Source: Porphyra umbilicalis
Taxonomy: Eukaryota; Rhodophyta; Bangiophyceae; Bangiales; Bangiaceae
Assembly (NCBI GenBank): GCA_002049455.2
Contig: KV918769.1
Location: forward strand, 1 to 64,000
Reading direction: 5' to 3'
Length of the DNA: 64,000 nucleotides
The notes below the pieces were generated by a model. It was not told the DNA's origin. It was given only the letters and a program-made list of their open reading frames with translations, and did not search any database. Both the position numbers and the translations under genes were made by a program. Below are positions 1 through 64,000 of this stretch, one piece after another. Positions within the stretch are counted from its first letter, which is position 1. Each line of letters starts with the position of its first letter.

Positions 1-140
1 GTGCTGGCGCCGTGCACAACCATGCGCCCACAGGCCTGGCCGCCGTGCCGCCCCGCGCCGACACCCTAGCGGGCGGCAAGGGCGCGCCACCGCCTTGAGG
101 ACGTCAAGCCCCCCCCGCCCGTGTGCGCTCGTCCCCCGCC

Positions 141-3100
141 ATGGACGACCAGTCGTCGACCGACGAGGAGGAGGCGCCCGGCACGTCGACAGCGCTTCGG
201 GCGCGTCGCAGCGGCCACTGTCCACGACGCGGCGCCCCACGACGACCACCAGTTTGGCGACAGCGCCGCCCGCGAGGCGACGGCGAGCGGCAACGACAAT
301 GCGGACAATGGCGGGGTGTGGCTGGGCCTGTGGGCGCAGACCTCGACGACCGACGACGAGGTCACGCGCCTCGGTGCGGCCGGCGAGGACGCGGCAATCA
401 AGGCGGGTGGCCACCTCGGCAGAGTGCGGCGTCTGCCGTGCGGTCGGCGACGGTGGAGGTTGCCGCCGCCGTCGCCGCGTGTGAGGCGGCCGGTGATGCG
501 GGGCCGGTGGCGAGCTTGCGTGCCGCGAGTGCCCTCCTGTCCAAGCTCCTCGCATCAAAGCCGGTGCACGCGCGGGGCACTGGGTCGCCCGCGTCGGCGG
601 CGATGGACGACGCCACGTCGGCCTCTTCTGCCGTGTTGCAAGCCGTCACCGCGGTGACGGTGCCGCCGCCCCGGCCACCCGCACCAGACGACGGTGACGA
701 GGGCGCCGCGGCACCCCCCGCCGATGCCGACACAAGAGCCGACGCCTCCGCCCGAGTGGCGTGCAGGCGCCTCTGCGCGCGAGCGCGTCACGCGGCGGGC
801 AGCGTCTTGTCGGCGGTCAAGGGCCTGATCCCCATGGTGCAGCCCGACGCGGGGGACCACGCGGGCGACGACGATGGCGACGGCAATGGTGGCGACGCTG
901 GCGCCACGGCGCGCGGCGGCGGCGGCACGCGTGGCCGCCAGCGTCGATGCGGCGGCTGCGGGGCGACGGGGCACAATGTGAAAACGTGTCCGGCTGACGC
1001 TGCCACCAAGGCGGCGCACGCGGCGCGTGGCGAGGCGGCCAAGGCGGCCAAGGGCGCCAAGGCCGGCAGCGGAAACAACAAGTGCAGTGCGTGCCACGCG
1101 CGTGGCCACACCCGGGCCAGCGCTGTGTGTCCGCTGCGAGCCGTCGCCCACGGCTGGTCGGGCCACAATGCAGACCGCGGGCGCGACTTGGGGTGCGTCG
1201 ACCAGCACCGCATGACGGGGGAGGTGACGACGACCGTTTCCGTGTCGGTCGACCGGTTTTTGGGTGTCCGACGACGGCTGGCGCCAGGGCGGCCGGCAAA
1301 CTCTTTGCCCCCGACGGGGCGCCCGCCTACGTCGTCGAGCCGTCGCGCGCCGACGGGGACCGCCGCCGCTGTCGCAAACGCTGCCGCCGCTGTCGCAAAC
1401 GCTGCCGCGGGGGCGGCCGCGCTGACCGAGCTGGACACGGCACAGACAAAGCATCTGCGGCTCGTTTCCATTGTCATGGACGGCACGATGCGGTACCTCC
1501 TCGAGCGCGTCGATGGTGGTGGCGGCGGGCAGGGTGCGGGCGGGGGCGGCGGCGGTGGCGGCGGCCACCGCCGGCGCACGCTCGACGAGTTTATCGCGGC
1601 CGTGCCGGCGTCGCTGACAAGCAACCACGGGCTTGCCTGGAAGCAGGTCGCTTCGACCGTCTCTTGTCGCGGCGTCGGTGCGTTTGGCGGCGCCCCCCGG
1701 CGGGCGTGCGTCGATTGCTCGGGTAGAGGCGCACGCGTCAAGCCCCGCGGGGACATCAAGGCCGTCGCCCAAGGCGACGGCGACTACTCTGCCTTTGTGG
1801 CGGCGTCGGCGGCGGTGGCAGACGCGGTGACCGAGCCAAGCCAGTTGCCGTGCAGCACGCTGCTGCCGGGTCCGGGCGACACGTCTGGTTGGGCCACCGT
1901 GGCGACGGCTTTTGAAAACCACTATGTGACGCACGTCACGTCGGCGGTCAAGACCATTGCCAAGTGCATCGTTCACGACGTCTACCCGCAGGCCCCCGGC
2001 GGTCTCGACGGACAGCGCCGCGCGGCACTGATTGCGGCCCTCGTTGCCGGCCTGCAAGCCGCCGACGGCACGCGCCCGCCGTCGTTCAAGTGGCCGGCGG
2101 GCGAAGTGTCTGCGGCGGATGGGGCTGCCATGGCGGCCGGGGCCACGCTGGCGTACGACACTGTGCTCGTCTACGCCGGTGGTGACGGTCGGCGGCGCTG
2201 TCTCCTCCAGCTCGACACGTCGACCCTGCGACAGCGGCCGCTGCACATATACCCGCTGCTCCACTATGCCCAGCTGTTGTGCATCCGTGCCGGCATCGAG
2301 GCGACCGACACGTCACCCGGCCGAGCCGCCACGTGCACCGCGTACGCGCGCGTCGGCGGCGCGCTGCTTCGCCGTCGCCTGGCGTCCGCCGGGGTGTCGC
2401 TGCCAGCGCCGACAACCGGCGGGCTGTTCATTCAAACGCTGCTCCGCCGCGCGCGCATTGTCGGCGCCAAGACGGTGGTCGGGCCCTCCATCGTGTCGGA
2501 CGGTGTCGGCGTGCACTTTACAATACGGCACCCCGCCACCGCCGCGTCGACGGCGGCCGCTCGGCGGGCGCGTCGTAAGGCTGCAAGTGACGGTCGTGGG
2601 GGGGGGGGGGGCCCACCGAGACGGCGAGCGTGCGGACGCAGCTGGACCGCATGGCGTTTTCGCCCGACGTCGTCAAGGAGCTGGCGTTTGTTGGGTGGGA
2701 CCCGGGCGTCGCGTCGATTGTCGCTGCCTACTGCCCCGGGGCGGTGCCGTTTGTTCAGTCACCTGCGCCGCACCTGCACGCGTATCGGGCGTACCGGGCG
2801 CTTCGGATTGCGGGCGACGCGCTCGCGCGGGCGGCCATGGCCGCGACCGCCGCTGCCGAGTGCCTCGTGCGGCGGGGTGGTCGGGTTTTGCCGACCGTCG
2901 ACGCGCTACACGCCAAGTTGGCTGACGTTGCGCGCGCGGCCAAGGCCACCGCGGCGGGCCTTCCCGTCGGCGGCGGTGACGCGGTGAGGCAGACGACAAA
3001 AAAGCGCGGCCGTGGAGCGCTCGGTGCGTCGACCAGGGCGGCGGGATCTCCCCCAAAGCGGACTCGTACACATCTGGTGGGCCCGCCGGCGGCCACGCCC

Positions 3101-5059
3101 GCGGCACAAGCGTCTTTGCCGCCTTTGAAGCACGCACCGACGGTGCCGACAGACGCGGTGGACCCCCCCCCCCCCAAGCGCCGGCGGTACAAGCAGCCGG
3201 CCTTTGGCGACGAGTGGCTGACCCCGATTCAACGGCAAGAGGTGGCCCGCAAGCGGGGGACGAGCGCCCCCGGCCGCCGCCGGGCCATCCTCACGCGCAT
3301 GCGCGCCACCGCGCACGCCACGATCAATGGCGGCAACGTCCAACCGTGGCACCTGTCCAACCACGTGTGTGTGTGGGTGGGCGAGGCGGCCCTATTCAAA
3401 GAGGCGGCGCACGCGACGGCGGCTGTCACGGCCAAGACAGAAGCGGCGGCGCACGCAGAGGCGGCATGGCGTGCAGTGTCGGTCGACAGTGGGGCACAGG
3501 CCGCGTGCGTCGTGCAGCGCGCGGCGCAGGACAAGCGCCAGACGGCGGCGGCATTGCGCACGGCAGAGAGAGTGGCGGCTGCGGCGGCCGCTGCTGCACC
3601 CGCTGCGCCCCCGCAGCTCGGCGCGCCCGGCACGTCGCTGCCGTCGGCCGACCGCTTGCGCGTGTTGTGTGCCGCACTCAAACGTGCGGCCGCCGCCGGA
3701 GGGCGCCTGCGCGTGCGCGTCCCGCCCACTGGTGCGACGCTGGTCGTCTCCAATGGCGCGTACCGCGAGGCGACGGGCGCCGGTATGACGAGGCGCGCCG
3801 AGGCGGCAGCGGTGGCGGTGTGGGCGGCGGCACACCCAGGCGTGTCGCGCGAGTCACTAACGGCCGGGTGCTCCCTCAAGGTCACGACGTGGGGCGCATG
3901 GGTGGTGGCGGCCACTGTGCGCATTGCGCGCACCTACACAGACGACTATCAGGCGGCGTACGGGGCGGCCGCGACGTACGGTCAACGCAAGGCGCGGCTA
4001 CACGCCCTCATCCAGCGCAACCGGTACGCGGCGGTGCTGGCGCGCCGCTTGACGGGCGGTTTGCTGCGGCGCACGGTGGACGGTACCAAGGCGGTGTTGG
4101 CGATTGGGCGGTGTCGGCCGCGCGCCGGCAGCGTCGACCTCGTGCGGCGCATGGCCAAACACGTGCACCTCGTGTACGTGGACGAGCACAATACGAGCCA
4201 GACGTGTGCAGAGTGCGGCCACGGCTTGTGCAACACGTACGTGTCGCCCGACTCGCCGGTGGACCTGACGCCCCTCAAGGCGGCAAGCAGTTACGCGCAT
4301 CGCGCGTCGGTGTCGGCGGCCAAGCGCGCCTCGCCCCTCCGCGGCGGCCGGCGCGCGCGACGGGGTGTGACGACCGGCAGTCGGTCGGGTCCACGCGACG
4401 GTGTGGCTGCCCAGCGCGCCAAGGAGCACGCAGAGGCGGTGCGGACAAAGGTGCTGCAGGCAATTGCGGCTCACGGCAAGTGGGCGTTTGGGACCGACCC
4501 GCTGGCGCTGTGGGGGGTCAAGCTGTGTACCAACGTCGCCTGCCCGGCTTCGTACGTCGGGCGAGACACCAACGCGGCGCGCAACATGTCCAAGATTGCC
4601 ATCAAGAGCATGCAGGGTCGGAGCATCTTCCCCCACATCCGGGGGTACACCGTGTCACGCGCGCCACCCCAGGAAGACCGTGTACAGGCGGTGCGGCACG
4701 CGGCTGCGATCGACGCGGGTACCTACGAGGCCGGCTACGGGTGGACGCGGTGTTCACCCACGTCGTGGGAGCCCTGGCGCCGACCTGTCGTCGCCGACGC
4801 GCCGGTCGCAGAGGCGGGGACGGCCCCCACGGCCGTGCCAGTGGCGGCGCCAACGGTGCGGCTAGAGGCGCTGGGTGTGGTGGCAGACGGGGCGCACGAC
4901 GCAGCTGCTGCGTCGGCAAGCGGTGACCTGGCGACGAGTAACGTCGGCCAGATGGCTGCTGCCAGCCCCGCGCCAGCCGCCGGGCACAGCCACTCGTCTT
5001 CGAGCCGCCTCGCGCGGGTAATCGTAGACTGTTCACCAGGTTCATCTCGTGGGGTATGA
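141..5059 (+). CDS. Fanzor-family (eukaryotic TnpB) RNA-guided nuclease with N-terminal zinc knuckles
   Basis: Fanzors are eukaryotic relatives of transposon TnpB: RuvC nucleases guided by an RNA made from the element's 3' end. Seen here: two CCHC knuckles at nt 943-993 and 1083-1131, then a long Ala-rich region, then the RuvC parts. RuvC-I is VGWDPGVAS (Asp codon 2699-2701). RuvC-II is YVDEHNTSQTC (Glu codon 4184-4186). The zinc ribbon is CAEC at 4205-4216 paired with CTNVAC at 4526-4543. RuvC-III is GRDTNAARN (Asp codon 4565-4567). All three catalytic acids and four cysteines are intact. The knuckle half (frame of nt 141) and the RuvC half (frame of nt 2630, which lacks an ATG) join at a run of 14 G, 2598-2611, so I treat them as one gene with a one-run frameshift. 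Composition also suggests frame changes near nt 200 and 420. ATG 141 is the first in-frame ATG. The gap of about 495 residues between RuvC-I and RuvC-II is large. Family call firm; the join and the start are inferred. Confidence 0.82.
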
Positions 5060-5118
5060 ATAGGGAGCTTCGCTCCTCACCTCTTCCAGAGGTGACTACT
5101 GGTCTATGTCCTGGTGAA
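5032..5118 (+). ncRNA. Candidate guide-RNA (omega/fRNA) scaffold at the Fanzor 3' end
   Basis: The sequence folds as a four-stem cloverleaf. P1 is TTCACCAGG 5032-5040 with CCTGGTGAA 5110-5118 (9 bp, perfect). P2 is TTCAT 5041-5045 with ATGAA 5056-5060. P3 is GGAGC 5064-5068 with GCTCC 5072-5076 (3-nt loop). P4 is TCACCTC 5077-5083 with GAGGTGA 5089-5095 (5-nt loop). P1/P2 and P3/P4 abut, allowing coaxial stacking. The Fanzor stop codon 5057-5059 lies inside P2, so RNA and coding sequence overlap, as TnpB and Fanzor guide RNAs commonly do with the 3' end of their nuclease gene. If this is right, the guide would be the sequence immediately 3' of 5118. Structure seen; function inferred. It could instead be a transposon-end hairpin or an mRNA 3' structure. 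Confidence 0.55.
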
Positions 5119-5483
5119 AATCCGACGACAGTTTTGATTGTTGTGTCTTCATGATGTCTTGATCGAAAGCCCATTGGCTCTGTCACTCACGGCGCTGATA
5201 GTCAACCAATGAAAGAGCAACACGGAATGAAACAAATGTGAATTTTTTAAAGTAGGACGGGGCAGAACACTCTGATTTTCAACGGAAAAGCCTGCAGCCA
5301 AGCATCCCGCGCAGAGCTCCTGGGTCGAGACTCTGCCGTGGCAGCAACCGGCGGCACGAGCACTCTGCTGCCTGAGGACGAGGCCGCCGTCTTGCGGTGC
5401 TGCTTGCCTGTCTTCTCATCTCCCCCCTGTTTTACGCCTTTGTTGGTGTCCGTCGTGGTGTGTTCCCTTTGCGGTGTCCTCGA
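5119..5483. other. Intergenic: probable right flank of the Fanzor element and upstream region of the next gene
   Basis: No gene is seen. An inverted repeat CATTGG...CCAATG lies at about 5175-5212. GC content drops sharply relative to the Fanzor coding sequence right after the cloverleaf, consistent with leaving the element. No terminal repeat could be paired with the left end, which may lie at or beyond the window start. Confidence 0.4.
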
Positions 5484-5959
5484 ATGGCTGACGCCTGTGT
5501 CGTCGAGCCCCCGATGACCGACGCCGGCGGCGGTGGAGACGGCGGCAGCCACGGCGGCCGCGCCGCACCGGATGCGCCGGTCGGGTGGCTCTCGCCCGCC
5601 GCCCGGCGGGCCAAGCCGCGGCACACCGCCGTTCCGCCGGTGGTTGGGGCCGTGGCAGCAGCCGCTGGAGGCGACAAGGCTGCCCCGCCGCCACCGGCCG
5701 ACAGCGACGGGGAGGACCGGATTGAAGTGGGGCCGCTCCCGCCGCCGGCGCCGCCCGCCCCCTCGCGGTATGCATTTGCGGCACCACCGTCGGCTGCGCC
5801 GAGGGTGGGAATTCACTCGGCTGCTGCCGCTGCACATGGCCGTCGGCCCCTGCCGTTGCCGTCATCTGGCGGGGCGGTGTGGACCACGCCTGCCCCGGGG
5901 TGGGGGCGTCAACTGGACGCGGCGGCCGAAGTCGCCGCTGCCGTTGCAGCAGGGTGGGA

Positions 5960-5990
<31 letters not shown>

Positions 5991-7301
5991 GAGGACGATG
6001 AGGAGGAAGAAGGTCGGGTTGGGGCTGGACGCCGACGGAGGGGGGTGGGGCTGGGTGCCTGGCCGTCGCCGCTGCCGAGCCCGGCCTTTGCGGGCGGCCT
6101 GAGTGCGGCAGTCGCGGACATGGGCGGTTTGGACACATGGCGCTCTCCGGCCGCCAGCCCGCCGTTGCTGAGTGGATTGTCGCTGGAAGTGGGCGAGGCC
6201 AACGCCCCGGCTTCTGGTGCTACCGCCGCTGCTCTGACGTTGGACGACGCGCATCCGCCCGCAGGCCAAGACGTCGAGCCAAGCGGGTGGGCACCGAATG
6301 CGAGCGGCACACTTCCTGCGGCCTCTGCGAGGCCGCTCACCCCTGATGCAGCCGTGGATGACACTGTTTCGCGGGCAGAACCACCGCCTGGCCGCGCAAC
6401 GCGTGCGTCGACGCGCCGCCTATCAGCGGCGGTGCCTCCGCTACAAGCGTCACCCCTGCCTACGTCCCCCACCGCTGCGGACCGCCCACGCCGTCGTGGG
6501 CGGGCCCCAGGAGCGGCACTGGTTGCGGCGGCGCCGGCGGCAGCACCGGCACCGTCTCGCGCCACACGCAGGCGAGCGCCCAAGGCAAAGACGCCGTCTG
6601 TGCCCGCCAGGCGGCGGTCGGGTCGAACGTCAGCCCGCGGCGTGGCCCCTACGCCACCGGCGGCGCCTGCGGCTAAGCGGGCCACCGGCTGGACGCCCCC
6701 GCCCACCGTGACGGACGAACGGCTGGGCGCAGCCGCGGTTGCCTCCGCGCCGGTTGACGTTGCGGCGGCTGGCGGTGCCCCCGCCCCCGTCGGCGCGCTC
6801 TTCCCCGCGGTGCCTGCAGAGGCGGGCGGAGCCGTGTTCGTCCCCCCTGCGGACGCGGGGTCGGGGTCATCGACACCACCCGCGCTGCACCAGCCGCTGC
6901 CCGTGACGATTGTGTACGGTCGGGCGGGGCGGGGCGCGCGCAAGCGCCCGCGGCAGCCGGCGGCGTCGGCGGCGAAGCGCGCCGAGCGGAGCGACGCTGC
7001 CAGCGGGGCGCCAGCTCCCACTACGGGCGGGCCGAACCGCGGCAGCGCGAGCGGAGGCTCGCCGCCTACTGATGGGTCGGCCGATGACCATTTCGGGGCC
7101 GCAAGCGCCTCCAGCTCCGAGTCCGAGGTGGAGGTGGAACGCCCCAAGCGGCGGCGGAAAGCCAAACCAAAAGGCGGCACGTCGGCGCCGGCCGGTGAGG
7201 GGGACGATGAGGCCGAGATGCAGGCGTTTTGGGAGCAGCAGCGTGCCTTCTGGGCCGACGTGGATGCAGTCGTGTTGGAAGAACAGACGCCATCCCCATG
7301 A
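5484..7301 (+). CDS. Disordered, probably nuclear protein; C-terminal motif weakly sororin-like
   Basis: One open frame of 605 codons. I start it at ATG 5484 because the frame further upstream has only a GTG. The protein is mostly Ala/Pro/Gly/Arg disorder with an uninterrupted acidic tract (Glu/Asp, nt about 5967-6015), several basic patches (RRRR, KRPR, PKRRRKAKPK) that could be nuclear localisation signals, and a Ser/Glu run. The last 30 residues are different: an acidic lead-in, then FWEQQRAFWADVDAVVLEEQ. The spacing of aromatic, VD and L-x-E resembles the short C-terminal domain of sororin/CDCA5 cohesin-protection proteins, but this is from memory of the motif only. No enzymatic domain is seen. 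Coding status is supported by length and biased amino acid use. Function is unassigned; sororin-like is a suggestion. Confidence 0.55.
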
Positions 7302-7476
7302 GCGGGATGCCCTACAGTGCATCATGGCGCCTGGCTGCAACCCATGCAACCGAGATATTGCTGCTTGGTCACTGGGACCGGCCCGCACGAGATGAGACGT
7401 TCAACGGATTAACCGTGCGATGAAGCATGGATTGACCGAAGGGCCCGGGCTCTACACTTTTATCAAGACAAAACGC

Positions 7477-8282
7477 TTAGTCGAACAGCCCGAAGCCCAT
7501 GTCCTCATCCGACTCCTCCTCGGCCTCCTCCTCCTTCTTCTGTATAGCATCAACCAGCAGGATTGTGAAGTGACAGACAGACACACGCAAAATAACTGCG
7601 TCAGGATCAACACACACCAAGGAACGACTTCCCAATTGGATCTCGATCGAACTGGCACAAGGCCATCACCGTGGCAGCAGCAGCACAGCTGCTCCAAAGC
7701 ATCGCCCACAGCCCCTTTCCACGCGTCTCCACTCCCCAAACGTACCTCCTCCTCGGCCGGAGCAGCCCCACCGACCGGCGCCGCAGCAGCCGGCGCACCC
7801 CCCGTGGGCGCCGCGCTCATCCCCTTAACAATGTCGTCAACCGAAACCTTCTGCAGCAGCTTGGCAAACAGGGATGGCCAGAAAGCCTCCACATCGACGT
7901 TGGCAGCCTTCACCAGGGCAGAGATCTTATCCTCCTGCGACCACACTCAGCAAAAAAAAAACCCATGAAAGCACTAGTATCACCAAGCGTTGTAACCACG
8001 TCAGCATCACGGCTCGATATGGCATACAGTCATAGATCTACGAGCGACAGCGCGCACTTGCCGAGCAACTCAATGCGCCCAAATCACAAAGCACTGACAT
8101 TGCCACAATACGCACAGCAGCGCAAAACTGCCTTCACGTCGAAAATCATGCACCCCAGAACATCAATGCATCCGTGACGATGTCCTGCAGGCGCACGCAG
8201 GCGCACAACATACCGTGATGCTAATGCTCTCATCGTGAAGGATGAGGGCGGCGTACACGCAGGCCATCTCGCTAGAGGCCAT
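7477..8282 (-). CDS. RPLP1: 60S acidic ribosomal protein P1, three exons
   Basis: P1 forms the ribosomal stalk with P2 and P0 and recruits translation GTPases. The gene splices exactly. Exon 1 is 8282-8214 ([17 protein letters not shown]..., 23 codons). Intron 1 is 8213-7935 (GTATGT...GCAG). Exon 2 is 7934-7746 ([20 protein letters not shown]..., 63 codons). Intron 2 is 7745-7540 (GTACGT...ACAG). Exon 3 is 7539-7477 (20 codons plus TAA), ending in [10 protein letters not shown], the universal acidic P-protein tail that binds translation factors. Both introns are phase 0. The product is 106 residues, the normal P1 length, with the usual N-terminal helical dimer domain, an Ala/Gly/Pro hinge and an acidic tail. 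No defects were seen. It is divergent from EMC4. P1 rather than P2 is chosen from the [11 protein letters not shown] start and the VNVEPFWP-like segment. Confidence 0.95.
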
Positions 8283-8817
8283 AGTGAATAAGAGTCGAGG
8301 GGACGGGGGGGAGCCGCAATGCCGAGGGGGAGAGCGATGCACGACGGGGAAGCACACGTTACGGCCACTGCCAGTCGGGGACGGGGCCGGCGAGGCCGAC
8401 AACGTTGACGGTAACGACAACGCGTGGGTAATCTGACGCCGCGCCCACGAGGTTGGTCGGCGGTTTCGCCAGCCAATCAGAGCCGACTGGCAACCGGTTG
8501 CGCAAAACAGACCAGGACACCTGCCCATGCATTCAATTATGCGAACTTGCTCTTGCAGATAATTATATCCAACTGACAGTTGCGTTTGATAAGAGCATTT
8601 CTTGCAATTGAACGTACAGAAACTATGGTCAGAACGTAGTTCATCAGATAGTAAGTTTCAGGGCCTCATGATGTCCTTCCGCACCATGGCCGCCACTTTC
8701 GTCGAGTCCACTTCTGTCCCGCGCTCGCCGAACTACCCCCTGACGCACGCCCCCCTCATCAAAGCGGTGGCGACACGTCCCCCTCTACGTTGAGCTTTTC
8801 CAACTGTCCCCCCCACC
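8283..8817. promoter_or_regulatory. Divergent intergenic region of RPLP1 (-) and EMC4 (+), with a CCAAT motif
   Basis: A 535-bp gap lies between the two divergent start codons. AGCCAATCAG at 8471-8480 is a good match to an NF-Y CCAAT box, about 190 bp upstream of the RPLP1 start. An AT-rich stretch with TTATAT lies near 8562-8570. Whether the region acts as a shared promoter is inferred from arrangement only. No other gene is seen. Confidence 0.35.
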
Positions 8818-9494
8818 ATGGGCGGCCGCCCTCGCTCCCGTCGGCGGTGGGCGATGGACTTCCCCGCCGCCGCGTACCCGACGCCCCCCAGGCCGCCGAC
8901 CGGCGCCGCCGCGGCGGCGCTCGCCGCGCACGCCACCCCCCCGGCTACGCGCCGCCCGAGGAGGCTGCCCGCCTCGCCGCCGCCCTCCTTCCTCCCCTCT
9001 CCCCAGCCACTGGCGGCGGGCCGGCGCGTGGCGGCGGCTGCGGCAGCGATGGCGGCGCGGGCGGGCCGGCGCGGGAGCCCGCCGCCCTCGCCGCAGCGCG
9101 GCGGGAGCGGGTGCGCCTCCTCTACGCCTCTGCCTGGCGGTCCTCCATGGCCCACTTGCAGCCGCTCCTATCGACGGGCGCCATGTTGTGGATGTCGGGC
9201 TCCCGCGTCGGCGTCTTTTCCGTCCTCTCGGCGGTCACGGGCGTCGGCGTGCACGTGGCCGCCCTACGCACCGTGTTGGCCCCGTTCCACGCCCTCGCCG
9301 TCGTCGACCCGGCGGTCAAGCCGCATCTGCTGTTGCCCAAGGCGGTTGCCGTCGGCCTCGTGTTGGCGGGCGTCGGGTTGAGCGTCGGCAAGTGTGCGGC
9401 GCTCGGGTTTTTGCCGACCGCTGAGGGGGACTGGGGGGGGTTGCTACGCCCGCGTGTGCAACTGGACATTGTGGGGGGGGGGCTCGTCTTGTGA
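8818..9494 (+). CDS. EMC4: ER membrane protein complex subunit 4 (frame broken at a C run)
   Basis: EMC4 is part of the ER complex that inserts tail-anchored and multi-pass membrane proteins. The C-terminal two thirds are recognisable: a first membrane segment starting MLWMSGSRVGVFSVLSAV, a second around LVLAGVGLSVGKCAALG, then GLLPTxxxDW-type FLPTAEGDWGGL, and the family ending GGGLVL. The start is ATG 8818 in a good context (CCCACCATGG). That frame gives RSRRRWAMDF, like the RRFKWAIE start of animal EMC4. The frame then has to change to reach PGYAPPEEAARLAAAL and the membrane part; the likeliest places are C runs at about 8883-8889 or 8934-8941. The region between is Ala/Pro/Gly-rich. Family call firm. 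The break is probably a homopolymer error, although a short intron is not excluded. Confidence 0.85.
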
Positions 9495-9893
9495 GGGGGG
9501 GGGGGGGGAAGTAATGGTAAAGGGTGTCGTTGGAGCGGGGGTGGTCGTGGGGCTGGGCGCTGGGCGAGGCTGTGGATGTCCTCTACCACCCACGATAATG
9601 CATCAGGGCTGCTTTCATGTGGTCGCAGGTTTGTCGCCCTGGGGCTCGGTCCCACGGGCCGGCGCCAGGCTCGTGGCGGTCGTCGTGGATGGGAACCGTC
9701 CCCACCGGAGTCGACGCGTGTGGGCGCAGCGGCTCAAAAAGCGGCAATTTGTGCGTTTCCTTACAACCGACCATCGTTGAGCCGGCGGGTCGAGGCTCTT
9801 GCGCCCCGCCACCCCCCGCCAGACCCCCTGGACCGCCCGCGGCGCCCCGACCCCCCTCCTGCGTTGCTCTGCCTTCTCCCTGACGGTCGCGCC
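9495..9893. other. Intergenic, EMC4 to DUF1365 gene
   Basis: G-rich 3' flank of EMC4, with G runs at about 9496-9508, followed by mixed-composition DNA. No coding or RNA feature was recognised. Confidence 0.4.
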
Positions 9894-10614
9894 ATGGTGC
9901 CCAGTGGCGCCCCCTACCTCCGCAGCGGCTTTTACCGCGGCCACACCTCCCACGTGTACGTCCGCGGCGGGGCCGCCGCAACGGCTGGCCACGCGCGTGG
10001 CATCCCGCCCTCCACCACTGAACACCACTGCGCTTGCGCTTGTGCACGCTGCCCACAGCCGGACACTGACCCGCTATGGTGCTGTGCGTGCGCTTTCCCA
10101 GCGCCACTCCCGTCATGCATTTCGTTATCCCCACCCATCCGCCCTCGTCACGTTGGTTCCTCTCCTCCCGCTGCAGACGGGCCCCCCCGTTTGACCACGC
10201 CTTCACCTATGCGCTGACCATGGCGTACGTGGACCTCGAAGACGCCGAGGCGGGCACCCTCGACGCGTGGCCGGCGCTGTCGACCACCACGGCCGCCGCC
10301 GCAGCGGCTTTCCTCCCCGCCGACCACGGGCGGTGGGCGCCCCCCCCCGGCGGCGGCTGTCCGACACCATCCGCGCCGCCGTGGCGGCCGCCACGGGCGG
10401 CGGCGGCGGTCCGCCTCGTGGACGCATTGGGTGCCTCACGACGCTCCGCGTAGCGGGCACGGTCTTCAACCCCATCTCCCTGTTTTACGTGTGGGGGGCG
10501 GGGGGGGCGGCGGCAGGGCGCGTCGTGGCCATCCTCGTTGAAGTCGGCAACATCCCGTGGCTCGAACAACACCCATACGTGATTGTGCCGGCGGGCGCGG
10601 CGGCGGCGACAGGG

Positions 10615-10649
<35 letters not shown>

Positions 10650-11290
10650 GGCGACCGCGGCGGCCTCCGCGTCTACACGCCAACGGCCAAGGCCTTTCAC
10701 GTGTCGCCCTTTTTTCCAATTGCGGGGCTGGCGTACGGGTGGCGGGTCGCCGACCCGACCGCCGACGCCATCACGCTGCGGATTACGCTCCACGAGGAGG
10801 CGGCGCCGTCGGCAGCAGCAGCGGCAGCAGCAGGGGCGCCGATGGTACCACCGGCGCCCGCGCCGACACGGGGGGTGTCTGCGGCGGGAGACGCGGCGGG
10901 CGTCCCCTCCACCCCCCCCCCCCCCCCACGGTCGACACCCCCCCCATCTTCACCGCCGCCCTCCACTTGACGTACCTCGCGCCCCTCACCGGCGCCGCCG
11001 CGGCCCGCGTCGTGGCGGCGTCGCCCGCCGCGCCGTGGCGGGTCATGGCGGCCATCCACCGTCACGCGGCGGGGCTCTACTTCCGGCGGCGGGCGCCCTT
11101 TTACGCGCACCCGGCAGCGGGCGGCGGCGGCGGTGGCGCCGCCGCCGCCGTGCAAGCCGTGGCGGCGGCGGTGGGGTGGGTGCTCGCGCTCCTCGCCGCC
11201 GCGCGGTCTTGGGTGGGGGGGGGGGGGGGGGGGGGGGGGGGGCGTGGGCTCTCTGGCTGCCCCGTCGCGGCGGCGGATGTGAGACGGTGA
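9894..11290 (+). CDS. DUF1365 family protein, one intron, frames broken at homopolymers
   Basis: DUF1365 proteins are of unknown biochemical role and common in bacteria and some algae. Exon 1 is 9894-9955 (SGFYRGHTSH). The intron is 9956-10176 (GTACGT...GCAG). Splicing yields RAPPFDHAFTYALTMAYVDLED, matching the family's HRF-Y-L-MLYLDLDE start. Later family blocks sit in different frames: VFNPISLFYVW and VEVGNIPWLEQHPYVI (frame of nt 10267), KAFHVSPFFPIAGLAYGW (frame of nt 10557), and RVMAAIHRHAAGLYFRRRAPFYAHP (frame of nt 10583). The switches coincide with a C run at about 10343-10350, a 32-G run at 10616-10647, and a C run at about 10914-10927. Order and spacing are those of one intact protein, so assembly homopolymer errors are the simplest explanation. 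The tail after 11215, within a 28-G run, is unreliable. Confidence 0.85.
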
Positions 11291-11900
11291 CGCCCCGGGG
11301 GTGGCGGCGAGGGGGAGGTTGTACCGACGGGATGCGGACGGTGGGGATGGGGCGGCGCGGGGGTAGGGGGTGGCTGGCGCCGCACGCGTGGACGCGCGGG
11401 ATCCGTGCGCCGTGCGCCAGACCGTGGGGTCAAGCCGGTCTTGGGGGGCGGGCGGTGGCCGGCGCCGAGGGCGCGGGCGGCCCGCGACGGCGGCACGCGC
11501 AAGGCAGTCCGTGGCGCGCGCGGCGGGGGGCGACCGGAGCGCGCCGCGGTTGCGGCGGCGGCGGCGGCAGCGGCGGCAGCGGCGCCCCGGGTTGGGAACG
11601 ACGAGCGCGGTACAATAAGAAAGAAAAAAAAAGAAAGTGGGGAGCGCCACGCACTCTTACCGTGTCGCGCCGCCGTGCCCGACGCTCCCGCCCGACGCGG
11701 CCCCCTCTAGCTCACGGCGCGCGGCGGCCCGCGGCCAGTGGGAAGGAAAATACAGAAAAAAAGGGGCCCCGCGCGGACGCGTGCGACGCGTCGCCCACCC
11801 CCGCCCGCCCGGCCGCGCCGGCCGCGCCGCCCGCGCCGTCCCCGGCCCGACGCGCACGCGGGGGCCGCCCGTCTCCCTGCCCACCCATCCCCCCCTGCGC
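11291..11900. other. Intergenic between convergent DUF1365 gene and serine acetyltransferase
   Basis: GC-rich, low-complexity DNA forming long open frames on both strands without recognisable domains. AATAAGAAAGAAAAAAAAAG near 11613-11635 could belong to a 3' end region. Nothing else was identified. Confidence 0.4.
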
Positions 11901-13436
11901 CTACATGCCGTCCCCCGCCTCGTACACGGTACCCGACGTGCGGGCGCCACGGCTGCGGCACGCCTCGAGGCTCTCACAGCCGGTGCCGCACACGCACAGC
12001 ACGGCGCTGGCGGCGGCCGTTGCGCCCGTTGGCGCCGCCGCCGCCGCGGCCGCCGCCACGCCTGGCGCCGGCCCGCTCGGACGCACCTCCACCGCCCTCA
12101 CGGCCTGGGCGGCGGCGCCATTGGCCGCCGCCTCCGACACCGCGCCATTCCCACTCCCCCCCCCACCCCATTGGCCTGCACCGCCGGCTCCGCCGCCGCC
12201 CCGTTGGCCGCACCGTCGCCGTCCCCCCCCCCCCCCCCTCGCCCTTGGGCTTGCTAATCGCCACGACGCGCGCCGGCACGCCAACGACCACCCCCCACGG
12301 CGGCACGTCCTCCAACACGAGGCTGCACGCGCCAATGGCGGCCCCCCCCCCCACGCTAATGCCGCCCAGCAGCGTCGCGCCCGCCCCAATCACAACCCCA
12401 TCCCCCACCTGCGGGTGCCGCACCCCGTGCGCCTTGCCCGTCCCCCCCAACGTCACCGCGTGCAGCAGCGACACGCCCGCGCCGAGCACCGCCGTCTCGC
12501 CCACCACCACCCCCGTCGCGTGGTCGAGAAACGCGCCCGGCCCAATGACCGCCCCCGGGTGGATGTCGACGTGGAGGACGCGGCTCGCAAGGGATTGGAG
12601 AAAGTAGGCCATCTCCTTGCGCCCCGCCCCGTAGAGCGCGTGCGCGATGCGGTACACTTGCAGCGCGTGGAAGCCCTTAAAGTAGAGCAGCGCCTCAATG
12701 GTCGCGTCGCACGCGGGGTCCCGCTCCGCCACCGCCGACAGGTCCGCGCGCAGCGTCACCGTCGCGCCCGGGGTGCCCGCGAGCGTGCGTCGAAAGAGGG
12801 TGTGGAGAAGCGTGGCGGGCATGTCGGGGGAGGCGAGCTTGTTGGCGAGGTGGAAGGACAGCGCGTCGGTGAGGGACGGGTGGGAGAGGACGGTGGCGTA
12901 GAGGAAGGACGCGAGAAGGGGCTCCCCGGTCGCTGCCGCGCGCGCTTCCGCTTGCATGGCCGCCCAAAAGGGGTCCACGGGGGGGGGGGGGGGCGCCACC
13001 GCGCCTGGGGGGGGGGGGGGCGCGCCGCCACCCCTCGCGTACCGACCGCCGCACCGCCACCGCCGCCGCCGCCGGCCGACAGGACGCCCGGGGGCGGCGG
13101 GGAGGGGCTACCCCCACCGCCAGAACCGCTGCCGCCGCTGCCATTGCCACTGGCGGTGGCTCCCGTGGCGCGCGTCACCCGCAGCGTCGGCAGCGGCGGC
13201 AGCGGCTGCGGCGGCGCCATGCCGCCCCACCGCCCCCGGCGGGGGCGCCGCCCACACACGGGCGCCGCCGTAGCCGGGCGCGGCACCGGCGCCCCACGAC
13301 TGGGGCCGGCAAACGCGGGCGTGCCGCCGGCGAGGGCCATCCCCCGCCGCCGCCGACGCGGTCGCCGCCCGCCCGCCGCCGCCGCCGCCGCGGTCGCCGC
13401 CGCCGCCGCACCCAGTGCAGGCACCGTTGCCGCCAC
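11901..13436 (-). CDS. Serine O-acetyltransferase (SAT/CysE family)
   Basis: SAT acetylates L-serine with acetyl-CoA to O-acetylserine, the carbon skeleton for cysteine. The core lies in one minus frame, 12999-11974. It begins with DPFWAAMQAEA, then FLYATVLSHPSL, LSFHLANKL, DLSAVAERDPA, and a left-handed beta-helix with DIHPGAVIGPG, LDHATGVVVGETA (catalytic His region), LLHAVTLGGTGK, RHPQVGDGVVIGAGATLLGG and VVVGVPARVV. The N-terminal extension, probably a targeting peptide, seems to start at ATG 13436 in another frame and to join across G runs at about 12978-13020. The C-terminal tail probably switches frame at a C run at about 12226-12238 and ends near 11901, because the in-frame continuation is an implausible Arg/Gly string. 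Core call firm; both ends inferred. The isoform compartment is not determined. Confidence 0.88.
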
Positions 13437-16400
13437 GGGGACGGGCCGGGTGCGCCGCCGCCGTCACCACGGCCGCCGCCGGTGGCCGCCGTCACTGGCC
13501 GCGCGGGGACCCTCCCCGGCGGCGCCGACGCAGTCGCGCCCCCGCCGGCGCGTACAAACCGCCCCCCGCCGGCCGCCGCCGGTACGCAGGGCGGCCTGCA
13601 GGCCCGCCGCCAGGGGGGGGGCCTGCCGAGGCGTGTCGGCCAATGAGGAAGCGCTGCAGCGCTGGAGGCGGCAGCGGCACAGCGCCGAGCCCCCGGTCGC
13701 GGTAGAGACGCAATCGACCCTGTCCGCAGTTGGTTCTGTCTGAGTTGCAACTCCTCAGTGAGATTCACCAGCAACTTTTCTTCATGTCCCTGACGGTGTA
13801 ATATGCAGTGGGGGCTACTATTTCGCCGGATTCTTGAAACCACATCCTGGGCCTGCAGCTTGGCTTGGTGTATCCGTCTGTCGAGCTCGACAGGCCGATC
13901 GAGCAGGCGCGGTGGCAGCGGTACAGTAGTGACGCGGTGCAGTTGCCGTCTTTCCGTCAAAGAGCGTGCGGAGAAACGGAGTTTCACCTGAAGATAACTA
14001 GGCTCGCGCTCCAGGTGTAGGGCTGGCATCCTCTTTTTCTGATAGTATCAGGAGCTCGACTCTCTGCACCAGGGTGCTGCGGACACGAACAAGCCTCTGA
14101 GGGGCAGATGATTCTAGAAGCTAGAGCCAGTGGCGTGCAACCAGAGGCAGCTGGGTGGGAACGTGGCTGGAGGGCGGCAGTCCTCGCCAGCTCCGCATGA
14201 CCCAGAGCTGTTTGAATCGCTCGAACTCTGAAGGTTACCACGTACAAAGTCTTGTTCGGCAGGGTCAGCAGTGACCAGGTGGGAGAGTTCACAGACCCGC
14301 CTGCGGCGCAAGAGACCGCCATAGTCGCGTGCTGGCAGTGGAGGACGTTGGGTATGCGGATAGCAACGGCACCGCCGCAAACTTGGCGGGACGCAGCTTG
14401 TAGAGCGGGTGGCCCTGGACCCCAGACGGCGCTCTACGGCCGGCTTCTTCGACACGATGGCGGTCGAGGTGGGCATGGGCGCCCATGCACCCATGCGCCC
14501 ATGCTCACCTCGACCCGAGCAACGGGGACTCTAGGCTTGTGGGTGAGCAGGTGCTGGCTGGTACTGTACTGTAAAGACTGACATTCTCCTTCGTCGGCCG
14601 GGTGCGACGTTGCGGACTTTCCTCGTCCATTACGTAGCGTCTTGCAGTTCCATCAGTCACGTGTCACGTGTGGTTCCCAAGCACAAACGCCTCCCTGTCA
14701 CTGTCCGTTGGGCAAACTGGTTCAATGAGCCAATCAGATGGGCCAAGGAGCCAGTCACAAGCGCATCGGGCCCAGCTGGGCCCAGTTCTTCCGTGGGATG
14801 TGGCATACACGGGCCGGGGTCAACCCGGAATGACGTTTTCTGAACGAGGGTGCCAGTCGGACCATCGATTGGCTCTGTTGGCAGCCCCTTTCCGGGGCTG
14901 TCCGATCAGATGGCGACGGTGGCTGCACTTGGCCCGCCCGAGCCGTCGGGCCCGACCGAGGCAGCGACTGGGCATCGCCAGAACCAACGACCCGGGACGC
15001 CGCAGACCGCCACTGGGCTGGTGGCGGTTTCAGCATCGGTGTGGCGGTGTCCGCGGATGCCAGCCCGCAGGAGCTCTGGAGGGGGGGACCGCATACGGCC
15101 TCGCCTGACCCAGACGAGGAAACGACCGAGCCTCCCACTACTAGTAGTCCGCTTCAGGACATGGACGATCTCAGGCAGCCAAAAGGCGGCAGAGATCGTG
15201 CGCGTGAAGTGCTGGGATTTTGGTTCCCACGAAATTGGGATAGGGGCCAGTTGGTAGGACCAGCCGTCTGGTCGTGTGCGCACCCTTCGGCGGCTCCAGC
15301 TCCACGTTGGCACCTGTCCTGTGGAAGTCATCAGATCGTGTACAGTAAGACAAGAATACTACCACGATTTTCTTGTCAATGCGTGAATCTCCTGGAGAAG
15401 AGGCCACTGAAAACCATCTGCGACCAAGATCACCTAATGGTGAGCTCGTTTGCTAGCTAAAACAGGGCGAAGAACGAAAATAAAATAAACAGGACGGCTA
15501 CTTATGGTGTATCACAGGTGTGTCTGCAGTACTGTACGGCCCCGCACAAGGCCCTAGTCGCAGAAGGTCCGGCGGCGACTGTGCCTCGACCAAGTAGCCT
15601 CCCATGAAAACCTGGATTACCTCGTCCGCAAGAGTCGTGAGAGCCGACCCAACATGATTCTCTACCCCGCTTGAACCGGTATTAATGTCGATTGGAAAGG
15701 ATCCGGAGGATGTGACCTTCTTGGCCTACCCTGGGACAAGTGCGGGATCATAGTATACAGTACAGTACAGTATGACCGAGAGGTGATGTGTACTGTATCA
15801 GACTCATAAGCTGGCATTTATTCGATCTCACCGCCTTATTGAGCCTGAGATGGGCTTGGCCCGCTCCGCTAGTCTGCTCTGTCATCGGGCCGCAGGGTGG
15901 CCAGAAAGCCACCAGCTCGCAGGGATTAATCAGGCCTGACGGTCATGGGCCCACTCGGGGCTGGATGTGTGGCTGCCAAGCCGCCGACTTCGCCGTCTAA
16001 AAAGAGGCACGGCAAGCTTGCGGCCCGGGAGTGGCCGGTCGGCTCTCGTGTGCGCCAATCACTCCCGCTTAGAGCCGGCCGGCGGCGTCAATTTTCCGCC
16101 GGTTTTGGTCGGCCGGAGGCGGGAGCCCCAAGCACCTGTTGAGGCGGCGTGCAGTCGCCGCCGGCCTTCCCGTCCACCAGGCCCCGCCATCCGGGGGGGG
16201 AACGCTGTGTCTGGGCTCCCAGGAACGGCCCCCCCGTGGACGCGGCGCACGAGGGGTCGAGGGGCATGTTCCAGTGCTCCTGGGGGGCCCCCCATTGCAG
16301 GTCCGCACAGGGAGGGTCGGTTGCCTGGCGCCCACCCCCCCCCCCTCGCTGGGAGCTCTGGCACATTTGCTCGGCGCAGTGTGGTGACCGGACCCTCCGA

Positions 16401-16795
16401 ACGCGCCTTCTCCGCGCACGTGCGCGCGGTGTGATGTGCACCGTTCTGCACGGCATCGTCACTCCGTCTCCCTCACACCGCAACCCACGTTCAACGTGGA
16501 CACGACGACGGAGTCGGCAATCGCACTGCGGCCGCCTCCGCGCCCCCCTCCGAGCTTGTTCCGTGTGCATTGTGTGCGTGCGTGTTCCGACCACCTCCAT
16601 CCGGCTCCGCCCCGCCGGCCGGGGCGTGGTCCGGCCGCGCCCCACTGCCGACTGGTGGTGATCCACCTTGAGGGCACCCACGTAGTCGTTGCGTTGGTGC
16701 GTGGGGGTGGTCGTACCACCACTGGACCTCACCATTTGTGCATGCGGACACAGGGGAGGGGGGCGTGAGGCGACCACAACGACGTAGCGGCGGCC
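13437..16795. other. 3.3-kb intergenic region upstream of the bHLH gene
   Basis: No coding sequence or RNA gene was recognised. GC content is lower than in the neighbouring genes. It contains tandem CACGTG E-boxes (listed separately), scattered CCAAT-like motifs (GCCAATCAGA at about 14730 and its complement near 14868), and a CAGTACAGTACAGTA microsatellite near 15757. It could include the bHLH promoter and decayed mobile DNA. Confidence 0.35.
14658..14670. promoter_or_regulatory. Two adjacent CACGTG E-boxes
   Basis: CACGTG occurs at 14658-14663 and again at 14665-14670, separated by one base. CACGTG is the canonical bHLH binding site. It lies 2.1 kb upstream of the bHLH gene, so any link, for example autoregulation, is speculative. 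Confidence 0.25.
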
Positions 16796-18775
16796 ATGGA
16801 CGTGCTGAACTTTTTTGAGGGCCTCCACGGCACGTCCCACGCTATCGCACCGCAGCCGGTTGCTGTGGGCGACAGTGTTCCTACGGGGGGGGGCGACGGC
16901 GGGGGGATGCCCCACGGGGCGTCGTCGACCGAGGTCGGCACCATGATGGGCGCGGACCTGCAGAACGAGGAGCTGCTTCCGTTTTTGGACGGTGACCTTG
17001 AGCTGGGCTCGATGTACCTGTCCCCGTCCGAGTCGCTGGCCGTGCCTTCGGCGCCCATCCATGTGCCAACCCACGTTGGGGCCGGGGGCCACCTCGCCCA
17101 CGCGGGTGGCCCGCCAGCGGCGGGCTTTGACATGGCCTCCGCCGCTGCTGCGCAGGCGGCGGCTCCCTACCGCCTTGGCGCACCGGGCATGGTGAGCGGT
17201 GGTAGTGCGCCGTCGTATGGCGGTAGCGAGAACACTGATGAGTCTGGCGGCAAGGCCTCGGACGCACTTGAGCTTTTGAGCTCGAGCCCCACCACCACGT
17301 ACGGGGGCGATGAGCAGCAGCAGCAGGTGCCGGTGCCGTTGTTGGGAGGTGCTTTGGGGAAGCGGACGCTTGCGACGCCAGCAGCACCACCGCGCTCTCC
17401 CGCGTCGGTTCGCAAACCGCCGCTGCGTTCGCCGACGCCACCGGCCGCGGGTGCGGCCACGGGTGGTGCCAAGCGCACGAAGCCCCCTCCTGTGCGCAAG
17501 AGCTCTTCTTCGAACAAGTTATCGGGTCCGAGCACGGCGGGATCGCCGGGGGGCATTGCGAAGCCCAAAGCGGGCGCAACACCCCGCGGTATGACGGCGG
17601 CGGCGTCCAAGCGGTCGGCGGCAGCGGCGGCGCGTGTGGCGGCTTCAGCGGCGGCGGCGGCTGCGTCCGCGGCTGCTCGTGGCGGGGATGAGGATGGCAG
17701 TACGGCCGGAGATGACAGCGACTCAATGTCGGTGGCGCCGCAGTCTGGGACGGTCGGCACGACGGCGACCACGTCGGTGGTGTCGACCGAGGCAGGCGTG
17801 CGTGGCATGCGCAAGGACGTGCACAACTCGCACACGCGCAAGTGCCGCGCCAAGGTCAACACGAAGTTCGACGAGCTACTGACGCTGCTTCCCCCCCACC
17901 CCGACAGCTTCCAGGTCAAGCACAAGGCGCAGATACTGGATTATACCATCCACATGTACAAGCGGATTCAGGCCCGGAAGAATCAGCTCGAGGCGGAGCT
18001 CGCGCTTTCAACGCGTGCCAATCTGGCTGCATGGGTGGACACTGTGGTGGCATCCTCTAGAACACTTCCCGAGGCGCTGCGGCCGTACCTGCACCTGATT
18101 GCGGTACAGAAGCGGTTCCGGTACGCGGAGCTGTGGCTTCCACAACCGACCAAGGCTGAGGGCATGGCGGCGGCCAAGAAGGCTGGCGCCAACGCCTCGC
18201 TGTCTCTGCCTTCGGGCGACTCGATTGTTCTGACTCGCTCCATGGCGCTGGTGCTCCCTGCGCCCGTGCCGACGGCTGGGCAGACGGACGAACTCTCGGT
18301 GGGCCTCGGCGCACCAACCGGCGGCGCTAGCTCCAGCGCCCAGGCGGGCTCGTCGGGTGCCAGCGCCGCCGTCGCCTCGTCCCCGTCCATTTCTTCGGAT
18401 GCGCTGGCGGCTGCCGCCGCGGCCGAGGAGAACACTACCCGTGCGATCGAGGCGTTCCGTGATGCCACGGCGTCGTGCGTAGTCCCCCCGCGGGTTGGCA
18501 TGCCCGGCCGCGTCTACTGCTCCATGCGGCCGGAGTGGCTGCCGATGCTCTCGGACCCGCACGCGTTCATTCGCGCCGAGTACGCCGCCAACTCAAAGCT
18601 CTCCATGTGCCTCGCAGTACCCGTGCTGCTTTGTGGGCGCGTCGCGGCGGTGGCTGCGTTCTTTGATACGGGCAAGCGCCCGTACGACGCGTCGGTGGTC
18701 GGTCTCGCGCACGACGTTGCCAACTTGGTTGGCAATGCTTTCGGGGCGGCCAAGGCGAGTGGCGGCCTGCACTAG
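16796..18775 (+). CDS. bHLH transcription factor with C-terminal GAF-like domain
   Basis: An uninterrupted frame of 659 residues begins at ATG 16796 (GCGGCCATGG context). Residues 1-335 are disordered and Ala/Pro/Ser/Gly-rich with acidic leucine patches, typical of activation regions. The basic helix-loop-helix follows at about residues 338-400: basic region HNSHTRKCRAKVN, helix 1 FDELLTLLP, loop, helix 2 KAQILDYTIHMYKRI. Residues about 405-655 resemble a GAF sensor domain split by a low-complexity insert. The first part is HLIAVQKRFRYAELWLPQ. The second is GMPGRVYCSMRPEWLPML, with LAVPVLLCGRVAAVAAFF and YDASVVGLAHDVANLVGNAF near the end. GAF domains bind small ligands or mediate dimerisation. 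The gene is presumably nuclear and E-box binding. The bHLH call is strong and the GAF call moderate. No defects were seen. Confidence 0.85.
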   Translation: MDVLNFFEGLHGTSHAIAPQPVAVGDSVPTGGGDGGGMPHGASSTEVGTMMGADLQNEELLPFLDGDLELGSMYLSPSESLAVPSAPIHVPTHVGAGGHLAHAGGPPAAGFDMASAAAAQAAAPYRLGAPGMVSGGSAPSYGGSENTDESGGKASDALELLSSSPTTTYGGDEQQQQVPVPLLGGALGKRTLATPAAPPRSPASVRKPPLRSPTPPAAGAATGGAKRTKPPPVRKSSSSNKLSGPSTAGSPGGIAKPKAGATPRGMTAAASKRSAAAAARVAASAAAAAASAAARGGDEDGSTAGDDSDSMSVAPQSGTVGTTATTSVVSTEAGVRGMRKDVHNSHTRKCRAKVNTKFDELLTLLPPHPDSFQVKHKAQILDYTIHMYKRIQARKNQLEAELALSTRANLAAWVDTVVASSRTLPEALRPYLHLIAVQKRFRYAELWLPQPTKAEGMAAAKKAGANASLSLPSGDSIVLTRSMALVLPAPVPTAGQTDELSVGLGAPTGGASSSAQAGSSGASAAVASSPSISSDALAAAAAAEENTTRAIEAFRDATASCVVPPRVGMPGRVYCSMRPEWLPMLSDPHAFIRAEYAANSKLSMCLAVPVLLCGRVAAVAAFFDTGKRPYDASVVGLAHDVANLVGNAFGAAKASGGLH

Positions 18776-20271
18776 GCTCCAGGGCTTGCGGCTGGCGTGA
18801 GTACACGTCACGAGCTGGCAGTATCGCCCGCGTGTGCTCTGCCGGAGCGTGCTGCCGCACCTGCGCCTATCGGTGCGACCTGATCCGCTTGTTGTCTTTT
18901 TGTTTTGGATCTCTGGGTGGACGGTCCCGTCGGCCCCTGCTGTTGCTGCGTCGCCTCTGCCACCGCATCCGTGTACGTTTGCTGCGGTGCGGGGTCCCGT
19001 ACGCCATCAAGCGTGGAGAGCCTGCCGTCAACCCCGGCGTTGAGACCTACCGTCCCCGCCGCTCCTCCGTCTCGCTTCTTTCATGTCAAGGGACTGCTGC
19101 GCCTTCGCAGCCTCGCGCCAACCTTGTTGTCGCCACTGCCTTCGTGTTGCCGCCGTACCTATCTGCGGCAAGCACTGGCGTGCGCGTTCCACAATGCGTT
19201 GAGCGCGACCACGTTCCTCTCCCGCATCTTTTCACGTCTTGTGTTTCTCTTGTGTGTGCCTGCATTTTGTTGATCCCCCGTGCGGCGCACCTGTGGCGTA
19301 CACCAACCCTCGTGGGGGAGCCGACCGAGGCGTCCACGTTGCCGTCACTGCCCTGTTGCCACCGCCGTCTATCCCTGCGGTGGCGCGGGCGTGAGTTGGC
19401 CATAGTGTTGATGCCTCAAGGTCGGACCCTATCCTGAGTTGTTTGCTTTTTCCTTCTACGCCTGGTGTCCTCTCCTGTACACTAGCATAAAGAAGTATCT
19501 GGCTACTGCTTTCTTCTCTTTTCCTTGCCGATCCATTTTTCGGCCCCTGCCATCTTTTTCATTGCCTCGAGGCCCTTGATGGGGCCGTCGCACAATGTGC
19601 GCATGCTGGGTAGGACCCCGCTTTATCTCGCTCTTGGCTGAAGAGCTACGCGACATGCTTTACGCGGCGGGTTCCACGCAAGCTGTACTCAGCATTTTAC
19701 CTGGTGCTGAAGAAGTGTGCTGCATGGCATGAAGTCACCAAGACTGCAGACGAGTACTAATTGATCAACCTAGCAGCAATGCTCCCACCACTGGGATACG
19801 ACACATAGTGTACACAAGAGAACCGTTTAATCACAAGACGCGCAGCAACGCAACGCAAGCCACACACGCAAACTCGCACACACACAAAGGGGACCGGCCC
19901 ATAACCTCGACGCAGCCCCGGAACACCCGGAACTCCCCACCACCAGAATCCTCGAGGCAAGATGAGGAGAAAGAGCAGTCGGGCCGTTAGGACAGGTATG
20001 CAAACTACCAGGTCGGGCGGCACCAGAGGGCCCCATGGCGCGGTCACAGCAGACGGGCGCAACCTCACCGCGCCACGCACGACCTAAAGTGGCCGCCAAC
20101 CTCCCGCGCTTGTCGGACGCTTCCCTCAAGGTAGCGACCCTACCGATACCCTCAAACACAGGCAGCTCTCCGTACGGCGGAGGGGCAACCACCACGACCA
20201 CAGAAAACTGTACCTGTCAAAAATGGTTGCGCCCGCCATACGCGGCTTGAAGCGACACAGCGGCCGCCGCC
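18776..20271. other. Intergenic between bHLH gene (+) and DIM1 (-)
   Basis: Holds the 3' flanks of two convergent genes. Open frames here (for example 18832-19437 +) show no domain and unnatural Cys/Arg-rich composition. No RNA gene was recognised. Confidence 0.4.
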
Positions 20272-20700
20272 CTAATAACGGTACTTGGTTGAGTAGTCCC
20301 GCGGGCTGACAACCAGGCCGCGGCCCTTGCGGGCGCCGCGATAGACAACCTCGACAATGTCGATGAACTCCCCCGCGTCACGCATCGGCCAGTTGATCTT
20401 ATTGTTGTTGCCCGTCCCCGCGTCCACCATAATGTGCTTGTTGCGGAAGAAGAACATGACGCTAACCGCGTCGACCAGCTCGTACATGCTGTTAAAGTCA
20501 GGCACCTCCTTGGTGTCGACGAGGTAGACGACGCCAAAATTCTTGATGGGCTCGGCCGCCTTGTAGAGCGTCTCGTCGAAGAGCATACACGCGGGGTCCG
20601 AGTCGGAGCCAAAGCGGATAACGACAACGCGGTCTTCCTCAGCGAGGATGGCCTGGTCAACCGCGTACCCCGAGTGGAGGTGCGGCAGCATGTACGACAT
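20272..20700 (-). CDS. DIM1: DIM1/TXNL4A, U5 snRNP thioredoxin-like protein
   Basis: DIM1 (yeast Dib1, human U5-15kD) is a thioredoxin-fold component of the U4/U6.U5 tri-snRNP that must leave during spliceosome activation. The frame encodes 142 residues, exactly the family length, from MSYMLPHLHSGYAVDQAI to SPRDYSTKYRY. The conserved core includes VVVIRFGSDSDPACMLFDE, VYLVDTKEVPDFNSMYEL, VSVMFFFRNKHIMVDAGTGN, NKINWPM and EVVYRGARKGRGLVVSP. I chose the internal ATG at 20700 over the longer upstream open frame because the family starts MSYMLPHL. The upstream codons are probably 5' UTR or part of an intron. No intron is seen within the coding part and the gene is intact. Confidence 0.96.
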   Translation of the reverse strand: MSYMLPHLHSGYAVDQAILAEEDRVVVIRFGSDSDPACMLFDETLYKAAEPIKNFGVVYLVDTKEVPDFNSMYELVDAVSVMFFFRNKHIMVDAGTGNNNKINWPMRDAGEFIDIVEVVYRGARKGRGLVVSPRDYSTKYRY

Positions 20701-21889
20701 GGCGGCGGAGGTGGATGCGGTAGCGGTGTTGGCGGCCACTGGGTAGACCCACGAGAAACAGCCAGATGCGGCACACAACGCAACGGAGACCAAAAGAGGC
20801 GAGAGGTACCTGCTGCTAATAAAACGCGCAGAACCCAACGGGGGCAGAGGCGAAGAAATAGGCCGCTTGTAGACAGGGAAAAAGCAAAGCAGAGCGTGGA
20901 CAAACGGCCGCCGTGGATACAGTCACCAGCGCAGAAGTCGGGAGGCCGCCAGGCGAGCGCTTTGTCATCGGCCACGTGGGCGGCTGCCATTGCCCAGGAC
21001 AATTCTGAATTAAAAGCACTACTTTCCAGTACATATCATAGCATCAGCCAATAACACTCCCTATGCTGGTTAAGCATCACAAAGACACACCGAATAGACC
21101 CAAATCTGCTCAGAGTAGCAATTGTTTTCAACTTTCACAATTCCAACTGCCCGCCACATTCGAAGTGAAAAGACAGGCGCGTGCATGGTACAGTATGGGG
21201 GCCCGGTGGCCAGCGCACAGTGACACGATAGCTGCCGCCTCCGCGAAGGCGGCCGCTATAGGTAGTCTGCGCCAATGTCGACCATTTTTTCTCAAAGCTG
21301 GTGCATCGGTGCGCCCTGAGAGAAACAAAGCACACTGGGAAACTGCTGAGAGAGAGACGAAAAATGTCATGCTTTTTTCTTCGTCAGCGCCTGCCATGGC
21401 CATGAGCTATGAGCAGAAAAAGTGAGTCTGACAGTGGAGATGTAGCCGATATTGTCGACCAGCCTTCTGGGCCAATGACGGCATTGGGTTCATGACATCG
21501 GGCGACCTGCACCAATCAATCACTGTCGTTGCACCACCGCAATCAATACTCTGGAGCGGGGGTGACTTGCAGGGGCTCCTATGGCACCCTTCGACGTTCC
21601 AGAGAAATGCAAAACAAACATAAGAAAGTGTGCTTCGTGCGTGCTCTTTAGGCTCTGGGCGTCATTTTTTCTCATAAAATCGGCAGCGCACACTACTACT
21701 TTGGTACATGTCCGGAGCGGTGCTCATATCTATGTCGTCGTCGTCATGGGTCGACTTGGTATATATACGTATGCTGAACAGCACAACGACGGGGGGTGGA
21801 ATCGTCCCTCAGCGTGTGGAGGGGACTCGAATGTGGTCGACATTTATGAAATTGGTTAACGATTGGCCCACACAGGCTAGTGTCTATTG
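20701..21889. other. Intergenic upstream of DIM1
   Basis: No gene was recognised. It is AT-richer than the coding regions and ends at the TA flanking a Tc1 element. Confidence 0.4.
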
Positions 21890-22290
21890 TACAATCGATT
21901 GACAAAACCGTTTGTCCACCCTGCATTTGACGCTGTTGCAGAGCGGGACTCCGATATATCTCGCGAAAATCACGCGCTGGGAGGTCATCACGGCACATTC
22001 TGGAGGTGAAGCGCCGTCTCAGTCTGCTACTCCAGGTTGGTATAAAATTGCCGCCCGCTGCAACCAGGCTGGCGAGAAAAAAAATGCAAGTCACCGGCAC
22101 CATGGCACCTCGTCGCCGCGTCTCCCTGACCCCCAATCAAGTGTCTACCACTGAGAAGACGGCGTCAAAAAACAGCAGCAACGGCACCATCGCGAAGGCC
22201 ATCGGCGTCAAGAAGAGCACTGTTGCGTACTTCGCTAAGTTCGTGCGGGGCGGCGCCGGGCCGGCCAAGGTGGGGCGTCGGGGCCGCCCC

Positions 22291-23439
22291 CACGCCTAGT
22301 TAAGGGCCAGTGTACCTGCTCTTCTGGGTTTTCAACAGGGTTGTCGCACCGGGTTGGCTGGTGCTTCAAATGGGACAGCTCATTGGCCGAAAGGGTAAGT
22401 GTCAGATCAGGCTTCCACTTTCCCGCGCAGAATGCAACGTGGACAATGACCTGGTGCCAGGAGCAAGGATTGTCAGACAGGCTCCACCTGACCCCTGCTC
22501 AGGCGTAAGGGGGAGTCGCCGGCTCCCGAGAGAAGCAAGACTGGGAGCTCCCCCTATACCAGCCCACTCAAACAGGGTGTGCAGAGCACGATTCTGCCGG
22601 GAAAAACAGGCCTTGACCACTTCCTATCCACATTCCGGCCCGTTATAGGCAGAAAAGCTCACCAGGTAGAGCTCGTGGCCTATCTTCTCTCTCGCCAGCG
22701 TTTTTGCTACTCCGTCTCCAGAATACTCTAGAGGCACCCCGTAGCTGCCATTTTTCCGCACAAGCGCCCCCAACTGACACCTACAGTCGTCGCTATGAGG
22801 ATTCCTCTTCGGACCTTCTTGACACATCTCCGATGCCAAGTGGTATGGGGTTGCATGGGCCGTTTCAGTGGGCATGTGCGGCCGTGGCGAAGGGGGGAGG
22901 GGTGAGTACGTTTTTCTCATGATGACATTTATCGAGGATGTCTTCTCCCACCACCCCTTCCCCACCTGTATTGCGCCCTACTGCACTCGCAACACACCCA
23001 GACCTAACTTACGTCTGGCCTTCATCAGCTTCCGCCATATTGTGTCCCCCCACAGAAAGACAGCAACCGCACGGTGATGACAAAGGCGTCATGCAAGTGC
23101 CTGCAGGCAAGAGGATCGACGGAGCACGAGCAAGACGTGATCCGCCCTGGATCACGTTTTTGACCGCTGCTGATCCATTCGGATCAACAGGCCCTCTCAC
23201 AGAGCCTGCACAGGCCTCTGAAAATTGGGTCGCGACCCGTCGCTTGCACGACTCACGTCTTCGGAGAGCTGCTGATCCACTGGCGTCAGAAGGTGCTCTC
23301 GCAGAGGCTACGGAGGTCTCCGAAAATTGGGTCGCGACCCAATTTTCTACGGACCACTGGATTTCTAACACGTCGCTCTGGAGCTTTCGAAACGACCGTG
23401 TAATGCTCAGACCCAGAAGAGCAGGCTTAACTAGGCGTG
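22291..23439. mobile_element. 1,149-bp insertion with 14-bp terminal inverted repeats inside the Tc1 transposase
   Basis: The left end CACGCCTAGTTAAG (22291-22304) is the perfect inverse of the right end CTTAACTAGGCGTG (23426-23439). It interrupts the transposase between Gly-Arg-Pro and the next domain. It is flanked by C runs on both sides (CCCC at 22287-22290, eight C from 23440), so a target duplication of C residues is likely but its length cannot be read. Frame restoration fits 1, 4 or 7 bp. No coding gene was recognised. It contains an imperfect direct repeat of about 105 bp, each copy carrying GGGTCGCGACCC. The superfamily is not identified. Confidence 0.65.
23322..23347. repeat. 26-bp perfect palindrome
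   Basis: GAAAATTGGGTCG followed by its exact reverse complement. A partial second copy (GAAAATTGGGTCGCGACCC) begins near 23219. It lies in the non-coding insertion of Tc1 element A. Confidence 0.8.
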
Positions 23440-24519
23440 CCCCCCCCTTCTTTCCTCCAGGGACATCCACTCCCTTGCCCGTACAGTCAAGGTCAACCGC
23501 GCTTCTTCCGTTGAGGAGATTACGCGACAGCTCAACGCTTCTCGGGCGAGGCTCGTCAGGCCCCGCACGGTGCAGCGGGCGATGAACAAGCTCAACTTTA
23601 TGTCCACCACGCCGGCCACCAAGCCCTGGGTATCAGACGTCAACAAGGTCAAGCGCGTGGCTTGGGCTAAGGAGCACTGCCATTGGGACGAGGATTGGAA
23701 CGAAGTTTTCTTCACAGACGAGTCGTCCTTCGAGGTCAAGCGCCCAAGCCGCGCGCGCGTGTGGCAGTCGGTCGGGGAGCGCTTCCAGCCGTCGTGTCTG
23801 CGTCTGTCTTTTAAGAGCGGGCGACAGAGCCCCATAGTTTGGGCAGGCTTCTCGGCTCATGGCCGCACCCCACTCCGCAGAGTCATCGGATCAATGAAAT
23901 CCGACCAGTACGAGGAGGTGCTGGCCGAGGACGTGTTTAACTACATCGTAGCCAACTACGGCGCCCCGGACGCGGCGTGGCTGCAGGAGGACCTGGCACC
24001 TTGTCACGCCTCCAAAAGGAGTATGGCTGCAAAGGTCGCGCTGGAGCTCAAGCCCATGCCGTGGATGGGACAAAGTCCGGACCTCAACCCAATTGAGAAC
24101 GCCTGGAACGAGCTTGACGGCCGCCTCCGCTCTCGCACGATGTCCCCCAAGAACTTGGACGAGCTGTTGGAAGCGCTGTGCGAGAAATGGAACGCCATTC
24201 CAGCCTCGTTCGTTACCTCCCACATCCAGTCGATGCCTCACCGAGTGCAAGCTGTCGTCGCCTCCAAGAGATTCGGCACCAAGTATTGAGCTGAAGGAAG
24301 TCGAGAAGGGATAGCCGGTTGAATGGGTTGACCAAAAACGTTTTCGTGCGTTGGAGACGGTCTTTTGCTGGTGATGGGGAGAGGGGGGTGAAGACTGTGT
24401 CGGCAAGGCCGGAACCGCTGCCTGCGCCAACGGCCTACAGGGGATGGAGGATCGAGTGACAAATTAAATTTCTGAGATTGACACGCAAAGTGGACGAACA
24501 ATTATGTCACCCGACTGTA

Positions 24520-25727
24520 GTGACCGCATCATTCGATGCGATTTGCATCAAATGATGCGAGTTTTTTACACCGCTTCTCTTGTTCTTCTAGGCCTCTGGT
24601 GCTCATTCTGACAACAGAAACGGACTCAGCAGCGTCTTTTTAGTCTCTGGGGAACTCGCGAGCATGCTGGCTCGAGAATAAGTAGGGTCTTGGCGCGAGT
24701 ATCTGAACATTCGTAGCGCATTCTCATCTTGCAGCGGCCTCTTACAGAACCGGCGCAATGGTCGACCACGCCACGCGCGGGCCCCCAGCGGCGTTCCTGG
24801 TGGGTCGTGGCATGCTTTCAGCTCTCTGAGCTTATGGTAGCGCCGTTACGCCGCCCCCCCCGCCCCCCTCACCGCTTTTTTTTTGCCTTACTGCCCGCCT
24901 CCCTGCTTGCCGCGCGCCCCTTTCCCCACCTCCGTGCCCCCCCAATGTTATTTCGCGCCTCTTGTACGTTGCAGCCCCTTCGTGAATGCACTTTGTGACC
25001 TATTCACCCCGCACCGCCACCCCACTGCCCCACCGCGACCCTCACGTCCCCTGCGTACCTGCCCTCCCCCCCTCCCTCTTCTCCCCCGACCCCCCCCCCC
25101 CTTCTTCCAACGCAGAGATTGCCTCTTGGTTCCTCAGGACCGACAAATACTAACAGCTGGCCACCCGCGAGACGCTCTTTGCATTTGTGCTGCAAACACA
25201 CCCGCTGGGCTGCGCCGTGTCTGCGTGTGCACCGACGGCATGGAAGTGGTGGCAGTGTCCGGGGGAGAGGAAGGCGTTGGGGGAGGTTGAAGGAATAAAC
25301 TTTTGGGGGACTTCTCTCCGCTGAGGAGCAGCGGGTGGGGCGGGGCGGGGCGTGGCGAGACGAGGTGGCGCGGAGCGTGTCGTGGCGGTCGCAGTGGGGG
25401 ATTTGGTCCCGCTGCGAGGGGTGTGGGCGACAGGCAGGCAGGCAGGCGGAGCGTGTGGCGTGCGGCGTCGGTGGACTTGAGCGAGTGCGCCTGAAACAGA
25501 GCAACGTCCATGGCTGCTTTTTCTCCTCGCCTCCCAACCCCCCCCCTCAACCAACAGACCGCCTCGCAGCCCCGCGCTCCCACCCCTCTGGTTTCACACC
25601 TGCGGCCGCGTCCGCCGCCGCTACCGCACGGCCCGCCTGCCCCCTGCGACAGACGCCGCCACACTCCTGCCCCCTCGTCCAATTTGGAGTAATTTGGTGC
25701 CCACAGACGGCAGCAGGGGCTCGTAGG
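24520..25727. other. Intergenic between Tc1 elements A and B
   Basis: No gene was recognised. The left end holds a nested inverted repeat, GCATCATTCGATGC...GCATCAAATGATGC (about 24527-24559). The rest is C-rich and then G-rich low-complexity DNA with CAGG repeats near 25432-25448. Confidence 0.4.
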
Positions 25728-25940
25728 TACAATCGATGGACAAAATCGTCCACCCACCCTAGGTTTGCCTGCCTTGCAGATCCGGACTTCAGAAAAATCT
25801 GGTGAAAACACGTCCAGGGAGATTAACAGGGCACATTTCGGGAGGTGAAGCGCCACCATGCCGAGACGCCTCGGGCTACTATAAACCGCCACCGACGGCG
25901 CCCAGGTTGCCAAGAAAACAAAAACCAAATCACCAGGACC

Positions 25941-26120
25941 ATGTCACCTCGCCCACGCACTTCCCTCACGCCCCAACAAGTTGCCACTATCAAGGATATG
26001 GTGATGAAAAACAACAGCAATGCGGCCATTGCGCAGGCAATCGACCTCAACAAGAGCACCGTTGCCTACGTCGCCAAATCCGTGCGAAGCGGCGCTGGGG
26101 CGGCTAAATTCGATGGTCGG
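25941..26120 (+). pseudogene. Tc1 transposase N-terminal fragment (element B)
   Basis: Starts MSPRPRTSLTPQQV at ATG 25941 and contains the helix-turn-helix NAAIAQAIDLNKSTVAYVAK. It runs to SGAGAAKFDGR, where the 5' gypsy LTR begins at 26121. Closely related to the first 60 residues of the element A transposase. The rest of the gene lies 10.2 kb downstream. Confidence 0.75.
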
Positions 26121-26513
26121 TGGAGCATGCCTTCGCCCGCAATTGGCAATTGCCACTGATAGCCCCCTTGACTGGCCAAAATCCACGTACTGTGCGAATT
26201 GGCCTGTGGCATGCCCTTTGGGGGGTTACTTCCGCATTGTTCATTTTTTTTATTGTTAGCTTGCTTGACCTATATGTATGCCGACGCTCAGTACGATCGT
26301 TTGTGGTCGGACGGTCGATCGACCGGTGCCGTCGTTTGTACTAAATCACCATGGGCGCGGGGTCGCCATCGTGTGCATCAGCCGGCTCCCCATCGGATAC
26401 CTTTCAACAAAAGGTTCTTCCTGCTCGCCTCGACGGCGATAGAACTCGCTTTATTGCTCGTCTATGGTCGGTCCAAATACACTGGAAATTGATCCAACGT
26501 TATCAACACCACA
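26121..26513 (+). repeat. 5' LTR of gypsy B
   Basis: 393 bp, ending ...CACCACA. It aligns over its whole length with the 3' LTR at 35972. They share GCCCCCTTGACTGGCCAAAA, TATATGTATGCCG, TCAACAAAAGGT and GATCCAACGTTA blocks, with many substitutions indicating age. Confidence 0.8.
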
Positions 26514-26515
26514 TT

Positions 26516-26532
26516 TGGTAGAGCAGCAGAGG
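26516..26532 (+). other. Primer-binding site of gypsy B
   Basis: TGGTAGAGCAGCAGAGG begins two bases after the 5' LTR. It differs at only two positions from the equivalent site of gypsy A (47013). The leading TGG pairs with a tRNA CCA end. The tRNA is not identified. Confidence 0.6.
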
Positions 26533-26789
26533 ATGCCCTCGCCTTCACCGTGCCTCGCGGCGCGGTGTTCCCGAGAACTTTCTTGCTGCCTCGTGGCATT
26601 GTAACGGTGTCGGTACGGTTGCCTGGCGCGCGGGACGCTTGCCATCGCCTTGTGGGCGTGGTGCCGGCAGCACCACGATTGTGATCTTCGCCTGGCGCGC
26701 AGGGCGTTTGCCACGTCGGAACAATTTGTTGTGGTCCCAGTATATCCACTGGTGGAACAGGCGGCAGTCGGCGCGGTAGAGATGGCAAG

Positions 26790-28316
26790 TTGCCAGCAGG
26801 CTACCGGCCGCCGGGCGGGGAACATGGCAACCCTGCCACCTCCGACGCCCCAGCGGACGGTGCTCCAACTCCTCCCATCCCTGCGGATCAAGCTGCCTCC
26901 GAGCAGTTGCAGGCGGTGGAGAACATGAAGGCGGCCGTTGAAGCACTTCAACGACGCCTGACGGCCCAATACCAGACTAACGAGTCTCTGGCGCGATCCA
27001 ATGACAAGCTGGTCGGCAACGTCGAGGCCCTGCACAAAGTTGAATCCTACGAGGAGGAACGCCGGGTGGCTAAGTCTCGCCGTCAGTCGGGAGACACGAC
27101 CGAGACTGTCATGAAGAAGGGAAAGGTGACCAGAGGCAAGTCCGTCCGACAGGACGATGCGGCTAACGCCGTGCCCTCCTCACCCTCCAATGATTCTGCC
27201 TCTGGGTCGAACCTGACGTCGTCTGACGACGTCAACTCCAACGTGACGGACACGTGCTCCTCGGATGATGGCCACGGGCCACCAGGCCCGTCGTCGCCCA
27301 CGAGTGGGTCCTCGCCGAGTGCCAGCTCAAGCGAGTCGGACGCAACAGCGCTCAAGCGCTCAGCGATCCCTATCAATCGGAAAGAGCGTCTCAAGAAAGC
27401 CTACAGGATCAAGGTGATCCGCCCGGCTAACAGCCGCTTCAAGACCCTCCTCGAATATAGGAGTAATTTTCTTCCTCAGACGTCAACTGACGTACACGCC
27501 TAAAGAGGCACAACGGTCTCACCTTCTCACCAAATGACCTTCCGCCGCGCGTGCGACGCGGCCGGACCGACTCACGGTCAGGCTCTTCCGCTCATGGTCT
27601 TCCGACTAGCCGGCAATGCCAAGATGGCATTCTCTGGTGCGCTAAAAAGCACCCTCAGACGAAAGCGGTACACCGTCCGTACATACCGGGATGCCGTCAA
27701 CTGGCTTCTTCCGAAGTACGCGACACACGCATCAATGCCTAACACCTACCAAGACATCATCATGATGAAGCAACAAGACAACGAGGCGCCCACGGCCATT
27801 GGTCACCGTGTGGAAACGCAGTGCGATCTGCTGAACGGTTTGTTCAACATCCAAGACGTTAAGGACGTCACCATCACGGGCCTTTCCGACTTGGTGCAAG
27901 CGCACGTCCGGGTCTTGAATGACCGGTTACCGGATCGAACTCTACCAGAGACGATTGTCACAGCCCAGCTGTACTGGGACAGCACCAACAAGCTACGCCT
28001 GACGCGCAAAATGACCCGCCCAACGGCGATCAAAGACACTGACGCGATACAGGACCAGCGGAAGACGATGGAACGACCGCTCACCCCGGTAAGCACGCCG
28101 CCGCCCCCTCGGACCGCTGCCCCGCAATCCAGCCGGGTCGACATCTGTTACAACTGTAAGAAGCCAGAGCACTTCGCTGCACAGCGTGCCGAATCGTACC
28201 GCCCTCGCGAACGTCACCAACCGCCCGTAGTCGTGCACGCGATAGCGGACGGCGACGCCGAGGATGACGCGACGAAAGATCCGGCCGAGGACATCAATGC
28301 CTCGAAAAACGCCTAG
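26790..28316 (+). pseudogene. gag of gypsy B, one in-frame stop
   Basis: An open frame broken by a single TAA at 27501-27503. The N-terminal part contains a predicted coiled-coil-like stretch (VENMKAAVEALQRRL...) and Ser/Asp-rich disorder. The second part is capsid-like (GNAKMAFSGALKSTL, YRDAVNWLLPKYA, RVETQCDLLNGLFNIQDV) and ends in a damaged zinc knuckle CYNCKKPEHFAAQ, in which the final Cys is lost. The true start is uncertain because no ATG opens the frame. Gag would form the particle and package RNA. It is followed by a -1 frameshift site into protease. Confidence 0.75.
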
Positions 28317-28345
28317 GCCGGGTGCCCGACTTGGGGTTGCCCGGC
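28304..28345 (+). promoter_or_regulatory. Probable -1 ribosomal frameshift signal, gag to pol, gypsy B
   Basis: G AAA AAC (28304-28310, gag codons AAA AAC) is a near-slippery heptamer; canonical would be A AAA AAC. The gag stop TAG follows at 28314-28316. The stem GCCGGG 28317-28322 with CCCGGC 28340-28345 starts 6 nt after the heptamer. The -1 frame is open across it into the protease. The geometry is identical to gypsy A. Confidence 0.55.
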
Positions 28346-28491
28346 GGGACGCGAAAGCGTACAGTGACAAGGTTGTTGTGCCGTGCCCTTCGGCACTTCA
28401 ACATCGCCGCTACGCTAGCATCATGCCTGCGTGTGATGCGGAGCTGCCGCCTTGTCTTAGACAAGGGCGCGGGGGTGAACAAATTACGCAC
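28322..28491 (+). pseudogene. Protease N-terminal part of gypsy B pol
   Basis: In the -1 frame relative to gag. It contains RLVLDKGAGVNKLR, an aspartic protease active site whose D-T/S-G has become D-K-G, so it is probably inactive. The reading stops at 28492, where the piggyBac-like element begins. The protease C-terminal part is at about 34239. Confidence 0.65.
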
Positions 28492-29080
28492 TAGTTTCTA
28501 TTCTGCCGGGGGACTCATTTGATACTTTTCCGCTCATTTGATCCTCATTTTTGGTGTCTGTTTTCGAGTGCTTTCAGACGTTCAAGATATATTCAAACTG
28601 CAGAAATGAGCTCAACGCAATCCCTTTACCCCTGAGCAGCCGCGGTGCATCTTGCCAAGCGAAGAAGTCACCCTGGGGCGCCTTTTTTCGCGCCCTGGGG
28701 CGGTTCCCGCCACTGAACGGGACCTCCAAAGACCACTCTCTGCCCGTGCCGTTCCTACTCTTCTCGCCCCGCGCGTGGAAGAATATCACCGTTTTGGCCC
28801 CCAAAAGCGCGGTCACGCATGGGCACCATTCCCCGGTTCTGGCCGGTCGAGGGGAGCGTGTTATATACGCGAGGGGGCAGCGCCCCTGGGAGCCCCTCCT
28901 CCCAAACTACCGTCACGTACCCACTGCATTCTCGTCCGCGCACTCGTCGCGCGGCCCTCCGTGCTGCTATCCCCCCCCCCACCCCCCCCCCCTCCCCTTG
29001 TTCTGTTCACTGCCTCCCCCTCCTGTATTGTTTTCCGCCTTCCCCTGCTGATCTGTTCTTCGCCCCGGCCAGCACGCACA

Positions 29081-29627
29081 ATGGGGGGGCGCAAGACCAC
29101 GGCCAAGGCTGTCGCCGGCCCGTTTCCTGTCCCACCTCCCCCTGCTGCCACAGCCCCCCCCCCGGCGGCGGCCGTTGCCGCCGCCCCTCCATTCCGCTTC
29201 CGCAGCGGCCTCCGCCGCCGCTGCCGCCCTCCAAGCCCCCCCTCCCCCCCCCCCTCCGCCTCTCTCGGTGCCGAAGAACAAGAGCAAGGCCGGCAACCCG
29301 CAGCTGGTCTTCGGCACGGCAGTGCGCACCAAGGCAGTAAACGTGATGAACCTCGTCGAGCTGAGCCGCTTCCGCGGCGCGCTGGCCAAGACGTGGCTGC
29401 ACAACGGCACGGTGCTGAAGGTGCTGCGCAGCAAGGGCAAGGGAGGCCGGAACCGGACGGGCCCACGCGTCAAGCTTGTGTGGCGGGGCAAGGTGTACAA
29501 TAAGGTGCATGCTTTGGCCAGTGTGTACGCGGGCCCAGCCCCCATGCACCAGCTCCTCATGGAGGTGTCAGCCACCAAGGAGGGATCGCCGGTGACGCAG
29601 GCGTCCCAGCCCGCTGGCGCGACGTGA
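29081..29627 (+). pseudogene. Leading ORF of the piggyBac-like element
   Basis: ATG 29081 (MGGRKTTAKAVAGPF) enters a Pro/Ala-rich region full of C runs. The conserved-looking part is in another frame: VPKNKSKAGNPQLVFG, then LSRFRGALAKTWLHNGTVL and VWRGKVYNKVHALASVYAG, ending at a stop just before a 23-C run (29628-29650). Its position directly before the transposase catalytic part suggests it is the N-terminal domain of the same transposase, separated by homopolymer errors or decay. I do not recognise it independently. Confidence 0.5.
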
Positions 29628-29727
29628 CCCCCCCCCCCCCCCCCCCCCCCGCCCCCATCTTTTTCCCGCCCGAGGCCATGCTCGGCACGATACTCTCCAG
29701 CCTGCGAGCGGGCGGGCGCCCACTTTC

Positions 29728-30984
29728 TTGCCGCTGGCAGGGGTTCCGGCGACGACAACAGCCCACGGGCAGCTTTTCAACGAGTTTGTCTTTGCCATGA
29801 ACTCCCACCGGGCAGCCCGCGTATCTCCAAGTGACCTAATTTGTGTCGAGGAATCCAGGTGTAAATGGTACGGTCAAGGAGGTCATTGGATTCTTCGCGG
29901 TCTTCCCATGTACGCTGCAATTGACGGCAAGTCCGAGAACGGATGTTAAATACAAGACACGGCATACGGTCGCAGCGGAAATATGCTCAACCTCAGCGTC
30001 GTGACGACCGCCGAGCACCACCAAGACACCGCAACGGGCCACGAGGACGACCTCCTGCATTGTAGTACCGTGTTGAAGAAGCAGGTGGCCCCGTGGGCCG
30101 GCACCAAGCGAGTGGTCTGTGCTGACTCGTACTTTGCGAGCGTCGCGACGGCAGAGCAGCTGCTCGCCATGGGCTTCCGATTCATTGGGTTCGTAAAAAC
30201 GGCGGCCAGGGGCTACCCAATGAGTACGCTTTGCGTGCTGCCGCTGGAGGAGCGGGGGAACACATCTCGTACACACACAGAACGGCTGACGGCGTGGCAG
30301 ACATGCTCGCCGTGCTGTGGGTCGACAAAGCGCGGCAATACTACGTCTCCATGGCGCTATTCACACTGCCTGGCAGGCCGTGTGACCGCGTGCGGTGACG
30401 TCAGGTGGGAGACCACGCGGAGCGCCTCGTTCTGGCTGTGTCACACCCGCTCGTGCTGGAGACACACTACCAGTGCTGCGCCCAACTCGAACGCTACAAC
30501 CGCTGTCGGCACGACGACTTGCGGCTGGAGCACAAGCTGCTCACACATGATTGGTCCATGCGCGTCAACTTCGCCCTGTCGGGCATGTGTGTCGTAGACG
30601 AATGGCTGCTGTACGCGGGCGCCCGCGGTCCGGCCGGTGGCGCTCACCCAGAACCAGGTTTGCGAGGACCATTCAGCGGAGCTGATCGACAACACCTACG
30701 ACTCCGTTGCTCTGCGGTAGCGTGGGGTGCCTGGCGCGGTGTCTTGATCCGGTGGAGCGCCAGTGATGTGCTTCGGCGTCGGTGTCCACCTTACACCAAC
30801 GCATAAGAGTCGGAAGGGGGACAGCGACCACCGCGCGCAGCGCCACTGCCGAGTCTGCAAAATCGTTCGGACCACACTTGTGTGCTCATCTTGCCGCGAT
30901 GGCACCGGCGGGGACCTGTTATTTTGTGGCCCCAAGATTGGCGCAGTTCGAAAATTTGTGCGGTTCTACGCACAAGGAGTGTGA
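29728..30984 (+). pseudogene. piggyBac-like transposase (DDE_Tnp_1_7), decayed
   Basis: Family blocks in order: SDLICVEESRCKWYGQGGHW and GLPMYAAIDGKSENGC; then a TAA replacing a Glu codon; LVTTAEH-type LSVVTTAEHHQDT; VVCADSYFASVATAEQLL with the catalytic Asp; and GFRFIGFVKTAARGYPM. After a frameshift come DKARQYYVSMALF, CCAQLERYNR and LTHDWSMRVNFALSGMCVVD. The end is a Cys-rich ribbon, CRVCK...CSSCRDG...FCGPK (about 30842-30933), as in piggyBac C-terminal zinc domains. At least one in-frame stop and two or more frameshifts make it non-functional. Confidence 0.8.
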
Positions 30985-33516
30985 CGCAATCGTAGATCTG
31001 TCAAGCACGTGCGTGCAAAGTGGAATTGATCCCCAGACGCCCCAGTCGCTCTCTCTGCTGCCGCTTGGGCACCATACCGTGCCGGAACAGGCGGGCTCGA
31101 CCGGAAAGAGGGGGGCTGTGGCCGAGAGTGCGAATGCGAATCAAGAGGAGTGTGAGCGAACTGAGCGGTAATGTTGTGGTGCGTCACCCTCAGTATGAAC
31201 CCACACCAATTTGATGCGCAACTTGAGCCCACTAATGCATGGCTTGACAGGCACTGATACGACACACAGTTCATCTTGTCCTTTTATTTACTTTATCAAA
31301 TGCAGTTGATTATCCATGTCGTATAAGGATGAGGATAGCACAGCTTCCGGGCAGCGATCTTATGTCAGGGGGATACAGTCAATCTTCACCCGTGTCCCGT
31401 CCGGCTCCTGGCACGAAGGCCTATGGACCGGATTCGGACGATCGAACCCCGTTTCACGAACCGGATGTAATTTGCACGCCCACCAGGAACGTGGAGTTGG
31501 AAATTAACATTCCGCCACCTGAGGATGCAAACCCGAAGCGCCGTCGCCGAATACCGCCGCTGCCCACGGACGCCGTCACTACTGCCGATCCCGTGGTCGC
31601 TGTCAATACTCACCATCCCCCCCCCCTCCCCCCCCCCCCGCTCATCTCCCCCCCCCCCCTCCGGCGTCCCAGCTGCCGCCAGTGCTGGGTCGGCGTGTCA
31701 TCTGCCCAAGCATGGGAATCCTATCACCCTAACCCATGTCAGCGGTAGGGTTGTTGGCGTCTTCACAAACTACGCTTCTGAGCCCCGGCGTGACCGTGCC
31801 GCTTGTGCCCCGCCCCGCCTCCCCCGCCCTTTTCACACGCGAGCCATGCGGATATGATGCAAACAAGGTCTTGCTCTCCCGCCCTCCTCCATTTTTACAG
31901 AGATACTGTAGGCCATCAACGCCCCTTGGGCGCTTGCCCTCACCCATCCCACTATGATGCCTACCACACCCCCGTCTGACTCCGCATCACCCGCCCAGCC
32001 CTATCTGCAACGCGCAATGCTTCATACAATCACAGAGGGTTGCAAGGATGCTCCGCTGCCTCTTGAACGCGCTCAGATGGTTGACTTGGCCTGGCGCAAG
32101 AGTGCCCCTCGAGAGGCTGACTTGGTCGGCAGCCGCCAACCATCGCTCGTCGATGGCGGCGCCGAAGGCGAAGCACCTACGTATGCCATGTGCAGGAGAT
32201 GAGGCAGAGCACATAATGAGTGCTGGAAGAGTCGGAAAAAAGGGTGGGCGGGGGGGGGGCAGGTAGGGGAGCGCAGACAAGGGCAAGAAAGCAGCACAGC
32301 GTCTACCACGCTAGCAAGAAAATGAAGCCACGAAAAAGCGGACACGTCCGTTCTCGGAGGGCTGAAGACCGGGAGGATGGTGTCCGCAAAATGAAAGAGA
32401 GCATTTAAGACCAGGCGCTGCCGATAAAGACAGGCCGCGCACTCGACCGCAGTCAGGTGAGCGGTGTGCAAGAGGGCGTGGCCGAGCAAAAGACGCCTGG
32501 AAGAACCACCCCACAGCAAATGCGGAAAATTCAGCGCAGGGTTCCTGTCAACAACGTCTCACAAGTCCGAGGAAGAACCCCATTTCGAGGCCACGATCGG
32601 CGTGTTTCGGTGTCTACAACCAAGCAGCGGCACAGACATCTGTTTTTCCACTGGGTGGAACATGGATGGAGACTGACTGAAAGAGCTCCTATCCGAGATA
32701 ACATAAGAGCTTATGTTAACAGCCCTAATGGATGTGTAAGTAGCGCTTAAGTTGGTTGTTGTACTTGTCGTCTTGTCTTCTTTTCTTCATAAAAGAAATG
32801 AATTCTTTTCTTGAATTCGATTTGTCGACTCTGGAGCCACGGCTTGTGCTACTCGTCTGACGAGTGCTGGGTTGCCCGCCCCGGGAGATTGCGAGGCTTC
32901 TCACCGCTTTCAGTCCCTCTGGGCGAGCCTTTGAGCGAGGCTACACCACCGCTGTCGTCACTTTGGCTCATCTACCGGAATCTATCAGAACTGCAGAGTC
33001 GCTTTCCACCGCTGCAGAGCAGAATCAGACCGTCCACAGCGTTGGAGAAAGAGAGAGTCAGGCGAGGAAGCATCACACGATGAGATGAGTGCCATACCAT
33101 AGAGACGGTGATTTCACGGCCCGTGTGTCGGTCTTTCAAGGAGGGGACCCCATGATGAAATTTTTCAGAGGCTCCTCTACCAGGAGATGTCGTGGCAGTG
33201 CCTTTTAGCACGAAACGGAGGAGGGGAGAGTCGGAGGGGTCATGCTTTACTCAGGCTGCTGAGCCCGTCGAGGCGCTTTTTGCATCAGGTCTTCCCGTAC
33301 GACGCTTCTCGAATGTAGGATAGTCATCTTGGGGAGTGGGCGTTGTCTCTGCACTTCGCGGTGTGGCGGGGAAAAGCACCAACATGTACTTGTAGCTGTC
33401 CCATCGGCCAATCTCCCACTCAGGTCGACCAAAATCGACGATTCTGGAGAAGCTCATTTAATTCTCACTCAAAGCTCATTTGGTCCTCACTCAAAGCTCA
33501 TTTGATCCGTCTTTGA
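30985..33516. other. Non-coding part of the piggyBac-like element
   Basis: No known domain. An open frame at 31329-31748 (+) encodes a Pro-rich product with PKRRRR and no recognisable fold. C runs at 31617-31662. It may contain further nested fragments. Confidence 0.35.
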
Positions 33517-33532
33517 GGTAGAATAGACACTA

Positions 33533-34238
33533 AAAGTCGATTCCACGCATTGAGGCCCATGAGCGCGACTCATATTCGCGCGCAAAGAAATCGGCAATGG
33601 AACGAGCGTGTGCGCTCCTCATGGATGCATCCCGGAGACTGCTTCATCAGCTTTTTTTATGACACACTTTCAGGCGGTTACGACCGTACGCCTGAGAGAC
33701 AGACGTTTTTCCTTGCACCCCACCGTTGTCTTTAACGCCTTTTTGTGGATTTAATGGCCCGCTGATGACGCTGCAGGCGGTAACTTGACTTGGCCAGGCA
33801 ATAGCATGCATGTCATCGATGCTGCGGGACAGTCTGGACGATATTTGTGGCCGTCGGTCAACTTGGGCGGTGGTGGTGGGGAGCAGGTGATACTCGTAGC
33901 CGGCCGAGAGAAAGTGCATTTCTATGGGATGCCCGATCGGATCAATACGTGTCTTGCATAAGAAGCTGGTCAGAGCCAGTTCCGGATCCGCAGAGACGAA
34001 GAAAACGGCGCAATTCTCGAGGGACAGAGAAACACCGAGGTGTATCTCAGCGCTACAAGATCCTTTGAGCGCCTAGTTTTCTTTCCTGGAGTACCCATGC
34101 CACGAAGACCATTTCGGTTTCCTCCTCGTGGTTCAAAAAAGCCTAGAATAGCAGAGAAAACCCTTTTCTCACGAGCCTCAATGCATGGAATAGACCTTCA
34201 TTGTTCTCTCTACGAATTGGATAGCTTATGCCGAGAAT
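33533..34238. other. Unassigned DNA between the piggyBac-like end and gypsy B protease remnant
   Basis: About 700 bp that has no counterpart in a compact protease gene. The protease active site before the insertion and its C-terminal half after it should be only a few codons apart. It may therefore be part of the inserted element or a second insertion. No coding match. Confidence 0.35.
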
Positions 34239-35966
34239 TTGACCACGCTCCCGCGTATCCGAGATGCCAACAACAACCGTCTCGTCACCAACTACGCCAT
34301 ACATTTGTATGTCGACGCCGGAGGTGTGCGTCTCTTTGACCGCTTCCTTGTTTCCGACAACTTGTCAGTCCCGTGCATCTTTGGCACCGAGGTCATTGGA
34401 CGAAACATTGAGGCGATCTTGCCGTGTTTGCGCAAGATCATTTGGCAGGAACGCGTGCGTTGCACGGCGGAGCTGCCTTGGCCAACGCCAATATTGGCTT
34501 GTCAAACGACAGTTCCTGGGACCGCCACTGGCAGGATAATCCTGCAAGGGTGCGAGCCTGCAAGCAGGTACGTGACAGCGGACACCAGGAGGAGTGGATC
34601 ATGGCGACATGTGACACCCTCGGAAAGGTGACGATCACACCGAATGTTCGGGTATGCCGCCACAAGTCAATGCCGGTTGCCCGTGGCCTGGCCATCGTCA
34701 AACCCGACGAGCCCCTCTTGGTCAAGTTATGCATCTTCGGCAAGGACTAAGTCATCGTTCGTAAGAACTCAACCCTGGGGTTCGCGGAGCCCTACCAATG
34801 GCCAATGCTATCAGCAGTCCTGCATGACAACAGTCCCTAGGATGGAACCGATAATTCATCTGCCGACACTGCTCGTGACCCACTGGAGGACCTAGATCCT
34901 AGTGAGGCTCCCGAGTACCTGCACAAGAAGATTCGCGTTATGCTCAAGACACATTCGTCTACGTGAGACGGAACCCTGGGTGTCATCCGTGCAACGGAGC
35001 ACGCCATTGTAACTTTCCCAAACGCTCTGCCCATACGGGCACAACCGTACCGAGCCGGGCCGTTCAAACGGCAAATCATCTCGGACCAGATCAACAAAAT
35101 GTCATTGCACCTAGCAACAGTGCTTGGGCCAGCCCCATGGTCATCGTGCCGAAAACAATGGCAAAGCCCGACTTTGTGTCGACTATCATCGGCTGAACAA
35201 CATCACGAAGAAGGATGCTTATACTTGGCCTCCGTGGGAGACGCTGAACTATTCACGTCTCTTGTCTGCACCGCGGAGTATTGGCAGGTGCTGCTGCGCA
35301 AACAAGATCAAGAGAAGATGGTGTTCACAACGCACTGTGGTATATAACAATGGTCATCTATGCCGTTCGGCTTGACAAATGCACTTGAAACCTTCCATCG
35401 AGCCTGTGATATCATCCTATCGGGCTTGAAGTGGCAGATATGCCTCATCTACTCGGATAATGTCATTATCTTGTCCGAGACGCGGAAAACACATTAAGGA
35501 CGTGGACACGGTCCCGCACCGCCTCCACGACGCCGGAACTACGCTGAAATTGGAAAAGTGCACGTGGTTCTCCGACAAAGTCGAGTACCTTGGACACATC
35601 GTCCGCCCGGGGCGACTGCACGTGCATAACAAGAACGTTGATGCTCTGAAGCATGCAAAGCTCCCCACCACAAGAACCCAACTGAAAAGCTTCCTGGGTG
35701 TGTGCAATGTCTTTCGACGCTTTCACAAGGACTTTGCCCAACAAGCGAAGCCCCTGAACGCCCTGAAAAGTTCCGACATCCCACCGGATCTACCGACACC
35801 TACTGACGCAGCCGTCGCTACATTTGAGGACCTGCGTAGCGCACTGTTGTGCCCACCCGTACTGGCGTCGCCAAACGCCAACCGGAAGTTCGTCGTTGTC
35901 GTGGACGCATGCGCCCACCAAGTCGGATGTACCCTCCTTCAGGAGGGGCCGGGAAGCTCGCGTTAG
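34239..35966 (+). pseudogene. pol of gypsy B: protease end, reverse transcriptase and RNase H start
   Basis: The protease C-terminal part reads RFLVSDNLSVPCIFGTEVIG. After frame changes come spacer blocks (NVRVCRHKSMPVARGL), RT blocks LCVDYHRLNNITKKDAY, YWQVLLRKQDQEKMVF and MPFGLTNALETFHRA, and the catalytic box reading YSDN instead of Y-x-D-D. EYLGHIVRPGRLHVHNKNVD and TQLKSFLGVCNVFRRFHKDF follow, then RNase H VVVDACAHQVGCTLLQ. It stops at 35966, just before the 3' LTR; integrase is missing. Several frames and stops: dead. Confidence 0.8.
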
Positions 35967-35971
35967 AGGTA

Positions 35972-36363
35972 CGTAGCACATCTTCGCACACAATCGGCAT
36001 TTGCCACCGGTAGCCCCCTTGACTGGCCAAAATCCACGTACTGTGCGAATTGACCTGTGGAATGCCCTTTGGGCGGTTACGTCCACATTGCTCATTTTTT
36101 ATGGTTAGCTTACCTGTCCTATATGTATGCCGGCGCTCACTACAATCGCTTGTAATCGGACGTTCGATCGACCAGAGTCCTCGTTTGTACTGAATCACCA
36201 TGGGCCTGGGGTCGCCATCGTGGGCACCACCCGGCCCCCCATCGGATGCTCTTCAACAAAAGGTACTTCTTCCTCGCCTCAACGGCAATAGAACTCGACT
36301 TTTTTGCTTGTCTACGGTCGGTCCCAATACATTAGTATTTGATCCAACGTTACTAATACCACA
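35972..36363 (+). repeat. 3' LTR of gypsy B
   Basis: 392 bp, aligning with the 5' LTR (26121-26513) over its full length and ending ...TACCACA. It is followed by GTCAG, the presumed second copy of the target site. Confidence 0.8.
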
Positions 36364-36368
36364 GTCAG

Positions 36369-37220
36369 GGCCGCCCTCTTCTCCTTTCCCTCTGGGACAT
36401 CCGCGCCCTCGCCCGCATCATCAAGGCCTACCGCTTCTCCTTCGCATAGAACTTTACTCAACGGGTGAACGCGCCTCGGGCGAGCGCTGGCAGCACCCGC
36501 ACGGTGCGGCGAGCCATGCACAAGCCGGGATTTATGTCCGCCACGCCTGCCACCAAGCCCTGGGTGTCGGATGTCAACAAGGTCCAGCGCGTGGCCTGGG
36601 CCAAATAGAGACATAGCTGGGGCGACGAGTGGAGCTGTGATTTCTTCATGGACGAGTCGTCTGTCGAAGTCAAACTTCCAAGCCGTGCGCGCGTCTGGCG
36701 GTCTGTGCGCGAGCGGTTCCAGCCGTCGTGCCTTCGGCCGTCCTTCAAGAGCGGTAGTCAGACCCTCACGGTTCGGGCTGGCTTTTCAGCCCGCGGCCGC
36801 ACCCCGCTCCGCTGCGTCAGCGGGTCGATGAACACGGAGCAGTACGAGGAAGTGCACGCCGACGACATCTTCAACTACATAGTGGCCAACTACGGCGCTC
36901 CTGACGCCGCCTGGCTGAAAGAGGACATGGCACCATGCCACCCCTCGAAGAGGAGCGAGGCCCCCAATGTCTCTCTCGGGCTCAAGCCCCTGTCATTGGT
37001 GGAGCAAATCCCGGACCTCCACCCGATTGAGAACGTGTGGAATAAGCTGGAACGCCGCCTCCGCTTTCAGGCCACCTCTCGCAGTAACCTGGACTAGCAG
37101 CGGGAGACGCTGTGTGAGGAGTGGCATGGCTCCGCTGCGTTCTTTAACTCCCTTATTCAGTCCATGCCACGCAGTGTGAGTGCCGTCATCACTTCCAATG
37201 GCGCCGGAACCAAGTACTGA
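36369..37220 (+). pseudogene. Tc1 transposase C-terminal part (element B), decayed
   Basis: Continues the N-terminal fragment at 25941-26120: WDIRALARIIKAYR, TRTVRRAMHK, TKPWVSDVNKVQRVAWAK, then stop. The catalytic residues remain as FFMDESSVEV, KEDMAPCH and PDLHPIENVW (34 residues between the second Asp and Glu). Stops interrupt the frame after RFSFA, after VAWAK and after SNLD. Ends KYxx-type at TGA 37218-37220. Non-functional. Confidence 0.8.
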
Positions 37221-37451
37221 TTATGGGGCAGTGAGGGGGGGGTGACGGGTTTGGGGGGTGACCACTACATTCTTCATGCCTCTTAAGCGGTCTTTGGCAA
37301 TGACGTGGGGAAGGGGGAGAAAATGAGTCACGGCAGAGTGTCCCAGTTGTTGCCTGCGCTTCCAGCCTACAGGGGGTGATTGATCGCGTGACAAATGAAT
37401 ATGTTGGACTTGACAGACAAATTAGGTGGACAATATTGTCCACGGCCTGTA

Positions 37452-39935
37452 CTGGGAGGTTGCCTATCATTTGACCTGTTCAGAACAAATAAACACAAAC
37501 GAAGAGACAATGGAGGAGCCATAGCGCAGAAATCATATTACTATCAAGCTCACGACGTGACAGAAGATATTCCGCGAAGAAACAAATTGCCTGACATCTT
37601 TGTAGTTTTCGCTTATGGCGGCTATGTGTCTCCCCTATAGGCCCGAAATCGGGCCGATCGGTCCCCAACCCCTGATCTGTAAGTACCCGTTTTTGACCCC
37701 GTCAGGGCACATTTTCTTGTCCGAATCATCATCTTTGGGCCTCCTTTCCAACCTCATCCGACTGCTTGAGACCATCCAGCCTGTAGGGCTGCGCCCATCG
37801 TAGCACGTCGTGACCTTCCTGCTGAAAAAAAACAACCACAAAGTGGCAGGCGGTTCGCTGACCTTGTAAACGGCATCTTGAGTAGATGCTTTACTTTCAG
37901 TAGTCCGTGTACCGGCTCCACACCGCCCGCCCGCCCCCCCCCGTCCACCGCTCATCAACAAAAAGCTAGCGTCTCCCTGTTTTTTGGGGGCCACTGAGGG
38001 TGCACAGGCACCCTGCACCGTCAAAGAAGACATCTTCTTAACAAACGCACCATTCGCCTGGCTCCAGGGACTCGACATCGACACCAGTTGCCACTCCCCT
38101 GGTGGGATTGCCACCGGATGATGCATAGTGAAGGACGTGCAGTTTCTCGGTCAGGAATATCATCTCATACATTACCTCCACACAGGACCGTAATGTGCCC
38201 CTGCTTGGCCTATGCTCAACCCTAGAAGCCAGGCCTGCTTCACTCAGTCGTCTGGACGGCGAAGACTCTAGATTTGTGCCCCTTCTTTCCGTTGACATGG
38301 TACGAAGCCGGCAGAAAGGTGACTCAGGGAGCTGCAATCAGCTGCTTACAGCCGGATCAGTTTTAGGCACCCGGTCTGTCATTGGGCAACCTCCCGGTAT
38401 CGCCCGGTTCGGACGTTCTGGGAGGGTTGGGGAGGGGGGGGACGGTGTTTGTCCCATTCTACAGAGGCCGTATGATCATTGCTTCAAACATCTTTTGATA
38501 CAGGGGTATTATATGTGTCTTCTTTGTTACAGACCGTCACGGCCGTAGCCCATGCTCATCGTACGATCGAGAAAAGCATCAACGTGCATTCGTAGGTGCA
38601 AAGTTGCTCGATTTCTCACTCAAATGCCCCAAGAACGGCGATTCCGACACCGCATCGTCTGCAAAGAGCGGCGCATGCTGATTTGCTGTGCTGGCGCCAG
38701 TACTCACAATTTTCAAATTGCCTGCGAAGGCGTCCAGTACAGGCTGAAATGGCATGTACTGGGCCATATTCGACCCCCCTCCACACTGCAAAACTTCCAA
38801 TATAGTATAGAAACGATATTCGCGTTTTAGACCGCAGCGCTCCTCTGCACGCGCCCAGTATAGGAATACACTGCGCCCACAACGCGCCTGGCTGCTACTC
38901 CGCGGCACTGAAACTGCTCAGACATCGTGTACATGGGGGTCTTTCCGGCGCTGGGTGGGCACACGTAGAACTCGCAGGACATCTCACTATCAAGAAGCGT
39001 AACGCGGCACCTACAAACGGCGATCTATCACGCTTCCCTTGCAGGCTGTCGTGAGGCTCTTTGTTTCTCTGCAGGGGGGCCGTTTATGTCTCGACTCATG
39101 CGTTTCTTCTTTGGCTGCGCTTCCTCGGCAAACACTGCATCTTATGTCAAGCAGAGTCCAGGCCAGAAAACAGTACCAAGAATAAAGACTAAAGCAGAGG
39201 TCACACCGCCCCGGCTTGATCGCATGCTGGAGCCCCGCGTGCCCTGCTACGCGCGTCAATGATATAGAAACGAGTACACCAGCGTCGAACGCAGAGAAGC
39301 CAGAAAGAGATAAACACGTAGCCAATCACGAGAAGCAAAGAGATCCACGAGCAACACGGTTTTTCAACCCTCTCAGACGCACCGAAAGGGCACATTGTGC
39401 GCGGTCCGCCCAACCTCTTTCGACTCAGTGTGCAGCTGCGCGCTGTCGTTTGCGACTCATATGTGATGCGACCCATGGAACACAGCGATAGCCTCCCTGT
39501 CAGCTCTCGACAGCAATGCGGCGTCATCAAACTGTCTGCACGTATCTGATTGGGCAACGATAGCTTTTCGAACGGAACTTTGGCCGGTATCCACCTTCGT
39601 TGCTCGTTTTGATACGTGCTGAACGCTGGTGGCTTCTGGCAGTCCAGGGGCGCCCGACACAGATTGATGTGTGACAAACCGTCCTGACTGGCCCTGGCAC
39701 GCGGCGAAACGACGAAGGCACACCCGATCTCATTGTATGCGCGTCACTTGTAGCCTGCTTCAGCAGGAGCGACAAGCCCACGAATGTGGCCCGATTTTCC
39801 TGGTCCACCCCACGGGGCCATCACGTGGGACTTTTAGCCCACGTTCTGGACCCCCGCCCCCCCCAGATGACGTGCGTTCGGCCCCCCGCCCACTGCCGCC
39901 GCTCCGAATTGATGCCAGTACGGCAATCGCGCCTG
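37452..39935. other. 2.5-kb region without recognised genes
   Basis: Moderate-GC, AT-richer DNA. Short open frames only, none with a recognisable domain. No clear repeat family was read. Confidence 0.35.
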
Positions 39936-39937
39936 TA

Positions 39938-40565
39938 TGGTGCGTGTCCCAAAAATGAGACATGCGCGTTTTCTAAAGGGCTGACACATCACTGCACGGG
40001 GGCAGGCGGCGTGGGGTCCGAGAAATTTCTCGACTGGCCTCCATGGACTGAGCCTCTCCCGAAGCGTGTTTGACTGACAACTCCTTAATACTCGCCTGTG
40101 GGCCCTGTTCTGTGGACCTCTCAGATAGCCCCGATCTTGGAGCCAGTCTTTTTCAGGTTCTTGAGGTTAAAGGTTTGCAGCGCCAAAGCTCGTGTGCTAA
40201 CTGGAGCTTCGATGAGGGGTGTCCCAAATCGTGTTTTCCTCACAGGGGGCTACATGGGGGTCTTTTTCACGTTTTTATTTGTAAGGTGGTGCCATTTTTT
40301 TCGTGCACAAAATGTCAGCACATGCCTGCTCTAGTATCTGTGCATTTGATTAGGCCGTGTCATCGTCACCTGTCGAAGTTGCAATGAATGACACTTTCCC
40401 CCATGACACGTCAGGATGTGCCACCTCTGTCAACACTGTCAGGGGCTGTTCTGGAAGCACATTGGGACCGAGTGGGTCACGTTACATTATCGGACCGTTC
40501 CAGAAGGCCAGTGGGCCGAGAAAAAAAGAAAAAACCGCCATGTCTCATTTTTGGGACACGCACCA
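39938..40565. mobile_element. 628-bp mariner-like non-autonomous element (MITE)
   Basis: Perfect 27-bp terminal inverted repeats: left TGGTGCGTGTCCCAAAAATG... at 39938-39964, right at 40539-40565. They are flanked by TA at 39936-39937 and 40566-40567. A further partial copy of the end (CATGTCTCATTTTTGGGACA) follows immediately at about 40572. No transposase frame inside. TA target and long TIRs indicate Tc1/mariner mobilisation. Confidence 0.75.
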
Positions 40566-40875
40566 TATGACCATGTCTCATTTTTGGGACATTTCAGCTA
40601 AGGCATGTAAGTGAGAGATATCTCCAAAACGGAAACTCCTTGACAGCCGTGAACAGGCCAATGGAGGAGCAGATGTAGGTGCCTATTGCTGACCTCCAGA
40701 AAATTGCGGTTGCAGAGTGGTTGCAATCATTCAGCAGCGTACGTGGTTCAATGGAAAGGCTAGGAATCATGTGAGTTTCTTACACAGTCTCCTCATGCAG
40801 TTCTGCGCGCTGGAAACGCACATCAGGATCTCAAGAAATCCAGGCACGTGCGTGCAATACCCTGGCCTTCAAGGC

Positions 40876-41237
40876 TAGGGTTGCTCAGAACGCTCGTTCA
40901 GGGCGTCCCCAGGGCGTCATTTCGGCGTCGTGCGCCCCTAACGCCCCAACTCAAAAGGGCGTCAACAAGGCGTCGCGAAGAGGAACTTTTCAGGGGGGTC
41001 CACATGATTCATCAGGTGGCGGCTGTGCACCTTGGTTGAGGACAGGCACCCAGTCTGGACACAAAAATGATATATGAGAGCACGATATAGGTGCTACTTG
41101 AACGATATGGCTTGTATTGAGGGTGCTTCTTGGGGCGTCGTGAGGGCGTTTTGGCTGCCTAATGGGGCGTCAGTAAGGCGTCTCATCCGTCGTGCGACCC
41201 TGACGCCCCCGAAATAGGGGCGTCGTGTGCAACCCTA
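40876..41237. mobile_element. 362-bp hAT-like non-autonomous element
   Basis: Short terminal inverted repeats TAGGGTTGC (40876-40884) and GCAACCCTA (41229-41237). Both ends are densely packed with GGCGTC/GACGCC subterminal motifs, a hAT habit. Flanking octamers TTCAAGGC and TTCAGGCC match at 6 of 8 positions, consistent with an eroded 8-bp target duplication. No coding capacity. Confidence 0.5.
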
Positions 41238-42689
41238 TTCAGGCCGGTGGCGCGCTCGGCGACGCATCGACACCGGGCACGCCGGCCGGCTCCATAGCCG
41301 CGAGCGTGTACGAGGCCACGTACAGCCACGTTGCCGTGGCGGGGGGAACGTGGGGCGGGGAAAGGGGTGCCGCCGCCGCCACCGCAGCGGCGGCGGCTCG
41401 CCGGCGTCGTGCGACACCCACGGGAGGGGCCGTCCCTTCGCCGCGCAGCGCACCTGCGCAGGGCGGGCGAGGTGGCCGGCACGGCGCACGGGCGGTCGGG
41501 TGGGACCGACCGCCACGCGACGGGGCGCCTCTAACCGCGCCGCTAGATGGCGTCAGAAACCGCCGACGAGCCGCCGCAACAGAAGCCGGCGCGCAGACAC
41601 GATCACCCGCGGGTCATCGCGGGCGCGTCGAACCCCGAAGTCGCTGCGCGCGGTCGCCGCGCGCAACTCGAGGCGGTGGTGGGGGGCAGGGGGGTAGGTG
41701 CCGTCCGGGCCCTGTGACCCTTGTGGCAGGGCAGTCCTTCTCAGCCACGTAACTCTGTTCGCTTCTAGCGTCATCGCGACTCTTCCAGCACTGACACGCC
41801 CTCAGATCCCTGAGGACACGAATGCAGACTGCCATCTCTGAAACAGAGAGCAAGTCCCGCGATCTAAGTATATGTGTGCATCACTACACTTTGAAAGCAC
41901 CCTGTCCTAAAGACCAGGGAAATCTGAAAATACTTATTGATCTTATGAGAAATCACAGGTCTGGCCCAGAACCCGCTCCATGCCCTCTTCAGGCCCAAGC
42001 AAGCGGCCCAAAAATCTCAGGAAATCTAATTGTGGGTTGCAATGGCTCTGCCTGACTCCTGCAAGTCACGTTGATTGGCTTGCAAGATTACTGGCGGCAA
42101 CTCTCAGGCAATAGTACGATCGTGGCTTGCCGAACAGTCAATCCGACTTCATTTCCATACTGTGTCGTCGGCTCTGCCTGCCTTCTCTCTGGAACCGCCA
42201 TATTTCGCAGATTTGCAATAGCAGGCCTATGAAGCTCTTCTCGAGGTTGAATGGTACAGTCCTCCATGCTGGAGACATCCTCCTTGAAATTGTGTCGCGG
42301 CACGGGGGGGGGGGGTACCCAGGCGATACTGCTTACTGCGGGAGATTTTCCCCCGGCCTTGGCCGTGTACGCCACACAAGGTTACAGCTCTTGCGTCTCT
42401 CGCCGAACCCGCAATGCGGCTATGGCGCGACGCTTTGTGAAGCTCACTTGGGGCGCTCCTTGGCGTTTAGACATACCGCCTCCATACAGTCAATCCTCGA
42501 TGATGGCCCACCCCTATGGCACGAATTGCACCTGCCAGCACTATTGGTACAGCCAGTTTAGAATGCTACTTCATCAAAACTCGTGACCAGAAGCTGCCCT
42601 CCTGATGCGATCAATGCAGGTCGGTCTTTGAAATGGTGCTCAGAGCCTTGCGCGACGTGAGAATGTGACTTGATCGCCTCTCTGGGAGC

Positions 42690-42719
42690 GGTGGAGATGC
42701 TCTTACGAGCATCTCCACC
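42690..42719. repeat. Perfect 13-bp stem hairpin
   Basis: GGTGGAGATGCTC, a TTAC loop, then GAGCATCTCCACC. Looks like abutting inverted transposon ends or a cruciform; the owner element is not identified. Confidence 0.7.
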
Positions 42720-44513
42720 AATGGAGCCAACCGTCCAACCCAACGGCCACGTGTGCGCAACGTGTGGCGCTGTCACTGGCTCTCCAAAGGCAGAGCCAAA
42801 ACTAAGCAGATCACGTCTCAAACGTGGGCTCGCCTCGACGTCTCTGGCGGTGGGCCTCTTTTGTGGCACGCCAGTATTCCCACAGACGCACTAGAGAGAA
42901 TCTCCATGACTGCCAGATCGTCTCGCAACTGTCTGCAAGCCCCGGTTTACGCTGTCCATTGGCTTTCGTGGTCCGAACAGGAAACCAGGGGTTGGCCAAA
43001 CGACTCGGGGCGTCTCCAAACAGGCCTGTTTGGAGTGGCGCTGCCGTTCAAGCTCCAAAAGAAGGGCGATCCCGCAAGGCCACTACGAGATGCATTAATG
43101 GATCAGAAAATGAGAGGAGTGCAACTTTTGGGCCGTCACACCACCGTCACACACTAAAGTCTATCTCATCTTATTAGTCCTATGGAAAAACGGCTCTGGT
43201 TTCGGCGCATGTGCAACAATCGACCCCAAACTTCGTAGACGTATCAGAGGGTGGCCCCCGGGTCCTCCGAAGAAAAAACGGAGCACGAAGCGCAGCACAT
43301 CCCACCCGTTGATGCCCACTCCCGCATTCGTATCGATCAGGGGCATCCGATCCGCCCGATTCTCGACAGCACCCGATTTATGACTGACCAAGGCGGGAGG
43401 AACGCAAGAGCAGGGTGGCTACGTTTTCAGCCTCGTGAGCGAGATCTCTTGATGCCGCACGGATAAGGAGCAAGGACGGTGACAGCTGACTAAAGGAAGA
43501 GAATTCACAGTGAACAAGTATCTGAGAAGCGTCAGCCATATGAACTTACTGGCAGCGGCCTCCGAATAATGTGCACAACTGGACGCCCACCGGCGTCGGG
43601 GGCATGCTGCCCTGGCTGTCGGCGCCAGCTGCAACCGCCCCCGCACGCGCGCCGTCTGAGCGCAGTGCCGCCTCCGTCCCCTGCCCCCCCCCCCCCCCAC
43701 CCGCCCACGCTCGGGCCCTTCTTGTGGTGGGCCGGCGCGGTTGGCCCGCGCGGGCTGTGGGGTCGACAACGGGGCGATGGATGTCGGCGCGGTGGCGGAT
43801 ACGGTTGCGATCGCAGCGCCGCCGCCGGCAGCGGCGGGTGCAGCCGTAACGCTGACGCCGCTTGCCACGGCGGGTGCGGCGCACGCGACCACGTCGGCGG
43901 TTGGAGCTCGCCCGTCGCCGGCGGCGTCAGCCGCCGCGCTGAAGTGCAGTGCGGCGCTCGTTGCCGCCGGCGCGACGCTCGTCACCGCCGACGCAAAGCA
44001 ACTGCAGTTGCGGAGCAGCTGTTCGCCCAACCCCCCCCCCACCCCCCCCCCGCCTCCCCACCACATAGCGCTCTCCGGCGGCGCCGTTGCTTTTCTGGAG
44101 CGAATAGTCCGCTTCGGCCACCGGTGCAGTGGCACACACACGCTGCCCCACGACGGCGGTCGCGGGAGGCTCGACAGCGACGGCGGGGGAAGGGTGAGGG
44201 GGTAAGTGTGCGACGGCGCTTGAGCCACTCAGAGAGGCTTACCGCAGCCAGGGGACCACCTTTTAGTAGGATGGTAGGACGGTACATTGGGAAAGGGATG
44301 ATCCGGCTATTAGAGCATTTCCATGAGACCACCATCCTCGTAACTTCAGGAGGGGACTCAAGTCGTTTACAGAGCCCCTCTCCCAGGACACTGTGGAGGG
44401 GTGCTTGGGACACGTCGGTCCCCTCGTGGTCCTCTCGCTGCCACGTGTGATCCCCTGTCTGAAGGTAAGGAGCAGTCCGAGCGTACCCCCAGCCAGGGGA
44501 CCATATCACACCC

Positions 44514-45299
44514 ATGCCAGAATACGTCCTGGTCGCCTTCACGGTGTCTAGCGCCCCTCTCGCCTGCTCCCGCCTCGACCTGACCCCTGCGTCGACTGTC
44601 CTCGACCCCTGGGTCGACCGTCATCCGCGTTGCCCGTCCATGCCTGGCGGTGACGTGGGCGTTCGAGCTCTTCACCCAAACGCCGCCGCTGACTTTGTCG
44701 TGTCAACTGCAGCGGCAAGGCCGGTCAAAACTTTTGTCGTGGCGCTGCTCTCCACGGTGGCCGTCCCCACGCGGTGGTCGGTTGGCCTCCTTCTGTTGCC
44801 ACCGTCGCCTCTTCCGGCGGCAACTGGTGGTGAGCGGGCAACTCGAGCATACGTGCGCGCTGCCGCCGACGCCCTCGCTCGTCTCGATGAGCACTGCGGC
44901 GTCGCGTGCGGTCGCGTCCCAGGTGGCTGGCGTGTCTGTGTGCTGGCTCCTCCCAAAGCTGTGTGTGGTGTTTCGGCGACGGCGTTGCCCTCTGCCACGA
45001 TCGAAAAACGCCGCTGGCTTCCCGTTGGCAGTAGCACGGTCGCACCCCCCCACGAGCCCACGCCACTACCGCGACCGCCGCCGCCGGCGCGGGGCCAGCC
45101 CCCGGCAAGAGCACGCGCTGTGAGCCGCCCAGGAGACCTCGCGCTGACTGCCGCAAGGGCTGCACAAGCCGCCGCGCGACGCACTCGGTTCAGGCTAGGA
45201 CGGCGGCCGCTGGCAAGGACGGCGGCCGCCGCGGGCGCACCCTGCAGGCCGCTTGAGCTGCGGGCGGCAAGCAGTAGCAGACGCGCTCCTTTTGCATAG
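44514..45299 (+). CDS. Hypothetical protein
   Basis: A 261-codon frame from ATG 44514; a second plausible start is ATG 44641 (MPGGDVGVRALHPN). The middle has balanced composition (FVVALLSTVAVPTRWSVGLL, YVRAAADALARLDEHCGVAC) with a hydrophobic stretch. The last third becomes Pro/Arg/Ala-rich like random GC-rich frames. No family was recognised. It may be one exon of a larger gene or a chance frame. Confidence 0.22.
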   Translation: MPEYVLVAFTVSSAPLACSRLDLTPASTVLDPWVDRHPRCPSMPGGDVGVRALHPNAAADFVVSTAAARPVKTFVVALLSTVAVPTRWSVGLLLLPPSPLPAATGGERATRAYVRAAADALARLDEHCGVACGRVPGGWRVCVLAPPKAVCGVSATALPSATIEKRRWLPVGSSTVAPPHEPTPLPRPPPPARGQPPARARAVSRPGDLALTAARAAQAAARRTRFRLGRRPLARTAAAAGAPCRPLELRAASSSRRAPFA

Positions 45300-46131
45300 A
45301 ATGGTCTGCGCGACCGCCAGCCTGCCTAATGCATCTGTGGACGGCAGGCGCCCTGGCTGGCCCGCCCCGCCTCGGCCTCCAAGGCGGCGCCAACACAACG
45401 CCCGCCCCGATTACATCACCAACATCGCCACGGAGCCACCCCTTGCTCCTTTGCAGCCGAAGTTATACCGAGCGGGGCCTCGATCGGTGGTCGCCTCACT
45501 GACATTTCTGCAATCGCCCACCTGCTCTCCCCAACCGTGCATTGCATCCGGCTTGGTACACGCCGAGCGCGCGCAGTGGACATCCCCGCCGGGCCGTTTC
45601 GAACATGGCAATGCGTACAGGGATACGCTCGTAGAAAAATAATATATGCAGTACCATCAGAAAAGTACGCTCAGTCCTTTTCTCTCAGCCGTTTTTTGCA
45701 TGCCGCACCGCTGCGGCGAGATATCTCGTTTTTCTCTCGATCGAGACCAAGGTACGCTATTCTCTTTCTCTGTCTCTCAGCGGCCCAATCAAATTGCAGC
45801 GTGCAATCGCCGGCAAGGATGACAGTACGGGATTAGATCAGGCGCTGGTCGTCACGACCCACCCGCCCGACTTCGCCCCCCCCGTCCCCCCAGCCCCCCT
45901 CGCCCATCCGTCTCGGACTTATAGGCACCCGCGCACCCCGGCAGGCCGAGCACCCACAAGCGCCGGAGGTCCACTCCCCCCGTGCGCTCACCTGCCAACG
46001 GGCGGCCGTCGGGCGCTGGGCACCATCCCGAGCCGGCCGCCCGCCTGACGGCGGGCGACCTGCTGCCGCAGCTCACCTGCCGCCGCCGAGCACCCTCAGC
46101 CGATACCCACCAGCGGCCGTCAGCGACCGGC

Positions 46132-47010
46132 TGTGACAGCACGACTGCTTGTCAGGCCTCGGCAAGGGGCCTTCTTCCAGTCACGAGGGGGTTAGCTGAT
46201 CCGGAAAACCGGTCGGACAGGATCCACTACAAATCCCGACCACCGTCAAACCCGTTCAGGGTAAATATGCATTAGTTCCGCATATTTCGAGTCGTTCCGG
46301 TGGCGATCCACTTGTGATCACCCCGTGGCTCACCAACCATAACCGCGATCTCGAGACTTCCCTGGGACTAGTAACTCCCCGGGTGGGCCCCCAGTTAAGG
46401 GCCTAATTTTGTGTAATCCCAACTTGGATTATTGACTTATATTACTTCGCGCCCCTGACCCCGGGGCGCCGCAAGGGTGTCACGTAGCGCCCTTCCCCCG
46501 CCTCTACTCAAGGCGTTATTCGAAGCTTCGGCCGTCCTCCGCTGAGACTGGCCCCATGGGCCCGGAGGGGAGGGTTTTCCGAGGGTCCTTTGTGGGTATC
46601 TGAGGAGGGTTTTCCGAGGGTCCCTTGAGGGTGTCTGAGGAGGGTTTTCCGAGGGTCCTTTGAGGGTATCTGAGGAGGGTTTTCCGAGGGTCCCTTGAGG
46701 GTGTCTGAGGTGGGTTTTCCGAGGGTCCTTTGAGGGTGTCTGAAGAAGGTTTTCCGAGGGTCCGAGGGGAACGGATGGGATAAGAGGGTGAGGCGTGAGT
46801 GTCGCCTCGAGGCCTTCGACGCGGGCAAGTAAACTTCCGGTCACACAACTCGTGTTTGTCGCTCGGGGCGCCTTCCCCCGGTCGACGCCGTGCGTGTGTG
46901 CTCTTCGGGGTTTCCTTCCGGGGCGGGTATTCCCCGACAGGACTACCCGGCGACACGGTTTGGCTCGCCCTCCTCCCAACTGGGTGGGGTGGGCTGAGCG
47001 TGTTGTCACA
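46132..47010 (+). repeat. 5' LTR of gypsy A
   Basis: 879 bp, TGTGACAG...GTTGTCACA. It contains a six-copy 35-bp tandem repeat. Preceded by target copy CCGGC. Confidence 0.95.
46565..46770 (+). repeat. 35-bp tandem repeat, six copies, in the 5' LTR
   Basis: The motif TTTTCCGAGGG recurs at 46575, 46610, 46645, 46680, 46715 and 46750, exactly 35 bp apart. Alternate units differ by CCTTTGAGGGTATC versus CCCTTGAGGGTGTC, suggesting an earlier 70-bp duplication. The same array is in the 3' LTR from 55900. Possible enhancer or LTR regulatory array. Confidence 0.9.
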
Positions 47011-47012
47011 TT

Positions 47013-47029
47013 TGGTGGAGCAGCAGGGG
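47013..47029 (+). other. Primer-binding site of gypsy A
   Basis: TGGTGGAGCAGCAGGGG lies two bases after the 5' LTR, the place for tRNA priming of minus-strand DNA. It is not the initiator-Met type common in plant elements (TGGTATCAGAGC). It is nearly identical to the gypsy B site at 26516. Confidence 0.65.
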
Positions 47030-47172
47030 AGGAAGGCAACTCAACCTTCCTCGGGGTGGTGGCGGTGCGCCAACCCGCCTCGGGGGGAACCTAGTTGGTC
47101 CTCCTCCCCTTGGTGCCTAGCGCTGCGGGCGGTGCCCCGCAACGCCAGGTTTGGCTGAGTCCGGCCGGGTCG

Positions 47173-49428
47173 ATGGCCGATGGGGGGGGGAATGGAGACC
47201 CCCCTGGTGTCGAGGTGCCTGGTGCCGGGGCGGATGAGATTACCCCCCCCGGAGGCGAATCGTCGGTTGACGACCGCCACACCAGTGCCGGCACCACGGA
47301 TGCGGGTGCCCGCGGGGCGCGGGCTTTGTTCCAACCCTTGCCCCCGGGCCTCGATCCGACTGGGACTCGCCCCCCGGCAGGCGCCCCCTCGGGTAGTACT
47401 CACCCCGAGGCGGTCCTGTCGGGTGCTGGCACTCATTTCGGCGTAGGACAGCTGCCCGACGTTACTACGTGGGGCGGTGGGTCTGTGCCACCACCGGCAC
47501 GGGAACCTGTGGGTGGGAGCTCTAGTCGTGCTCCCCCAGGTTCACGGAGTGCCAAGGGTGCCCCGGCGCTTGAGCACGGCGCCGGGACCCACGGTATCGG
47601 TCCCCCGGCCCTCGGGCCCGGTGGGAGATCCCCTCTCGGTGCTTGGGAGGGGGGGGCGATGCCAGGATCGGCACGGGAGCCTGCAGGCGGGAGCTCTAGT
47701 CGTGCTCCCCCAGGCTCACGGGGTGCCAGGGATGGCCCGGGTCTCGAGTGGCGAGACGCCGTGGCCGAGGTCGTTCGGTCCGAAGTTACCCGATCGCTAG
47801 TTACGATGTTGAGGGGCTCTACGCCCCGGCCCGCTGAGCGGCGGGGCCGAGCCCGACGCTCTGCTCGTCGGCGCCGACGCGACAACTCGTCGTCGTCGTC
47901 GACCACTGACGTCTCCCGCTCGGGGGACGAGTCAGCTGTTGCGGCCCTACTTGGTGCGTTCCGTGCTACCCCCCCGCCGTCGACGGTGAGGGAGGGCACT
48001 CGGGGTATTGACCCGAGGGCCCAACCGACTTCGGACTCTGCGGAAGGGGAGCAAGGCGGGGGAGCGGCGCGAGAGTTACCCCGGGGTATTGACCCGGGGT
48101 TCCCGACGCACTTCTCCTCCGCGACCGGTCCAGAGGCTGGGGGGTGGCCTACTCATACCACCCCGACACCCCCAACTCGGGTGGTGCCGCCCAAGATTGT
48201 GGTGAACCACCCGTACTACCGGGTGATGTTCGATTGTGAGACTTACGCGCTAGACAACAAGTCGGTTGCCTACACGCGGCGCCAGGCCCGTACTCTGGCC
48301 CGGCGCAAGAAGGAGGTGGCTCAGTCCTTCGGGGTGAACGACGAGTGGGATGGTTCCCCCCCGGCCAAGGTCTTCCAGTTCTTGCGCAAGTTTTCCAAGG
48401 CCTGTGACGACAACAACCTCTCCGAAGGCGAAGCCTTCTACATCCTTCAAGACTTTACGAAGGAACCTCTCAAGTCAGAGGTGATGATGGTTATGCCAAC
48501 TCGCCGGGCGGGTAACCCCGGCGAGGTCACTTCATACTTGGATCTCATCAACTGGATGATTCGGCGTCACGTCGACGAGGCCTCGGTGGCTACTCTAGTC
48601 GAGACCCTGAACGTCGCGGTCCAACGGGACGACGAGGACGAGTTGTCCTTCGCCGAGCGCCTCCGCCGCCTCAACACCGAGTGCGGGTTCATGTACGGGG
48701 AGGGCGCCCTCAAGGGGCGCTTTGTGGAAGGTGTCCACCGCGCGGCGCGTGCCACTGTGCGCGAGCGCAACACCCCCGGCATGAATATGGCGGAGCTGGC
48801 TCGCGTCGCCCAGACTAAGGGCGACGAACACCGCTGGCTACGACTTGAGCAGCACAAGGAGCGGACCAAGGAGCGAGAAGCGCTCGCGGAGGAGGCCCGC
48901 CTCCGGCGGCAAGCTCGTGCGGCCGCCCTTCCCCGGATCACTGGGGGGACGCGGGGTTATCAACCACGGGACGCCCCTGTCCGGACCGTCGGTTCCGTGG
49001 GTGCCCCCACTCCGGGCCCCCGGTACGATGGACCCCGACCCAAGACTCCGGGCGGCTCGACTCCCGGGGGCCACGACAACTCGCGCTACCGCTCCCGACC
49101 GAGGGATGGGCCTTCCCGACCCAAATCCCGGTCGGAAGAGTACCCTTGCTGGCAGTGTGGCAAGGTGGGCCATTGGGCCGAGGTGTGCCCCGACTTGGAC
49201 GCACGCCTACGCGACCGATTGGCCATAGCCAGTCGGTGGTCCCCTCTCGGGACGGCCTCGGGCTCCCGCGATACCCCGCGAGCGGGCCGGCAAGTAGCCG
49301 TTGCCACGCCCCACGAGGACTCCAGCTCAAGCGGCGAGGAGTCGACGCCGCTTGAGAAGGGGGAACCGCAGACCGAGCCCGAGTGCGGACCCACCACCTC
49401 CTCTGAGTCCGAGGAGGGAAACGAGTAA
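47173..49428 (+). CDS. gag: Gag polyprotein of gypsy A
   Basis: Starts at ATG 47173 (MADGGGNGDPPG); the frame is open further upstream but only from a TTG. Residues 1-330 are Gly/Pro/Ser/Arg-rich disorder with an internal duplicated block (PVGGSSSRAPPGSR-like, twice). Residues about 335-555 are the capsid-type region (VFQFLRKFSKACDDNNLSEG, FYILQDFTKEPLKSE, LSFAERLRRLNTECGF). A basic linker and one CCHC zinc knuckle CWQCGKVGHWAEVC (nt about 49147-49188) follow. The end is acidic. Gag assembles the particle and binds RNA. Intact; stop TAA 49426-49428 overlaps the frameshift signal into pol. Confidence 0.93.
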   Translation: MADGGGNGDPPGVEVPGAGADEITPPGGESSVDDRHTSAGTTDAGARGARALFQPLPPGLDPTGTRPPAGAPSGSTHPEAVLSGAGTHFGVGQLPDVTTWGGGSVPPPAREPVGGSSSRAPPGSRSAKGAPALEHGAGTHGIGPPALGPGGRSPLGAWEGGAMPGSAREPAGGSSSRAPPGSRGARDGPGLEWRDAVAEVVRSEVTRSLVTMLRGSTPRPAERRGRARRSARRRRRDNSSSSSTTDVSRSGDESAVAALLGAFRATPPPSTVREGTRGIDPRAQPTSDSAEGEQGGGAARELPRGIDPGFPTHFSSATGPEAGGWPTHTTPTPPTRVVPPKIVVNHPYYRVMFDCETYALDNKSVAYTRRQARTLARRKKEVAQSFGVNDEWDGSPPAKVFQFLRKFSKACDDNNLSEGEAFYILQDFTKEPLKSEVMMVMPTRRAGNPGEVTSYLDLINWMIRRHVDEASVATLVETLNVAVQRDDEDELSFAERLRRLNTECGFMYGEGALKGRFVEGVHRAARATVRERNTPGMNMAELARVAQTKGDEHRWLRLEQHKERTKEREALAEEARLRRQARAAALPRITGGTRGYQPRDAPVRTVGSVGAPTPGPRYDGPRPKTPGGSTPGGHDNSRYRSRPRDGPSRPKSRSEEYPCWQCGKVGHWAEVCPDLDARLRDRLAIASRWSPLGTASGSRDTPRAGRQVAVATPHEDSSSSGEESTPLEKGEPQTEPECGPTTSSESEEGNE

Positions 49429-52400
49429 CCACCGGTGTTGGGCCCTCCCCGCGGCAACCGGTGGACCCAACCCGGGACGTGGATAAGATGCCAGTACGCA
49501 TCCTATCCCGACCCAAGGGGATCCGCCCCCGGGACGCACCCCTCCCGAAGGGGGTAAGCGGCCAGAATGTGGTGGCCATCCTGACGGGGTCCAACTACCA
49601 GGTGGCCAGTCGCGTCTGGCTGGACGCGGGGCGTGAGCTAGCCCTCCGCGTCATCGTCGACACGGGGTCGTGTGTCTCCCTAGTACGGGAAGCGCTACTC
49701 CCCCCGGAGATGGAGGTGGCGCCCTTAGACGCGGCGACCGCCCAGTTGTTTGACGTGAATGGGGGACTCCTCCCCATCACGGGCACCGTGACTCTTACGG
49801 TGCGAGTCGGCACTTACTCCACCCCAGTCACGTGTGGGGTAGTGCCGGGCATGTCGGTCCCCCTACTCCTAGGGACCGAGTACACGGACGTCCATGTCCC
49901 CAACATTTGTGGGCCCAAGGGGTACATCCGGTTACTAAACGGATGTAGGGTCCCCATCCTCCGTCGGGGTAAGACGGTGTCGTATGCCCGGGCGGACCAA
50001 CCCCAGTCGGGGACCGCTAGTGAGGCGGACACCAAGGTGCACCTAGCACGCGAGGTGGTTATACCCCCGAGGTCCCGAGGATACGTCCCAGTACAGACGT
50101 CGTTCCAAGGGAATGGGGTCATCACCCAGCGCCATCGGGTGTATGAGCGCCACCGCGTGCATGTTGCAACTGGCACCATGGACTGCACCGCCAACCAGAC
50201 GTGGTGGGTGGAGGTAACCCATACGGGGAACACGAGTAAGCGACTCCCCAAGGGCATGGTCATGGGGCATATGTCGGCCTACTCCGGTACGGTAGCCGCC
50301 ATATCCCGAGAGGACTGGGCTGCACTCAGCCCCAGTCCGACGACCGCGCCCGACGCAACGGACCCCGTGGAGGAGCCCCACGTTCATACTTCGAACGTGC
50401 CCGAGGGGCTGCGGCCTCACGTGCTCGCCCTACTGGAGAAGCACCGAGCCCTCTGGAGTGGGCACTTGGGCTCCATCAAGGCCACGGAGCACCGGATCGA
50501 GTTGAAACCGGGCTCCAAGCCCGTCCGGCTCAACCCCTACCGGATGGGTCCCCGAACTAGGGAACTCATCAAGGCCCAAGTCGACCGAATGCTCAAGCTC
50601 GAAGTTATAGAGCCCAGCCAGAGTAAATGGGCTAGCCCGGTGGTACTCATCCCGAAGCCCGACGGGAGTCCCCGGTTCTGCATCGACTATCGGCAGTTGA
50701 ACGAGCGCACAGTACGCGACTCGTATCCACTACCCCGGATGGACGACTGCCTCGACTCCTTAGGGGATGCACAGTTCTTCTCCACGTTGGACTGCAACGC
50801 GGGGTACTGGCAGATCCCCCTAGCCGAGGAGGATAAGCCGAAGACGGCATTCACTTGCCACTGTGGGACGTACCAGTGTACGCGTCTTCCGTTTGGCCTG
50901 TGCAATGCCCCTGCCACTTTCCAGCGGGCTATTGACATGATCCTATCCGGAGTCAAGTGGCAGAATGTGCTCGTCTACTTAGACGACCTCATCATCTTCT
51001 CCGCCGATGCCGAGTCGCACCTGTCCCACTTGGACACGGTGCTCACCTTACTCGGGAAGCACGGGGTCACACTCAAGGCACAGAAGTGCCACCTCTTTAC
51101 TAATGAGGTGGAGTACCTTGGCCATGTAGTACGGCCAGGACGCTTGAGTGTTAACGAGAAGAACCTCAAGGCCATCAAGAAGGCCAGCTTCTCCCAGACC
51201 CAAACCCAACTTAGGAGTTTCCTGGGGATGTGCAACGTCTACCGTCGGTTCACGGTAGACTTCGCTAAGACCGCGAAGCCGCTGAACAACTTGAACAGCG
51301 TAAAGCTTCCGAAGCGGTTGAGTCTCCCTACTCCGGAGGAACAGAACGCGTTCGACAAACTACGCGAACAGCTATGCCACCCGCCCATCCTTGCGATACC
51401 GCGCAAGGAGGGGAAGTACATCATCGATGTGGACGCTAGCTACGACCAGCTAGGGTGCTGCCTACTACAGCAGCAACCCGATGGCAAGTACCTGCCTGTA
51501 GGCTACTTCAGTAAGGGCCTACTACCGGCGGAGAAGAACTACACCGTCACCGAGATTGAGGGACTAGGTGTGGTGTGGGCGGTCGGTTTACTACGACCGT
51601 ACATCGAAGGCACCAAGTTCCTCATCCGGTGTGACCACAAGGCACTGAAGTGGATACTAACCACGACGGCCTGCACCAACAATCGACTCAATCGTTGGCG
51701 AATCCTCCTCTCGGAGTTCGACTATGATGTGGAGTACAAGCCCGGCCCCCAACATGCGGTGGCCGACGCTCTGTCCCGCATCCCGACTGAGGGGCTGGAC
51801 ACGGGACCCATCTCCCAGGAGATCCCCACAGTCGGGGTGACCACTCGATCGGGGGCGGTACTCGACCCCCGACTCCCCGAGAACAGGGAGACTGCCCGCA
51901 TACCCCTGGGCGAACTAGTCCAGAAGCAGGCAACAGACGAGTTCTGTCAGGGGGTCAAGAAGTTACTTGACACCCCCACCCCTACGCGCTTCTACGAGAA
52001 CGCAGACGGGTTGTTGTGCCGGCGCGGACACCGCGAGGGGACCCAGCAGGTACTGGTCCCCCAGCCCCTAGTCAAGGACGCATTACGGGCGGAGCACTCC
52101 TCCCCCTTGGCTGCGCATCCAGGTGGGACGCGCATGTACCAGACCCTGCGGGACCAATACTACTGGCCCTCGCTGGCGATGGATGTGTTCGGGTGGGTGG
52201 CAGCTTGCCCCACCTGTGCTAAGAACCGGCTCATGGGTACGCAGAGTAAAGCGTTCATGAGGTTGTTCCCCGCGACGGAACCCTTCGCAGCGCTGGCCAT
52301 TGACTTACTTGGCCCCCTTCCCAGGACCCCCGAAGGATATGAGTATATCCTAGTTATTTGTGACCGATTTACTAAGGTTACTCGGGCGGTCCCGCTTCGA

Positions 52401-53432
52401 GACATCACGGCTCTGGATGTTCTCAGCGCATTCCGCGACACGTGGGTTGCTAGCTATGGGATCCCCGATTCAGTTCTATCGGATAACGGACCCCAATTTG
52501 CTGCCGTACTCTGGCAAGGGGTGCTCAAGACCCTGGGTATTGACACTAACTATGCCACCCCTTACCACCCACAAACTAATGGGCAGGTCGAACGGTTTAA
52601 TAAGACCTTAGTTAAGCAACTACGCCACTACGTAAGTGACCACGTAGTTACGTGGTCCCGATACCTAAGCCTAGTAGTAACGGCTTACAATTCGCAAGTG
52701 CATAGTAGCACCGGGCAGATCCCCTTTGCGTTCGTAAGCCCCCGACGGCTTACTCCCGTGGCCCTCGAGCGACTTACAGCGGGTACCGACACCGGGGAGA
52801 TAGTAACCCCCGGGCGAGCCAAGGAGAATTTCCTCCAGCGCCTTGGCTCCCTTATCCCCCTAGTACGGGAGACCATGGAGAAGGCACAGGCCCGGTACAA
52901 ACGAGCCTTCGACAAGCGCGTGCAGACTCGCCGCGAAGCCCTCCGAGTTGGAGACTGGGTATTCGTGAAGTCCCACGAGAACCAGGGGGGTAAACTCGTC
53001 TTCAAGACACTGGGACCCTACCAGATCTTGAAGACCGACGGGCGTCGGCTTACCATCGAAAGTGACGATGGTATCCGTACCATCAATGGGAACCACGCCA
53101 CCCGGGCCCCGGAACCACCCGAGGGTGACCCGGCGTGGGCACGGGCACTGGCCGCGTGGCGGGTCCCCTCCCTCCCCTCATCGGTAAGTAAACCGATTGA
53201 GGCTGTCTTCGACCACTTTGTCGGACAGGGGTATGACGACCAAGAGCGACTCATGCTCAAGGTAAGATGGTTCGGGTATGGAGCCCGAGCGGACTCCTGG
53301 CACTACGTGGAGGACCTCCCAGCTGAGAAGGTCCGCCAGTATTGCCAGCGCCACCAACTCAAGGTGCGCAGGGGGGCCATAACCTCCCCACCCCTAGTAC
53401 GGGGTGGGGACAGGGGAGGACGCCGCCGCTAA
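49407..53432 (+). CDS. pol: Pol polyprotein of gypsy A: protease, RT, RNase H, integrase, chromodomain
   Basis: Open from 49407 without an early ATG, expressed by -1 frameshift. Protease: IVDTGSCVSL. Reverse transcriptase: FCIDYRQLNERTVRDSYPLP, GYWQIPL, LPFGLCNAPATFQ and the catalytic VYLDDLIIFS. RNase H: IIDVDASYDQLGCCLLQ and TEIEGLGVVWA. Integrase: HHCC zinc module (HSSPLAAHPGGTRMY...CPTCAKNR) and a DDE core with ALAIDLLGPLP, SDNGPQFAAVLW and TPYHPQTNGQVERFN. C-terminus (nt about 53195-53330): IEAVFDHFVGQGYDD...LKVRWFGYGARADSWHYVEDL, a chromodomain that probably targets integration to marked chromatin. All catalytic residues are present. About 1,340 residues, normal for the family. Confidence 0.95.
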   Translation, partial: VRGGKRVTTGVGPSPRQPVDPTRDVDKMPVRILSRPKGIRPRDAPLPKGVSGQNVVAILTGSNYQVASRVWLDAGRELALRVIVDTGSCVSLVREALLPPEMEVAPLDAATAQLFDVNGGLLPITGTVTLTVRVGTYSTPVTCGVVPGMSVPLLLGTEYTDVHVPNICGPKGYIRLLNGCRVPILRRGKTVSYARADQPQSGTASEADTKVHLAREVVIPPRSRGYVPVQTSFQGNGVITQRHRVYERHRVHVATGTMDCTANQTWWVEVTHTGNTSKRLPKGMVMGHMSAYSGTVAAISREDWAALSPSPTTAPDATDPVEEPHVHTSNVPEGLRPHVLALLEKHRALWSGHLGSIKATEHRIELKPGSKPVRLNPYRMGPRTRELIKAQVDRMLKLEVIEPSQSKWASPVVLIPKPDGSPRFCIDYRQLNERTVRDSYPLPRMDDCLDSLGDAQFFSTLDCNAGYWQIPLAEEDKPKTAFTCHCGTYQCTRLPFGLCNAPATFQRAIDMILSGVKWQNVLVYLDDLIIFSADAESHLSHLDTVLTLLGKHGVTLKAQKCHLFTNEVEYLGHVVRPGRLSVNEKNLKAIKKASFSQTQTQLRSFLGMCNVYRRFTVDFAKTAKPLNNLNSVKLPKRLSLPTPEEQNAFDKLREQLCHPPILAIPRKEGKYIIDVDASYDQLGCCLLQQQPDGKYLPVGYFSKGLLPAEKNYTVTEIEGLGVVWAVGLLRPYIEGTKFLIRCDHKALKWILTTTACTNNRLNRWRILLSEFDYDVEYKPGPQHAVADALSRIPTEGLDTGPISQEIPTVGVTTRSGAVLDPRLPENRETARIPLGELVQKQATDEFCQGVKKLLDTPTPTRFYENADGLLCRRGHREGTQQVLVPQPLVKDALRAEHSSPLAAHPGGTRMYQTLRDQYYWPSLAMDVFGWVAACPTCAKNRLMGTQSKAFMRLFPATEPFAALAIDLLGPLPRTPEGYEYILVICDRFTKVTRAVPLRDITALDVLSAFRDTWVASYGIPDSVLSDNGPQFAAVLWQGVLKTLGIDTNYATPYHPQTNGQVERFNKTLVKQLRHYVSDHVVTWSRYLSLVVTAYNSQVHSSTGQIPFAFVSPRRLTPVALERLTAGTDTGEIVTPGRAKENFLQRLGSLIPLVRETMEKAQARYKRAFDKRVQTRREALRVGDWVFVKSHENQGGKLVFKTLGPYQILKTDGRRLTIESDDGIRTINGNHATRAPEPPEGDPAWARALAAWRVPSLPSSVSKPIEAVFDHFVGQGYDDQERLMLKVRWFGYGARADSWHYVEDLPAEKVRQYCQRHQLKVRRGAITSPPLVRGGDRGGRRR
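49416..49464 (+). promoter_or_regulatory. -1 ribosomal frameshift signal, gag to pol
   Basis: The slippery heptamer G GGA AAC (49416-49422) is in the correct phase with gag codons GGA AAC. A 6-nt spacer containing the gag stop follows (49423-49428). Then comes an 8-bp stem CCACCGGT 49429-49436 with ACCGGTGG 49457-49464. The pol frame is open from 49407, so gag and pol overlap by 22 nt in the -1 relation. All textbook parts of a -1 programmed frameshift are present. Confidence 0.85.
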
Positions 53433-54089
53433 CTCCGCTCGCGGCGCCCCCCACCCCCACGTTCCCCCCTCCTTGCCTCGCTTCGCAGGCCGGAGCGGGC
53501 CGACCCCCTCCTTGCTTGGGGCGGCGGCGCCCCACGACACCGGGCGCCCGCCGACGCGGCACCGTCGCTTGACGTTTTGGCTCCCTGGGCTGCCGCCTTG
53601 CCGCCCGACTTGACAACGACGCCGCCGGCCGACTGCGCCGGGCGCCCGCCGACACGGCACCATCGCTTGACGTCTCGGCGCCCCGGGCCGTCGCATGGCC
53701 GCCCGACTTGACAACGACGCCGCCGGCCGACTGCGCCGGGCGGCCGCCTTAGAGACGGCGCGGCACCGCTAGACTCGGCGGTGCCCACGAGCGGGCGCCG
53801 CCACTTGCGTGGGCCCCTGCCGCTGCCGTCCGGAGGCTCGAGCCGCGCCCCCTCGCCGAGCGCGGCGACGGCACAGCCTCTCACCCGACACTCGGGGCAA
53901 GGGCGTCCCCATCCCCTCCCCTGGTCTCCCATCGGCTCGGCTCTCGTCCGGCGTTACCTACGCCGGCCCCCACTGACCCCGGCGTCGGCATAGTAGGCCG
54001 TACAGCTCCTTCCCACCCCAGTAGTGGAGGGCCGGGAGGGTCGCCCCAATTTGGGTGTGACACGCTGGAGCAAGAGGGTGGGGGGGGGT
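53433..54089 (+). repeat. GC-rich tail of gypsy A with a 98-bp direct repeat
   Basis: After the pol stop comes non-coding GC-rich DNA. CCGCCCGACTTGACAACGAC at 53601 recurs at 53699, with the surrounding segment also duplicated (98-bp period). No gene was identified. Confidence 0.6.
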
Positions 54090-55445
54090 ATGCCCGATGG
54101 TACAGCCGGAAGCGCCGGCCGTGCCACCGGGACCCCGTCCTACGCCCACCCGCCCCTGATCTGGGTCTTATGGGCCCCTGTGCACTGGCAGGAGGCCCTA
54201 CGTCCAGGGCTACACCCCTCCCTGGGCCGGGTTGCGTGGCACGGCGGGAACGCACCCTCGCCCTACACCGGTGCAGGGCGCGACGCACTGCCCTGCGGCG
54301 CGGGGCCACTGAACCCTCGCGCCACGGCCGCGGATCGCGCGCCGCGTGGCACGAAGAGAGCGCACCCCGGCGCCATGACCGTGCGGCGCGGGGCAACTGA
54401 CCCCCGCGCCACGCTCGAAGATGGCGCGCCGGGTGGCACGGCGGTGACTTGCCCCCGCGCCACGGTCGCGGATCGGGCGTCGCGTGGCACGGCAGTGACA
54501 CAACCCGGCGCCCTGACCGTGCGGCGCGGGGCAACTGACCCCCGCGCCACGCTCGCGGATCGCGTGCCGCGTGGCACGACGAGGACGCACCCCGGCGCCC
54601 TGACCGTGCGGCGCGGGGCAACTGACCCCCGCGACACGCTCGCAGATGGTGCGCCGGATGGCACGGCGGTGACTCACCCCCGCGCCACGGTCGCGGATCG
54701 GGCGTCGCGTGGCACGGCAGTGACACAACCCGGCGCCCTGACCGTGCGGCGCGGGTCAACTGACCCCCGCGCCACGCTCGCGGATCGCGTGCCGCGTGGC
54801 ACGACGAGGACGCACCCCGGCGCCCTGACCGTGCGGCGCGGGGCAACTGACCCCCGCGCCACGCTCGCAGATGGCGCGCCGGATGGCACGGCGGTGACTC
54901 ACCCCCGCGCCACGGTCGCGGATCGGGCGTCGCGTGGCACGGCAGTCACACAACCTGGCGCCCTGACCGTGCGGCGCGGGGCGACTGACCCCCGCGCCAC
55001 GGTCGCGGATCGGGCGTCGCGTGGCACGGCAGTGACACACCCCGGCGCCCTGACCGTGCGGCGCGGGGCAACTGACCCCCGCGCCACGCTCGCAGATGGC
55101 GCGCCGTGTGGCACGGCGGTGACTCACCCTTGCGCCACGATCGCGGATCGGGCGTTGCGTGGCACGGCGGTAACGCACCCCCGCCCGACACTGGGCAATC
55201 CCTGCCCCGGCGCACCCACCGTCCGGCGCGGGGCCACTAACCCCCGCGCAACGGTCGCGGATCGCGCGCCGCGTGTCACGGCCGTGACACACCCCCGCCT
55301 CTCAGAGATGCAGGGCGAGGCCGCGCTCCGCCTCACCTGGCACCAGTCAGGCCCCCGGGTAGTACCCCCGGCGGTCCGCCCCTGTATTCTCCGGGCGGGC
55401 CCCCTCCGATTCAACGTCTGGGCCACCGGGTCGGTGACCCTTTAA
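54090..55445 (+). CDS. Possible third ORF of gypsy A, made of tandem repeats
   Basis: A 451-codon frame from ATG 54090 to a stop 11 bp before the 3' LTR. From about 54300 to 55300 it is built of repeats of the type RGATDPRATLADxxPxGTAVTHPxA. The repeat spacings, 138 and 87 bp, are both multiples of three, so the frame never breaks, but the opposite strand is also open over much of the region. No fold was recognised. Some gypsy lineages carry an extra ORF here (env-like or antisense), but nothing resembling an envelope (signal, membrane segment) is seen. It may be a non-coding repeat tail. Confidence 0.3.
   Translation: MPDGTAGSAGRATGTPSYAHPPLIWVLWAPVHWQEALRPGLHPSLGRVAWHGGNAPSPYTGAGRDALPCGAGPLNPRATAADRAPRGTKRAHPGAMTVRRGATDPRATLEDGAPGGTAVTCPRATVADRASRGTAVTQPGALTVRRGATDPRATLADRVPRGTTRTHPGALTVRRGATDPRDTLADGAPDGTAVTHPRATVADRASRGTAVTQPGALTVRRGSTDPRATLADRVPRGTTRTHPGALTVRRGATDPRATLADGAPDGTAVTHPRATVADRASRGTAVTQPGALTVRRGATDPRATVADRASRGTAVTHPGALTVRRGATDPRATLADGAPCGTAVTHPCATIADRALRGTAVTHPRPTLGNPCPGAPTVRRGATNPRATVADRAPRVTAVTHPRLSEMQGEAALRLTWHQSGPRVVPPAVRPCILRAGPLRFNVWATGSVTL
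54373..55270 (+). repeat. 225-bp higher-order tandem repeat
   Basis: The landmark CCNTGACCGTGCGGCGCGG starts at 54373, 54511, 54598, 54736, 54823, 54961 and 55048. The spacing alternates 138, 87, 138, 87, 138, 87, giving a 225-bp unit. 138 equals 87 plus 51, so the array grew from a shorter unit of about 45-51 bp. Confidence 0.85.
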
Positions 55446-55456
55446 GAAGGGGGAAA
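55444..55456 (+). other. Polypurine tract of gypsy A
   Basis: AAGAAGGGGGAAA directly abuts the 3' LTR, the usual primer site for plus-strand DNA synthesis. Confidence 0.85.
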
Positions 55457-56335
55457 TGTGACAGCACGACTGCCTGTCAGGCCTCGGCAAGGGGCCTTCT
55501 TCCAGTCACGAGGGGGTTAGCCGATCCGGAAAACCGGTCGGACAGGATCCACTACAAATCCCGACCACCGTCAAACCCGTTCAGGGCAAATATGCAGTAG
55601 TTCCGCATATTTCGAGTCGTTCCGGTGGCGATCCACTTGTGATCACCCCGTGGCTCACCAACCATAACCGCGATCTCGAGACTTCCCTGGGACTAGTAAC
55701 TCCCCGGGTGGGCCCCCAGTTAAGGGCCTAATTTTGTGTAATCCCAACTTGGATTATTGACTTATATTACTTCGCGCCCCTGACCCCGGGGCGCCGCAAG
55801 GGTGTCACGTAGCGCCCTTCCCCCGCCTCTACTCAAGGCGTTATTCGAAGCTTCGGCCGTCCTCCGCTGAGACTGGCCCCATGGGCCCGGAGGGGAGGGT
55901 TTTCCGAGGGTCCTTTGAGGGTATCTGAGGAGGGTTTTCCGAGGGTCCCTTGAGGGTGTCTGAGGAGGGTTTTCCGAGGGTCCTTTGAGGGTATCTGAGG
56001 AGGGTTTTCCGAGGGTCCCTTGAGGGTGTCTGAGGTGGGTTTTCCGAGGGTCCTTTGAGGGTGTCTGAAGAGGGTTTTCCGAGGGTCCGAGGGGAACGGA
56101 TGGGATAAGAGGGTGAGGCGTGAGTGTCGCCTCGAGGCCTTCGACGCGGGCAAGTAAACTTCCGGTCACACAACTCGTGTTTGTCGCTCGGGGCGCCTTC
56201 CCCCGGTCGACGCCGTGCGTGTGTGCTCTTCGGGGTTTCCTTCCGGGGCGGGTATTCCCCGACAGGACTACCCGGCGACACGGTTTGGCTCGCCCTCCCC
56301 CCAACTGGGTGGGGTGGGCTGAGCGTGTTGTCACA
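55457..56335 (+). repeat. 3' LTR of gypsy A
   Basis: 879 bp, same length as the 5' LTR, with about 7 substitutions. The 35-bp array begins at TTTTCC 55900 and repeats at 55935, 55970, 56005, 56040 and 56075. Followed by target copy CCGGC (56336-56340). Confidence 0.95.
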
Positions 56336-56340
56336 CCGGC

Positions 56341-57060
56341 CGCCTCCGCGCCCCTACCGTCGCCGCCCGCCGCTGGCGCCCTTCTGCTGCCTTCGCCCAC
56401 TTGCCGCCTTTGCCTGACTGTTGCCACCGGCCACCTGCTGCCGCCGCCCACGTGCTGCACGGCACGCACCGCCCGCGCCGGCGAACATCTCGCCGGTGGG
56501 CTACCTGCCGCTGCCCCGCCACATTCCGTTGGCGCCGAAGTGGCGCCGCTGTCTGCCTGTCTCCGCCACCCACCTGCCGCCGCTGGGCGCCTGCCGGTGC
56601 GGCTCGCCTGTCGCCGCCGCCCTTCTGCTCCCGCCGCCGCCCCCTCGTCGCCGTCGCCTGCTTCCCGTCACTACGTCTGCTGCCGCCGCGCGCTCGCTCC
56701 TGTCGCCCGTGCACCCCTGTCATGCACCCGCCCGGGAAATCTGCCCACGCTGCCCACCTGCCGAGTGCGCGCGTCCCACTCTGCGCCGTAGCGCTGGTGC
56801 ACGTCCCCAGCCTGGCGACCGTGCTGGTGGCGAAAAATGTCGCTGCCTGCGGCCTGTACCATCGGGGGGAGGGGCGCGGCAGAGACTGTCTGGAGCGTTG
56901 GGGAGGTGGGTGGGCACGGTGGGTCGCTGGTGGAGGCTGTTTTGAGGCATGCGACCGATATGTATTGGTAGCCAAGTCCGGTTACTGTAGGGGCGCGCCG
57001 TCGTGTGAGACATAAAGGCCTCAGCTGCCATTACCATTGCTATTCTCTCCACCTAAACAG
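56341..57060. other. Low-complexity GC-rich DNA right of gypsy A
   Basis: Continues the CCTGCCGCCGCC-type sequence found left of the element (about 46060-46126), so the retrotransposon landed in one low-complexity tract. No gene was recognised. Confidence 0.4.
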
Positions 57061-60000
57061 TGCTTTACATGAAGACCCGCTTCGGCCACAACGGCGGCGG
57101 CGTGTACACCCTCGCCCCCTCAACGTTTCGTCCCCAATGCCGAGTCAGATCCCGAACGACTACCGCCCGGATCCGCGTTCTCGTCGGCGTCGTAGCGACG
57201 GCGGGGTGGCAGGGGGGGGGGGCGCCGGGAAGTGGGCACGGGTGGTCGCCAGGGGGAGGGTCGACGACTTGGGGCGGAGTTGGCAAAGGCCAGGACGGCG
57301 CGGAACCACCGCGGTCCCACAGGGGCCGCCGGGAGCCGGTGGTGCCACGCCCATGGTGGTCTGTTTGGGCCACACAAAGGCGGTTGAGGCGCACATTGCC
57401 GTCGGCGCCGACGCGGCGGCATACAGATGTATCATCTGACGGCGTTCAATATAGTGGTGCGGCCGCCAGAGTGACGGTCGTCTCGCGGCCGCTGCCAGCC
57501 GCGCCGGAAAAGAACCTCTCGCCGACAGACAGCGGGACTACTCCCCCAGACAGCGTCTGGCTGACAACGCATACGTCACGAATGCCCGACCAGCATAACG
57601 AGGTGCCACAGCTCGGCGTGCGGCCCACAACGTCGCCAGAGGCGCCAATAAGAGCCCCCCCCCCGGCCGCACCTGCGCCCCGCGCGCCGCCGCCACCGCC
57701 GCTGCGGCTACGTTCGCAGCCGCCATGCCGCACAGGTCCTCGAACGCGTCGGCCACGTCGCAGTCCACCCTCATGGGGTGCTCGACGGCGGCGCAGGCAT
57801 GCGCTCCGCCTTCCCCGGCCGGCCTTCACCGCTCCTATGTACGTGTTCAGACAGTCCCCACGCCCGGCCATCGGGCGTCAGCCATCCGACCACCGACGAC
57901 GGCGACGCGATGGCGTGAAACCAATCGGCCGGCGTCGGTCGGCGACAACCTGCACAGGCGATGCGGCCGCCAGCATAGACAGGAGGTCGGCCGCTCTGCC
58001 GACGAAGAGGAATCCCGCCACCGGGGCTGCTGCATCGTAGCAGTCGTCGCCAAATCAAAATTTAACAGCGAACGCGGGACCCACCTCGCCACGGGGGGGT
58101 CTCGAAGAGATTTCCTCCGCGACGTTGGCGACTGTCGCGTACACGATGGCGTCACCTCCGACGACGTCCTCCGCCGCGTTTCCCGCGCAACCCCCGATGT
58201 AGCGCCGGCCGGCGTCCCGAAACGGACGGCGGCTGCCGCGACAGCGCGCCCCACGTCTGCCGCCACTACGTACGCGACGCCCGCCGCCGTGCCGCAACCG
58301 GCATGGACGCCCCACGGCGGCCGTGGCGCGCGACGCAGGTCCCTCCCCACGTCGCCCCCCTCAGCGTGGTGCGGCCTCCGGTGGCCGCGGCGATGGCGTC
58401 GAACTGCTCGCGGTCGCCGCCGGCGCGTGGTGGGCGCTATCGCAGGCGGCCTTTTCGTTTCTGCCGCCTCCGGTGACGGTGTCAACGCCGCCTCCCGTGC
58501 TGCAGTGCTGCAGGCCTCAGCCGCTACTGTTGCGGACTCCCATCGCCGTGGCGGCCGCAGCCGTGCCGGGGGCGGGAATTGGAGGGCGGGCACCGGACCC
58601 CGCCCTGCGGGGTCACTCTTTATCTCCCGCATCAGCGGGAGAGGCGGGGAGTGCCGATGTACCGGCGCCGTCGCTGCTACCGCCGCCGCTTGCGGCCAAG
58701 CCACCTCTCAGCACGGTCATGCCATCGACGTCATTATTGTCCCCGCCGCCGCCGCGCCGGCGGTCGGCCCCCGTACTGTACACCACCACGCCAGTCGTCG
58801 CAGCGTCGCGCCGGACGGCAATCTTCCCCCCCCCCCCCCCGCCCCAGACAGGCCACCAAAGCAACGTGGGACGAGTAATAATCGAAATGCAATGGCAGTG
58901 CGGTAGATGGCATGCCGGCCAGAACCACCCCGCCGTCTTCGGCAGCATTCAATGGAAACCACAAGGTTGCCACCCTCGTCCCTTCCATTGCGTCCGCAGT
59001 CCGCAACAGACGCGCCAGGGGCGGTGGAGGCAGCGGCGGCGGCCGAGAGGCCCGCCCACTACCGTTGAGGTCCACTCTGGCGGCGTCGGTGGTGAAGGCA
59101 GTCCCGTCAGTCGCCCGCACAGACCCCGTCGGGTTGGTGTGAGGATCAGAGATGTGGCGGCGTCGGACGGCAGCGCCGGGACGGTGCGTGCGGCGGCGGC
59201 GTCGCCCTCCCCCATCGTCTTCCCCCACTTGTCGTCGGTCACCGTCCCGGCAGGGTGGCGGCGGAGAGCCGCGCTGTCGACGACCTGCTCTGTTTGTCTA
59301 GGCGGCTGACATCGAGAAGTACATTCCAGGCAGGGCAGTAGGATGTGGATTCGGCGGCCGGGGGGCTTGAGGGGCGCCGTTGCGCGAGAGAGGCGGCTGC
59401 CGCCACTGCCACCGGCCCCACCCCGTACGTGGTGCGTGTCAAGCGTGTCTTAAAAATTAACCTGCGGCAACCAAAGGTGGGGGCAGGCTCCCCCGGCCGC
59501 GATATCCGGGACGGCGACGACCGCGCAACGCCCGGCGCGACGGGGGATGTGGAGGGCGCTGACGCCTTCGGGTCGGCCGGCCAACTCGCCACCTTTGTCG
59601 TTGGCGTGCTCGCCGGCGCCGCCGTCGTGGCGCTCGGCGCCGACGGGGTGCTCGGCGCCGACGCTCACCGGCGGACACGCAGCAACGGCTGCCGCAGCAG
59701 GGAGGGTTGGCGGGGGGGCTGGGGAGCGGCTGCCGGCGGCGGAAATGGTGGCGGTGGTCGGGTGTTTCCGACGGCAGCTCTGCGCGGCGCCCATTTGGAT
59801 TGTCCATGTCAAAGTTGTGCCGGCCCAACCCAGCGGCCCGCGCCGCCGCGCTGAAGATGGGGGCGGTGGCGATGACGCCGCCGCCGCCTCCGCCGCCGCC
59901 GCAGCCGGCCCCAGCCGCAACGATATCGGGCTCCCCCGTCTCGCATGCCCCATAAGAGGCACTCGCCGGCGTCTGCTCTGTGTGGAACCAGCCCGGCGCT

Positions 60001-60795
60001 GCGGCACGCAGCGCTGGCGCGTCGGCGCGCACCAGGAGGCAGCCGTCAGACGTGGGGAGCGCGCCGCCGAGCAGGGCGTCGGAAGGTATGCGGCCACAGA
60101 TTGAGGTCGCCAGTACCGTCGTTTCCACCGCATTTTCGGCCCGGGAGGCGTCGCCGCCGCCGCCGGGCACTGGCGCCGGCATCCGTGAGCCGGCGAGCAG
60201 CTCGTCAGCAGGGTGTGCCCATCGGCCTCGCCGGCTGCTCCGCATCTGATCCGAGCGGGCCCGGCACACAGCACCCGTCCTCGGACGTCCGGTCGACGGT
60301 TACTTCACGGGACGTAACGAGGAGCGCCTCGGCGGGGTGCCAACGGCCTGAGGCGACCGCCGCCACCGGCGCCGCCGAGTCGCTGCCGCCGCAGCGGCCT
60401 CCACGGTCGCTCGCCTCTAGCGACCCGAAGGCGTGTTCCACGACTGCCTGTACGATCATGGCTTCGAGCAGCCGGACGTAGCAGCGCTCTCCCCAGTCCC
60501 CCATCTCCCCTTCATATATTCCGGCAGTAGATGAATCCCACGCCACAGCCCCGGTGACCATGGCTGCCTCCATGCCCGGCCCCCCCACGCGCCCCAGCTC
60601 CAGCGCAAGACAACCATCCAGTCGCAGCTCCGTCACAACTGTGGCCTTTCCCTTGTACGCCTCCGTCTGCCACGATGTCGACCGCGGCGCGGCCACCAGC
60701 GCCGCCGCCACCGTGTGCAGCGTCGCGGCCGCCTTGTCCACGACCACCCCCCCTGTTTCCGAAGCGTTCCGGGACAGCAGCTGCACGATGCCGCC
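57061..60795 (-). CDS. Unidentified minus-strand gene, spread over several frames
   Basis: Several minus-strand stretches have balanced, protein-like composition, unlike their shadows. Examples are 60795-60205 (WQTEAYKGKATVVTELRLDG, ERCYVRLLEAMIVQAVVEHA), 60220-59800 (AVETTVLATSICGRIPSDAL), 59500-59280 (TYGVGPVAVAAAASLAQRR), 59060-58830 (EGTRVATLWFPLNAAEDGG, LHFDYYSSHVALVACLG) and 57774-57538 (DVADAFEDLCGMAAANVAA). They follow one another in order, and some switches coincide with G/C runs (for example 58828-58838), as in other genes of this window. This suggests one protein of perhaps 1,000 residues with homopolymer errors and possibly introns. I recognise no family. Coordinates are approximate and gene unity is an inference. 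Confidence 0.35.
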
Positions 60796-61265
60796 CTAAA
60801 GGTACACGCAGTAGGCCCACACACGGGAGCAAGGCGGATGCGATGTCATGGTGACGGCGGGGCGGTCGGGGTAACCGATGTCAGTCCGGCACGCCCCGCA
60901 AACGAATGTCGGACGCGGGGGGCGGGGGGGACAACATAGGAGAGGAACGCCAGGGGGAGAGAGGGGGGGTCTGTCGTGGGGACTGGAACGGGTGGGGGCC
61001 GCTGTGTTGACGACGTGGGCGGCTGTCGCGCCGTGGCTGGACGGGGGGTGGCGTCACGTTGGATCCGTGTGAGAGAGAAGGTACTCTAACTGGCTGGCGG
61101 TGGCCGCCAGTCATCGTCGCACCTCCCCCGCACCAGCAGTCTTCTACCGTGCAATGCGCACTGCATACATCCCTGCTGGCCTCCCACAGTTTGTGGAGCC
61201 GGCTGCCACGACGATTGGTACCTTGGAGCACGGTTTCCCTGGGAACCCAAAAACAGCAAGCCGGT
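60796..61265. other. Intergenic, upstream of the unidentified minus-strand gene
   Basis: No gene was recognised. G-rich between 60917 and 61050, then ordinary composition. Confidence 0.35.
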
Positions 61266-62019
61266 CTACTCGGTTGTTGTCATATCGTTTCGAGCCCTCT
61301 TCTTCCCCCGTATGCTGTGCCGCCCGTTCTCCTGCTCTATTCTCGTCCGTATGCTGGACAGGGTGGGAAGGTTTCCCTCCACAGCGACCTCGTAGGCACT
61401 CCTAAACTCTTCCCTCCCCATCTCTAGCACCTTCCTCCTCACGGTCTTGGCCTTGGGAAAGCAAATTCACCTGCGCCTTGTCCAGCTTGCCGCCAGCCCC
61501 ATTCTGCAACTCTTTCATCGGCCCGTACCCTTTCCACCCAAAGTCCCACGCCTGCAGGAGCTCGTCCACCGTCTTAATACCGCGGGCGACGACTTGGTTG
61601 GACTGGATCGGGGGTCCCCGTGAGGCTGCACCGCGATCCTGCGCTTGGCTCCCGGCCCCGCCTGTCGACGAGGGCTCGGCGCCCACAACTTGGCTGACAC
61701 CGTTCTGGCCGCCATCCCCACAGGCGCTAGGAAGAACCCGTGGGACGATCGCAGAGGGCCCACCGGGTGGAGCTCCAGGCCGTAGAACGTCAGCAGCACT
61801 TGTGGGTGGCGCCAGAGAGCGCCGCAGCCTCTGCCCCCTGGCGACCGCTCCTCCGAGGTGTAACGCGGCAAACTCGGCGAGCCAAGGCTCTAGTGGGACA
61901 GCATCAGAGGGGGAATAGGTGGATACTGACTGGAAGAGCAACAGGTCCGCATCTGTGGGTGGTGTGGGAACAAAGAATTGGGCCCGCAGTCGGGAGGACT
62001 CGTCAACTTTGTTGAGCAT
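61266..62019 (-). CDS. Possible GCR1_C-type DNA-binding protein associated with the Crypton
   Basis: Starts MLNKVDESSRLRAQFF at ATG 62019. A disordered middle leads to IKTVDELLQAWDFGWKGYGP and MKELQNGAGGK, which resemble the GCR1_C domain (TVxELxxEW...GGPxxxxLE...WR) found in fungal Gcr1 and in Crypton-related proteins. A frame change near 61455 gives a natural continuation, KAKTVRRKVLEMGREEFRSA, ending at TAG 61266-61268. The first 30 bp or more overlap the recombinase exon on the other strand, so the true start may be further in. The domain call is from motif memory only. Confidence 0.35.
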
Positions 62020-62995
62020 CAACCTCTTGCTTCGTTACGACGAGCTCGTCATGCTGCGGTGAGTTGTTGCTCATCTCGACCGTTGCTTTGTTTTGACCCT
62101 ATGTACCTGGGCTGTGATATACGGCCACCCGTTTTCTTCCATTTCTTTTGTATACTGCACGTGCGCGGCTCTGACCCCCCCTTCTTGCTTGCTCCATCAC
62201 CTCCTCGGCTGGCTGTCTTTGTTCTTCAATGAACAGCATCGAGCACATCGGCAGCAGCACGAGCGGCATCAAGCTGAGCATTAATCTGCAGACCAAGAAC
62301 TCACTCAAGCGCCGCGTGTACGTGTGCCAGCCATGGCCGGGACCCCTGGGTTCGGACCCGAGGTAAGTACCAATTTGCATCTGTGGGGCTCTCTTTGTTT
62401 TTTTCTCCGCCTTTGACCGTCCGACAAATTGGGACGAGTGGTGTGGTGATGGGTGACCCGGCCTGGTATATTCACGCGTGGCAGACCGGAGAATAGCTGA
62501 CAGGGCGCCACCGTGGAGGCGGCGATGAGGCGCTGCGCTATGACATGAGAGACAACCGGGGAACTGCGAAGCTCACTCAATTATTTCTTTCTTGATGTGT
62601 TGCGTAGGCTTGATGCAAGCCACGTTCTCCTGCTCTGGTTGAAGGTCCGTGGTGGGCGCCCGGGGCCCATGTTTTGCCGGCCGCTGGTCCGGCAGAGCAA
62701 GGGCATGCGCACAACGGTGTGGGACACCAACCAAAAGGTCGGGTGCGAGGCGTTGACGGCCCTCGTTCGCGAGTCCCTGGCCGACTGCGGCATGTTGGAC
62801 GTGAAAAAGGTTGCGACACACTCGGGAAAGAGGACGGGCGTGCAACTTTACGACGCCCTTGGGATGACTGATGCTTGGGTCATGGACAAGGGCGCCTGGA
62901 CCAGCGCGTCTGCGTTTATCAACTACAAGTCCATGTGCAACCGACTGGAGATGCGTTTTTCTTTTGGCACCCCGCAGGCGTGGTCTAGTGCGTGA
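61919..62995 (+). CDS. Crypton-like tyrosine recombinase, C-terminal catalytic part, spliced
   Basis: Tyrosine recombinases of Cryptons move by DNA strand exchange. The exon ending 62058 contains INLLLRYDELVMLR, the box I with its Arg. It splices (GTGAGT at 62059) to 62237 (AACAG|C), giving ...MLRIEHIGSSTSGIKLSINL. A second intron, 62363-62607 (GTAAGT...GTAG), joins to LDASHVLLLWLKVRGG. The last exon has VATHSGKRTGVQLYDALG (His-x-x-Arg), WVMDKGAWTSASAF and the tyrosine in FINYKSM. Both joins keep frame and family spacing. The N-terminal core-binding half and first exon are not found upstream, so the gene is truncated or its start unresolved. The 61919 start is only where the frame opens. Confidence 0.65.
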
Positions 62996-63760
62996 TGGTC
63001 TGTGTGTACTTCTCTATGCTTTTTACCTTTGTGTTCTCTGCTTGACATGTTTGTTTTTTAATGGTATCCAACTGTCTCTACATCTCAGTGCCGCCACCTT
63101 CACCAAGGACAGTGTCAGCCGTCGAGGTCGCGGACTCACCTTCCCCTGCACCACTCGCCGCCACGCACACCGCGGGTGTCGCTCACCTGACCACACAGAT
63201 TTTCGTGCGCATTGCCATCCCGCCACAGCTGCCTTTTCAAAGCGTAATGGACAAGCCGCAGAGGCACCCTGCAAGTTCAGCCCAGTATACGAACAAAAAA
63301 GATGGGGCGAAAACCCCAGTGAGGGGCGCTTGGGAGCTCGCGCGCACCGATCGGGATGGAAAAAGGTGTTGGAAAAATGGGAGCTCAAGAACCCACAGCA
63401 GGTAAGATGTACAGCGACTGGGCTGAGCACACGCACGCGGTGTCGGGCGCCGTGCCGGCCAAGAGGCGCCCACGGCTGCCGGGGGGGGGGGCGGCGGGGG
63501 TGGCGACGCCGGCCCCCGGCTCGGCAGAAGCCGCCGCCGCCGCCGCGGCCCGGACGTGCGACTGGCCCGCACGCTGACAGCGCTGGGGGCGACGTCGCCG
63601 CAGTCGTCTTGCCAGCCGTCGCCCATCAATGACGGCGGAAACGACACGAGCACGACGCGGTAGGTGTTGGTCGGGCAGTACCAGGCGTCGGGCGACAGCG
63701 TCCCGTCTCCGGCGGGGGGGGGAGGGGCAGACGGCACGACGGCGGTGAACGCAGCTGGGC
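62996..63760. other. Flank of the Crypton-like gene; possible extra exon
   Basis: A segment 63089-63401 is bounded by an acceptor-like CTCAG and a donor-like CAG|GTAAGA and is open in two frames (for example GWKKVLEKWELKNPQQ). It could be a further exon of the neighbouring element. No domain was recognised. Confidence 0.2.
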
Positions 63761-63763
63761 GGC

Positions 63764-63900
63764 GGCCGCACGTGGGCGGCCGGAGGGAGGTGGGCGACCG
63801 GCGGGAGGTGGGCGGCCGGCGCGAGGTTGGCGGCCGGCGGGAGGTGGGCGGCCGACGAGACGTGAGCGGCCGACGGGGCGTGGGCGGCGGCGGCAATGTG
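63764..63900. repeat. 18-bp minisatellite
   Basis: About seven degenerate units of AGGTGGGCGGCCGGCGGG. Surrounding DNA to the window end is G-rich low complexity. Confidence 0.7.
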
Positions 63901-64000
63901 GCGGCCGGCGGCGGCGGCAGGAGGCCGGCTGGCGGGACATGGCCGGTGGCAGGAGGGGGTGACCGCGAGAGGGCAGCGGCGGCAGGTAGGCGTAAGACGG

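Follow-up and report, generated by a model that had tools for sequence, protein, structure and literature searches.

A putative Fanzor-type guide-RNA scaffold merged with a Helitron-type 3′ end in a repeated element of Porphyra umbilicalis

Introduction

It is already known that a Fanzor can reside within a Helitron-like element. The elements CRe-1, CRe-2 and CRe-3 of Chlamydomonas reinhardtii are non-autonomous Helitrons that carry Fanzor1 genes, and their description predates knowledge of the guide RNA (Bao and Jurka; PMC3627910). They share with the element analysed here a Fanzor1 gene, a 3′ hairpin, conserved 3′ ends and a description as non-autonomous, as well as frequent 5′ truncation and target duplications of variable length in the truncated copies (PMC3627910). 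They differ in being of the Helitron2 type with T-rich targets, whereas the Porphyra element has a CTRR 3′ end and truncated copies with mostly A|T at the target, and in having genes of 5–10 exons, whereas in one Porphyra copy the frame runs through 1660 codons without interruption (PMC3627910).

The Fanzor1 RNAs characterised in other systems arise from the 3′ end of the gene, measure 75 to 150 nt in total, and may overlap the open reading frame (ORF). They are three-stem structures with target-duplication bases in the terminal stem, and approximately 15 nt of flank serve as the guide (PMC10432273, PMC11423790, PMC10711439). The fingerprints given for the proteins include a RuvC-I DPG motif and a catalytic glutamate six residues upstream of the zinc finger (PMC10711439), a spacing of D-X(125,275)-[TS][TS], and a C4 zinc finger of the TnpB type that is followed 5–50 residues later by RD (PMC3627910).

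The window analysed here is a stretch of 64,000 nucleotides, the first 64 kb of its contig (KV918769.1) in an 84-Mb assembly of Porphyra umbilicalis with eukaryotic gene content, and its opening 5.1 kb is the 3′ part of a repeated element. What is new in detail is the putative merged scaffold and terminator, the structural turnover across subfamilies, the very large protein, and a retroelement that appears to target the scaffold. Among the matches listed for Fanzors, alone or together with Helitrons or non-LTR retrotransposons, the text covered mentions no guide-RNA scaffold of a Helitron-type Fanzor. The combination of omegaRNA with Helitron gave no literature match either, which is a weak result as the Greek letter may be printed as a symbol.

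The Element and its Right End

The contig starts within the element, the 3′ part of which occupies positions 1–5102 of the forward strand. Among the copies compared, five others (L010, L017, L025, L026, and L028) match from window position 1. The sequence common to copies reaches approximately 8–10 kb or more from the right end, with nested repeats, and a Ulp1-like protease and LRR ORF can be found upstream of one copy.

The copies have a common right end at 5102/5103. Matching stops at query positions 152–169, mostly at 154 (window position 5103), in 39 of the 40 scored places (40 of 111 candidates were scored). Aligned right ends of the window type have a common sequence through GACTACTGGT (ending at 5103), which is followed by unrelated flanks; the exceptions are L014 and L021, which have the same flank, and L057 diverges from the others at the final two bases. 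The element terminates in CTGG at 5102, T5103 is a target base, and positions 5104–5118 are host flank outside the element. Different sequences directly follow the insertions, and the search of the genome that had been suggested for copies sharing the scaffold but differing 3′ of it returned many. A shorter right-end pattern was noisy (101 matches versus 53 in the control), and 4 of the 20 loci drawn from it (L108, L109, L110, and L119) look unrelated.

A left end with 5′-TC was not found in the window or in the other copies, where nested repeats and a gap intervene. The inverted end motif, with up to two mismatches, was absent from the five upstream stretches searched for a terminal inverted repeat. 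Inverted repeats terminate the SpuFz1 and SfAV elements and are apparently missing from GtFz1, while the element described here has a CTRR end and a target T (PMC10432273, PMC10711439). No conservation peak was found over the scaffold, which is no more conserved than the adjacent ORF; this is because copies of subfamilies A and B are homogenised over their last 1 kb, from about position 4100 on. The window contains no predicted tRNA, no Rfam family reached its gathering score, and nothing in the phage records matched positions 4950–5300.

Helitron-Type Features

In the complete scaffolds that were fetched, the final four bases are CTGG, CTAG, or CTGA, all of which conform to CTRR. In the window, the CTRR-type terminus is CTGG at 5099–5102. 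Paired genome patterns found T after CTRR in 64 places and another base in one, so that the first flank base, T5103 in the window, is near-invariant. A 19-nt palindrome, P4 (5077–5095; TCACCTCT-TCC-AGAGGTGA), lies 7 nt upstream of the element end, compared with 11 nt in Helraiser (PMC4778049). Helraiser and bat Helitrons likewise have a CTRR (CTAG) 3′ end joined to T and a 19-base palindrome near it (PMC4778049).

Five 5′-truncated copies, of which 618, 83, 22, 29, and 18 nt are left, have target duplications of 21, 14, 12, 9, and 7 bp, respectively. All five duplications begin with the T that follows CTRR, and in four of them this T is preceded by A. Eight truncated copies were examined in total; L113, L117 (for which the check covered only 92 bases), and L120 gave only matches of at most 6 bases, which were not counted. 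Among 19 long or partial copies, L023 has one clear target duplication, and the other 18 showed either no 6-base match or one of only 6–7 bases, though many of these copies may stop short of the left end. The duplications of 7–21 bp depart from the rule that Helitrons lack target-site duplications, and they set the truncated copies apart from Helraiser as described (PMC4778049).

The CTRR terminus with its near-invariant T, the 19-nt palindrome, and the truncated copies with T-initial duplications make the 3′ end look Helitron-type. The genome contains 28 matches to the Helitron Rep domain, and no RepHel was found on the contigs that carry the 39 Fanzor-type PF07282 matches; the family is therefore non-autonomous at best. 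Judging from these sequences, this is a many-copy, Helitron-like and probably non-autonomous element.

The Helitron-like end had been overlooked in the original prediction. Since the end is Helitron-like, P4 and the terminal nucleotides likely have a second role as a transposition terminator.

The Fanzor-Type Protein

The C-terminal ORF of the Fanzor-type gene spans 2591–5059 on the forward strand and ends with a TGA stop codon at 5057–5059. In the window copy, the N-terminal part (from 123) shifts frame at a run of 14 G (2598–2611); the copy with the uninterrupted frame is L028. The RuvC-I motif reads VGWDPGV, with the aspartate at D37 of the 822-aa ORF, and an alternative glutamate is positioned six residues before the zinc finger (E-HNTSQT-C; E532 and C539). 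The C4 zinc finger is split, with cysteines at 539, 542, 646, and 651 and a fifth at 547, and is followed by RD at 658–659. PF07282 scored above the cut-off in 32 of the 39 matching genome places and was found in each of the 10 members of alignment A3, while the 809-aa window ORF alone scored 26.0, slightly below the cut-off of 26.3.

With 497 residues between RuvC-I and the zinc finger, the protein contains a large insertion and exceeds the published spacing. Because this defining spacing is lacking, we call the protein Fanzor-type by its fingerprint. NCBIfam guided_TnpB was matched with an E-value of only 0.11, and a sequence search of solved structures matched no relevant chain and no solved Fanzor. 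The search for outside homologues of the protein gave a single match, P0001, from a metagenome.

Structure of the Last 69 Nucleotides

The original prediction placed a cloverleaf of four perfect stems at 5032–5118. Direct inspection of the sequence located all four complementarities where they had been reported, and the 87-mer folds better than 200 of 200 shuffles (z = −3.02). P2, P3, and P4 lie inside the high-copy element and are retained, while the 9-bp P1, the scaffold end and the guide start required correction. The corrected scaffold is proposed to be 69 nt long (5035–5103), with the target base T5103 as its final base. Its closing stem P1 pairs ACCAG (5035–5039) with CTGGT (5099–5103), that is, A5035-T5103, C5036-G5102, C5037-G5101, A5038-T5100, and G5039-C5099, so that the terminal CTGG and the target T together make up the 3′ arm. 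In class 1, the window type, P2 is a hairpin of TTCAT (5041–5045) and ATGAA (5056–5060) that contains the stop codon, as had been noted, and P3 is a hairpin GGAGC-TTC-GCTCC (5064–5076, with arms 5064–5068 and 5072–5076). P4, first given as 5078–5084 and 5088–5094, extends to 8 bp.

The exact 69-mer has a minimum free energy of −28.3 kcal/mol (z = −2.78), which 2 of 200 shuffles equalled, and its centroid is a cloverleaf with the 5-bp closing stem and P2, P3, and P4. In the folding model, the last 69 nt can thus form a structure that is closed by a stem of the terminal CTGG and the target T. The fold is not unique: the window sequence with 15 extra 5′ bases (from 5020) folds otherwise, and in the commonest class 1 variant the preferred fold combines P1 with a long UCAUCUC/GAGGUGA stem instead of P2–P4. 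In the aligned copies, this alternative pairs 89.8% of cells, versus 87.9% for the four helices. Because the overall fold is not unique and the rival stem pairs about equally well, P1 is the firm part of the predicted fold and P4 the second.

The fetched loci contain 36 distinct complete scaffolds, comprising 25 of class 1, 7 of class 2, and 4 of class 3, and the covariation alignment A1 has one row for each. Upstream of the scaffold, class 1 is 88–94% identical to the class 2 copy L036; despite this identity, class 2 differs in its last ~65 nt. A single 12-bp hairpin takes the place of P2 and P3, while P1 and the P4 hairpin are kept, the latter as a longer stem of new sequence in which 10–12 of 12 positions are paired across the seven sequences. 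In class 1, P4 is fully paired in 22 of the 25 sequences and has one mismatch in the other three. P4 of the class 2 copy L107 has additionally changed on both sides, from G-C to A-U. Four of the seven class 2 70-mers were folded together with shuffles and gave z-scores of −2.86 to −5.20. The proposed comparison of folding and covariation across copies has left P1 and part of P4 standing, but not P2 and P3, which are replaced in class 2. The four-way junction is predicted for the window sequence but is not family-wide, since the divergent subfamily has a predicted three-way junction. This variation by subfamily is unlike the Fanzor1 RNAs characterised elsewhere.

P1 is complete, with five pairs, in 23 of 25 scaffolds in class 1, 5 of 7 in class 2, and 3 of 4 in class 3, and 96.7% of P1 cells are paired over the 36 distinct sequences. 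A genome-wide pattern that fixed neither base of the central P1 pair picked up 64 scaffolds, versus one in the reversed control. The free pair is C-G in 56, U-A in 6, U-G in 1, and C-A in 1, so that 63 of the 64 have a standard pair. The centre pair of class 2 is U-A in six of seven, and a two-sided change has preserved P1 in the divergent subfamily. The six U-A cases are related, and the change was probably one old event common to class 2. Because of this relatedness, because P1 alone has a single two-sided pair (a number reached by 416 of 500 shuffles), and because class 2 contains a second, internal CUAGU that could also pair with the 5′ arm, the census lends modest support to P1 pairing.

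Two-sided changes affect 7 pairs of the four-helix structure on A1, versus 4.2 ± 0.9 in shuffles (reached by 1 of 500), and versions of the structure that had been slid along the alignment have at most 4. The number of pair types on A1 was not above shuffles (127 of 500). P2 and P3 fit 81% of cells because class 2 departs from them. At −3.99 kcal/mol, the consensus fold computed from all 36 sequences is weak; P1 and four P4 pairs survive in it, whereas P2 and P3 are lost. When class 2 is folded by itself, covariation contributes unfavourably (+0.9).

Proposed Function

We consider it likely that, in 5035–5103, a guide-RNA scaffold of the Fanzor1 type is joined to a terminator of the Helitron type, with the guide starting at 5104. 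The guide-RNA role is suggested by the position of the structure and by analogy with known Fanzor1 systems, and the expectation of a Fanzor-type gene with a structured 3′ end overlapping its stop codon is supported. By sequence, the layout is that of a guide scaffold: the stop codon lies in P2, the scaffold measures 69 nt, the closing stem consists of CTGG and T, and the sequence varies from 5104 on. A conserved gene 3′ end is immediately followed by variable sequence, and the terminal and target-derived bases, including T5103, are predicted to lie in a double-stranded stem (ACCAG/CUGGU). T5103 would be the last base of the scaffold. By analogy with published Fanzor1 RNAs, a guide of ~15 nt would cover 5104–5118 in the window.

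The Fanzor1 RNAs of Spizellomyces, Guillardia, and Parasitella (PMC10432273, PMC11423790) and of the ascovirus SfAV (PMC10711439) similarly lie at the 3′ end of the gene, with a terminal double-stranded stem, flank nucleotides inside the scaffold, and a variable guide right after. The predicted scaffold overlaps the ORF, as in GtFz1 (PMC10432273, PMC11423790), and its 69 nt, predicted from DNA alone, are similar in size to the 75 nt of Spizellomyces (PMC10432273).

Transcripts through the gene 3′ end could be processed into RNAs in which the scaffold stops at T5103 and the next ~15 nt, from the flank, form the guide. Such an RNA would be loaded into the Fanzor-type protein and aimed at the flank of the insertion itself, as in characterised Fanzor1s, with the empty or sister site as the likely target. 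The benefit would be restoration through repair, which has been proposed for TnpB and also suggested for Fanzors linked to Helitrons. At the DNA level, the P4 palindrome would act together with CTRR as a rolling-circle terminator, and folding the fixed T into P1 may leave the guide free from transposase constraint.

The structure could instead be a DNA terminator only, composed of the subterminal hairpin and CTRR, with the Fanzor-type gene as a passenger or as the user of an RNA from elsewhere. Every Helitron-type feature lies within the last 27 nt, P4 holds up well as a stem, P2 and P3 do not persist across subfamilies, and truncated copies of as few as 18–22 nt became inserted. A terminator by itself nevertheless seems unlikely, as the free P1 position is still occupied by a standard pair in 63 of the 64 copies, with the two-sided change among them. 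We know of no Helitron terminator that needs an arm 60 nt upstream to pair with CTRR and T. Known Fanzor1 RNAs occupy exactly this position and are closed by such a stem.

Intact 3′ ends, graded 5′ truncation, and target duplications are the classic signature of non-LTR retrotransposons. The element might have spread by target-primed reverse transcription with a LINE acting in trans, in which case the 3′ fold would be a recognition signal for the reverse transcriptase. The intact ends, the truncations, and the 7–21 bp duplications all fit this explanation, and reverse transcriptases are abundant in the genome, with at least 150 matches (150 scored of 847 candidates). We keep it as a rival because the truncation pattern also fits reverse transcription, but hold it to be rather improbable. 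A Helitron-type end accounts better for CTRR with the near-invariant T, for A|T at four of five targets, and for the subterminal palindrome; RNA reading through into the flank would not set so exact a 3′ end; and the same truncation pattern is described for Fanzor1 Helitrons (PMC3627910).

The scaffold was originally drawn through 5118, with a 9-bp P1 of TTCACCAGG (5032–5040) and CCTGGTGAA (5110–5118) and the guide beyond it. The complement is perfect in the window copy, yet its 3′ arm is host flank. Of the 42 copies whose flank is usable, one, the window itself, has the stem, and in the other 41 Watson–Crick pairs form at 0–6 of the 9 positions; this count leaves aside eight loci (L029–L036) because of interruption, rearrangement, or membership in class 2. 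The runners-up among the 42 copies are flank–scaffold stems of 8 and 7 bp. For a flank sampled from the copies, the frequency of a stem of at least 9 bp to the scaffold is 0.0027, so that one case in 42 is unremarkable, the more so since the window was the copy that had been read. The 9-bp stem is a coincidence, and a scaffold from 5032 to 5118 is very improbable: copies stop matching at 5103, and the predicted start of the guide moves to 5104.

This Helitron-like Fanzor family offers dozens of insertions with exact 3′ ends and a predicted guide for each copy. The same family has at least one uninterrupted gene and graded truncations, which allows one to ask if the guide RNA cuts the empty donor site, and it predicts a way in which a scaffold adapts to a CTRR|T end.

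A Putative Retroelement within the Scaffold

Ten of the fetched copies (L029–L034 and L070–L073) are broken after P2 by one common sequence. Two inserts, in C116 and C55, were followed through; they are ~8.1 kb long and contain a fragmented ORF on the opposite strand with reverse-transcriptase motifs that were recognised by eye. Pfam and PDB searches with pieces of the LINE-like reverse transcriptase gave nothing significant. At these two loci, the left Fanzor copy runs to about 5079 and a second 3′-end copy starts at about 4980 after the insert, which indicates a target duplication of about 90–100 bp. In C116, the right-hand copy has the complete scaffold and terminator. Based on these junctions, the insert looks like a site-specific element addressed to the scaffold, of a kind that we take to be R2-like.

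It is quite possible, though we propose it tentatively, that the same 69 nt are put to three uses: in RNA form, they would be the Fanzor scaffold; as single-stranded DNA, the Helitron-type terminator; and as double-stranded DNA, the address of a LINE-like retroelement whose ~90–100 bp duplication leaves a complete scaffold and terminator behind. The closing stem would absorb CTRR and T, so that guide freedom and transposition ends may have co-evolved in an HUH-type element as they have in IS607 and inverted-repeat elements.

The insert was found behind class 1-, class 2-, and class 3-like 5′ halves, and C55 has two in tandem. Besides C5, 21 places match all or some of the first 700 bases of the insert, with the match running through to where the compared stretch ends, and eight of these are among the ten broken copies.

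Retroelement insertion in the proposed Fanzor scaffold

A LINE-like retroelement of approximately 8.1 kb, whose reverse-transcriptase motifs were recognised by eye, occurs on the strand opposite to the Fanzor gene (L029–L034, L058, L070–L073, L099, and L100). In 10 of the copies fetched, which span three subfamilies, it is inserted at an identical point within the proposed guide-RNA scaffold of the Fanzor element. Its target in the element corresponds to window positions of about 4980–5079, and the two cases that were followed through have a target duplication of ~90–100 bp around the insertion. On contig C55, the retroelement is inserted in tandem. Contig C288 perhaps provides a second tandem case, with two tails located 8.2 kb apart.

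Variation among Fanzor element copies

Subfamilies A and B of the Fanzor element were compared over window positions 3301–5103, using five A and eight B copies. From 3301 to 4100, the two subfamilies differ by 7–38% per 50 nt, but for the greater part of the final 1 kb the likeness between A and B is about as high as that within each subfamily. This similarity suggests that the 3′ part of these copies has undergone recent recombination or gene conversion. The Fanzor gene of the window copy shifts frame at a run of 14 G (2598–2611). In several subfamily B copies the gene is also broken into two ORFs, here at a proline-rich stretch, and in the subfamily A copy L028 the frame is open for 1660 codons.

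One 5′-truncated class 2 scaffold, together with both of its flanks, was found by eye to be common to three loci (L101, L104, and L106). These loci appear to represent a duplicated segment bearing an orphan scaffold that lacks upstream Fanzor sequence.

Genes and repeats near Fanzor copies

Upstream of the Fanzor gene on contig C60 are an Ulp1-type protease ORF (L059:116–1120), with a Peptidase_C48 match above the cut-off, and a leucine-rich-repeat ORF (L059:3422–4423). A tandem array also lies upstream of this copy (L059:2247–3237; C60:97246–98236), with a period of ~193 bp and units that are 97–98% identical to each other.

In the window, an ORF on the minus strand (7452–7946) resembles, by eye, an exon from the acidic ribosomal protein P1/P2 family, which would indicate that ordinary eukaryotic chromosomal DNA lies downstream of the Fanzor element. 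A reverse-transcriptase domain (50649–51128), one among 150 matches listed for the genome, is found inside a 1341-codon open frame.
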